NCBI GenBank assembly: GCA_003218885.1
Contig: QHOV01000155.1
Coordinates: 1-43,232 of the forward strand
Direction of reading: 5' to 3'
Length of the DNA: 43,232 nucleotides
From: Verrucomicrobiota bacterium
Lineage (GTDB): Bacteria; Verrucomicrobiota; Verrucomicrobiia; Chthoniobacterales; UBA10450
Notes under the pieces: model-generated
The model's input: the letters and a program-made list of their open reading frames with translations, nothing else
What the model was told of the DNA's origin: nothing
Databases searched by the model: none
Part shown: piece by piece, positions 1 through 43,232 of the stretch
Layout of the letters: each line of letters starts with the position of its first letter
Position numbering within the stretch: position 1 is the stretch's first letter
Position numbers and translations under genes: made by a program

Positions 1-179
1 ACATAAACTTCTCCGTGCTGGAAAGGGTTCATCGTCCCGGGATCAACATTCAGATACGGATCAAATTTTTGGAGAACGACCCGCAGACGACGCGCTTCGA
101 GCAGCGTGCCAAGCGACGCGGCAGTCAAGCCTTTGCCTAGCGAACTGACGACGCCACCCGTGACGAAAATGTACTTCAT
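1..179 (-). CDS. pyrG: CTP synthase, N-terminal part (runs off window)
   Basis: Makes CTP from UTP, ATP and glutamine in the cytoplasm. The 59 visible codons begin [18 protein letters not shown], the family's universal start and ATP-binding loop, and run on through the conserved segment with [15 protein letters not shown]. The start ATG overlaps the stop of kdsB as ATGA, so the two are probably translationally coupled. The pairing is sensible because CTP is the co-substrate of KdsB. The rest of the gene lies outside the window on the left. Confidence 0.96.
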
Positions 180-928
180 CGTGGCCGCGTCCTCCCTTTT
201 GCACGAGCGAGCTTCCGCTCCAGCGCTTCCGCGTCGGCCGGCGTATCCACGCCGGGGGAACCATGTTTAGTAAGGAGCACATGAACATTTACACCATTTT
301 CCAAAGCGCGCAATTGCTCCAGCGACTCAGCGCGTTCCAGTGGACCCGGCTTCCATTTCACGAACTGCAAGAGCGCGTCCCGCCGGAACCCGTAGATACC
401 CTGATGACGAAGATATTTTATCTTCGAAGGATTGCGGGGGTAGGGGATCGCAGCCCGGGAAAAATAAAGTGCGCGCCCGCGTGCATCGACAACCACTTTG
501 ACCTGGTGTGGCGAGGATGCTTCCGCCACATTCTTAAAGCGATGTGCGGCGGTAGTGACGTCGATCTTGCGTCCGGCCCGGAGCTTTTCGACGAGTCTGT
601 CGATTAGATATGGGTCGATCAATGGTTCATCGCCCTGGATGTTTATGACGAACGCAAACTGTTTCGCGTTGCGCGCCACTTCGGCCACCCGATCGGTCCC
701 GCTTTGGTGTCTCGCCGAAGTTAATGCGACTTCCGCGCCCCAATCGAAAGCGGCCCTTGCAATGCGCATATCGTCCGTTGCAACGATGAGCGCATCCAAG
801 TTTTTTGCGCGCCGGCAACATTCCCAGACATGGCGTAGAAGTGGCTTACCAGCAATGAGATGCAGCGATTTTCCCGGAAACCGAGTAGAACTCCAACGCG
901 CCGGAATAATGCCAACGGCTTTATTCAT
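176..928 (-). CDS. kdsB: 3-deoxy-manno-octulosonate cytidylyltransferase (CMP-KDO synthetase)
   Basis: Activates KDO with CTP for attachment to lipid A, in the cytoplasm. The 250-residue product has the nucleotide-binding start [16 protein letters not shown], then [26 protein letters not shown] and the C-terminal GVDTPAD motif, all in family order and at normal length. I chose the ATG giving [11 protein letters not shown]. The frame is open another 16 codons upstream to 976, but those residues do not resemble the family, and neither start has a clear ribosome site. The gene lies in a minus-strand run hldA-gmhB-kdsB-pyrG for lipopolysaccharide core sugars. Confidence 0.96.
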
Positions 929-1018
929 GCGTTGTAGTATGGGATCCCATCCGGCGCTGATAGAGCGCGGCGACAACTGTAGCGGCGGTATGTGACCGCC
1001 GAGGCGAACGGGTAATCA

Positions 1019-1552
1019 TCACTTTGCGGCCAGAATTATTTCTGTAGCTGCGAGTAGATCTTCGGCAATCCAGTCTGCGATGCTGTCGGTCGTATCGCTC
1101 TGAGGCCCGGTCTTAACACGAATTGTGCGCACACCCGCATTGTGCCCGCATTCGATGTCGATCTCCTTGTCGCCGATTAGAAACGACCCGAAAAGATCGA
1201 TTTGGTGTTCGCACGTCGCTTCCACGATCATTCCCGGCGCAGGCTTGCGACAACTGGAATGCTGCCCGGGAACGTCGGGGCAGAAATAAGTCGCATCGAT
1301 TAAGCCATCACCCAGTTGACGCAACACCTCTCCTTCAACCGCACGATATTGTTCGACAGTGAACAAACCGCGGCCGATGCCGCTTTGGTTTGTAATGATG
1401 AAGAGTTTGAATCCGTTCGATTTCAAACGCCGTAACGCTTCAGGCACGCCGGGAAAAACCTTCACGTCTTTTGGCTCGGAACAATAATCGCGGTCCTCCA
1501 TGATGGTGCCGTCGCGATCGACAAAGACGGCGGTCGACAGTGTATCATTCAT
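1019..1552 (-). CDS. gmhB: D-glycero-beta-D-manno-heptose-1,7-bisphosphate 7-phosphatase
   Basis: HAD-family phosphatase that removes the 7-phosphate after the HldA kinase step in ADP-heptose synthesis. The 177-residue product shows motif I VDRDGT (Asp12 and Asp14), motif II in ITNQSG, and RKPAPGM followed by IGDKEID for motifs III and IV. The zinc loop is shorter than in E. coli GmhB: only a Cys...His...Cys pattern is visible in CPDVPGQHSSC. The chosen ATG has AGGA eight bases upstream and overlaps the end of hldA by 8 bases. A start at 1588 is open but would overlap hldA by 44 bases. Confidence 0.93.
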   Translation of the reverse strand: MNDTLSTAVFVDRDGTIMEDRDYCSEPKDVKVFPGVPEALRRLKSNGFKLFIITNQSGIGRGLFTVEQYRAVEGEVLRQLGDGLIDATYFCPDVPGQHSSCRKPAPGMIVEATCEHQIDLFGSFLIGDKEIDIECGHNAGVRTIRVKTGPQSDTTDSIADWIAEDLLAATEIILAAK

Positions 1553-2558
1553 TTTCGCTGTCCTGTCGGAAACTGGCGATAAGCTCATCGCGTGTCACGG
1601 TCGCTGTTCCAAGCTTGCTGACCACAACAGCGCTTCCGTGATTGGCGATTTCCGCCGCTTCAATCGGAGTCGCTCCGCAGACGAGTCCAAGGGTAAAGAG
1701 CGCAATGGCAGTGTCGCCGGCGCCGGAGACGTCGAAAACCTGCCGTGCCTTGGTTGGGATGTAATGCGGCGCTTCGTTCTGCTGGAAAAGCATCATCCCG
1801 TGTTCGCCGAGGGTGACGAGGACATATTTTGTTTCCCATTTCTTAAGCAGCGCTTTACCGGCGCGCGTCAGATCGGCATCTTCCGCCGGGGCCTCGTCTG
1901 GTTCTCGCCAACGAACGCCTGCGGCGAGGAACGCTTCGGCGCGATTTGGTTTGACCACTGTGACACGGCGCCAATCAACAGAATGTCGCGGGTTGGGATC
2001 AGCCGCGACAATTTTACCGGCCGCCCGTGCTTCCTGCGCAATTTGGCAAACCAGCTCAGTCGTTACAAAGCCCTTGCCATAATCTTCGAAGATAATTGCA
2101 TCGGTTTTCTGGATAGCGTTGCGGACCGCGGCGACTACTTTCGCGATCTGCTCGGGCGATGGGGTGACAATTTTTTCGCGATCGACACGAACTACTTGTT
2201 GGTGGAGTGCGATAATGCGGGTTTTGACAATCGTACTCAAGGTTTCATCCTCGATGGCATTGGATGTATCAATGTTCTGCGCAGTTAATAACTCCCGGAG
2301 TTGCTGGCCGCTGCGATCTTTACCGAGCATTCCGATGACGGCGATGCCCTGGACGAACTCACGCAGATTACGGGCAACGTTGGCCGCTCCCCCGGGGTAA
2401 AACGATTCTCCCGTTACTTCGACCACAGGCACAGGCGCTTCCGGCGAGATGCGGCCGACTTTTCCCCAGACAAATTCGTCCAGCATCAGATCACCGATTA
2501 CCGTGATCCGCTTGGAAGGCGCGCGATCGAGAATCTGCTGGAGCCGGTTCAAATCCAT
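1545..2558 (-). CDS. hldA: D-glycero-beta-D-manno-heptose-7-phosphate kinase (PfkB/RfaE1 type)
   Basis: Phosphorylates heptose 7-phosphate at C1 for the lipopolysaccharide inner core. The 337 residues match the kinase half of bifunctional HldE: ITVIGDLMLDEFVWG near the start, the substrate glycines in PGGAANVARNL, and the C-terminal DVSGAGDTAIALF motif carrying the catalytic aspartate. There is no nucleotidyltransferase half, so the ADP-transfer step must be encoded elsewhere as an HldC-type protein. It is first in the minus-strand run with gmhB and kdsB and is divergent from the exported protein at 2717. Confidence 0.93.
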   Translation of the reverse strand: MDLNRLQQILDRAPSKRITVIGDLMLDEFVWGKVGRISPEAPVPVVEVTGESFYPGGAANVARNLREFVQGIAVIGMLGKDRSGQQLRELLTAQNIDTSNAIEDETLSTIVKTRIIALHQQVVRVDREKIVTPSPEQIAKVVAAVRNAIQKTDAIIFEDYGKGFVTTELVCQIAQEARAAGKIVAADPNPRHSVDWRRVTVVKPNRAEAFLAAGVRWREPDEAPAEDADLTRAGKALLKKWETKYVLVTLGEHGMMLFQQNEAPHYIPTKARQVFDVSGAGDTAIALFTLGLVCGATPIEAAEIANHGSAVVVSKLGTATVTRDELIASFRQDSENE

Positions 2559-2716
2559 CGGGAATGAAGGTGGCGATGCCGCCGGGGCAGCAATGTAGTT
2601 CGATTAAAGTGAGTCAAAATGTTTTGTGCAGCGATTTGTGTACGGCAGCGGTTCCGGTTAAGGTTCGCTCCATTAAATCCCGAATACGAAGCCGAAATCA
2701 ACAGTCGAAGCTGCCA

Positions 2717-3517
2717 ATGATTCCGTTTATCAGACATCTGAAGTTGAGCGTAGGTGCACTCTGTGGCCTTGCACTGTGCGTAAATGGCGCCCAGGTGCCA
2801 CAACACATCAATATTAAACAATTGTCCACGACTGTGGAAGACGTTGTCGTGCCGCTGCCAAACGAAATTTTTGGCGCGCTGAACAAACTGGGCGCGGTCA
2901 ACTGGAAGGAACACGTTCGCAGCGATAAGGGACCGAATTTCACCGAGCGACCGCGTATCGCCCTTCTGCTCGGCACGGTGATTGCCGATGGTTTTATCGC
3001 TGTGCAAGCGGAAGACGCAGCGGCTGTAAAAGACATTGGCCAGCGGGTCATGACACTGGCGAAGGGGATCGGAGTTGGAAATTCGATAACGCCACATGCG
3101 AAGGCGATCGTCGACGCGGCAGACAAGCGTAAGTGGGAAAACGTGCGCCAGGAACTGGATCGCACTCAGAACAGCGTGCAACAGGCGATGAACGAGGTGC
3201 ACGATGAAAAATTGTCGCAGCTTGTCAGCCTGGGCGGATGGCTGCGTGGCACGGAAGTGTTGACGTCGGTGGTGAAGGAGCATTTTTCCGCCGATGGCGC
3301 CGAGCTGCTGCACCAGCCCGACTTGCTCTCCTATTTTCAGACAAGGCTCCAGGCAATGCCGGAGTTTAACCTTCCAATTATCCGCCAAATTCACGACGCG
3401 CTGGTCGAGGTGAAACCGTTGATTGACGTTGGTGACCGGCGCATTCCTGCCGAATCCGTAAAGAAGGTCAATGAAATCACGACGCGGCTCGGCCATGGCA
3501 TCGTGACGAGAGATTAA
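2717..3517 (+). CDS. Exported protein of unknown function
   Basis: I do not recognise the family. The 266-residue product begins MIPFIRHLKLSVGALCGLALCVNGA, a convincing Sec signal peptide with cleavage near residue 25. The rest is soluble, mostly helical and charged, with no catalytic motif I can name. The frame is open upstream to 2564, but the ATG at 2717 puts the signal peptide at the terminus. It lies 9 bases before another exported protein on the same strand, so the two are probably co-transcribed. A long opposite-strand frame here looks like a shadow. Confidence 0.8.
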   Translation: MIPFIRHLKLSVGALCGLALCVNGAQVPQHINIKQLSTTVEDVVVPLPNEIFGALNKLGAVNWKEHVRSDKGPNFTERPRIALLLGTVIADGFIAVQAEDAAAVKDIGQRVMTLAKGIGVGNSITPHAKAIVDAADKRKWENVRQELDRTQNSVQQAMNEVHDEKLSQLVSLGGWLRGTEVLTSVVKEHFSADGAELLHQPDLLSYFQTRLQAMPEFNLPIIRQIHDALVEVKPLIDVGDRRIPAESVKKVNEITTRLGHGIVTRD

Positions 3518-3526
3518 GAAATTTCC

Positions 3527-3976
3527 ATGAACTTGTTCGCGAAAGTTCTGTTCCGCACTAGCTCTCTTCTGCTGGCCCTCATGGCAGTGCAGCCCGCAAT
3601 CTTCGCGTCTGTGGATGACGCGCAGTCATTTGCGCTCCAAGCTGCAGAACCTTACGTGAAGCAAGGATTTCAGGTGCGTGAGGATTACTGGGGAGGCGAT
3701 CTTGGTTCTGGAGAAAAAAAAGCAGTGCGGCAGCAATTATTTAAAGGAAACGAATATTGGTTTTGGTTGGGAACGGAAGTTGATCGGGCAAAGGTTTCCG
3801 TTCATGTTTATGATTCGGACGGAAAACTGGCGGAAGAATCAGACGGATGGGAGAAAGGCCACTTCGCGGCTGCACACGTGATTCCCAAAGCTACCGGCAG
3901 CTACTTCATCATAGTCAGTGTTGAGGAATCGCCAGAGGAACGGACGCACTGGGCGCTGGTGTATGGCTTCCGGTAA
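3527..3976 (+). CDS. Small exported protein of unknown function
   Basis: A 149-residue protein with an N-terminal signal peptide (MNLFAKVLFRTSSLLLALMA, cleavage probably after Ala27) and a compact remainder rich in aromatic and acidic residues. It contains DYWGGDLGSGEKK, YWFWLG and SVHVYDSDGKL, and the alternating hydrophobic pattern suggests a beta-sandwich. The last third, GSYFIIVSVEESPEERTHW, resembles C-terminal strands of pre-peptidase-like beta domains, but this is only an impression. It follows the exported protein at 2717 by 9 bases. Confidence 0.75.
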   Translation: MNLFAKVLFRTSSLLLALMAVQPAIFASVDDAQSFALQAAEPYVKQGFQVREDYWGGDLGSGEKKAVRQQLFKGNEYWFWLGTEVDRAKVSVHVYDSDGKLAEESDGWEKGHFAAAHVIPKATGSYFIIVSVEESPEERTHWALVYGFR

Positions 3977-4019
3977 AGGAAGTAGATGTCGATCTGGGGC
4001 CTTCGGCATAAGTTAAAGT

Positions 4020-4036
4020 CGCGCTAGGGAAGCGCG
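4020..4036. repeat. Short hairpin upstream of phoH
   Basis: A perfect 6-bp stem CGCGCT/AGCGCG around loop AGGGA, ending 10 bases before the phoH ATG. Such a stem close to a start codon could affect initiation, or it may be one of the many intergenic hairpins of this genome. No clear Shine-Dalgarno is visible between it and the ATG. Confidence 0.5.
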
Positions 4037-4046
4037 TTCCACCTTG

Positions 4047-5021
4047 ATGACTGAAACGCGGACTTTGCAATTTGAGAGCCCACGCGCTTTGCAGTCGCTC
4101 TACGCCAATGACATTAAACTTTTGAAAACCCTCGAGGACTCCTTGGGCGTGAAAGTGACCACGCGCGAGGGCTGGGTGAAATTGGAGGGCGACCCGGGGC
4201 GTGTCGATAAAGCGCAGCAGGTGTTCGAACAACTTGAGAAAGCGCGCCAGCAAGGCGTGGACATTCAAAGACACGAATTTAATTATGCCCTTAAGGCCGT
4301 GGCCGAAGAACACGATGCAAGCCTCGGCGACATTGTTTCGACAAAAATCACAACGTCGTTGCGCAAGCCGCCGATTGTGTCGCGCAGCGCAAATCAGCGC
4401 GCCTACGTTGAGGCAATTCAAAAGCACGACGTTGTTTTTGGGATCGGACCAGCCGGCACGGGCAAGACTTATCTTGCCGTCGCAATGGCGGTGGCGGCGC
4501 TGAAAAAGGAGCAAGTGGCGCGCATCATCCTAACAAGACCCGCAGTCGAAGCCGGCGAAGCGCTGGGATTTCTCCCGGGCGACCTGGAACAAAAGATTAC
4601 GCCGTATCTGCGTCCGCTTTATGATGCATTGCGTGAGATGCTCGAGCCGGAGGAAATGGAGCGGGCGATCGCACGGCAGACAATTGAGGTGGCTCCGCTG
4701 GCGTATATGCGCGGACGCACGTTGAGCAACGCTTTTGTCATCCTCGATGAAGCGCAAAACACTACGACCGAGCAGATGTTCATGTTGCTGACGCGAATCG
4801 GTTTGAATTCCAAATGTGTGGTGACCGGCGACGTCACACAGATCGATTTACCAGCGAACAAGCGCTCCGGCGTCGTCGAGGCATTGCAGGCGTTGAAAAC
4901 AGTGCCGGGAATTGTGACTGTATATTTTACTGAGCGCGACGTTGTGCGGCATGAACTGGTGCGCGCTATCATCGGCGCCTACCAGCAGCACCGCTCGCCT
5001 GCGCCGGCGTCGCGCAAATAA
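4047..5021 (+). CDS. phoH: PhoH family ATPase
   Basis: Cytoplasmic P-loop ATPase of the PhoH/YbeZ group, linked in other bacteria to RNA metabolism and ribosome maturation with YbeY. The 324 residues contain an N-terminal KH-like segment (about 10-75), Walker A GPAGTGKT (about 135-142), the conserved ILTRPAVEAGEALGFLPGD, Walker B VILDEAQN (about 231-238), and GDVTQIDLP. The ATG at 4047 is preceded in frame by a TTG at 4044, which is less likely to be used. It is followed after 8 bases by the HD phosphodiesterase gene, the same pairing as phoH-yqfF in Firmicutes. No ybeY follows here. Confidence 0.95.
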   Translation: MTETRTLQFESPRALQSLYANDIKLLKTLEDSLGVKVTTREGWVKLEGDPGRVDKAQQVFEQLEKARQQGVDIQRHEFNYALKAVAEEHDASLGDIVSTKITTSLRKPPIVSRSANQRAYVEAIQKHDVVFGIGPAGTGKTYLAVAMAVAALKKEQVARIILTRPAVEAGEALGFLPGDLEQKITPYLRPLYDALREMLEPEEMERAIARQTIEVAPLAYMRGRTLSNAFVILDEAQNTTTEQMFMLLTRIGLNSKCVVTGDVTQIDLPANKRSGVVEALQALKTVPGIVTVYFTERDVVRHELVRAIIGAYQQHRSPAPASRK

Positions 5022-5029
5022 AGAAAAGT

Positions 5030-6670
5030 ATGTTCGATTTTCTGAAACGCGGGCGACTCATCAAACGCGGCCTAGCCTCACGGAAAACTCGGCGTCGCCG
5101 GGCGCACAGCGAACTGATGCGCAACTTAGAAAACTCGCCTTACATCAAGGTGCTGATCTTTGCGATGTTTGCCGGTGGTCTCGCATTTCTCGTGTTTAGT
5201 GGCAAACAACCGGAACCGACGAAGAATTTTGTTATTGCCCTGCTGGTCCTGGCCACTGCGATCACCCAGCTTTGGATCAACCAGCCAAAAAGTTTTTCGC
5301 AAAACTCGCGAATCCTTCTTGTCTTTGCCGTTATTCTTGTGCAATTGGCGGTCACCAAACTGTTGCTGGTTATTTGCAACAGCGGCAATTATCCCTTCTT
5401 GAAGCCGGAAATGGCCGGCTTGGTCACACCGTACGCGTTTGCGCCGCTCGTGTTAAGCGTGTTACTCGGCCGGCAGCACGGCCTCTATGCCGCGTTTTTC
5501 GCGAGCCTATGGGGTAGTATGTTGTTTGGTCCAATTGATGCACCTCTTTTAATAACCAGTCTGATCAGCGGATTCACCGCAGTCTCTCTTACCTTACAGG
5601 TGCGACGGCGCAGCAAGTTGATCCGCGCTGGTTTCTATGTCGGGCTCGCCATCTGGATGTTGTCGCTGACGTTTGGGTTGATCGGGCCGATCAATTGGTT
5701 TTACCCAACGGCCAATGACTGGGGCATGCTTGGATTACAAAGCGCTCTGGCCATCGGTAATGGCATCGTCACTGCGACAATCGTCGGCGGCGCGCTGCCG
5801 ATGCTCGAGAATCTGTTCGGAATCACAACGGATATCTCCTGGCTGGAAGCGTCGGATCTTAATCATCCGTTGCTGCGCCGCATGACCATCGAAGCGCCGG
5901 GCACGTATCATCATAGCTTGGTCGTAGCCAATCTTGCCGAAGCCGCGGCGGAAGCGATCGGCGCAAACGCGACGCTTTGCCGCGTCTGCGCTTATTTTCA
6001 CGATGTCGGCAAACTGGTGAAACCTGAATACTTCACCGAGAACATGAGCTTCGAACGCAATCCGCACGATGACCTCGCACCGACGATGAGCGCGTTGATC
6101 ATCATCGCGCATGTAAAGGAAGGCGTGGATCTCGCGCTAAAGTACCGGCTAAACCAACGCATCATCGATATTATCCAGGAGCATCACGGCACATCGCTGG
6201 TCCGCTATTTTTATCAACGTGCGCTTCAGCAGCACGAAGACGCGCGCGCCGGCGGCAAAATCATGAAGCTGCGCGAGGACGACATCCCAGAAGTGAAGGA
6301 AGAAAGTTTTCGCTACAGCGGACCGAAACCTCAGACGAAAGAAAGCGCCGTTGTCAGTTTGGCCGACACCGTTGAGAGCGCCTCCCGAAGTCTGGAGAAA
6401 CCAACGCCACAGAAAATTGAAACACTCGTGAACGAGCTGATTGAGGAACGCATTAGCGACCGGCAGTTGGACGACTGCGATCTGACACTCGGCGAACTAA
6501 AAGTCATCGCCGACCGTTTCCGATTCACGCTCTTGTCGATGCTCCATAGCCGAATCGCTTATCCAAAGGGCGGACAAAAACCCGCGGCGCCGCGCGACGA
6601 AACTTTGCGGCCGGACGTGATGGCCGCCACCCGCAAGCCCGAAACCGCGCCACCGGTCTCGGCCGCGTAG
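5030..6670 (+). CDS. Membrane HD-domain cyclic dinucleotide phosphodiesterase, PgpH/YqfF type
   Basis: Probably hydrolyses cyclic di-AMP at the inner membrane, by analogy with Listeria PgpH. The 546 residues comprise a basic cytoplasmic N-terminus, several membrane segments (about 43-250) of the 7TMR type, and a cytoplasmic HD domain with YHHSLV and YFHDVGKL metal ligands and EEHHGTSLVRYFY-type spacing, then GPKPQTKESAVVSLADTVESASR. The large extracellular HDED domain between the first and second membrane helices of PgpH is absent, so the protein is about 150 residues shorter. The gap looks natural rather than broken because the linker is short and charged. Cyclic di-AMP as substrate is inferred. 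Confidence 0.88.
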   Translation: MFDFLKRGRLIKRGLASRKTRRRRAHSELMRNLENSPYIKVLIFAMFAGGLAFLVFSGKQPEPTKNFVIALLVLATAITQLWINQPKSFSQNSRILLVFAVILVQLAVTKLLLVICNSGNYPFLKPEMAGLVTPYAFAPLVLSVLLGRQHGLYAAFFASLWGSMLFGPIDAPLLITSLISGFTAVSLTLQVRRRSKLIRAGFYVGLAIWMLSLTFGLIGPINWFYPTANDWGMLGLQSALAIGNGIVTATIVGGALPMLENLFGITTDISWLEASDLNHPLLRRMTIEAPGTYHHSLVVANLAEAAAEAIGANATLCRVCAYFHDVGKLVKPEYFTENMSFERNPHDDLAPTMSALIIIAHVKEGVDLALKYRLNQRIIDIIQEHHGTSLVRYFYQRALQQHEDARAGGKIMKLREDDIPEVKEESFRYSGPKPQTKESAVVSLADTVESASRSLEKPTPQKIETLVNELIEERISDRQLDDCDLTLGELKVIADRFRFTLLSMLHSRIAYPKGGQKPAAPRDETLRPDVMAATRKPETAPPVSAA

Positions 6671-6726
6671 AGCTGACAAGGGTTGGGGGGACCGCCGTTT
6701 AGCGCGCTGGAAGATCTGCGTAGCGC

Positions 6727-6741
6727 ACGCGTCTGACGCGT
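6727..6741. repeat. Palindrome between convergent genes
   Basis: ACGCGTC and GACGCGT flank a single T, giving a 7-bp inverted repeat in the 85-base gap between the ends of the HD phosphodiesterase gene and nuoC. It follows a TAG motif like the other dispersed hairpins and could serve as a bidirectional terminator, though no T-run follows on either side. Confidence 0.4.
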
Positions 6742-6755
6742 CTGGCGCGAACAGC

Positions 6756-7331
6756 TTATATTTCCGGCGGGCGACCGCGGGGCTCGCGGTCTTTGGACGT
6801 GGCCGTGCTCGGAATGGTGACGAACGGGCCGCCTTCCATCGGCGTGACCTTGGTGAAGGCGACGTCGGGCATTTCGCTCGGCAATCCTTCGAGAGGAAAA
6901 TCTTTTCGCAACGGAAAGAACGGGTAGCCCTCCCACATCAAGATTCGTCGCAGATCGGGATGCCCGTTGAGCCTGATTCCCATCATGTCGTAGATCTCGC
7001 GCTCGTGCCAGTTCGCTGTCGGCCAAATGTCGAAAACAGTATCGACCGCTCCGGTTTCTTCCGAGACTTTTAGCTTTAGGCGCAAATGAACGCCATGCAG
7101 CATCGAGTAAAGATGATAGACGAGTTCGAAACGTGGCTCTTCGCTCAAATTGTCGATGCTCGTGATGTCGAGCAAATAATCGAATGAAAACTCGTCGCGG
7201 CAGAACTTCGCGATCTCACGAAGATCGCTCGCCGCAATCGTGTAAGTAGTTTCTCCTCGAAATTCAGTCTTCGCCTGAATTTTCTCGCCGAACGCTTTGC
7301 CTAAGGAGTCGACCAGTTCGTCGCGGCTCAT
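6756..7331 (-). CDS. nuoC: NADH-quinone oxidoreductase subunit C
   Basis: The 30-kDa peripheral-arm subunit of complex I. The 191 residues carry the family signature HEREIYDMMGI followed by GHPDLRRILMWEGYPFFPLRKDFP, and the earlier FSFDYLLDITSIDNL block. Length is near the usual 160-220. The C-terminal tail after GGPFVTIPS is basic and not conserved. It follows nuoB on the minus strand with 98 bases between them that hold a hairpin repeat. nuoA is not upstream and nuoD is not downstream, so this two-gene piece is detached from any full nuo operon. Confidence 0.95.
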   Translation of the reverse strand: MSRDELVDSLGKAFGEKIQAKTEFRGETTYTIAASDLREIAKFCRDEFSFDYLLDITSIDNLSEEPRFELVYHLYSMLHGVHLRLKLKVSEETGAVDTVFDIWPTANWHEREIYDMMGIRLNGHPDLRRILMWEGYPFFPLRKDFPLEGLPSEMPDVAFTKVTPMEGGPFVTIPSTATSKDREPRGRPPEI

Positions 7332-7343
7332 GCGCTATGTTGT

Positions 7344-7406
7344 TGTAGGGCAGGCGCTCCGCCTGGCGACAACAAGAGAGCAGGCAAGCGAAGCGCTTGT
7401 CCTACA
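7344..7406. repeat. Composite TGTAGG...CCTACA inverted-repeat element between nuoB and nuoC
   Basis: The outer ends TGTAGG (7344-7349) and CCTACA (7401-7406) are complementary. Inside are two smaller hairpins, CAGGCG/CGCCTG and AAGCG/CGCTT. It fills most of the nuoB-nuoC gap and belongs to the same style of element as those at 18506, 35114 and 42982. As part of an mRNA it could fold and affect nuoC expression. Confidence 0.65.
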
Positions 7407-7429
7407 GATCGAATTTGCACGCCTGATTG

Positions 7430-7966
7430 TCATGCCACCGCGTCCTCGAGTTTTTCTGCCAGTTGAGGCTTCTGATTTCTGAACGAGCGCTCGCGGGAAA
7501 TTTTCTCCTGCAATTTCATCAAGCCGGCGAGCAGGGCTTCCGGACGCGGCGGGCACCCAGAGATGTAAACATCGACGGGGATAAGCTGGTCGATTCCCTG
7601 CAGTGTAGCATAAGAGCGATACATGCCGCCGGTGGAAGCGCATGCGCCCATCGCGATTACCCATTTCGGCTCCGGCATCTGCTCGTAAATCCGTTTCACC
7701 GCCAGCGCCATTTTATAGGTCACAGTGCCGGCCACGATCATCACATCGCATTGTCGCGGCGAGAAGCGCATCACCTCAGCGCCGAACCGGGCGATGTCGA
7801 AGCGCGATGCGGCCGTTGCCATTAACTCAATTGCGCAACAGGCCAGCCCCATCGGCATCGGCCAGAGCGAGTTTTTCCGCACCCAATTGAGCGCTGCATC
7901 GAAGCGCGTGAAAATCACGTTGCCTTCAATCTTCGAATCGTACGCTGTCGAGCGAGTTTCGGGCAT
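7430..7966 (-). CDS. nuoB: NADH-quinone oxidoreductase subunit B
   Basis: Holds the N2 iron-sulfur cluster that passes electrons to quinone in complex I. The 178 residues include all four cluster ligands: Cys43-Cys44 in GLACCAIE, Cys109 in GACASTGG and Cys138 in GCPPRPE. The surrounding [11 protein letters not shown] and [10 protein letters not shown] are strongly conserved. The highly conserved blocks are uninterrupted, unlike several other genes in the window. It is transcribed towards nuoC. The upstream 170 bases before cysD carry a repeat and no nuoA. Confidence 0.97.
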
Positions 7967-8009
7967 CAGCGAACAGTAAGATCACGCTCCGCCCTCGCAA
8001 GGGAAAACG

Positions 8010-8104
8010 AGCCACAGATTGACACGGATGAAACACAGATTACGAAAAGAACACACTGAACCGCCCTAAAATGAATCCGTGTAAATCTGTGTTCATCTGT
8101 GGCT
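8010..8104. repeat. CCACAGAT-type inverted repeat between nuoB and cysD
   Basis: Perfect 10-bp arms AGCCACAGAT (8010-8019) and ATCTGTGGCT (8095-8104) enclose further complementary pieces, ACACGGAT (8022-8029) with ATCCGTGT (8075-8082), and AACACAGATTA with TAAATCTGTGTT. The element is built from variants of an ACACAGAT octamer. It occupies the gap between two divergent genes, so it may overlap both promoters. I recall very similar sequences scattered in other environmental bacterial genomes. Confidence 0.75.
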
Positions 8105-8136
8105 AATTCCGTAATCCTTTACAGCAAAACCATCAC

Positions 8137-8955
8137 ATGACGGAATTGAGCCGCACCCATCTCGACCAACTCGAGAACCAGAGCATTTTTATTTTTCGCG
8201 AGGCGTATCACGCCTTCAAGAATATCGCCATGCCGTGGTCGATGGGCAAAGATTCAAACGTTTTGATTTGGCTGGCGCGCAAGTCTTTTTTCGGCCGCGT
8301 CCCATTACCGGTGTTGCACATCGACACGACTTACGAGTTTCCAGAAATGCTCGAGTTCCGCGAATGGGCGACGAAATATCACAACCTGAATCTGATTGTT
8401 AAAATCAATACCGAAGCGCGTGCGCGCGGAATCGGGTACGAGACGCACGATCCTGTGACGGTGACGCACGAATTGAAAACAGTCGCACTCCAACAGGTGC
8501 TCGCAGAATACAAATGGGATGCGCTGATCACTGGCATCCGCCGCGACGAAGATCCCACGCGCGCGAAGGAGCGATATTTTTCACCGCGCAACGCACAGTT
8601 CGAGTGGGATTATAAGGATCAGCCGCCCGAGTTCTGGGGCCAATTCGTAACCACAACGGCAAAAGGGGAACACGTTCGCGTGCAGCCGTTGCTCGATTGG
8701 ACCGAGGTAGATATCTGGCGCTACATCCAGCGGGAGAATATTCCCATCCCGAAAATGTATTTTTCTCGAGACGGGAAACGTTTTCGCTCATTAGGCTGTA
8801 GTTCCATCACGCATCCGATTGAAAGCACCGCCTCTACAATCGACGAGATCATCGCCGAACTGGAAGCAACAAAAACAACCGAGCGCGCTGGCCGTGCGCA
8901 GGACCAGTACGAGCGCAATGCCATGCAGAAGCTCAGGGCGAAGGGATTTTTATGA
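8137..8955 (+). CDS. cysD: Sulfate adenylyltransferase subunit 2
   Basis: Catalyses formation of adenosine phosphosulfate with CysN in sulfate assimilation. The 272-residue PP-loop protein has SMGKDS at about 35-40, then [33 protein letters not shown] and the C-terminal RAGRAQDQ. The usual CxPCT segment after RSLGC is replaced by GCSSITHP, a mild deviation. It overlaps cysN as ATGA, so the two subunits are coupled. It is slightly shorter than the 300 residues of E. coli CysD, with the loss at the N-terminus. Confidence 0.95.
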
Positions 8956-10919
8956 TCGGAAAAGCCAACGTCCAACGCTTAACTTCCAACGCTCAACGTC
9001 CAACTTCAGACATTGAGCCGAAGCTCAATGTCGTTTTCGTAGGTCATGTCGATCACGGTAAGTCCACGTTGATAGGTCGCATTTTGCACAACACTGGTTC
9101 TCTTCCGGAAGGCAAGATCGAAGAAATCAAGAAGGCCTGCGCGGCCGAGGGTACGGAGTTTGAATTCGCGTTTCTGCTCGATGCGCTTCTGGAGGAACAA
9201 AAGCAAAACGTCACCATCGATACTACTGAGATTTCTTTTCGAACGGCGCGACGCCGTTACGCCATCATCGATGCGCCTGGGCACAAAGAATTTTTGAAGA
9301 ACATGATCACCGGCGCATCACGAGCGGATGCAGCGATCCTCGTCATCGGCGCGGACGAAGGCGTGCGCGAACAGAGCCGCCGCCACGCTTACCTACTCAG
9401 TATGCTTGGCATCAAGCAAGTCGTTGTGGTCGTAAACAAAATGGATCTCGTCGATTACTCTGAAAAACGATTTCGCGAGATCGAGCAGGAGTATCGGAAG
9501 TTTCTTAAAGAACTCGGGTTGGACGCCCGAACGTTCATTCCAGCATCGGCCAAAGACGGCGAGAACCTCGCGAGAGCGAGTATGAAAATGAAATGGTACT
9601 GCGCTGCGAACGTTCTCGAAGCGCTCGATCTGCTGGAGCCGCAAAAGGGGGACATCGATCTGCCGTTGCGCTTTTGTGTTCAGGACGTTTATCGCTTCGA
9701 CGGACGGCGTATCATCGCGGGCCGAATTGAGACGGGAACGCTCAGGGTGGGGGACGAATTGATATTTTCGCCAGCAAACAAGTCGTCGATTGTCGCAACG
9801 ATCGAACGCTGGAACGGGCCGGCAAATGGTCCCGCCGTCGCTGGCGATTCGATCGGCATCACTCTTAGCGAACAGATTTTTGTCGAACGCGGCTACGTTG
9901 CATCACACCAGAACGAAACGCCAATCGAGACAAATCGTTTTCACGCTGACTTGTTCTGGATCGTGCGCGAGCCGCTGCGGGTGGGACACTTTTACGATCT
10001 GCGTTTGGCGACACAGCAGGTGAAATGTCAGATCGTTTCGATCGAGCAGGTCATGGATTCATCCACCCTTGAGATAAAGAGCAACCCGCCTTCGGTCGCC
10101 GCGGCGACCTCCGGCGTGGCAGGCGGGCGCGAACAGCTGGAGCGAAACGAGGTTGGCAGACTCACGATTCAAACCCGCGGACCGCTTGTTATCGACAACC
10201 ACGATCGTATTCCGAATATGGGGCGGTTTGTCATCATCAATAACGGACAAATCTGCGGTGGTGGCACGATTTTCGGCGGTGTGTATACGGATCGAACCGT
10301 CGCAAAGAGCAAAAATATCTTCTGGATCGAGGGAAAAATTACGGCCCGCGAACGGGCATTGCGAACCGGCCATCGCGGAGCGGTTGTTTGGTTGACGGGG
10401 CTTTCCGGTGCCGGGAAGTCAACCATCGCACAGTCACTCGAACGCGACCTGTTCAATCACGGCATGGATACGTATGTGCTCGACGGCGACAACATCAGGC
10501 ACGGCTTGAACTCGAATCTCGGCTTCTCGCCCGACGACCGGGTCGAGAACATTCGCCGAGTGAGCGAAGTGGCAAAACTCATGGCGGACGCTGGCACCGT
10601 GGTGATCACTGCATTCATCTCGCCCTATCGAATGGACCGCCGCCGTGCGCGCGAGATTGCACTCGAAGGCAACGCGGAGTTTATCGAAGTGTTCGTTGAC
10701 GCGCCGCTGGAAGTTTGTGAAGCGCGCGATCCGAAGAATCTCTATAAAAAAGCGCGGGCCGGGGAAATTCGGGAGTTCACCGGAATCGATGCGCCCTACG
10801 AAGCGCCGGACGACCCGGAGATCGTCGTGCATACAGATAAGCAAACCGTCGATGAATCCGTCGCGACGATTCTCGAACAGTTGTTGCCGCGCTTGAGAGA
10901 CTACGGCGCGGACGACTAG
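8952..10919 (+). CDS. cysNC: Bifunctional sulfate adenylyltransferase subunit 1 / adenylylsulfate kinase
   Basis: GTP-driven sulfate activation plus phosphorylation to PAPS. Of 655 residues, the N-terminal GTPase has GHVDHGKST (31-39), DAPGHKEF and NKMDLV. Beta-barrel domains follow, and the C-terminal APS kinase begins near 470 with GLSGAGKST and ends with the [12 protein letters not shown] and FTGIDAPYE motifs. Two stretches do not belong to the family. Residues 6-19 are the tandem peptides NVQRLTS and NAQRPTS coded by six heptanucleotide repeats. Residues 378-392 are coded by a 43-base palindromic element in the third domain. All catalytic motifs are intact, so the enzyme is probably active. 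Confidence 0.95.
8965..9006. repeat. Heptanucleotide repeat inside the cysN reading frame
   Basis: Six consecutive 7-base units related to YCAACGT fill this stretch. Because three units make 21 bases, the translation is a 7-residue peptide repeated twice ([14 protein letters not shown]). The same motif and nearly the same peptide occur inside obgE at 26594. Confidence 0.85.
10085..10127. repeat. Palindromic element inside cysN
   Basis: Ends CCCGCC and GGCGGG are complementary and enclose a perfect 16-base palindrome GGTCGCCGCGGCGACC (10094-10109). It codes for a Pro, Ser, Ala, Gly-rich insert where CysN relatives have a short loop. Confidence 0.75.
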
Positions 10920-10957
10920 AGCGTTTTTAGGACATTATAGTCGCTCGGGCGCTGAAG

Positions 10958-10976
10958 CACAGGCATCTTGCCTGTG
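10958..10976. repeat. Perfect 8-bp hairpin after cysNC
   Basis: CACAGGCA and TGCCTGTG around loop TCT, 38 bases after the cysNC stop. It could act as part of a terminator, though no T-run follows. It directly abuts the acetyltransferase remnant. Confidence 0.65.
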
Positions 10977-10981
10977 TCACT

Positions 10982-11164
10982 ACGCCTCTTACAATTCGCG
11001 ACGCCAAACTCAGCGATGCGCCAGCGCTTGCGGCGCTGATGTGTGGACTTGGTTACGAAACAACAACCGCCGAAATGCGTCAGCTGAAAGAATTCTTCGA
11101 CGGCGGAAGACAAAGACCCTGCGTACTTTGTTTCAATCAGGAATTCGCCGAAGCGGCGGACTAA
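10982..11164 (+). pseudogene. Remnant of a GNAT-family acetyltransferase
   Basis: Sixty codons ending in TAA, with no start codon. The first 34 read like the N-terminus of a GNAT acetyltransferase: TPLTIRDAKLSDAPALAALM, then GLGYETTTAEMRQ. The sequence then loses resemblance to the family after about residue 40 and stops, whereas an intact protein would have about 145 residues and an acetyl-CoA loop. The place where the start codon should be is taken by the hairpin at 10958. Assignment rests on the N-terminal pattern only. Confidence 0.5.
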
Positions 11165-11185
11165 AGACCGCCGTTCCTTGGCTGG

Positions 11186-12550
11186 TCAGGAAATCCAGAT
11201 CGTTTTCGCGTTTGTGAATTCACGGATTCCGGCGGCGCCGAGCTCGCGGCCGAAACCGGAATGTTTTACTCCGCCAAAGGGCAGACGCGGATCGGACGCG
11301 ACCATGGCGTTGATGAAAACCATTCCGGCGTCCAGCTCAGACGCGAAGAGTTTCTGCTCTTCGCGGTCGTTGGTCCAGGCGCTCGAGCCGAGGCCAAACG
11401 TGGTATCGTTTGCCAGTTCGATTGCCTCGGCGGCATCGCGCACACGGAAAATGGATGCGACGGGGCCGAACACTTCCTCGCGATAGGCGGGCGATTCTTT
11501 CGGCACATCGACGAGAACAGTTGGCTCGTAGAAAAATCCGGCACCATGAATGCGGTTGCCGCCGGTCAATAATTTTGCGCCTGCGGCAATCGTTTTCTGC
11601 ACCTGATCGTGCACAACCTTCAGGATTTGTTCCGTCGCGAGTGGACCAACCTCAGTCTCCGGATCCATGGGATCGCCGGTCTTTAGCGCGCGCATGCGCG
11701 CGACGAACTGCTTGAGAAACTCGTCGTAAATTTGATCCGCGATCATAAATCGCTTTGCTGCGATGCATGATTGCCCAGTGTTGATGATGCGCGCTTTGAC
11801 CGCAGTGCTCAATGCCCGCTCGAAGTCTGCGCTCGGCATCACGATCAAGGCATCGCTGCCGCCGAGCTCGAGCACGCTCTTTTTGATCTCGCGCGCGGCA
11901 GTGCTCGCCACTGCGCTCCCGGCTTTTTCGCTGCCCGTCAGCGTCACCGCTTTAACGCGTGGATCGACAATTACTTTTTCCACCTGATCCGGCTCGATGA
12001 GCAGCGTTTGAAAAACACCGTCGTCGAATCCGACGCGGCAAAAGATTTCTTCAATGGCCAGCGCGCACTGCGGAACATTAGACGCGTGCTTCAGCAGTCC
12101 GACGTTGCCCGCCAATAGCGCCGGCGCGGCGAATCGAAATACCTGCCAGAAAGGAAAATTCCACGGCATGATGGCGAGCACGGGTCCGAGCGGTTGATAC
12201 TGCACGTAACTTTCAGCGGCATCGGTCTGCGCCGCTTCGTCCTCTAAAAATCGTTCCCCGTTCTCTGCATAAAACCGGCAACCCCGCGCGCACTTCTCGA
12301 TTTCTGCGACTGAATCGCGAAACAGTTTCCCCATCTCGAGCTTGATGATCTCAGCAAAGTTTTTCTTTTCCTGAAATAGCAACTCCGTCGCGCCGTGCAT
12401 CAACTCCGAGCGCTCGGCAAACGTAGTTCGACGATATCTCCTGAATGCCTTTTCGGCGCGGCTCAGTCGTTTCTCGATTTCAGAATCGTCAAAAGGAGAA
12501 AACTCTTTCAGCTTTTCGCCCGTGGCGGGATTGATTGAGGCGATCGCCAT
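11186..12550 (-). CDS. Aldehyde dehydrogenase, succinate-semialdehyde dehydrogenase-like
   Basis: NAD(P)-dependent oxidation of an aldehyde to its acid. The 454 residues follow the short GabD/Sad layout: INPATGE at the start, MPWNFPFWQ, the general base Glu in LELGGSDALI, the catalytic Cys in NTGQSCIAAKR, then EEVFGPV and LPFGGVKHSGFGRELG. The closest remembered relatives act on succinate semialdehyde, but the substrate cannot be settled from sequence. It is a single gene separated by 70 bases, including a hairpin, from the transporter genes upstream on the same strand. Confidence 0.9.
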   Translation of the reverse strand: MAIASINPATGEKLKEFSPFDDSEIEKRLSRAEKAFRRYRRTTFAERSELMHGATELLFQEKKNFAEIIKLEMGKLFRDSVAEIEKCARGCRFYAENGERFLEDEAAQTDAAESYVQYQPLGPVLAIMPWNFPFWQVFRFAAPALLAGNVGLLKHASNVPQCALAIEEIFCRVGFDDGVFQTLLIEPDQVEKVIVDPRVKAVTLTGSEKAGSAVASTAAREIKKSVLELGGSDALIVMPSADFERALSTAVKARIINTGQSCIAAKRFMIADQIYDEFLKQFVARMRALKTGDPMDPETEVGPLATEQILKVVHDQVQKTIAAGAKLLTGGNRIHGAGFFYEPTVLVDVPKESPAYREEVFGPVASIFRVRDAAEAIELANDTTFGLGSSAWTNDREEQKLFASELDAGMVFINAMVASDPRLPFGGVKHSGFGRELGAAGIREFTNAKTIWIS

Positions 12551-12557
12551 CAGTAAA

Positions 12558-12582
12558 TGTAGCGCAAGCTTCGCAGCTTGCG
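12558..12582. repeat. TGTAG hairpin
   Basis: TGTAG (12558-12562) followed directly by the perfect 8-bp stem CGCAAGCT/AGCTTGCG around loop TCGC. It lies just upstream of the aldehyde dehydrogenase start on the minus strand, after the transporter gene, and shares layout but not stem sequence with the other TGTAG hairpins. Confidence 0.65.
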
Positions 12583-12620
12583 ACCGAACGTCGCACGCAA
12601 GCGCGGACTCCAGCGCAACT

Positions 12621-14132
12621 CTAGAGTCGTAATCCTTTTGGAATCAGAACGCGATCGAGCACATCGAAAAACCATTGGACAAGCAAGGCCAGCAGAGCCG
12701 CTGGAATCGCGCCTTCCAAGATCGTGATGTGGTCGTTCAGGTTGAGGCCGCTTAAGATTGGCTCGCCTAGCCCTCCGGCGCCGATCAATGCCGCGAGTGT
12801 TGCCGTGCCAACATTAATCACCGCGCTTGTTTTGATTCCCGACAGGATCGAGCGCGACGCCATTGGAAGATAAATTTCCCACAGCCGGACGATCGGGCTC
12901 AGTCCCAACGCAATGGCGGACTCGCGGAATGATCGCGGGATATCCTGCAAACCGCTTGCCGTGTTGCGTACGATCGGCAACAACCCATAAAGGAAAAGCG
13001 CAGCAATCGCCGTGCGGACGCTGATTCCGAAAAAGGGAAGGGGGACAAGCAATGCCAGCAACGCCAGCGATGGAATGGTTTGCACGATGCTGGCGAAACC
13101 CAGAATGCCCTGACCAATCGGTCCGCCGCGACTGGCAACGATGCCGAGCGGAACGCCGAAGGCCACCGAAAGCAGCAGCGAGAATCCGGCCAATTCCAGA
13201 TGGCGCAGCGTCCAGCGCGTTAATTTGTGACTGAAGGACTCGCTGTAGATCATGTTCGATTTGCCGTGCGACTCAAAATATTGGCCGGCGGCCTTTGCAT
13301 AATCTTTCGTTCTCTCTGCCACCGCGTTCAGACGCGTCATGAGCGTTTCATCGATTGTTCCTTCGAGCGTTTTTAGGAGTGCAGTCCTCCTGTCATCCAG
13401 CGATAGGCGATAGAGAAAGACCGCGTCGTAGCGCGGGAAAAAATTTAGATCATCAGCGAGGACGAACAGATCGTTCTCGACGATTTTCGCATCGGTCGAA
13501 TAAGCGTCTTTGACGTCTATCTCTCCGGCCGCAAGCGCGGCATAACCGAGCGCGTGATCGATACCGCGCATGTCTTGTTGACGAAGGGCGTAACGTTGGC
13601 GCAACCGCGGCCAGCCATCCTGCCGGTCCAGAAATTCATGGGTTAAGCCCAGTTTCAAGTCGGGGTGCTTTTTGAGATCGCTAAGGGAACGTATGCCGAG
13701 CCTTTCAGCTTCGCTTCGGCGCATGACCAGAGCCCAGGTATTGTTGAAGCCTAACGGATTCGTCATGCCGACACCGAAGGCGCGTAGTCGTTCCCGAATG
13801 GAATCGAGCGAGTGTGTGCCCGGTTCCTTCAGGATCTCTTCACTGATCGTCCCAGTGTATTCTGGATAGACTTGAATCTCTCCGGTCTTCAACGCCTGCC
13901 AGACGATAATTGTCCCACCCATGCCGGGACGGAATTCGACTTCTCCCGGAGCCTCTTGGAGTGTGCGCTGCGCGATTTCTCCAAGCACGTACGATTCCGT
14001 GAATTTTTTTGAGCCGATCACGACCGGCTGGCCAGAAGCTGAAGAAGAAGTAATCAGGAAAGCAGGAACGCAGGAAAAGAAGAGGAATCGAAACAATCTT
14101 TCCTCTTTTCCTGTTTTCCTTATTCGCTTCAT
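12621..14132 (-). CDS. Betaine/osmoprotectant ABC transporter, fused substrate-binding and permease protein
   Basis: Imports quaternary ammonium osmolytes. The 503 residues hold a signal region (1-34), a periplasmic OpuAC/OsmF-type binding domain (about 35-300, starting VIGSKKFTESYVLGE), and a BPD permease domain (about 310-495) with the EAA-like loop of ALGLSPIVRLWEIYLP. In OpuC and ProU systems these are usually separate proteins. Residues 5-26 of the signal region are coded by octanucleotide repeats. The ATG overlaps the stop of the ATPase gene as ATGA. Fusion in this order is known for some members of the family, so it is probably functional. Confidence 0.9.
   Translation of the reverse strand: MKRIRKTGKEERLFRFLFFSCVPAFLITSSSASGQPVVIGSKKFTESYVLGEIAQRTLQEAPGEVEFRPGMGGTIIVWQALKTGEIQVYPEYTGTISEEILKEPGTHSLDSIRERLRAFGVGMTNPLGFNNTWALVMRRSEAERLGIRSLSDLKKHPDLKLGLTHEFLDRQDGWPRLRQRYALRQQDMRGIDHALGYAALAAGEIDVKDAYSTDAKIVENDLFVLADDLNFFPRYDAVFLYRLSLDDRRTALLKTLEGTIDETLMTRLNAVAERTKDYAKAAGQYFESHGKSNMIYSESFSHKLTRWTLRHLELAGFSLLLSVAFGVPLGIVASRGGPIGQGILGFASIVQTIPSLALLALLVPLPFFGISVRTAIAALFLYGLLPIVRNTASGLQDIPRSFRESAIALGLSPIVRLWEIYLPMASRSILSGIKTSAVINVGTATLAALIGAGGLGEPILSGLNLNDHITILEGAIPAALLALLVQWFFDVLDRVLIPKGLRL
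14055..14120. repeat. Inverted octamer repeats forming the transporter signal-peptide code
   Basis: Three tandem octamers of the form CAGGAAAR (14055-14078) and three of the form YTTTTCCT (14097-14120) are complementary to one another across an 18-base spacer. The whole lies within codons 5-26 of the betaine transporter gene. Confidence 0.75.
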
Positions 14133-14872
14133 ACAATGGGGATTCCTCGCTGCGCGTGGATGAATTCCGATACGAAAGCGTCTGCTGGTCTTTCGCGGAG
14201 ATCGGTGACCGAACCTTTTTGCACGATCCGGCCTTCATTCATGAGCACGATTTCATCGCCGAAATAAATCGCCTCCGCCAAATCGTGAGTGACGAAGAGG
14301 ACCGTCTGACCTAAGCGCGTGAAAATTTCCTTGAGATCTTTTTGCAAAGACGCGCGCACTAACGGATCGAGCGCGCCAAGCGGTTCGTCGAGCAACAACA
14401 GCTCTGGCGAAAGCATTAGAGCGCGCATCAAGCTGACACGCTGCCGCTGGCCACCCGAAAGTTCGAGGGGAAATCGCAGAAGCAGGTTCTCAGAAAACCT
14501 TGTCAGCGCGCACAATTCCAGGAGCCTGCTTTGCATTTCTTCCTGGGATTTCCCAATGTGGCGCGCCATCAAGAGGACATTGGCGCGCGCGGTCAAATGC
14601 GGGAACAGGCCGCCTTCCTGGATCACGTAACCAATTCGGTGCCGAAGAACGTCGATGTTATCGGGCCTAATTACTTCACCGTTGAACTCGATTGAGCCAG
14701 AATCCGGCTCGATCAAGCGAATGATCAATCGCAGCAAAGTTGATTTCCCACAGCCGCTCGGCCCGATCAGCACGGTGGTCTTGCTGCGCTCGACCAAGAG
14801 ATTCGTCGGCTGCAGCGCAACGGTGTCCGCGTAGCGTTTGCTGACGTTAACCAGTCGAAACAGTGCGCTCAT
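14129..14872 (-). CDS. ABC transporter ATP-binding protein for betaine/osmoprotectant
   Basis: Energises the fused transporter downstream. The 247 residues contain Walker A GPSGCGKST, Q-loop YVIQEGGLFPH, signature LSGGQRQR, Walker B LLLLDEP and the switch His in FVTHD. There is no C-terminal CBS pair like that of OpuCA/ProV, so the ionic-strength or nucleotide sensing known for those is not expected here. The ATG at 14872 gives MSALFRLVNVSKRY; upstream codons to 14905 do not look like coding sequence. Its stop overlaps the start of the fused gene. Confidence 0.92.
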   Translation of the reverse strand: MSALFRLVNVSKRYADTVALQPTNLLVERSKTTVLIGPSGCGKSTLLRLIIRLIEPDSGSIEFNGEVIRPDNIDVLRHRIGYVIQEGGLFPHLTARANVLLMARHIGKSQEEMQSRLLELCALTRFSENLLLRFPLELSGGQRQRVSLMRALMLSPELLLLDEPLGALDPLVRASLQKDLKEIFTRLGQTVLFVTHDLAEAIYFGDEIVLMNEGRIVQKGSVTDLRERPADAFVSEFIHAQRGIPIV

Positions 14873-14932
14873 TGCTCGCGAGTGGGCAGGCAATCCTGCA
14901 TGCAAGTTCTAGGTCTGCAAACACGCAAGGGC

Positions 14933-14950
14933 GCAGACAGGATTGTCTGC
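14933..14950. repeat. Hairpin between egtD and the ABC transporter gene
   Basis: GCAGACA and TGTCTGC around loop GGAT, a perfect 7-bp stem ending 2 bases from the egtD stop. A second small inverted repeat GCAGG/CCTGC lies about 35 bases to the left. It may help end egtD transcription. Confidence 0.6.
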
Positions 14951-14951
14951 G

Positions 14952-15833
14952 TCACGATGCTGCTACAAAATAGAAAACTCCGAACAAACGCGCATTATCA
15001 GTCCACATGCGAACAAACCGGAATCCTGCCTTGCCGGCGAGCCTCGCGAACTCTTCCGGCGCATATTTGTAGGAGAACTCGGTGATGATCTTTTCGCCTG
15101 TGCGAAAATGAAACTTTTGTTCGTCGAGATGAACAAACTGATCGATCTCGCTGATGAGATACATTTCGATTCGCCCTGCGTCTGAATTGTAAACAGCACA
15201 GTGGCGCCAGGACTCCAGGTCGAAATCGGCGCCGAGTTCGCGGTTCAGGCGCGTCAACAGGTTCAAATTGAATTGTGCAGTAACGCCGGCGCGGTCGTTG
15301 TACGCGGCTTCGAGCACAAGCGGATCCTTTTTTAAATCAGCGCCAATGAGCAGGCCGCCGTTTTCCCGGCAAACATTGGCAACGCGACGTACCGGTTGCA
15401 GGTAGTCGGCACAAACCGGCAGAATTTCCATGTTGGGAAAAATGTTCTGGAAAAGAGCAGTCGATTCACGCAGTTGCTTTTCCGAGATATCGACAGGGAT
15501 ATAAACAGCGGGGTCCTTGAGCGTTTCAATCAGAATACGGGTCTTGGTGCCCGCGCCGGTGCCGAGTCCGATCAGCTCGATATTGGGTCCCAGGTGCGAC
15601 GCGATCTCAGCGCGATTGCGATCCAGAATGTCGATCTCGGTGCGGGTGATGTAATACTCTGGCAGCTCGCAAATCTTTTGGAACAACGCCGCGCCCCGCG
15701 CATCGTAAAAATATTTGCATGGAAGCGTACGTTGATTGCTGGAAAGACCAGTAATCGCGTCTGCCAGAAAATCAGAACCGGCGGGCGCAACCTCGGAAAC
15801 AGGTGGCATAGCCGTTCGTGTTTCGGCGGTCAT
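14952..15833 (-). CDS. egtD: L-histidine N-alpha-methyltransferase with internal deletion
   Basis: EgtD trimethylates histidine to hercynine with S-adenosylmethionine, the first step to ergothioneine. The 293 residues match the family at both ends: CKYFYDARGAALFQKICELPEYYITRTE, LGTGAGTKTR, IPVDIS, then LLIGADLKKD, YNDRAGVTAQFNLNLL, GRIEMYL and WTD near the end. Between them, CADYLQPV (to residue 148) passes straight to RVANVCRENGG. The family has about 33-36 more residues here, including the FPGSTIGNF motif that lines the active site. The frame is kept. As written the enzyme is probably inactive. The gene follows egtB; see the finding on conserved-block deletions. Confidence 0.85.
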   Translation of the reverse strand: MTAETRTAMPPVSEVAPAGSDFLADAITGLSSNQRTLPCKYFYDARGAALFQKICELPEYYITRTEIDILDRNRAEIASHLGPNIELIGLGTGAGTKTRILIETLKDPAVYIPVDISEKQLRESTALFQNIFPNMEILPVCADYLQPVRRVANVCRENGGLLIGADLKKDPLVLEAAYNDRAGVTAQFNLNLLTRLNRELGADFDLESWRHCAVYNSDAGRIEMYLISEIDQFVHLDEQKFHFRTGEKIITEFSYKYAPEEFARLAGKAGFRFVRMWTDNARLFGVFYFVAAS

Positions 15834-15881
15834 TATGGCATTATCGTTTGGCGCGCACCAGGCGGTCGCTGCCTTAGCGAT

Positions 15882-17122
15882 TCATTGTGGATCGCGTGCG
15901 AGTCTGATCCCCGTAAACTGCCAGCGTTTCTCTGGTTGGAAGAAATTGCGATACGTGTGGCGAATGTGGCTGCGCGACGTGGCGCAGGAACCGCCACGCA
16001 AAACGTATTGGTTGCACATGAACTTGCCGTTGTATTCGCCGAGAGCGCCCGGCGCCGCGCGATAACCGGGATAAGGCGAGTAGGCGCTGCGCGTCCATTC
16101 CCAGACGTCGCCAAACATTTGATGAAGACGCATATCGTGTCCTGGAGTGGACAACGCCCGCGGATGAAAAGTTTCGCCTTCGACGAAATTTCCTTCCACC
16201 GGACAATCCAATGCAGCGCGATCCCATTTGACAGCGTAAAGTTCCACCAGACACCGTCGCGTTTCGTCCAATAAAGGGGCGCTTGCCAGCGTTGTTCATT
16301 CACTGTCATCCATCCGAGCGATAACCAGAATTCCGTCCGCGTGTAGCCACCGTCTTCGATGAATTCGATGTACTCGCCGTTTGTTACCGGTCGCGACGCG
16401 AGTGAAAATGCGGCAACCAAGGCTTGATGCCGCGGTCCTTCGTTATCATACGCGAATTCGTCACCGTTATGACCAATGGCGATTGTTGTCTCCTCGAAAT
16501 CAACGAACTGATAGGGACGCCGCGCCCCGCTGTCCGGACGCCGCAGCGCGGCGTCCCCACCTCGAAAAACTGGATAGAGCGGGTTTTGCGCGAACACGTG
16601 CTTGATGTCTGTGATGAGCAATTCCTGATGTTGCTGTTCATGATGAATGCCCAGAACAAGGATCGGCTCGATTTTATCCAGCAGTTTTTCGTCGGCGCCG
16701 GAGAGCAGGTCGTCGATGTGCGAATCGACCGACGCGCGGTAGCGTTGCGCTCCAATCACAGTCGGGCGCGAAATTAGTCCACGCAGATCGCGCCGATGCA
16801 TGTCGCCGGCCGCATTGTAGTACGAATTGAAAAGATAAGCGTATTCAGGAATTTCGGCCCGATATCCCGGAACGAACTTTTTCAGGATAAACGTCTCGAA
16901 AAACCAGGTGGTATGGGCGAGGTGCCACTTGGTCGGGCTGACGTCGGGCATTGATTGTACAACGCAGTCTTCCGGTTCAAGACCTGAGCACAGCGTGTTG
17001 GTGAAATTTCTGATTTGATGAAAGCGAGCAAGCAAAGTATCAACAGCTGCCCCGCTCGAATTCAAAAAAGATCGTTTCGCCGCTGCCGTGTCGGTAGCGG
17101 CGTCAGCTGAGGCCACGCTCAA
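15882..17122 (-). pseudogene. egtB: Ergothioneine-type sulfoxide synthase EgtB, broken by deletion and frameshift
   Basis: EgtB is the iron enzyme that joins sulfur to hercynine. The first 298 codons (17122 to 16229) give the DinB-like domain with SPTKWHLAHTTWFFE and GIHHEQQHQELL, then the start of the FGE-sulfatase domain up to [11 protein letters not shown]. The C-terminus is in another frame (16226 to 15882): [55 protein letters not shown]. About 34 codons plus one base, including the CHVSYYEADAxARWAG region, are missing at about 16228. In the first frame translation runs on as a nonsense tail to 15833. A hairpin insert codes residues 189-196. The start is TTG and overlaps the upstream stop. 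Confidence 0.85.
16536..16556. repeat. 9-bp hairpin inside egtB
   Basis: GGACGCCGC and GCGGCGTCC flank AGC, a perfect 9-bp stem. It codes GDAALRRP in the linker between the DinB and FGE domains of EgtB, where the family is variable. A second copy of GGACGCCGCG lies about 20 bases to the left. Confidence 0.7.
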
Positions 17123-17523
17123 AGAATTTCTCCTTCTTGCTCGAGTTCTTCCCGACGCGCTTCGAGCATCTGGTCGTGAGCCGCTTCTTCGACGCCGTCA
17201 ATTACGCAATGCTCACCGACCGTTTCCTCTTCTTCCTCGGTACCGGGACGCGGCATGCGGTGACCTTTGGAGCTGGCGACCACGGTCCACTCTTCCGTCA
17301 AATCGGCATTATCGGGAGTCTCCTCGGGCGGCGTATTGTTTTCTTCGCCCATCAATTCCCGGCGGGCCTGCTTCCAGTCAGCCTCGGTAAATTCGTCAGG
17401 GTTGCGTTCGTCGATCATCGCAATTTCCCTCGCCCGTTTTTCGACCTCTTCCGGTGATGGCGCGCCAAGCCCGTTGCCATGCACCGAGATTTTTCCCGGA
17501 TGAGGTTGTGAGTAATCATTCAT
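17119..17523 (-). CDS. Small acidic protein, DUF2934-like, upstream of egtB
   Basis: A 134-residue, very acidic soluble protein. Residues 23-57 (EEVEKRAREIAMIDERNPDE then FTEADWKQARRELMG) resemble the DUF2934 helix pair; the rest, with runs such as GTEEEEETVGEH, is low complexity. The stop overlaps the TTG start of egtB, so the two are probably co-translated, but I know of no link between this family and ergothioneine. The ATG at 17523 was chosen because codons upstream to 17727 read as non-coding and would overlap the divergent hydrolase gene. Confidence 0.7.
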   Translation of the reverse strand: MNDYSQPHPGKISVHGNGLGAPSPEEVEKRAREIAMIDERNPDEFTEADWKQARRELMGEENNTPPEETPDNADLTEEWTVVASSKGHRMPRPGTEEEEETVGEHCVIDGVEEAAHDQMLEARREELEQEGEIL

Positions 17524-17631
17524 AAGCAATGCTCGGAACGTGATGGTGCCCCTCTTCGCATTACACTCTGGACTACAGATTGAAGGCTTGCAATACAAGC
17601 GGTAAAAAACAGCCAGCCCGTCTCTAATGAT

Positions 17632-18510
17632 ATGAATCAAGAAAATTTGATTGAACTCGAAGACGGTGCCGTCATTGCTTTTGACGAATACGGCAACGCG
17701 AATGGCGTGCCGGTGATATTTTGCCATGGCTGGCCGAGCTCACGCACCATGGCGCGACTCACAGACGAACCGGCGCGCGATCTCGGTATTCGCATCATCT
17801 CACCTGATCGGCCGGGCATCAGTGGCTCGAGCTTGCAGCCCGATCGCAAGCTGGCCGATTGGCCGCGCCTTGTAGAACGAATCGCTGACCATCTCGGTAT
17901 CCGCGACTTTCGAATACTCGCCATCTCCGGCGGCGCACCGTACGCTTACGCGACAGCTGCGGCGATGCCTAAGCGAGTGCGGGCGATCGCAATAGTTGGT
18001 GGCGCTCCTCCACTCGCGGAAATTCAGGCCACTAACGGATTGCTCCCGCTCTACCGCTGGATGCTGGCACTTTATCGACTCCGACCGCGACTCTTGCGCA
18101 GATTATTTTATCTGGCGCGGCCGATTCTGTCGTTGCGGCCGCCTGTCCGCCTTCGTCCGCTAATTTTGAAAATACTGATGCTGCGACCGTGTGATGCAGA
18201 AAGTCTGCGCGATGCAGCCGCGTTCGAAGCTATTTTTGAAAGCCAACGGCGCGCCTGGCGTGGCTCGGCTGAAGGCGTGATGGCTGACGCGCAAATTTAC
18301 GCGCAGCCATGGGGGTTTGCTATGGAAGACGTACGCGTCTCGGTCCGGCTGTGGCATGGCAAGGAGGACCGCGCTTTCTCAGTTCAGCTGGCGGAAGAAG
18401 TCGCAAAGCGTTTGCCCAACTGCAAAGCGCGTTTCATTGATGACGCAGGGCATTATTCGCTGCCCATTCGCCATATGCGCGAGATCTTGAAGGATCTGCT
18501 ATCTCTGTAG
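17632..18510 (+). CDS. Alpha/beta hydrolase
   Basis: Cytoplasmic hydrolase of unknown substrate. The 292 residues show the oxyanion segment FCHGWPSSR, the nucleophile elbow AISGGAPYA with the catalytic serine, an acid candidate in GKEDRAFS, and the catalytic histidine in DDAGHYSLP. The lid between about 150 and 230 is rich in Leu and Arg. Its stop codon TAG is the last three bases of a TGTAG motif that begins a hairpin. The gene is divergent from the acidic protein gene. Confidence 0.88.
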   Translation: MNQENLIELEDGAVIAFDEYGNANGVPVIFCHGWPSSRTMARLTDEPARDLGIRIISPDRPGISGSSLQPDRKLADWPRLVERIADHLGIRDFRILAISGGAPYAYATAAAMPKRVRAIAIVGGAPPLAEIQATNGLLPLYRWMLALYRLRPRLLRRLFYLARPILSLRPPVRLRPLILKILMLRPCDAESLRDAAAFEAIFESQRRAWRGSAEGVMADAQIYAQPWGFAMEDVRVSVRLWHGKEDRAFSVQLAEEVAKRLPNCKARFIDDAGHYSLPIRHMREILKDLLSL

Positions 18511-18529
18511 TAGCAGGCGTGTCGCCTGC
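18506..18529. repeat. TGTAG hairpin with GTGTC loop at the hydrolase stop
   Basis: TGTAG (18506-18510) then stem GCAGGC/GCCTGC around loop GTGTC (18519-18523). The loop is identical to those at 35114 and 42982 while the stem differs. The TAG is the hydrolase stop codon. Confidence 0.7.
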
Positions 18530-18613
18530 ACTTTCAAGACTCCGGATCCGGCACGGCAGCCGCTATCAGGTAAGTTTTCCCGTGCGTTAGGCGCAACCGC
18601 GCTAAGTTTAACT

Positions 18614-19693
18614 ATGGAGCATTTCATGGGAAGCATGGTTGACGAGCAGCCGCGAAAGTCTTCAGCGCATTGGACCATCGATTCGCCATTTGATGCGCGA
18701 GTGAGCCAACTGGTTCGCGATTGGGGCACAGGAAAGTCTCCAGAACTGATCGAGGAAATGATCATTACCGCGCTGAAGATAGCGCGCGATGAAATGAGCG
18801 TAGCGGATCTCAAGCTGATCAATCGCTCCGTAAAAGAAATGCGTGACGCGGCGAAGGTTTTTGCGCCATTTCGGCATTTTCGAAAAGTGGTCGTTTTTGG
18901 GTCGGCACGCACTCCGTCCGATTCTCCCGATTACAAACTGGCGAAACATTTCGCGCGGGAAATGGTCGGGCACAATTTCATGGTGGTTACCGGTGGCGGT
19001 GACGGAATCATGGGTGCGGCGCAGCGAGGTGCAGGTCGCGCACATAGTTTCGGACTCAACATTCGTTTGCCGTCCGAGCAGCGGGCAAACGAAATCATCG
19101 AGGGCGACCCCAAGCTGATAACTCTGAATTACTTCTTCACTCGAAAACTGAACTTCGTAAAGGAGGCACACGCGTTCGCGTTGTTTCCCGGCGGCTTTGG
19201 CACACTGGACGAAACGTTCGAGGTATTGACGTTGATGCAGACCGGTAAGGCGCGTGTTATCCCGGTGGTGCTGTTAGATCGGGCAGGTGGAAATTATTGG
19301 GAGACATGGATGAAGTTCATTACCGGTCGGCTGCTCAAGTTCGGCTTCATTTCACAAGAAGATTTTTCGTTCTTCAAAATTATGCAGAACCCGCGGGAAG
19401 CCGCGGTGGAGATCATGCAGTTCTATAAAGTTTATCATTCGGCACGCTGGGTAGGGGAGCGTTTTGTTATCCGCCTCAATCGTTACTTGTCAAAAGCGGC
19501 GATTACCAATCTCAACAGGCGGTTCGCAGACATCCTGCGCCGAGGCGAAGTCGTCCAGGGTGTCGCGCTTCGTCAGGAAAAGAATGAGCTCGAAATTCGC
19601 GACTTGCCCCGACTTATTTTCACGCCTTTTCGCGACAGATTCGGACGGTTCCGTGAGTTGATCGATGCGATTAATTCCTCTCCCACGATATGA
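18614..19693 (+). CDS. LOG family protein (TIGR00730 Rossmann fold)
   Basis: The family includes nucleoside 5'-monophosphate phosphoribohydrolases that release cytokinin bases, but many bacterial members have no proven role. Of 359 residues, about 95-260 form the Rossmann core: VVFGSARTP, VVTGGGDGIMGAAQRGA, and the diagnostic PGGFGTLDE with the catalytic Glu. Extra helical regions flank the core, so it is longer than the usual 180-230 residues and resembles the long LOG subgroup. It stands alone on the plus strand and ends convergently with the ACP gene. Confidence 0.88.
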   Translation: MEHFMGSMVDEQPRKSSAHWTIDSPFDARVSQLVRDWGTGKSPELIEEMIITALKIARDEMSVADLKLINRSVKEMRDAAKVFAPFRHFRKVVVFGSARTPSDSPDYKLAKHFAREMVGHNFMVVTGGGDGIMGAAQRGAGRAHSFGLNIRLPSEQRANEIIEGDPKLITLNYFFTRKLNFVKEAHAFALFPGGFGTLDETFEVLTLMQTGKARVIPVVLLDRAGGNYWETWMKFITGRLLKFGFISQEDFSFFKIMQNPREAAVEIMQFYKVYHSARWVGERFVIRLNRYLSKAAITNLNRRFADILRRGEVVQGVALRQEKNELEIRDLPRLIFTPFRDRFGRFRELIDAINSSPTI

Positions 19694-19739
19694 GGTCGGC
19701 CCTGCGATGGAGCGCGACGCCTGCGCGCACCGGCACAAC

Positions 19740-20009
19740 CTAAGCAGCCGCCCCGCGTTTTTCGAGGATATAATCGTGAATCGTATTCACGGTCCGAAGC
19801 GCTTTCCCAGCTACGTCCGAACTGGGCACACCGACTCCAAATGTTTTTTCCATGCTTACCACCAGCTCCAGCGCGTCAATGGAATCCAGGCCGAGTCCAT
19901 CTGGGCCGAAAAGTGGCAAATCATCGCCGATCTGCTCAGGAGTAACTTGGAGCATCAGATTTTTCACAAGCATTTCCTTGATTCGGGCGCGCAAATCGGG
20001 CTCAGACAT
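19740..20009 (-). CDS. Acyl carrier protein
   Basis: An 89-residue carrier with the phosphopantetheine attachment serine in LGLDSIDALELV, helix 1 with IKEMLVKNLML, and a normal ACP length. The wording DDLPLFGPDGLGLDSID is typical of carriers for special lipid pathways rather than the housekeeping AcpP. No fatty-acid gene adjoins it; tatA lies upstream on the same strand, so its partner enzymes are unknown. Confidence 0.9.
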   Translation of the reverse strand: MSEPDLRARIKEMLVKNLMLQVTPEQIGDDLPLFGPDGLGLDSIDALELVVSMEKTFGVGVPSSDVAGKALRTVNTIHDYILEKRGAAA

Positions 20010-20093
20010 AAACGAGCCGCGATTTTGCCGTAGAGGACAGACTAGGCCTGAAACCGGAACCCTAACGACTTTAAATCGAGGGCAGATAGTTTC

Positions 20094-20417
20094 TTAAACC
20101 TGATCGGCCTTGTCGCCAGGAGTAACTGCCTGATTTGGATCTGGCCGCACCTCGGTGCTTACAAGCTGGTTCTCGCTCCGCGCCACGGTCGATTGTGCCG
20201 GTTTCACATCGGATTTGGCTGTTTCCGTTTCAGGCTTTCCGGCCTTATGCAATTCGTCGCTGAATTCATCCTTTGCCTTCTGAAACTCCTTTACCGCCTG
20301 GCCCATTCCGCGGGCGAGTTCTGGCAGTTTCTTTGCTCCGAACAAAACCAGAATGATCAGCAGGATGATGATTAGGTCCGGTCCTGCCAAATTCATGAAA
20401 CTGGCGATGAGGCTCAT
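20094..20417 (-). CDS. tatA: Twin-arginine translocase subunit TatA/TatE
   Basis: Forms the protein-conducting part of the Tat export system in the inner membrane. The 107 residues have one N-terminal membrane helix (about 12-30, ending LFGAKKLPELARGMG), an amphipathic helix KEFQKAKDEF, and a long polar tail rich in Thr, Pro and Glu. The FGAKKLPEL hinge is diagnostic. tatB and tatC are not in the window. Confidence 0.93.
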   Translation of the reverse strand: MSLIASFMNLAGPDLIIILLIILVLFGAKKLPELARGMGQAVKEFQKAKDEFSDELHKAGKPETETAKSDVKPAQSTVARSENQLVSTEVRPDPNQAVTPGDKADQV

Positions 20418-20557
20418 ACGTCCGCTTCAACATCAAGCTGTTTCGCGAAGTTGCAAGGCAATTCAGCAACCGGCATCCCTGCAAACCACGGCGCCACTCA
20501 AGCTGCTGGGAGGTTGACACACCTGGGCTACTGTGTGAAAGAGGGATTCACATTCCC

Positions 20558-21421
20558 ATGCGTCCTATCTGGAAAGGCAGTATCAGCTTTGGGCTGGTTT
20601 ATATTCCAGTGGCGGTTTACCCGGCCACGCGTGAGGAGAAGCTGAGTTTCCGGCAGCTTCGTTCAAGCGATCTCAGCCCAATCAGATACAAGAAGGTGGC
20701 AGAAGCAGACTCAAAAGAAGTTCCCGTCGACCAAATCGTGAAGGGCTTTGAATATGAGCGCGGGCGTTATGTTGTCATGAAGGACGAGGACTTCGAGAAG
20801 GTGCGGATCGAGTCCACGCATTCGATCGATATCACTGATTTCGTGGATTTGGAACAAGTCGATCCGAAGTTTTTCTACAAACCGTATTTCCTCGAACCGC
20901 AAAAGGGTCGGGAAAAAGCCTACGCAGTTTTGCACAAGGCGCTCAGCGGGACAGGAAAGACCGGTATTGCCAAGGTCGTGATCAGTAATCGCGAGCATCT
21001 CGCCGCCGTTAAGCCCGATGGCCTGTTCCTGATTCTCGAGCTGATGCACTTCGTCAGTGAGATTCTAAGCGCCGACGTTTTGAAGAACGGTTCGATGACA
21101 GCTGTGAGCGATAAAGAGCTGAAAATGGCGCAAGCACTCATCGAGAGCATGACCGTTTCCTGGGAGCCGGAAAAATATCGAGACGAATACCGTACGGCGC
21201 TGATGGAGATCATCGAACAAAAGGCGCAGCACAAAGAGATCACCACGAAAGCGCCAGCTCCTCCGGTGCCGACCAACGTGGTTGATCTGGTTAAGGTTTT
21301 GCAAGACAGCCTCAGCCGTACGCAAGCAGTCAGGCAAAAACGCAGCGCTGCTCGACCGGGCAGCCGCCGATCTACCGGCACCCTTGTTAAACAAAGGCGA
21401 CGGGCTGGCGCTCTGGCCTGA
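20558..21421 (+). CDS. ku: Ku protein, non-homologous end joining
   Basis: Homodimeric protein that rings broken DNA ends and recruits LigD. The 287 residues start MRPIWKGSISFGLVYIPV, the usual bacterial Ku start, with FRQLR, RYKKV, GFEYERGRYVVM, DITDFVDLEQVDPKFF, SLTG-like SGTGKTGIAKV and NREHLAAVKP. The basic C-terminal tail after about 255 resembles the DNA-binding tail of other Ku proteins. No ligD is present in the window. It precedes rpsN by 56 bases. Confidence 0.94.
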   Translation: MRPIWKGSISFGLVYIPVAVYPATREEKLSFRQLRSSDLSPIRYKKVAEADSKEVPVDQIVKGFEYERGRYVVMKDEDFEKVRIESTHSIDITDFVDLEQVDPKFFYKPYFLEPQKGREKAYAVLHKALSGTGKTGIAKVVISNREHLAAVKPDGLFLILELMHFVSEILSADVLKNGSMTAVSDKELKMAQALIESMTVSWEPEKYRDEYRTALMEIIEQKAQHKEITTKAPAPPVPTNVVDLVKVLQDSLSRTQAVRQKRSAARPGSRRSTGTLVKQRRRAGALA

Positions 21422-21477
21422 TCGACGCCTGCGTGGCATTGCAAATTGTAAGGCTAGCATTATAGTCAGCACTCCCT

Positions 21478-21747
21478 ATGGCCAAGACTGCTTGGATTAA
21501 TCGCAACGAACGCAAGCGCGCGACGGTGAAAAAGTACGCCGCGTTGCGCGCAGAGTTAAAAGCGAAAAAAGATTATGCTGGGCTCGCGCAGTTGCCGCGT
21601 GACGCCAGCCCCACCCGAGTGGTTAACCGCTGCGAAGTTACCGGACGCCGACGCGCCTTTATTCGCCGGTTCAAGATGTCGCGCCTCACCTTTCGTGAAC
21701 TAGCTTCGCAAGGCTTGATCCCTGGCGTAACCAAGTCGAGCTGGTAA
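21478..21747 (+). CDS. rpsN: 30S ribosomal protein S14
   Basis: Small-subunit head protein of the 89-residue type without the zinc-binding CxxC motifs: [51 protein letters not shown], and the typical end PGVTKSSW. It is separate from any ribosomal protein cluster, as often happens for the zinc-free S14 paralog. Whether it is the only S14 gene of the organism cannot be told from this window. Confidence 0.95.
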
Positions 21748-21801
21748 AATTTCTCTGCCACGTTGCTGTGCGACGTTGATCCGCCGCGACGGGTTGCTTA
21801 G

Positions 21802-22407
21802 ATGAGCATGCCGATTTGTCCCCTCGCTCTGGCGCCAATTGCCGAAGCAATCGCCCAGCATTGGGATCCGCCCGGACTTCTCCTGGGTAAACTAACCATT
21901 ATCGCCGCGCTCGTTGGCCTGAACGGATTTTTTGTGGCGTGCGAGTTCGCCATTGTCAAAGTGCGCATGAGTCAGCTCGACGCGTTAGCGGACGAGGGTA
22001 ACTTGCGCGCGCAGTATGCCAGACATGTGCGCAGCCATCTCGATGCTTATCTGTCGGCGACGCAGCTCGGCATTACACTGGCGAGTCTGGCGCTGGGCTG
22101 GCTAGGCGAACAATTTTTGGCGCAAATGCTCTCGCCGTTTTTTGCGCTGCTGCACATTTACTCGCATGCGTTCGTGACCTCGGTGTCGATCGCTCTGGCC
22201 TTTGTCGGTATTACATTTCTGCACATCGTCTTCGGCGAGCTCGGCCCAAAGTACACGGCGATTGCTAATCCGTTGTCTGCCACTCTGCGGTTAGTCCGGC
22301 CATTGGGCGCGTTTTACGTTGTGTTCAAACCAGCCATCTGGCTGTTGCACAAATCTTCGAATTTTCTCTTGCAAACCGTGCTGCGCCGGGGCGCAGCTTG
22401 CTCATGA
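21802..22407 (+). CDS. CNNM/HlyC-type membrane protein, N-terminal half (gene broken)
   Basis: The first half of a CNNM transporter-domain/CBS protein related to magnesium-cobalt efflux and TlyC proteins. About 190 good residues with membrane segments include [35 protein letters not shown] and [14 protein letters not shown], up to [11 protein letters not shown]. Translation then reads a short nonsense tail and stops. The second half is at 22398 in another frame. Between them the family has about 30-37 residues with the HSEEELRLIL motif. Just before the junction the third frame reads AQLAH, which is what precedes SEEELR in relatives, so the break is close to that point. Confidence 0.8.
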
Positions 22408-23108
22408 ATGTGCTCGACCTGCGCGACCGCGTCGTGCGCGACATCATGACGCCTCGCGGCGAAATCGTTTACCTCGATCTCGAGGATGATTTCGAAACCA
22501 ATGTGAAAAAGGCCATCGAATCTCGTCACACGCGCTTTCCGCTGTGCCGTGAAAATCTCGACAACACGGTTGGCCTCGTTCACATCAAGGAACTGCTCCC
22601 CATGATGCGCGATCCGCATCCCGATCTGTTGAAGATCAAGCGTGATCTGATTCCGCTCCCCGAGATGATGCCGCTGGAAAATTTGCTGAAGTTGTTTCTG
22701 AGCAAGCACGCGCACCTCGCAATCGTGGTAGATGAATTCGGTGGCACTGTCGGGATGGTTACACTTGAAAATGTGCTGGAGGAGTTGGTCGGCGATATTC
22801 AGGACGAGTTCGATTTCGAGAAGGAAGAATTTCGCAAGATCAGCGCAAACGAGTTCAGCGTGGACGGAGCGCTCGGACTTTATGAACTGAACGATCTCGC
22901 CAAGCTTGAACTGGAGAGCGCCGACGTAAGCACCGTCGGCGGTTACGTTACCCATCTGCTTGGTCACCTGCCGAAGACGGGCGAGCAGGTCAAGATCGAC
23001 AATTATCTGGTGACCGTTTCGCAAGCCGATGGTCGCCGCGTCAAACAACTTCACTTTAAGAAATTGAGCAACGTTACGGTGCACACGCCTACATCTGGAA
23101 GAGCGTAA
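22398..23108 (+). CDS. CNNM/HlyC-type protein, CBS and CorC/HlyC C-terminal half (gene broken)
   Basis: Continues the protein of 21802 in a different frame. From [20 protein letters not shown] it covers the two CBS domains ([45 protein letters not shown]) and the C-terminal CorC_HlyC domain. The block is intact and ends normally. An internal TTG or ATG could start it, but alone it would be a soluble CBS protein without its membrane part. The overlapping bases around TGCTCAT may be the deletion junction. Confidence 0.8.
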
Positions 23109-23135
23109 CTAGGTCTTGATCCTGCGCGCTAATTT

Positions 23136-24542
23136 ATGAATCGATCCAGGAGCACTGTAGTGCGGGAACCGATTCGCATCTGGCGAAGATCCACAGGGGC
23201 GGTCTCGCTGCCGGAAGTGCACCGCAGCGTGGTAGTGCCGGTGACGGCCTCGTTTTGGCGGAAGCTGATCGCGTTCTCGGGTCCGGGTTTTTTGGTCGCG
23301 GTAGGTTACATGGACCCGGGAAACTGGGCCACGGATTTGGCTGGTGGCGCGCAGTTCGGCTATTCACTGCTGGCGGTGATCATAGTCTCGAACTTCATGG
23401 CGATTTTGCTCCAGCATTTGTGCATCAAACTTGGTGTCGCCACAGGACGCGATCTCGCCCAGGCGTGCCGCGATCATTATTCGACGCCTGTAGTCTGGTT
23501 CCTTTGGATCCTGTGTGAACTAGCCATCGCCGCGTGCGATCTGGCCGAGGTTGTAGGTTCGGCCATCGCACTACAATTGCTGTTTAGAATTCCGTTGATG
23601 TGGGGTTGCATCATCACGGCGTCGGACGTGATGCTCGTATTGTATCTGCAAACAAAAGGCTTTCGTTACATCGAGGCGATCGTCATAACGCTCATCGCAA
23701 TCATCGGCAGCTGTTTCGCGGCCGAACTCATTTTTTCGAAGCCAAGCATGATGGGCATTTTGTCGGGGTTGGTGCCAGGCCCACATATCCTTGCGAACCA
23801 GGCAATGCTCTACGTCAGCATCGGCATACTTGGCGCGACGGTCATGCCGCATAATCTTTATTTGCACTCGTCAATCGTGCAGACGCGAAAATTTGAGCAG
23901 ACCCCGATGGGTCGGCACCAGGCGATCCAGTTTGCCACGATCGATTCAACGTTCGCGCTCATGTTCGCGCTGTTCATCAACGCAGCGATTCTTATTCTGT
24001 CGGCAGCGGTTTTTCATTGGTCTGGCCATCGGGACGTCGCCGAAATTCAACATGCCTACCGGCTGCTGAGTCCGCTGCTCGGCGTCGGCGCGGCGAGCAT
24101 GGTGTTTGCCGTCGCACTGCTTGCGTCCGGGCAGAACTCGACCCTCACCGGCACGCTGGCCGGTCAAATCGTGATGGAAGGTTTTCTTAATCTCCGCCTC
24201 AAGCCCTGGCTGCGTCGGTTGATTACGCGACTCATCGCCATTGTACCGGCCGTGCTCGTGATCGGTATGTTTGGCGAAGGCAAAACCACGGACTTGCTCG
24301 TGGCGAGCCAGGTCGCGCTAAGCATGCAGCTCGGCTTCGCTGTGTGGCCGTTGGTGCGATTCACCGGCGAACGCGCGAAAATGGGTGAGTTTGCTAATCG
24401 GCTTTGGCTGAAAATTCTCGGCTGGACGACAGCGGGGATTATTATTTTGCTCAATGTAAAACTGCTTTTGGACACGTTTTTGCCGGACGTCGTACTCAAA
24501 TCGCTCTATGATTTCTTCCACGTTCCGGTTCCGACGCATTAA
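23136..24542 (+). CDS. Nramp-family divalent metal transporter
   Basis: Proton-coupled uptake of Mn2+ or Fe2+ at the inner membrane. The 468 residues contain the metal-binding DPGN in the first membrane helix ([11 protein letters not shown]) and MPHNLYLHS in the sixth, plus about eleven membrane segments. The N-terminal 40 residues are cytoplasmic and not conserved. It is followed after one base by a universal stress protein gene, so the two are an operon. MntH is the nearest named relative, but the metal is not certain. Confidence 0.93.
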
Positions 24543-24543
24543 A

Positions 24544-24966
24544 ATGTATAAGCACATCCTGATTCCGCTCGAGAACAGTGCTGCTGATGAGACCATCCTG
24601 ACGCACATCAAACCTCTCGCGCGCATAACTGGCGCGAAGTTGCTTCTGGTTCACGTGGCCGATGGCTGGGTGGCGCGGAATTTCCAGCAACTCAAGCTCG
24701 CCGAGAGCCAGGAGATGAAAGACGACCGCGCGTATTTGGAAACACGAACGCGTGAGCTCACGAAAGAAGGCTTCACGTGCGATGCTGTTTTGGCGCTCGG
24801 CGAACCGTCCGACGAAATCATCAAGCTCGCCCGCGAAAGAAATATCGATCTGATCGCCATGACGACGCACGGGCATCGTTTCATCAGCGACATTCTTTAC
24901 GGTGCAACCGCGGACAAAGTTCGTCACGCGGTCGATGTGCCCGTACTGCTGGTGCGCGCGAAGTAG
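24544..24966 (+). CDS. Universal stress protein, UspA family
   Basis: A 140-residue Usp domain: MYKHILIPLENSAADE at the start, LLLVHVAD, DLIAMTTHGHRFISDILYGATADKV and VPVLLVRAK. The ATP-binding G-2x-G-9x-G(S/T) pattern is only partly kept, because GHRFISD replaces the usual GxxG run, so nucleotide binding is doubtful. It begins one base after the Nramp stop and is probably translated from the same mRNA. Confidence 0.9.
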   Translation: MYKHILIPLENSAADETILTHIKPLARITGAKLLLVHVADGWVARNFQQLKLAESQEMKDDRAYLETRTRELTKEGFTCDAVLALGEPSDEIIKLARERNIDLIAMTTHGHRFISDILYGATADKVRHAVDVPVLLVRAK

Positions 24967-24996
24967 CGCATGCATCCCGTTTGCGGTCCCGTTGCC

Positions 24997-25019
24997 AGCA
25001 AGCCGGAGGCTTGCTCTAC
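24997..25019. repeat. Hairpin with CTAC end, upstream of glycosyltransferase
   Basis: AGCAAGCC and GGCTTGCT around GGA (8-bp stem), followed by CTAC. Read on the other strand this is a GTAG-led hairpin like the others. It lies just before the TTG start of the glycosyltransferase at 25029. Confidence 0.6.
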
Positions 25020-25028
25020 TCTTGTTGC

Positions 25029-26240
25029 TTGAAGGTCCTTTTCCTTACAAACGAGTATCCGCCGCACATCTATGGCGGTGCGGGTGTGCACGTGGGTTAT
25101 CTCTCGCGCGAGCTCGCGAAGACGATGCCGGTGGAAGTGCGCTGCTTTGGCGACCAGCATCTTGAAGAAGGCAACCTCAAGGTCATCGGCTTCCAACTCG
25201 ACACGAGCAGTTTCACCTGCCCAAAACCGTTGCGCGCCGCTTTCGGCGCAGTGCGCCGTTGCGTTGATTTCAACACCACAAACATCGATGCCGACCTGGT
25301 GCATTGTCATACTTGGTACACTCATTTTGGCGGGATTTTGGCGAAAAAGAATTACGGCGTTCCGCTTGTCATTACGGTCCATTCACTCGAGCCGCTTCGA
25401 CCCTGGAAGCGCGAACAGCTCGCTGGCGGCTATGACTTTTCGCTTTGGGTAGAGAAAACCGCGTTGGAAATGGCGGATGCGATCATCGCCGTTTCCAGCG
25501 AAACCAGGCGCGACATCGAGCGCCTGTTCGATGTCGATTCGACGCGGGTGCATGTGATTCACAATGGGATCGATCTGAACCAATACCGAAAGGTCGATTC
25601 AGCTGCCGCGCTCAAGCGGTACGGTATTGATCCAAACAAGCCATATCTGCTTTTTGTCGGCCGGATCACGCGCCAAAAAGGATTCCAACATCTCGTACGG
25701 GCAATCCAATTCATGGATCGCGATTTTCAGATCGTGCTTTGCGCCGCGGCGCCAGACACGCCAGGCATGGCAGAGGAAATGAGAACCGCTGTGGAACGTG
25801 CAAAAGCCCATCGCCACGGAATCATCTGGATTGATGAAATGGTGGACCAAAAGACGGCCTGCGAACTCTACTCGCACGCGGCGGTGTTTGTTTGCCCGTC
25901 GATCTACGAGCCATTCGGCATCATCAATCTTGAAGCGATGGCCTGTGAAACTGCTGTTGTGGCCAGCTCCGTCGGCGGAATCAAAGAGGTCGTTGTTGAT
26001 GGTGAAACTGGTTTTCTCGTTCCGCTGGAGCAAATGAACGGAAGCCCATTCGAAGCAACAAATCCCGAAAAGTTCGCGCGCGACCTCGCTGCGCGCATCA
26101 ATCAGTTAATGAACGATCGGCAATTACGCGAGCGATTCGGCAAGACCGGGCGCAAACGGGTTGAAGAAAGGTTTGCTTGGTCCGCAATCGCGCAAAAAAC
26201 CAAGGCGCTTTACGAAACGTTGAAATCAGGCAGGGAGTGA
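25029..26240 (+). CDS. GT4 glycosyltransferase, glycogen synthase-like
   Basis: Resembles the actinobacterial-type glycogen synthase (about 400 residues) that uses a GT4 fold and ADP- or UDP-glucose. The 403 residues start at TTG: MKVLFLTNEYPPHIYGGAGV, then HCHTWYTHFGG, NGIDLNQY, the donor-binding LFVGRITRQKGFQHL, and PSIYEPFGIINLEAMAC with GETGFLVP. No ATG fits; the TTG places the conserved EYPPHIYGGAG at residue 9. A hairpin with GGAGG is upstream but too far to be a clear ribosome site. obgE follows. Confidence 0.85.
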   Translation: MKVLFLTNEYPPHIYGGAGVHVGYLSRELAKTMPVEVRCFGDQHLEEGNLKVIGFQLDTSSFTCPKPLRAAFGAVRRCVDFNTTNIDADLVHCHTWYTHFGGILAKKNYGVPLVITVHSLEPLRPWKREQLAGGYDFSLWVEKTALEMADAIIAVSSETRRDIERLFDVDSTRVHVIHNGIDLNQYRKVDSAAALKRYGIDPNKPYLLFVGRITRQKGFQHLVRAIQFMDRDFQIVLCAAAPDTPGMAEEMRTAVERAKAHRHGIIWIDEMVDQKTACELYSHAAVFVCPSIYEPFGIINLEAMACETAVVASSVGGIKEVVVDGETGFLVPLEQMNGSPFEATNPEKFARDLAARINQLMNDRQLRERFGKTGRKRVEERFAWSAIAQKTKALYETLKSGRE

Positions 26241-26291
26241 CCTACGCGCGTCGTGACATGCGGCGGACCAAGTGGCAATTTCAATCCCTGT

Positions 26292-27383
26292 ATGTTTGTC
26301 GATCGGATCAAAGTTTTCGTACAAGCGGGAAAGGGCGGGCGCGGGTGCGTCAGTTTTCGGCGGGAGAAGTTTGTGCCGAAAGGCGGGCCTGATGGCGGCG
26401 ATGGCGGACGCGGCGGCGACGTGATCCTACTAGCAGATCGGCATGTCGATAATCTCACCAATCTTTTCTACGAGCCGATCATTAGAGCAAAAAACGGCGA
26501 GCATGGGAAGGGAAAGAAAATGACAGGAAGCGCCGGAGCCGACAAAGTCGTGAAAGTTCCGGCAGGCACAGTCGTTTATGCGGCAGAAGGACCTGAACGC
26601 TCAACGTTCAACGTTCAACGTTCGACGTCCAGTGCAGAACAATTGGCCATTGGCAATCGGCAATTGGCAATTCCAATTGTGGATATCATCCGTGATGGGC
26701 AGGAATTTGTGCTTTGTCGCGGCGGAGCAGGGGGCAAGGGCAATGTGCACTTCAAAAGCTCGCGCAACCGCGCGCCGCGCCAATACACGGAGGGCGAAGA
26801 AGGTGAGGAAGGATATTTCCTGCTCGAACTACGAACGATTGCGGACGCGGGATTGGTTGGTTATCCGAATGCTGGCAAATCGACGCTATTGCGGAAAATC
26901 TCGGCTGCCCGACCGAAGGTTGCGGCATATCCGTTCACCACTTTGCATCCGATCGTCGGCGTGATTGAATTTCCAGGTTACCGGCGGGCCACCATTGCAG
27001 ATATTCCAGGCTTGATCGAAGGAGCGCACCGAGGGCTTGGTCTTGGCCACGAATTTTTGCGCCACATCACACGCTGCCGCATTTTAGTATTCGTGATCGA
27101 TGTCGCCGGAAGCGAAGGACGCAATCCGGTGGAAGACTTGCAGAATCTTCGACGGGAAATTGGTCTTTATGATCCGGCGCTTTCATCGCGACCATGGCTG
27201 GTTGTTGCCAACAAGATGGATTTGCCGGATGCGAAGAAAAACCTGGAAGCGGTGCAAGAGAGGTTCCCGAGGACGAAAATCATTCCGACGTCAGCAGCAA
27301 ATGGAGAGGGAATGGATGCATTAAAGGAAGCGCTCGCAGCGAGGACGACAAACGATAAAGATATTGTTTCCGCGGGAATTTGA
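26292..27383 (+). CDS. obgE: GTPase ObgE/CgtA with repeat-encoded insert
   Basis: Essential GTPase of ribosome assembly. The 363 residues have the glycine-rich Obg domain (1-150: KGGRGCVSFRREKFVPKGGP), the G domain GYPNAGKST, then TTLHPIVGV, DIPGLIEGA and NKMDLP, ending at the G domain. Residues 101-128 are foreign to the family: they follow GTVVYAAEG and precede DIIRDGQEFV, where relatives have about 8 residues. They are coded by two runs of heptanucleotide repeats. The frame and all motifs survive, so function is probably kept. The ATG at 26292 gives MFVDRIKVFVQAG, the normal start. Confidence 0.94.
   Translation: MFVDRIKVFVQAGKGGRGCVSFRREKFVPKGGPDGGDGGRGGDVILLADRHVDNLTNLFYEPIIRAKNGEHGKGKKMTGSAGADKVVKVPAGTVVYAAEGPERSTFNVQRSTSSAEQLAIGNRQLAIPIVDIIRDGQEFVLCRGGAGGKGNVHFKSSRNRAPRQYTEGEEGEEGYFLLELRTIADAGLVGYPNAGKSTLLRKISAARPKVAAYPFTTLHPIVGVIEFPGYRRATIADIPGLIEGAHRGLGLGHEFLRHITRCRILVFVIDVAGSEGRNPVEDLQNLRREIGLYDPALSSRPWLVVANKMDLPDAKKNLEAVQERFPRTKIIPTSAANGEGMDALKEALAARTTNDKDIVSAGI
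26594..26675. repeat. Two heptanucleotide repeat tracts inside obgE
   Basis: 26594-26628 holds five units of the TCAACGT type, three identical. 26641-26675 holds five units of an AATTGGC type. Together they code residues about 101-128 of ObgE, including NVQRSTS and AIGNRQLAI. The first tract matches the tract in cysN. Confidence 0.85.
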
Positions 27384-27384
27384 G

Positions 27385-28647
27385 ATGGACAACTCTAGAA
27401 TCCCAGCGAAACTGGGCGCTATGGGCAGACGGGTTGTGGCTAGCTATTGCTCCAGCTTTCTTAAGCCGGAGATGTTGCACATTTACCGGCAGGTAAAAGC
27501 GCTGCGTGGCGTCGATACCTTCGTCGTCACCAAAGAGGTTCAGAATGCAGGGCGGTTTCCGTTTGAGGATATTGAAATCATTCCAAAGCGACGCACCAAT
27601 CTGCTGGTGCATGGCTGGCTGAAGTTCGTGGCACGGCGGCCCCCCATTGTCTATCGAGGCGAGTATCAGACTCTCGACTCATTGCTGGAGCGGCACGCCG
27701 CCGATCTTATGCATATTTATTTTGGCCATACCGGTGTGCACTTGCTTCCTTTCATTGAGCAGTGGGACAAACCGTGCGTGGTATCCTTTCATGGCGCGGA
27801 CGTCGCGCACAAACCCGAGATCAAAGATTATCCGGGGAAATTGCGTCGTCTTTTTAATGCAGTCCCGCTTGTCTTCGCGCGTTCCCAATCGCTGGCTGAC
27901 CGGCTGACCCATTTGGGCTGTCCGCCGGAAAAGCTGCGCATCAATCGCACTGGGATCCCGCTAAGTGAATTTCCACTCGTGGATAGAGAGCCGCCGCGAA
28001 ATGGCAAATGGAGAGTGGTACAGGCGTGCCGGTTAATTCCGAAGAAAGGCATTGCGACGAGCTTGCGCGCTTTTGCGATTTTTAAGAAAGACAATCCTGG
28101 CGCGGAATTTTTTATCGCTGGCAAAGGACCGTTGCAACCGGAACTGGAAATGCTTGCCGGAGGGCTGGGCATTCTCAGGGATGTACACTTTGTCGGATTT
28201 CTGTCGCAACCGAAGCTCTTGGACCTTTATGCCAGTTCGCATGTGTTTTTGCATCCAAGCGAAATATCTCCAAATCAAGACCAGGAAGGTGTGCCGAACT
28301 CGGTTTTGGAAGCAATGGCAACTGGATTGCCAGTGGTCGCGACACGTCATGGTGGAATTCCGGAAGCGGTTGATCACGGGCGCACCGGGTTTTTGGTCGC
28401 CGAGGAGGATCACGTCGGATTAGCGAATGCCATGCAGCTAATCACAAGCTCGCCCGTCTTGTTAGAGCGAATGGGAGAACGTGCCCACGCTACCGTGATC
28501 GAACGATTCGAACAAGACGCCCAAATCGATCAATTAGAATCGTTCTACGAAGAAGCAATCACGCTAAATGGTGCTGCTGAGTCTGTGACGTCGAAGCCGA
28601 TCGTCAGGATCGCTCCACAGTTCGCAGAGGGCTTGCCGGCGAAATAA
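27385..28647 (+). CDS. GT4 glycosyltransferase
   Basis: A 420-residue family 4 glycosyltransferase, likely acting on an envelope or exopolysaccharide. It has HIYFGHTGVHLLP, VSFHGADVAH, the donor-site CRLIPKKGIATSL, FIAGKGPLQPELE, HPSEISPNQDQEGVPNSVLEAMATGLPVVATRHGGIPEAV and GRTGFLV. It starts 1 base after the obgE stop. MDNSRIPAK may be read through to a later start MGRRVVASYC at 27421, which gives a tighter family fit. Donor and acceptor sugars are not known. Confidence 0.85.
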   Translation: MDNSRIPAKLGAMGRRVVASYCSSFLKPEMLHIYRQVKALRGVDTFVVTKEVQNAGRFPFEDIEIIPKRRTNLLVHGWLKFVARRPPIVYRGEYQTLDSLLERHAADLMHIYFGHTGVHLLPFIEQWDKPCVVSFHGADVAHKPEIKDYPGKLRRLFNAVPLVFARSQSLADRLTHLGCPPEKLRINRTGIPLSEFPLVDREPPRNGKWRVVQACRLIPKKGIATSLRAFAIFKKDNPGAEFFIAGKGPLQPELEMLAGGLGILRDVHFVGFLSQPKLLDLYASSHVFLHPSEISPNQDQEGVPNSVLEAMATGLPVVATRHGGIPEAVDHGRTGFLVAEEDHVGLANAMQLITSSPVLLERMGERAHATVIERFEQDAQIDQLESFYEEAITLNGAAESVTSKPIVRIAPQFAEGLPAK

Positions 28648-28710
28648 GCGCGCGTGTGAGAATTTTGTTTGTCATCCCAGCAAAACGCGCTTTGGTATGC
28701 GCGTTCAAGT

Positions 28711-28809
28711 TGTAGCCGGGGCGGCCTGTCCGCTGTAAACTCGCGATTGCGGGACGAAGGTGGGTGAACCCGGGAGGTTGGCATCACCTCGAGGGTGTCG
28801 GGACTACAG
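28711..28809. repeat. Structured stretch upstream of atpB
   Basis: In the 164-base gap before the atp operon, TGTAG (28711-28715) pairs with CTACA (28804-28808), and an internal hairpin GAGGT/ACCTC with loop TGGCATC is clear. Pairing between the outer parts is imperfect. It may be an old composite TGTAG element or an operon leader; no promoter could be fixed. Confidence 0.4.
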
Positions 28810-28811
28810 CT

Positions 28812-29717
28812 ATGCTCGATAAAATGCGCAATCGTTGTTTTTTATTCCCGTTTTTGACGCTGTTTGGCGGTGTTGCTCTTGCGACATCCGCCATGGCATC
28901 CGAGAGCGAGCCGGCGTTGCCGCTGAAGCCTGCGCCGCTCGTTCAAATCGGAGGGTTCGCGATCACGAACTCGATGTTGGTAACGTGGTTCGTCGCAGCA
29001 GCAATCATCATTTTCGCTCAAGTAGCGACCCGTAACATCAGGGCGATTCCTACCGGTATTCAGAATTTTTGGGAGTGGCTGGTTGAAAGCCTCTACAATT
29101 TTCTCGAAGGAATCATTGGGCGCGAACTTGTGAGCAAAACGTTTTGGTTTTTCGCCACGATTTTTATTTTCATTCTGTTTGTAAACTGGTTCGGCCTCAT
29201 TCCCGGCGTGGGAACAATTGGCTGGGGCCATACAGATCCGGCGAGCGGTGTGTTCCATATCGATCGCCCATTACTGCGAGGCGGCAACGCCGACCTGAAC
29301 ATGACCACGGCAATGGCGGCCGTTTTCTTCGTGCTCTGGTTTGTTTGGGCAATTCAAGCTCAGGGAGTCGGTGGATTTTTAAAACATTTGTTTGCCCCGA
29401 AAGGCGAGACTTCCGGAATCTTGAAGATATTGATGCTCTTCATTTTCTTTGCGGTTGGCTGGCTCGAGGTCATTTCGATTTTGTTCCGTCCAATTGCGCT
29501 TAGCTTTCGATTGTTCGGAAATATTTATGCCGGCGAAAGCATGTTGGAAACGCTGTCGAGCATGATGCCAGCGCTCGCCTGGTTAATCCCGATCCCCTTT
29601 TACTTTCTGGAGGTGTTGGTGGGATTTGTGCAAGCGCTGGTTTTTATGTTGCTGACGGCGGTGTTCACACTGCTGATCGCGCAACACGGCCCTGGTCCTG
29701 AGGGCGAGCATACGTAA
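28812..29717 (+). CDS. atpB: F-type ATP synthase subunit a
   Basis: Membrane subunit forming the proton half-channels. The 301 residues have an N-terminal signal-like helix, several membrane helices, and the key arginine in SFRLFGNIYAGESML (helix 4), with FYFLEVLVGFVQALVFMLLTAVF at the end. All conserved parts are present. The ATG at 28812 (MLDKMRNRC) was preferred to an upstream frame beginning in the structured leader. It is the first gene of atpBEFHAGDC, with normal gene order and no atpI visible. Confidence 0.95.
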   Translation: MLDKMRNRCFLFPFLTLFGGVALATSAMASESEPALPLKPAPLVQIGGFAITNSMLVTWFVAAAIIIFAQVATRNIRAIPTGIQNFWEWLVESLYNFLEGIIGRELVSKTFWFFATIFIFILFVNWFGLIPGVGTIGWGHTDPASGVFHIDRPLLRGGNADLNMTTAMAAVFFVLWFVWAIQAQGVGGFLKHLFAPKGETSGILKILMLFIFFAVGWLEVISILFRPIALSFRLFGNIYAGESMLETLSSMMPALAWLIPIPFYFLEVLVGFVQALVFMLLTAVFTLLIAQHGPGPEGEHT

Positions 29718-29768
29718 ATTTTTAGGCGATCTCACGACGAGCTCGCCAAACTAACTAAGGAAATAACT

Positions 29769-29984
29769 ATGATACTACCACTACTTGCAGAAATGACAGG
29801 AAGCATTCACGTCGGCCTCGCCGCGATGGGCGTAGGTATCGGGATCGGTCTTACGGGCTTGGGAATGACGACCGCAGTTGGGCGTAACCCAGGAGCTTTC
29901 ACTCCGGTTATTGTCCACGGAATTCTCGCGATCGCATTAACAGAAGCGATTGTGTTTTACGCGCTCTTCCTCCTTGCCCATTAA
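29769..29984 (+). CDS. atpE: F-type ATP synthase subunit c
   Basis: A 71-residue hairpin that forms the rotor ring. Helix 1 has the packing glycines G21-V-G-I-G-I-G27, the loop has RNP at 39-41, and the ion-binding carboxylate is Glu59 in ALTEAIVFY. Residue 60 is Ala, not Ser or Thr, and helix 1 lacks the glutamine of sodium-type rings, so proton coupling is inferred. A ribosome site AAGGA stands seven bases before the ATG. Confidence 0.95.
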   Translation: MILPLLAEMTGSIHVGLAAMGVGIGIGLTGLGMTTAVGRNPGAFTPVIVHGILAIALTEAIVFYALFLLAH

Positions 29985-30029
29985 AAGCACGACGTGCCAG
30001 CCAATGTCTGCGCGCCTGATACCTCAGTT

Positions 30030-30575
30030 ATGAGCGTGATGATTCTGGCAGCCAGCGAAAGCTTGGCCGACACGGTGCGGCAAACCGCTGATACCTTTGG
30101 TTGGACGCCGCAGATGTTTTTTTCGCAGGTGGTCAGCTTTGTCATCATGGCGCTCCTTTTACGGCGCTTCGCCTACAAACCCATCCTTGCAGTGCTCGAA
30201 GAACGCCGGCGCGCAATCGAGGAGGGGCAGCTTAATGCTGAGAAAATCAAAAAGGAGCTCGCAGAGGCCGAGAAGCGTTACCAGGAAATTGTCGCGAAAG
30301 CGAACGCCGATGCGCAAAAGATGATCGACGAAGCACGCGAAAGCGCCGCACACTTGTCCGAACGCAAGCAACAGGAGGCGATCGCGGCAGCCGAGCAGAT
30401 CATTGCCAAAGCGCGTGAGGCCGCAGCGATTGAGCACGACCGCACAATGGAATCTTTGAAGCGCGAGTTAGGGCGCCTAGTGGTTCAGACGACCGCAAAA
30501 GTCACTGAGAAGGTGTTGACGCCGGAAGATCAACGGCGCTTACAGGAAGAAGCAGCGCGCCAACTAGCCGGATGA
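30030..30575 (+). CDS. atpF: F-type ATP synthase subunit b
   Basis: Peripheral stalk subunit. The 181 residues have one membrane helix (about residues 26-45, QMFFSQVVSFVIMALLLRRF) then a long charged coiled coil with the heptad-like AEKRYQEIVAKANADAQKMI. The ATG at 30030 was chosen over a GTG at 29994; a third candidate is the ATG at 30039. Its stop overlaps the atpH start as ATGA. Confidence 0.92.
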   Translation: MSVMILAASESLADTVRQTADTFGWTPQMFFSQVVSFVIMALLLRRFAYKPILAVLEERRRAIEEGQLNAEKIKKELAEAEKRYQEIVAKANADAQKMIDEARESAAHLSERKQQEAIAAAEQIIAKAREAAAIEHDRTMESLKRELGRLVVQTTAKVTEKVLTPEDQRRLQEEAARQLAG

Positions 30576-30964
30576 AGATCAACAAGGAAATTCGCCAGCT
30601 CTCGCGGAAGATGCTTCAAGCAAGTTTCACCGACGGTCAGCTTGACCCTGGCAGGATCGCGTCACTGGTCGATTCGCTTCTCGCAAAAAACCCGCGCCAT
30701 TACGTTGACATTCTGAAGAACTATAAGCGTTTGCTCCGGCTCGAACTGGAAAAACGCCGCGCCACAATTGAAACCGCGAACGAGGTGGATCCCGCCATAC
30801 GTTCAGAGATTGTGGCCAATCTGAAAAAGAAATACGGCAACGACCTCGCGACGGAGTTCCACGTTGATTCTCAGCTTCTTGGCGGAATGCGTATCCGCGT
30901 CGGCAGCGATGTCTGGGACGGAAGCGTACGCAACCGGCTGGAACGCCTTCAACACGAACTTTAA
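30572..30964 (+). CDS. atpH: F-type ATP synthase subunit delta, short form
   Basis: Links F1 to the b stalk. Only 130 residues against the usual 175-180: the C-terminal portion (LKKKYGNDLATEFHVDSQLLGGMRIRVGSDVWDGSVRNRLERL) is conserved, but the N-terminal six-helix domain is reduced to about 75 residues. There is no sign of a break in frame, and I recall similar short forms in Verrucomicrobiota. It overlaps atpF by four bases. Confidence 0.85.
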   Translation: MKINKEIRQLSRKMLQASFTDGQLDPGRIASLVDSLLAKNPRHYVDILKNYKRLLRLELEKRRATIETANEVDPAIRSEIVANLKKKYGNDLATEFHVDSQLLGGMRIRVGSDVWDGSVRNRLERLQHEL

Positions 30965-30979
30965 TCAAAATCTAAAACC

Positions 30980-32404
30980 ATGAGCAGCATACTCGAAGAG
31001 ATCGAATCAAAAATTGAAGGGCTGAAAACATCGACGACGAAAAGCAACGTGGGCGTTGTACATGAAACAGGCGATGGGGTCGCGCGTATTGAAGGCCTGA
31101 GCGACGTCATGCTAAACGAGATGATCGAATTTCCGAACGGGGTGTTCGGTCTCGCGTTGAACCTCGAAGAAACTGAAGTCGGTGCCATTCTGCTGGGGGA
31201 GACTACGAAGGTCGCAGAAGGAGACGAAGTCCGCACCACCGGTAGATTGTTGCAGGTTCCAGTGGGTAAAGCATTACTGGGGCGCGTCGTTAACACTCTC
31301 GGTCAACCGCTGGATGGAAAAGGTCCAGTTAAGACTGACTCATTTTATCCACTCGAAAAAATTGCACCAGGTGTCATCAAACGCCGCAGCGTGAATCAGC
31401 CGGTGCAGACAGGCATCATGGCCATTGACGCGATGATTCCGATTGGTCGTGGCCAGCGCGAGCTAATCATCGGCGACCGCGCTACCGGCAAGACGACGAT
31501 CGCCATCGACACGATCATCAGCCAGGCGCGCCTGAATAAAGCGGCCGTGGATCAGGGCGACAAGAATTATCGCCCGCTCTACTGCATCTATGTCGCTGTC
31601 GGCCAAAAGAATTCTAACGTGGCGCGTACACTGGCAGTGCTCGAAAAAGAAGGCGCCATGCCTTACACGACAATCATTTCAGCACCGGCCTCGGACACTG
31701 CCACAAACCAGTATCTGGCGCCCTTCGCCGGCGCCGCCGTGGGCGAGTGGTTCATGGATAATGGAATGGATGCGCTGATCGTTCGTTTGCTCGAACGCGC
31801 CGCGCGCATGGCGGATGACTTCGGCGGCGGATCGCTAACAGCATTGCCCATTATCGAAACGCAAGCCGGCGACGTTTCCGCCTATATCCCCACAAACGTG
31901 ATCTCCATCACGGACGGTCAGATTTATCTGGAGACCGATCTGTTTTATCAAGGCGTTCGGCCGGCAATTTCAGTCGGGTTGTCCGTAAGCCGGGTGGGTT
32001 CAGCAGCGCAGATCAAAGCCATCAAGCAGGTGGCCGGTAAGGTGAAGCTCGATCTGGCGCAATTTCGCGAGCTGGCGGCCTTCGCTCAGTTTGGTTCCGA
32101 TTTGGACGCGGCAACGAGAGCGCGACTCGATCGGGGTCAACGCATTGTCGAGCTTTTTAAACAAAAACAGTACAACCCGATTTCGGTGGAAGAACAGGTG
32201 GCCGTGATGTGGGCGATGCAAAATGGATATATCGATCCTGTTCCAGTGGAGCGGGTCAAGGAATATCAGCTAAAGCTTCAGGATTGGCTGCAAACCCGGA
32301 AAGAAGGATTGCTTCGAGGGATTCGTGAGAAAAAGCAACTCGATAAAGACCTTGAGTCGCAGTTGAAAGCAGCGCTGGACGAATTCAAGACCACGTGGCG
32401 ATGA
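30980..32404 (+). CDS. atpA: F-type ATP synthase subunit alpha with 36-residue internal deletion
   Basis: Non-catalytic nucleotide-binding F1 subunit. 474 residues; relatives have about 505. Walker [10 protein letters not shown] (about 166-174), the [23 protein letters not shown] block and the arginine finger in [10 protein letters not shown] are present. At residues 264-271 DALIV passes directly to RLLERAA, while the family has 36 further residues here, beginning YDDLSKQ and ending DVFYLHS, almost invariant in all bacteria. The lost part contains the Walker B aspartate. The deletion is in frame (junction near 31783). As written, assembly into a working F1 is doubtful. Confidence 0.93.
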
Positions 32405-32449
32405 AATGCCGCCACTTTGTACGACGCAATTTGTGATCTGTAAGTTGTA

Positions 32450-33325
32450 ATGGCAAACACGCAGGACATACGGCGCCGGATCAAATCGATTCGGAACACG
32501 GCGCAGATCACGAAGGCAATGCAAATGGTGGCTGCCTCGAAGATGCGCAGAGCGCAGCAGCATGCACTCGCCGGCCGACCTTATGCCGCGTTGATGAACA
32601 AGGTGTTTGTCTCGTTGCAAAAACGGACCGACCCGACACTGCATCCGCTGTTGGAAATCCGGCCAGTGCAGAAGGAACTGGTTTTGATCATCAGCACCGA
32701 CAAGGGGCTATGCGGCGCGCTCAATACGAATTTGTTCCGCGAGGCGGCGAACTTTGACCAGGCCGACACAGCTTTTGTGGTTACTGGAAAGAAGGCTCGA
32801 CAATTCGTCGTGCGCACAAAACGCGAATTGCTCGCCGATTTTGAACTTAAGGATTCCCCCAGTTTTATTGAGACGAAGCCGCTCTCGAAATTTTGCGCGG
32901 AAAAATTCCTCAGCCGCGAGGTGGACAAAGTCTCGGTGCTCTACACGCATTTTATCAATACGATCAATCAGCGCTCGGTCGTGCAGACGCTTCTGCCGAT
33001 CAGCAGCTTTGATCTGGGTAAACGCGAATCGGATGGAGAGGCGAAGGAAGGTGTCGATCCAATGCTAGGCTACCTGTTTGAACCGAACGCAGAAACGGTG
33101 CTGGACATGATGCTGCCCTACTATCTGCAGTATGAGGTTTTCCAGATGATCCTCGATGCACGCGCGTCGGAGCACAGCGCGCGCATGGTGGCGATGAAAA
33201 ACGCTACCGATAATGCGAACGAGTTCATCAAGGATCTTACGCTGGAATACAACAAGATGCGTCAGGCCGGCATCACAACCGAGTTGCTCGAGATCGCCAC
33301 GGCGCAAATGGCGCTCGGTGGCTAA
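32450..33325 (+). CDS. atpG: F-type ATP synthase subunit gamma
   Basis: Central rotor shaft. The 291 residues start MANTQDIRRRIKSIRNTAQITKAMQMVAASKMR, the conserved N-terminal coiled coil, and include STDKGLCGALNTN, and at the end MKNATDNANEFIKDLTLEYNKMRQAGITTELLEI. The full length and all conserved blocks are present, in contrast to atpA and atpD on either side. Confidence 0.95.
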   Translation: MANTQDIRRRIKSIRNTAQITKAMQMVAASKMRRAQQHALAGRPYAALMNKVFVSLQKRTDPTLHPLLEIRPVQKELVLIISTDKGLCGALNTNLFREAANFDQADTAFVVTGKKARQFVVRTKRELLADFELKDSPSFIETKPLSKFCAEKFLSREVDKVSVLYTHFINTINQRSVVQTLLPISSFDLGKRESDGEAKEGVDPMLGYLFEPNAETVLDMMLPYYLQYEVFQMILDARASEHSARMVAMKNATDNANEFIKDLTLEYNKMRQAGITTELLEIATAQMALGG

Positions 33326-34693
<1,368 letters not shown>

Positions 34694-34698
34694 CGTCC

Positions 34699-35109
34699 AT
34701 GGCCACGCTGAAGCTCGAGATCGTAACGCCTGAGGAAAAAATTTATTCCGAAGACGTGGACATGGTCACGTTGCCCGGCTCGGAGGGTGAGCTCGGCGTG
34801 TATCCCAAACATGTCCCGCTGCTCACTACATTGAAGCCGGGGGAACTGCGCGTCATAAAGAATGGCCACGAAACTGCAATGGCTATCGGTGAGGGCTTTG
34901 TGGAAATTAAAGCGGACGCCGTTTCGGTGTTGACCGACATGGCGCTCGAGTCCGAGAAGATCGACATCGCTGCGGCCGAGGCTGCGGTCGAGCGCGCGAA
35001 AGCGGCGATGAAGGAAGATCATACTGCCGAAGAGGTGGCGGCTATTCAGGCCTCGCTACAAAAAGCGCTCGCCCAGTTGCACGTCAAACGTCGTCGCCAC
35101 CACGGCTAG
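34699..35109 (+). CDS. atpC: F-type ATP synthase subunit epsilon
   Basis: Regulatory rotor subunit. The 136 residues have the N-terminal beta-sandwich MATLKLEIVTPEEKIYSEDV and GELGVYPKHVPLLTTLKPGELRV, then the C-terminal helices with many Ala, Glu and Lys. It starts 5 bases after atpD and ends the operon; a hairpin element follows at once. Confidence 0.94.
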   Translation: MATLKLEIVTPEEKIYSEDVDMVTLPGSEGELGVYPKHVPLLTTLKPGELRVIKNGHETAMAIGEGFVEIKADAVSVLTDMALESEKIDIAAAEAAVERAKAAMKEDHTAEEVAAIQASLQKALAQLHVKRRRHHG

Positions 35110-35113
35110 CAAT

Positions 35114-35179
35114 TGTAGAGGTGCTTGTGTCAAGCGCCTGTTTATTTCAAATTCGGTGCTTGCCACAAGCACCGCTACA
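35114..35179. repeat. TGTAG inverted-repeat element between atpC and lpxI
   Basis: Sixteen-base arms TGTAGAGGTGCTTGTG (35114-35129) and CACAAGCACCGCTACA (35164-35179) pair with a single mismatch across a 34-base middle. A GTGTC loop flanked by GCTT/AAGC is nested in the left arm. It is the largest of the TGTAG elements, may end the atp operon, and supplies the only upstream start codons for lpxI. Confidence 0.8.
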
Positions 35180-35981
35180 GATTCTGGGAATCATCGCCGG
35201 AAATGGCGTGTATCCCCGATTGCTCGCTGACGCAGCGCGAAAAGCTGGCGTCAAGAAAATCGTTGCTGCTGCGTTCACCGGCGAAACCGATCCAGCCCTC
35301 GCGCGACATGTCGATCTGTTCGAATGGATGCATGTCGGTCAACTGAACCGGCTTCTGAAATTTTTCCGTGCGCAAAACATTCATCACGCAATCATGGCCG
35401 GACAGATTGCGCCGAAAAATCTGTTCGATCTGCGCCCGGATTTGAAGGCGCTGCTGTTGCTGGGGAAGGTTAAACAACGCAACGCCGAATCAATTTTCGC
35501 AGCGGTCGCAGATGAACTCGCGAAGATCGACGTCGATCTTCTGCCGGCGACAACATTTCTCGAAGATTCGCTTGCACCGTCAGGCTTGGTTGCAGGAGCG
35601 AAGTTATCCCGCCAGGAAGAAGAGGATGTCGATCTTGGCTGGAAGACTGCGAAGGAAATCGCGCGGCTCGACATAGGCCAGACCGTGATTGTGAAAAATG
35701 GAACTGTTGTTGCGGTGGAAGCATTCGAAGGAACCAACGAGGCGATCAAGCGTGGCGGCGCACTCGCGCGCGAAGGCGCAATCATGATCAAGGTCGCCAA
35801 GCCGAATCAGGACATGCGGTTCGACGTGCCGGTAATTGGCGTAGAAACAATCCGCATCGCTGCCGAAGCACGACTGCGCGTGATCGCTGTCGAAGCGAGA
35901 AAAACTTTACTGCTCGAACGCGATGCGATTACCGACCTGGCCAATCGCTCGCAGATCTCGATTGTTGCTCGGGCCAGTTAG
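35121..35981 (+). CDS. lpxI: UDP-2,3-diacylglucosamine pyrophosphatase LpxI
   Basis: Hydrolyses UDP-diacylglucosamine to lipid X in lipid A synthesis (DUF1009 family). Recognised by ILGIIAGNGVYPRLLADAARKAG, IMAGQIAPKNLFDLRPD, LLPATTFLEDSL, and the end part GTNEAIKRGGAL and FDVPVIGVETI. Family similarity starts near residue 21, but no ATG lies there. The GTG at 35121 and a TTG at 35160 both fall inside the hairpin element, so the real start is uncertain; a rare start codon near 35181 is also possible. Confidence 0.88.
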   Translation: MLVSSACLFQIRCLPQAPLQILGIIAGNGVYPRLLADAARKAGVKKIVAAAFTGETDPALARHVDLFEWMHVGQLNRLLKFFRAQNIHHAIMAGQIAPKNLFDLRPDLKALLLLGKVKQRNAESIFAAVADELAKIDVDLLPATTFLEDSLAPSGLVAGAKLSRQEEEDVDLGWKTAKEIARLDIGQTVIVKNGTVVAVEAFEGTNEAIKRGGALAREGAIMIKVAKPNQDMRFDVPVIGVETIRIAAEARLRVIAVEARKTLLLERDAITDLANRSQISIVARAS

Positions 35982-36095
35982 CCCGCAATACATCGGTCGT
36001 TCCAGCTGATAAGCATCGCTGGCAAGCACGGCCGGATTATTCCTGTCTTGACCGACCTCGTGACCTAGGGATACACAGCGTGACGCGAAGCCGTT

Positions 36096-38069
36096 ATGCC
36101 TAAGCCAATCACGTACTTCATCCTAGCCGTATTTCCAATCGCGACCCAAATATCTGGCGCTGTTGCTGCGGATACGGAGTGGAATAGAAGTGTGCTGCCG
36201 CGTCCAGCCCAGCCGTTCGAAGGCGTCGCGAAACGTACGCTGGAGGGATCCAGAGCGGCCTTTACGCAGCCAGTGAAAGCTCCGCCGGATGCGCCAAACA
36301 TTCTTCTGGTGTTGATTGACGATGCCGGCTTCGGTAATCCGTCCACTTTCGGCGGCCCTGTCGCTACGCCCACGCTCGACAAACTGGCGGCGGAGGGACT
36401 TCGTTACAATCGATTTCACGTGACTGCGCTTTGTTCTCCTACGCGCGCGGCCTTGCTTTCGGGCAGGAACCATCATGCGGTAGGATTCGGTTCGATCTCC
36501 GAATTGATTGGTGGTTGGCCTGGCTACAGCACGAATTGGCCAACGAGCGCGGCTTCCATCACGCAAATTCTTCAGGCCAACGGCTACAACACTGCTGCGA
36601 TCGGCAAGTGGCACCTTACGCCCGACGCGCAGCAGGGGCCGGCCGGCCCGTTTGATCGCTGGCCGAACGCGCTGGGCTTCGACTATTTCTGGGGATTCCT
36701 CGGAGGAGAAAACAGCCAGTTCGATCCGCTCCTTGCCGAGAACAACAACGTCATCGGCGTGCCGAAGGAGAAGAATTTTTATCTCAATGACGCCATGGCC
36801 GAACACTCGATTTCCTGGGTTCGTAATCAGAAAGCGCAGGCGCCGGACAAACCTTTCTTTCTCTATTTCTCGACGGGTGCGACTCACGCGCCACACCAGG
36901 TGCCGAAGGAATGGAGCGACAAATACAAGGGCAGATTCGATCAGGGTTGGGACAAGTTGCGCGAAGAGACGTTCGCACGGCAGAAGCAGCTCGGCGTGAT
37001 TCCGGCCAACGCCAAACTCACGCCTCGTGATCCGGCGTTTCCCGCGTGGGACAGCGTACCGCCGGACGTAAAGAAGGTGTATTCGCGTCAGATGGAGGTC
37101 TATGCCGGTTACCAGGAAAACACTGACCACGCTGTCGGACGCGTCGTGCAAGCGATCGAGGACATGGGCTTAGGCCACAATACCCTGATTATTTACATCT
37201 TCGGTGACAACGGTGCCAGCATGGAAGGAACGGAGAACGGGACATTCAACGAAATCATAACCTTGAACGGCATTCCGCTCGCTGCTGAGCAGCAATTAAA
37301 AGCGATCAAAGCTTACGGCGGCCTCGACAAATGGGGCGGCCCCGATATGGATCCGCACTATGCGGCAGCGTGGGCGTGGGCGGGGAATACGCCATTTAAA
37401 TGGGGAAAGCAGGTGGCCTCGCATCTCGGCGGCATCCGTAACCCAATGGTCATCAGCTGGCCAAAACGCATCAAGAACAAAGGCGGCTTGCGCAGCCAAT
37501 TCACTCACTGTACCGACATCGCACCAACCATCCTGGAAGCTGCTGGCCTGCCAGAATCAAAGGAAGTCAACGGCGTCGCACAGATGCCGATGCATGGCGT
37601 GAGTTTTCTGTCCACGTTCGATAATACAAATGCGCCCTCACGACACGCCCAACAGTACTTCGAGATTTTGGGAAACCGCGCTATGTACAAGGACGGCTGG
37701 ATCGCATGCTGGCGCCCGGACCGAATTCCCTGGAAGCTTGATCCTCCAACGCTCGCCCAGTTTGCACCAGACAAATGGAACCCGGACAACGACAAGTGCG
37801 AGTTGTATAATCTCGACGAGGATTTCTCGCAGGCTAACGATCTTTCCTCCAGGTATCCGGACAAAGTGCGCGAACTCACCGCGCTGTTCTGGGCCGAAGC
37901 CCAGAAATACCAGGTGCTGCCGCTATTCGGTGAGATTGCCTTTCTGTGGGGCTTCCCCAAACACTCGACCGACCAGACAAAATTCACCTATTACAGCGGA
38001 ACCGAAAACATCTCGTCCGGCATGATTCCACCGATTACAATCGTTCGTATAGCATCAGCGCAGATTTGA
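36096..38069 (+). CDS. Arylsulfatase, main part (gene frameshifted near 38036)
   Basis: Exported sulfatase that cleaves sulfate esters, with formylglycine made from Cys in CSPTR of FHVTALCSPTRAALLSGRNHH. The first 25 residues are a signal peptide ending GAVAA. Metal ligands are in VLIDDAGFG and IYIFGDNGASMEG. The 657 residues are correct up to GMIPPI; relatives continue YNRSYSISADL, but here one T seems lost from a TTT at 38035-38036, so the frame runs into a short tail and a stop. The remaining 180 residues follow in the other frame. It needs a sulfatase-maturating enzyme, which is not in the window. Confidence 0.9.
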   Translation: MPKPITYFILAVFPIATQISGAVAADTEWNRSVLPRPAQPFEGVAKRTLEGSRAAFTQPVKAPPDAPNILLVLIDDAGFGNPSTFGGPVATPTLDKLAAEGLRYNRFHVTALCSPTRAALLSGRNHHAVGFGSISELIGGWPGYSTNWPTSAASITQILQANGYNTAAIGKWHLTPDAQQGPAGPFDRWPNALGFDYFWGFLGGENSQFDPLLAENNNVIGVPKEKNFYLNDAMAEHSISWVRNQKAQAPDKPFFLYFSTGATHAPHQVPKEWSDKYKGRFDQGWDKLREETFARQKQLGVIPANAKLTPRDPAFPAWDSVPPDVKKVYSRQMEVYAGYQENTDHAVGRVVQAIEDMGLGHNTLIIYIFGDNGASMEGTENGTFNEIITLNGIPLAAEQQLKAIKAYGGLDKWGGPDMDPHYAAAWAWAGNTPFKWGKQVASHLGGIRNPMVISWPKRIKNKGGLRSQFTHCTDIAPTILEAAGLPESKEVNGVAQMPMHGVSFLSTFDNTNAPSRHAQQYFEILGNRAMYKDGWIACWRPDRIPWKLDPPTLAQFAPDKWNPDNDKCELYNLDEDFSQANDLSSRYPDKVRELTALFWAEAQKYQVLPLFGEIAFLWGFPKHSTDQTKFTYYSGTENISSGMIPPITIVRIASAQI

Positions 38070-38578
38070 ATAACCCGGGCCGATCAGGCCTTGGGTTGCG
38101 TCCCGGAATAGCGGGCGTCATCGTGGCGGAAGGTAGTTTCCTTGGCGGCTTCTCACTTTATGTCGAAGAAGGCCGACTGAAGCACACGTATAGTTTCCTT
38201 GGTTTGAAACTGGACACCATCACCTCGCGTGATGAGCTGCCGAAAGGCAAAGTCAACGTCCGCTATGAGTTCACCGCCGATAAACCCGGCGAGTTTGCCA
38301 CAAGCGGCACAAGCCGGCTCTTCATTAACGGGAAACAGGAAGCCGAAGGCAAGATCGAGCATACCGTGCCGCTTCGGTTTACCGCTTACGCCGGCATGGA
38401 CATCGGCACCGACAACGGTCTCCCAGTCGTTCCTAAACTTGGGTACGCCAAACTCCTGCCGAAGTACTTTAAGGGCACGATCGAAAAGGTGGAGTTTGAT
38501 CTAAATCCGCAGAAACTCAGTACCGAAGATCTGCAACGGATGTATCTCGAGCGTTTTGCGGGTGCAGTGCGCAACTAA
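38036..38578 (+). CDS. Arylsulfatase C-terminal part in shifted frame
   Basis: Continues the sulfatase of 36096: YNRSYSISADL, then GVIVAEGSFLGGFSLYV, KVNVRYEFTADKPGEF, SRLFINGKQEAEGKIEHTVPLRF, YAGMDIGTDNGLPV, and a normal end at KFDLN-like EFDLNPQKLSTEDL. This is the C-terminal beta-domain of large arylsulfatases. It has no start codon of its own, so it is not made unless the frame is restored. Confidence 0.85.
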   Translation, partial: YNRSYSISADLNNPGRSGLGLRPGIAGVIVAEGSFLGGFSLYVEEGRLKHTYSFLGLKLDTITSRDELPKGKVNVRYEFTADKPGEFATSGTSRLFINGKQEAEGKIEHTVPLRFTAYAGMDIGTDNGLPVVPKLGYAKLLPKYFKGTIEKVEFDLNPQKLSTEDLQRMYLERFAGAVRN

Positions 38579-38583
38579 ATCGA

Positions 38584-38946
38584 TCACCTGCCGCGGCGTT
38601 TCTCCACAGCCTCACGAATGGCCTGTTGACGAATCGCCTGTAGCTTTTGGTACTGGTCAGGTGAAAGAATAGCCTTCATCTGAGGATCGGTCTGCTGGTG
38701 AATCGCCCTGATCTGCTGCATTTTTTGAAAACCCGAGAGCGAACTGTTGTTCTTAATGGCTTCTACTTTTGGACCTTCGTCGGCAAGAATGGGCAAAATC
38801 TTGGCCTTCTGTTGAGGCGTGAGATTAAGCTGTTGTGATATCGCCTGAAGCTTCGCACCTTTATTTTGAGCAGATGATGTCGGTGCCAGCGGCACAAACA
38901 TGCCGAAGCATAGAGCCAGTGCGATTAGCCGAATGTAGGTTTTCAT
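38584..38946 (-). CDS. Small exported Spy/CpxP-like (LTxxQ) protein
   Basis: A 120-residue exported protein with signal peptide MKTYIRLIALALCFGMF and cleavage near residue 29 (SSAQ). The mature part is helical with two LTPQQKAKI/LSPDQYQKL motifs, the LTxxQ signature of Spy and CpxP periplasmic chaperones or sensors. Its ATG has an unusually good ribosome site, AAGGAG seven bases upstream, so it may be highly expressed. It converges with the sulfatase gene. Confidence 0.82.
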   Translation of the reverse strand: MKTYIRLIALALCFGMFVPLAPTSSAQNKGAKLQAISQQLNLTPQQKAKILPILADEGPKVEAIKNNSSLSGFQKMQQIRAIHQQTDPQMKAILSPDQYQKLQAIRQQAIREAVEKRRGR

Positions 38947-39030
38947 ATTGTCTCTCCTTATCTTGTTCGGCGGCATCGTGGCCAAGCGGGCCCCGGCGAG
39001 TCAAGGCCAATCGGGCGAGCGTTGAGTCGG

Positions 39031-39738
39031 CTAGTTCCGCCGCCGCTGATGCTTGATTCGATAGGTGAGAAAGCACTCGTCGCCGATCGTGCGCATATCG
39101 ATCAACGAGCAATGCACGCTGGCGGGCAGGAATTCCTTGCTCAGGCCTGTCAGCGTAGGCGCTTTGGCTCCGCCGAACATGTACGGCGCAATCGTGAGAT
39201 TGAGCTGATCAATCAAATCGCGTTCCAATAAGGCGCGAAAAAGCATCGGCCCGCCTTCGCACGCAAGCCTGCGCACGTTGTATTTGCTGCGCAAAGTTCC
39301 CAACATAGCGGCAAGATCGATCTTGTCGGATTTAGTGAGATGCAAAGTGGCTTTCTCTTTGAGCGCAGCTTGAGTTCGCTTTGGCATTCGCGTCGTGGAG
39401 AAAATCAGGATTGGCGAAGTGGTGGATTGGAAAATCTTCAATCGGCTGTCGATCCTGCCTTTGTTTGAAACGATCACGCGCAATGGGGCGGGGGTTTTCT
39501 TTCGCTTGATTCTGGCTTGCTGCAACTCCCCCGGAATGCCGAGCCGGACATTGTCGCGTTTCAAACTGGTGTGCCCAATTAAAACCGCATCAGCCAGAGC
39601 GCGCTGGCGAAACAAATGCAGCTTGTCTTCACGGGAAGTGAAATCAACCGGCGCGAAGCTCCGCGTCGTGACCTTGCCATCGGCAGTCATGGCGAAGGTA
39701 GCAAAGACAAATGGGCGCTGGCGCTTGCTGTTTATCAT
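39031..39738 (-). CDS. RibD C-terminal-domain / dihydrofolate-reductase-like protein
   Basis: A 235-residue stand-alone RibD-type reductase domain: FVFATFAMTADGKV at the start, DAVLIGHTSLKRDN, and EGGPMLFRALLERDLIDQLNLTIAPYMFGG. The NADPH-binding pieces fit, but the deaminase half of RibD is missing, and no riboflavin gene adjoins, so the substrate is unknown. It is coupled by ATGA to the membrane gene before it and is last in a minus-strand run from the MFS gene. Confidence 0.85.
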   Translation of the reverse strand: MINSKRQRPFVFATFAMTADGKVTTRSFAPVDFTSREDKLHLFRQRALADAVLIGHTSLKRDNVRLGIPGELQQARIKRKKTPAPLRVIVSNKGRIDSRLKIFQSTTSPILIFSTTRMPKRTQAALKEKATLHLTKSDKIDLAAMLGTLRSKYNVRRLACEGGPMLFRALLERDLIDQLNLTIAPYMFGGAKAPTLTGLSKEFLPASVHCSLIDMRTIGDECFLTYRIKHQRRRN

Positions 39739-40763
39739 TCCGCTTCGCCGAGCTCATGTTCCACCGTGATCACTTCCTGTTCCATTTCGCGCAATCTCAC
39801 GCGCTCAACCACGCCACTCGGTCTGTAAAACAGATAAACGAGAGCGCCGGGAAGACAGCAAACGAGAATGATAAGAAAACTCAGCGAGCCGATGAGAATG
39901 GCTTTCGCTTCTGGCACCCCGCAGAGACCGTTGAGCATGATCTGCAACACTTTTTCGCGAAGCCCAATTCCGGCAAAACTGATCGGCAACGCCGAGATTG
40001 TGCGCTCGACCGGCATCACCGCAAAGAAATCCACCAGCGGCACCGGTGCGCTCAAAGCATAGGCCGCAAATAGAAAAGTGGTGAACGTGGCAAGATGCGC
40101 CACGAGCGATGCACAAAACGCCACGAGTGTTGCGCGCCAATGACGCGCATAGAGATGATAGGCCGCGGAGATCTCAATTAATTTGTCGCGGCCCGGAAAG
40201 TGCGCCGGTAACGAATGCAACAGTTTGAATCCACTAATGACGAAGGTTGCAAGTAAAAAGGCAATTGACGTGCCAAGAAGGAATAACAAGAGCCAGAGCA
40301 AATTTCGCGTCTCGGGCTTCTGCGAAAGAAAATCATAACGCACGCTGATAAGGGTGGCGGTAATGGCGACTAACGCGACAAGGCCGATAAACCGGTCGAA
40401 CACCACCGCCAGTAGTGCCCCCGCTTTCTTGTCGGGGGTTTCCTTCAGCAGGTAATAGCTTTTTATGATGTCGCCACCGGTGCCGCCCGGGAGAAACTGG
40501 TTGTAAAACATCCCGATAAAAAACAAACCCGAGAGGCGCGGCAGACTCAGCCGAATCTTTTGGACCTTCAGCAAAACGTGCCAGCGAAAGGCAGCGGCGA
40601 TTTCCACTACTACATATGCCAGAACGCCCATGCCAACCCAGCGATAGTCCGCGTTCCGGATCGCCTCAGCCATTTGCGCGCGTCTGTTGGGGTCGTGATA
40701 CACCCAGTAAAGCACCCCAATCGTCACGCTAAGCTGGAAAAGTGTGACCAGGATTTTTTTCAT
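39735..40763 (-). CDS. Flippase-like integral membrane protein (lysylphosphatidylglycerol synthase TM family)
   Basis: A 342-residue protein with about eight membrane helices of the UPF0104/LPG_synthase_TM type: LFQLSVTIGVLYWVY, FRWHVLLKVQKIRL, GMFYNQFLPGGTGGDIIKSYYL, the GIGLREKVLQ region, and ALVYLFYRPSGVV at the end. Members are thought to move lipids or polyprenyl-linked sugars; there is no synthase domain. Both ends overlap neighbours as ATGA, with the TIM-barrel gene before and the RibD-type gene after. Confidence 0.85.
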   Translation of the reverse strand: MKKILVTLFQLSVTIGVLYWVYHDPNRRAQMAEAIRNADYRWVGMGVLAYVVVEIAAAFRWHVLLKVQKIRLSLPRLSGLFFIGMFYNQFLPGGTGGDIIKSYYLLKETPDKKAGALLAVVFDRFIGLVALVAITATLISVRYDFLSQKPETRNLLWLLLFLLGTSIAFLLATFVISGFKLLHSLPAHFPGRDKLIEISAAYHLYARHWRATLVAFCASLVAHLATFTTFLFAAYALSAPVPLVDFFAVMPVERTISALPISFAGIGLREKVLQIMLNGLCGVPEAKAILIGSLSFLIILVCCLPGALVYLFYRPSGVVERVRLREMEQEVITVEHELGEAE

Positions 40764-41674
40764 TCGCCAAAGCGTTCCTTCCAAATTTGGACCGACTGGC
40801 GAATTGCTTCGGCCGTTTTATTCGGACTCATCTCCCAGACAAATAAGCAGTTTGCGGGAAGGAGTGGAACAAGTTTTTGAAATTCCACATCCCCGGTAAA
40901 GGGCGCCTCATGATCTTTCGCAGGCCAAACGCAGTCCTGCACGTGGCACCCAAACGCTCGCGGACCCATCGAGCGCAGCCATTCGGCGTGATCAATGAAC
41001 CCAAGGTTCTCTTTGATTTGTGAGTGACCGAAATCGTGCCAGTAACCGATTTGCCCTGAATTCAGCTCCTCGAGCAGCGCCGGCAACTCGCGCTCGGTTG
41101 GAATTTCTTCATAACCGCGCCGGCCTTCTAAAGCGAGCCTGACATTTTTCGAAGTGGCGTGCTCGATGATGCGGGCTAGGCAATCTTTCACGCGCTCCAA
41201 ACAAGCGGGCGCGATTCTTTCTCGTTTTTGCACTGCTCGTAGCTTCAACCTCACATATTTCCGTGACAGGTATCTGCCGGTTTTCGCCAGCTCGACCAAC
41301 CGATCGGTGACAGATGGTATGTTCACCTGCCCCAAATGCAGCACGACAAACGGCGCGCTTAATCGCGCTGCAAAATCAATTGTCTGAAGCGTTTGCTTCA
41401 CGGCACGCTCACGTTCCTCGGAAGAAACGGCGGAAAATTGGTAGCAGTCCGGCGAAGCCATCATCACTTCGACGGGCAACGGGCAAAAATTATGCAAACT
41501 GGTGAAGCGAACCTGCCCCGCATCAAACATTTGTTGGATTCCTGGCACCAGCGACAGGCGGATACCATGACCCAGCTCGATTAAGTCAAACCCAAGTTGG
41601 GTTTTGATTTCGCGCAGCATTTCGTCCCCGGCGGTGTGGCGTCCGGAGTTCCAGCAGGTGGAAAACGCTATCAC
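40760..41674 (-). CDS. Sugar phosphate isomerase/epimerase-like TIM-barrel protein
   Basis: AP-endonuclease-2/xylose-isomerase-like fold. It begins VIAFSTCWNSGRHTAGDEM, followed by GFDLIELGHG, VVLHLGQV, RLALEGRRGYEE, GYWHDFGHSQIKE and GCHVQDC, which place several metal-binding His, Glu and Asp residues. The GTG at 41674 just after the MFS stop fits the family start; the frame is open to 41773 but would overlap the MFS gene. The catalytic reaction is unknown. It ends ATGA with the membrane gene. Confidence 0.8.
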   Translation of the reverse strand: MIAFSTCWNSGRHTAGDEMLREIKTQLGFDLIELGHGIRLSLVPGIQQMFDAGQVRFTSLHNFCPLPVEVMMASPDCYQFSAVSSEERERAVKQTLQTIDFAARLSAPFVVLHLGQVNIPSVTDRLVELAKTGRYLSRKYVRLKLRAVQKRERIAPACLERVKDCLARIIEHATSKNVRLALEGRRGYEEIPTERELPALLEELNSGQIGYWHDFGHSQIKENLGFIDHAEWLRSMGPRAFGCHVQDCVWPAKDHEAPFTGDVEFQKLVPLLPANCLFVWEMSPNKTAEAIRQSVQIWKERFGE

Positions 41675-41675
41675 G

Positions 41676-42965
41676 CTAAACAGCAGCGGCGATCGGCGGC
41701 ACCGGCGTTTCGGCGGTGGGAGTTTTTGCGACCGCAGGTTGAGCGCACTGCCGGCGGACGCGTCCGAGTACAATTAACGCGATCACAGCGTAGCAGCCGG
41801 CCGCGACCGCCAGCGCCGTGCGCATTCCGATGAGATCCGATAGACCAGTAATTCCCAAGCCCGCGACCGGCATGAGGCCAACAAAGCTCAACATGAACAC
41901 AGCTGAGACGCGCCCGCGCAAATAATCGGGTGCCCGTTCCTGCACAATCGTGTTCGCCAACCCGAAGTTCATCGCCAAGCCTAGTGAATTAAAAATGAGC
42001 AGCGCGGTCGTGAGATAAAAACTTGGCGCCCGCGACAAACCAAAAATCGCGCATGCGACGATGCCGACGTTCACCATCATAAACGGCACGCGTTTCTCGT
42101 GCGGGATGCTGATCAGAAAAATTGCGCCGATCACTGAGCCGACTGCGGAAGCGCCCATCAAAAATCCGAGCCGATCCGCGCCGAGCCCGAGCACCAGGCG
42201 CACATACAATGGCATCATCACGGTGATAATTGGGAAAATGAAAACCGTAGTCGCTGCGATCAGGCCGATCATCGCTAGACTCGGTTTGTCTTTTGCGACA
42301 TACCGAAAGCCTTCCTTGATTCCACTGGCGCGTTTGTGTTCCTCTTCGGCCGTGCCGCGCGGTCGCGGCGGGATCATGAACAACGCGATGATCAGCGCCA
42401 CGAACGAAATTGCGTTGGAAAAGAAGGCCCAAGCTGCACCCCACGCGCTGATGAAGATTCCGGCGAGCGCCGGACCAACCACTCGTGATCCGTGAAACGC
42501 CGCACGGTCTACGGCAATCGCGCTTTGAATTTCATCGCGCGTCACCAACTCGGGTACGAATGCGTTGAGCGTCGGCATTTCAAATGAGTTCGAAATACCG
42601 AGAGCGAACGCGAACGCCAGGATGTGCCAGATCTGGATTTTGCCGCTCATGATTAAGAGCCCTATGGAAATTGCGAGCGCAATCTGGAAATACTGAGTCG
42701 CGAGAAGAATTTTTCGTTTATCGAAACGATCGGCCGCCGAACCGCCCGCCATCGTTAAAAGGAGCATCGGCAGACCGGCAGCGAGATTGGCCATTCCGAG
42801 CATGAGCGCTTTGTTCGTGAGCGTGCTCATCACGTAACCTTGAGCCATCACCTGCATCCACGTTCCTGTATCTGAGATCGCACTACCGATGATGTAGCGG
42901 CGAAACGGCCCCGGTCGCAGTACGCGGAAAGCGTGCCGAGTGCCTAACTTCACTTCCGCGCTCAT
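41676..42965 (-). CDS. Major facilitator superfamily transporter
   Basis: A 12-helix MFS protein of about 429 residues, EntS/MFS_3-like: FRRYIIGSAISDTGTWMQ, ADRFDKRKILL, SNSFEMPTLNAFVPELV, and a second half with GFLMGASAVGSVIGAIFL and ERAPDYLRGRVSAVFML. The substrate is unknown, and the group often exports siderophores or drugs. Start is either ATG at 42965 or GTG at 42974; the latter has AAGG close upstream. Its stop is one base from the start of the TIM-barrel gene. Confidence 0.88.
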   Translation of the reverse strand: MSAEVKLGTRHAFRVLRPGPFRRYIIGSAISDTGTWMQVMAQGYVMSTLTNKALMLGMANLAAGLPMLLLTMAGGSAADRFDKRKILLATQYFQIALAISIGLLIMSGKIQIWHILAFAFALGISNSFEMPTLNAFVPELVTRDEIQSAIAVDRAAFHGSRVVGPALAGIFISAWGAAWAFFSNAISFVALIIALFMIPPRPRGTAEEEHKRASGIKEGFRYVAKDKPSLAMIGLIAATTVFIFPIITVMMPLYVRLVLGLGADRLGFLMGASAVGSVIGAIFLISIPHEKRVPFMMVNVGIVACAIFGLSRAPSFYLTTALLIFNSLGLAMNFGLANTIVQERAPDYLRGRVSAVFMLSFVGLMPVAGLGITGLSDLIGMRTALAVAAGCYAVIALIVLGRVRRQCAQPAVAKTPTAETPVPPIAAAV

Positions 42966-42981
42966 CGCAAACACTCATCCT

Positions 42982-43005
42982 TGTAGCAGCGTTTGTGTCA
43001 AACGC
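42982..43005. repeat. TGTAG hairpin with GTGTC loop upstream of the MFS gene
   Basis: TGTAG (42982-42986) then stem GCGTTT/AAACGC around GTGTC. The loop matches those at 18519 and 35114, with different, still paired stem bases. It lies in the 139-base gap between the divergent MFS and clpB genes. Confidence 0.75.
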
Positions 43006-43113
43006 CTTAGCTTGAAGCTCGTTCAATTGAGTATTGAAGGTTCGGCGTTGTCGCCAGATGTTGCAGGGCTGTGCGGTGAATTGCCGCGCGGTTTGCGTTT
43101 ACTATCTTGAAGT

Positions 43114-43232
43114 ATGCGCATCGACAAATACACCCAGAAGATGCAGGAGGCGCTGCAGGGCGCGCAGGATCTGGCTTCGCAGGCCAATCATCCGGAAATC
43201 ACAAACGAGCATTTTCTTTCCGCTCTTCTCGA
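43114..43232 (+). CDS. clpB: ATP-dependent chaperone ClpB, N-terminal part (runs off window)
   Basis: Thirty-nine visible codons start MRIDKYTQKMQEALQGAQDL and continue ASQANHPEITNEHFLSALL, the N-terminal Clp_N repeat that begins ClpB disaggregases. ClpA or ClpC would differ in this segment, so ClpB is the best reading, but the diagnostic middle domain is beyond the window. Confidence 0.85.
   Translation, partial: MRIDKYTQKMQEALQGAQDLASQANHPEITNEHFLSALL

Follow-up and report, generated by a model that had tools for sequence, protein, structure and literature searches.

We judge it probable, at roughly three chances in four, that the insert in the ObgE protein of a Ca. Udaeobacter-type Verrucomicrobia MAG is built from a pair of dispersed repeats with 7-base units, H1 (CAACGYY) and H2 (CAATYSG), and that it occupies a loop able to accommodate widely differing peptides. 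Each unit was found at many unrelated places; H1 is dispersed, lies mostly between genes, runs in the sense direction only where it is internal to a gene, and shares a core sequence between loci, and the ObgE loop itself has turned over among relatives. The best reading of these observations is one of dispersed heptamer repeats that appear to behave like the palindromic elements of Rickettsia. The window, by which we mean the whole 43,232-nt stretch of DNA analyzed, is the entire contig C63 of a 2.30-Mb draft MAG of 217 contigs that is 81.6% complete, and its relevant features are collected in Table 1.

Table 1. Features of the window that bear on the ObgE insert and its heptamer tracts.
Feature	Position	Strand	Basis
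cysN-type gene, EF-Tu-like GTPase domain + APS kinase domain	8952..10919	+	
Second H1 tract, codes CysN N-terminus	8965..9004	+	TRF
obgE, ObgE/CgtA GTPase	26292..27383	+	Start = Met aligning with solved Obg proteins; Pfam GTP1_OBG
H1 heptamer tract, CAACGTT type, ~5 units, codes ERSTFNVQRSTS	26594..26628	+	Sequence, TRF
ObgE loop modelled as unordered, pLDDT <50, residues 102-125 from Met start	26595..26666	+	
H2 heptamer tract, CAATTGG/CAATCGG type, ~4.7 units, codes QLAIGNRQLAI	26640..26672	+	Sequence, TRF

The reading frame of obgE is open throughout the gene and its product matches Pfam GTP1_OBG with an E value of 1.1e-52; the closest named Obg relatives are soil MAGs titled Verrucomicrobia bacterium, with further ones named Spartobacteria, Chthoniobacterales and Candidatus Udaeobacter. 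TRF reports two period-7 arrays within it, H1 at 26596-26628 (4.7 copies, 92% matches) and H2 at 26640-26672 (4.7 copies, 84% matches). With up to two mismatches the doubled H1 unit matches the window seven times, where shuffles average 0.47 with a maximum of 3, and the doubled H2 unit four times, where they average 0.58 with a maximum of 3. The two neighboring in-frame heptamer tracts that a preliminary description had placed at 26594-26675 are therefore confirmed by direct reading, TRF, shuffles and the open frame; that description had taken them for one repeat family, and in this it must be amended, as H1 and H2 are two distinct families joined there. Between aligned blocks the ObgE segment measures 32 residues against 7 in the solved Obg of B. 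subtilis, and 33 against 8 in the solved ObgE of E. coli, which amounts to approximately 25 extra residues, and H1 and H2 code most of the segment. The earlier claim that relatives lack the insert holds for these distant solved proteins and fails for close relatives: the nearest one, at 94-95% identity in Obg, carries this insert too, albeit with substitutions, and some version of it is present in most genus members read, such that absence from close relatives is rejected. In an AlphaFold2 model of ObgE (mean pLDDT 77.6), whose top hit in the PDB is the Obg of Thermus thermophilus (1udx), the insert (102-125) is predicted to be flanked by two strands. The heptamer tract said to be shared with cysN is likewise real by TRF; it lies some 17.6 kb from obgE and codes the very N-terminus of CysN.

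A search of the genome and of related genomes for the two 7-mers bears out the suspected dispersal, in that H1 is scattered across its own genome and the family, and H2 across its own genome. Allowing two mismatches, the three-unit H1 pattern has 60 + 52 matches (112) in its own genome and the reversed pattern 0 + 0; 100 of these 112 matches comprise 46 tracts at a minimum of 38 sites, and these 38 sites were classed. Allowing one mismatch, it has matches in 76 of 83 family genomes, with six control matches overall. In a phylum-wide draw H1 matches occur in 49 of 288 genomes and 39 of 152 genera, and in a few of the genomes drawn the reversed control outnumbers the pattern. H2 has 19 + 18 matches in its own genome versus 1 + 1 for the control, four of them being the window's own tract. 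Near obgE, in 36 named loci, 24 period-7 arrays were found (control 0). In 180 kb outside obgE there were seven arrays of period 7, eight of period 8, five of period 14 and four of period 21, with a control of at most 0.25 per period; that period-8 arrays are as numerous there as period-7 arrays (8 vs 7) counts against the reading of dispersed heptamer repeats. When a 168-kb sample of the genome is taken together with the window, the period-7 excess comes only from the window's own arrays, and the zero H1 tracts in that sample are uninformative since contigs with known H1 or H2 matches were excluded from it.

The placement of the H1 tracts was classed with a codon-based gene caller written for the purpose, which is a rough tool. 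By these calls, 35 of 47 own-genome tracts are intergenic, 8 are gene-terminal (5 sense, 3 antisense) and 4 are internal, in stretches of which called genes occupy 86%. The internal tracts, whose coding strand is in every case the one that reads CAACG, lie in ObgE, CysRS, a UvrA-like protein and a B12-binding/MeaB fusion. For the nearest relative, G055, we used a 1-mismatch listing from which most but not all places were fetched; of its 25 tracts, 18 are intergenic, 2 N-terminal and 5 internal. The latter are again all sense and lie in ObgE, CysRS, queuine tRNA-ribosyltransferase (TGT), the UvrA-like protein, here at a different site, and a protein that has no Pfam match, so that ObgE and CysRS are common to both genomes. 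The preliminary view that intergenic repeats of this kind spread into coding DNA is supported by both sets of counts and by the in-frame copies in other conserved genes. The restriction of internal tracts to the sense direction fits the genetic code, since the four H1 units are stop-free in the CAACG direction and the complements of CAACGTT and CAACGCT contain TGA. Furthermore, a 7-base unit visits all three frames, and a unit free of stops thus encodes a single 7-residue peptide whatever the phase. Of all 16384 heptamers, 11260 lack a stop on a given strand.

At several intergenic copies, heptamer arrays form the arms of hairpins. Seven loci (L179, L180, L186, L187, L189, L194 and L209) have a copy with a pair of opposite arms that spans 58-125 bp, and for four of them the single-stranded DNA fold is good (z -3.3 to -7.8). 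In CysRS and MeaB the copy is a single arm with no good fold (z -0.3 and -1.2), and the ObgE stretch folds with a z of -4.4, mainly from its H2 part. A known structured RNA was considered as the identity of H1; among seven loci Rfam found no such RNA other than a tRNA near one copy. The first units of own-genome tracts differ (AAACGCC 10, AAACGTC 10, AAACGTT 5, and others), and in a crude pattern count GTAG was outside the 12 commonest four-base words preceding these tracts, as opposed to being a fixed tag. Spread driven by a RAYT-type transposase was also considered; the sole Y1_Tnp match in the 81.6%-complete genome is weak (E 1.5e-5) and its locus has scattered CAACG only and no H1 array.

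The loop of ObgE could be cut at 109 of 110 obg loci to give 81 distinct sequences, those of L062, L084 and L096 having two halves out of a common frame as cut. Repeats were scored with 300 shuffles per loop, and the two palindromic types were assigned by pattern or manually. Across the order, 42 of the 81 loops have a repeat of any of six types and 39 have none: H1 in 20, H2 (either strand) in 26, TTCATCC in 2, ATCAAAC in 2, the palindrome P1 (GTCATCCTGAGCGAAGTCGAAGGATC) in 6 and the palindrome P2 (GGCGGTC..GACCGCC) in 2. On a quick tree built without the loop, P1 needs six changes (6 rows), TTCATCC two (2 rows), H1 13 and H2 14, and well-supported branches alone force two changes for P1 and two for TTCATCC. 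Given these multiple changes of P1 and TTCATCC on a loop-free tree, the site has been filled more than once by unrelated repeats. The 39 loops with no scored type differ widely in length, so that the site is variable even without these repeats, which counts against the repeat-spread reading. The ObgE loop is an old hypervariable site that has taken in repeats of six types or more. In six relatives scattered on the tree (L012, L017, L019, L029, L034 and L096) it is coded by a palindromic repeat, GTCATCCTGAGCGAAGTCGAAGGATCCCG ... CGGGATTCCTCGACTTCGCTCGGAATGAC.

Loops of CysRS, TrmD and the UvrA-like protein also hold different repeats in different relatives, as in ObgE. The CysRS linker precedes the DALR domain, and among 30 genus loci judged by eye an H1 peptide is clear in 15, a different repeat is present in 4, the linker is plain and charged in 7, and 4 loci are partial, out of frame or unclear. 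TrmD could be read at 22 of 30 loci, with loops of 14-36 residues, several of which carry H1 peptides or KIENRKSK, the peptide that an AAAATCG heptamer would code. The 29 UvrA-like loops span 11-41 residues; two are short (11 residues, from strains that are not near-identical) and the rest, by eye, are mostly H1, H2 or a further palindrome. The UvrA-like gene is one of approximately 2000 codons (L200, L313-L341), a normal-sized uvrA also being found elsewhere in the genome, and in this genome's copy several repeat types contribute peptides (GNAERPTPNAERPN, AAGVYDRRDGARKAPLQ and VISSGAKRSRGTP..SIDFARDDG). The genome's own TrmD (L203, on contig C180, ~1447-1580) is out of frame around its H1 tract, in that the N-terminal part hits a stop just 5' of the tract and the C-terminal part continues in another frame, at a locus that also holds N; in the relatives read, TrmD occupies a single frame. 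The disruption may reflect either a genuine break in the gene or a fault of the assembly.

Loop lengths were compared by pairing each loop with the highest-scoring loop of another length that was at least 60% identical to it, and 67 of 92 such comparisons contain a single gap. Seven residues, which equals three heptamer units or 21 nt, is the gap in 17 of the 67, one residue in another 17, five residues in 4, six in 3 and eight in 4. By gene, 7-residue gaps make up 7/17 in ObgE, 6/17 in the UvrA-like protein, 3/16 in TrmD and 1/17 in CysRS. Among pairs of unequal length, the fraction that differ by a multiple of 7 is 0.255 in TrmD (jitter p 0.00025), 0.03 in CysRS (p 0.92), 0.138 in the UvrA-like protein (p 0.026, though near 1/7), and in ObgE 0.18 for heptamer loops (p 0.004) and 0.14 for loops without heptamers (p 0.087), these p values being a guide only since the rows are related. 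Seven-residue steps are, then, common in ObgE and the UvrA-like protein, weaker in TrmD and absent in CysRS. The idea that heptamers are frame-neutral in threes draws support from ObgE, the UvrA-like protein and in part TrmD, but not from CysRS; this last result, together with one-residue gaps that equal seven-residue gaps overall, counts against the repeat-spread reading.

As for how the repeats may have arrived, copies would spread via transposition, or via template switching or exchange between arrays; most insertions into genes would be purged, those that survive would sit in loops or linkers, and loop length would afterwards drift by three-unit steps, with the repeat-coded peptide having no needed function. 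Transposition, through an enzyme that was lost or went unseen, and template switching or exchange are both tenable, because no transposase link, target duplication or sister empty site was found. That no transposase link was found, and neither a target duplication nor a clean empty site at the sister-genome sites compared, counts against the repeat-spread reading. A further and more tentative proposal, which we consider possible but would not favor, is that arrays of stop-free heptamers serve as loop cassettes that are blind to frame and can be exchanged. Short arrays scattered over genes and spacers would supply homology for ectopic exchange or template switching, by which unrelated repeat peptides would overwrite loops of essential proteins and alter their length in quanta of 21 nt. 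Were this so, a unit length of 7 would be favored since a stop-free unit reads alike in all three frames.

On the available sequences, the simplest view of the ObgE loop would be one of neutral tolerance. A functional role is unlikely by our estimate; here, the repeats would have been recruited because loops rich in Q, N, R, S, T and P help ObgE, CysRS, TrmD and the UvrA-like protein act on the ribosome, tRNA or DNA. Several proteins of translation and repair do retain the inserts, which keep the frame in most of the relatives read, and the CysRS linker keeps to 18-31 residues whatever its sequence. However, unrelated peptides swap at one site, the ObgE loop is predicted to be unordered in the model, and its amino acid change per site exceeds that of the rest of the protein in four of six close pairs (it is lower in two); between the window and its nearest relative these values are 0.055 for the loop and 0.022 for the rest of ObgE.

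Quite improbable, to our minds, is local slippage alone, by which arrays would have grown in place from native codons with no movement between loci, polymerase slippage favoring 7-base units; a proposal of this kind for 7-nt units is set out in the accessible text of PMC4679880. Unit number does change, as the three-unit length steps and one 7-bp difference at a shared site attest. It is otherwise the same in the two nearest genomes at the ObgE tract and at 8/9 other shared sites, the ninth being the one that differs by 7 bp (13 locus pairs were matched and 11 aligned, of which two went uncounted, a UvrA-like pair aligned off the tract and a pair with overly diverged flanks). Slippage also sits poorly with an H1 unit at no fewer than 38 own-genome sites and in 76/83 family genomes, with opposite arms that form hairpins, and with a non-tandem 21-nt core, CCGATAAATCGCGAGCAGGCG, that replaces three units within H1 tracts. 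This core occurs, with up to two mismatches, in 21 of 35 genus genomes with zero control matches, in the H1 tracts of the ObgE, TrmD, CysRS and UvrA-like genes and elsewhere; it codes SDKSRAG or PINREQA, peptides that both turn up in ObgE loops, in different relatives, and its third frame has a stop. Core copies without flanking H1 were also observed (L299:6694, L353, L355, L358 and L366; L363 and L365), in two recurring contexts that resemble coding sequence, one of them UvrA-like in its reading, and these count against the spread of H1. Since some copies stand in coding stretches without surrounding H1, the core is possibly a repeat in its own right; either way, its presence at unrelated loci is hardly explained by local slippage and argues for copying rather than local slippage alone. 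The shared core and the opposite arms thus rule against pure local slippage as the main account. Fast phase-variation tracts were also considered, but the constancy of unit number speaks against them, and the tracts look old, slow and weakly constrained as opposed to fast switches. Last, an assembly or binning artefact at the repeats, which the draft state of the genome and its TrmD, out of frame at H1 on an N-containing locus, might suggest, is next to negligible, since the ObgE insert recurs with point differences in another MAG and similar loops recur in many.

Returning to dispersed repeats as the preferred reading, RPEs are described in the available portions of several reports as dispersed palindromic repeats of several families, located between genes and in frame in solvent-exposed parts of unrelated conserved genes (PMC10969869, PMC2229807, PMC3767692). 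The likeness in principle that had been proposed appears sound, as H1 is dispersed, mostly intergenic and also in frame within several unrelated conserved genes (ObgE, CysRS, UvrA-like and B12-binding/MeaB; TGT and a second UvrA-like site in G055). RPEs, as described there, differ in being 105-146 bp in length with sequences of their own, whereas the arms of H1 are tandem 7-base units; H1 copies have two opposite arms at seven loci, and other copies, CysRS and MeaB included, are single arms. A close precedent from the same phylum is Opitutus terrae (Verrucomicrobia), where, in the accessible text of PMC3733652, GTAG REPs are reported inside genes, both uvrA genes included; the same source places REPs in tRNA synthetases of other species, and different REPs at approximately one recB site in two Xanthomonas. 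These REPs are characterized there as hairpins of 20-40 bp, tagged at one end by GTAG or CGTC, the GTAG ones being tied to RAYT transposases, whereas H1 is built of heptamers, with no fixed tag and no RAYT link in its own genome.

The heptamer repeats of cyanobacteria go by the name of STRR. Published heptamer families include TAACTGA of Beggiatoaceae, GGGAATC of Xanthomonas and those of Calothrix (PMC4679880, PMC4692102), and heptamers are discussed as a common repeat class (PMC4679880); in the parts of these papers available to us they are tandem 7-base units found between genes and patchy over taxa, and H1 is similarly tandem, dispersed and mostly intergenic. Compared by eye, the H1 and H2 units (CAACGYY, CAATYSG) differ from the units given there, TAACTGA, GGGAATC and GGGGA(C/T)T. 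TAACTGA is described as having stops in one direction, with copies in function-assigned proteins mostly at their ends, whereas H1 and H2 are stop-free units lying mid-enzyme in conserved proteins, some intergenic copies being hairpins. A literature search that covered few subscription journals recognized, in the text available, no paper on the H1 or H2 units or on the loop turnover. Dispersed repeats that invade essential genes in frame are known chiefly from Rickettsia and, in the form of REPs, from some genomes, and this soil lineage offers many related MAGs with several repeat types at one loop, in which the 7-versus-3 arithmetic of the unit accounts for both tolerance and length steps. Two questions become testable as a result, namely how small repeats spread with no evident transposase, and whether loops coded by repeats are neutral in enzymes of ribosome assembly, tRNA and repair.

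Two minor observations may be added. At three intergenic H1 copies (L181, L188 and L207) the array ends, by eye, 6-7 nt 5' of the ATG of the next open frame, and the element may sit in the mRNA leader there. In two genomes of the phylum-wide draw, G096 and G301, the reversed H1 control is itself frequent (23, and 31 + 20, respectively), and these control matches hint at other heptamer families, of the GCAACYY type, elsewhere in the phylum.
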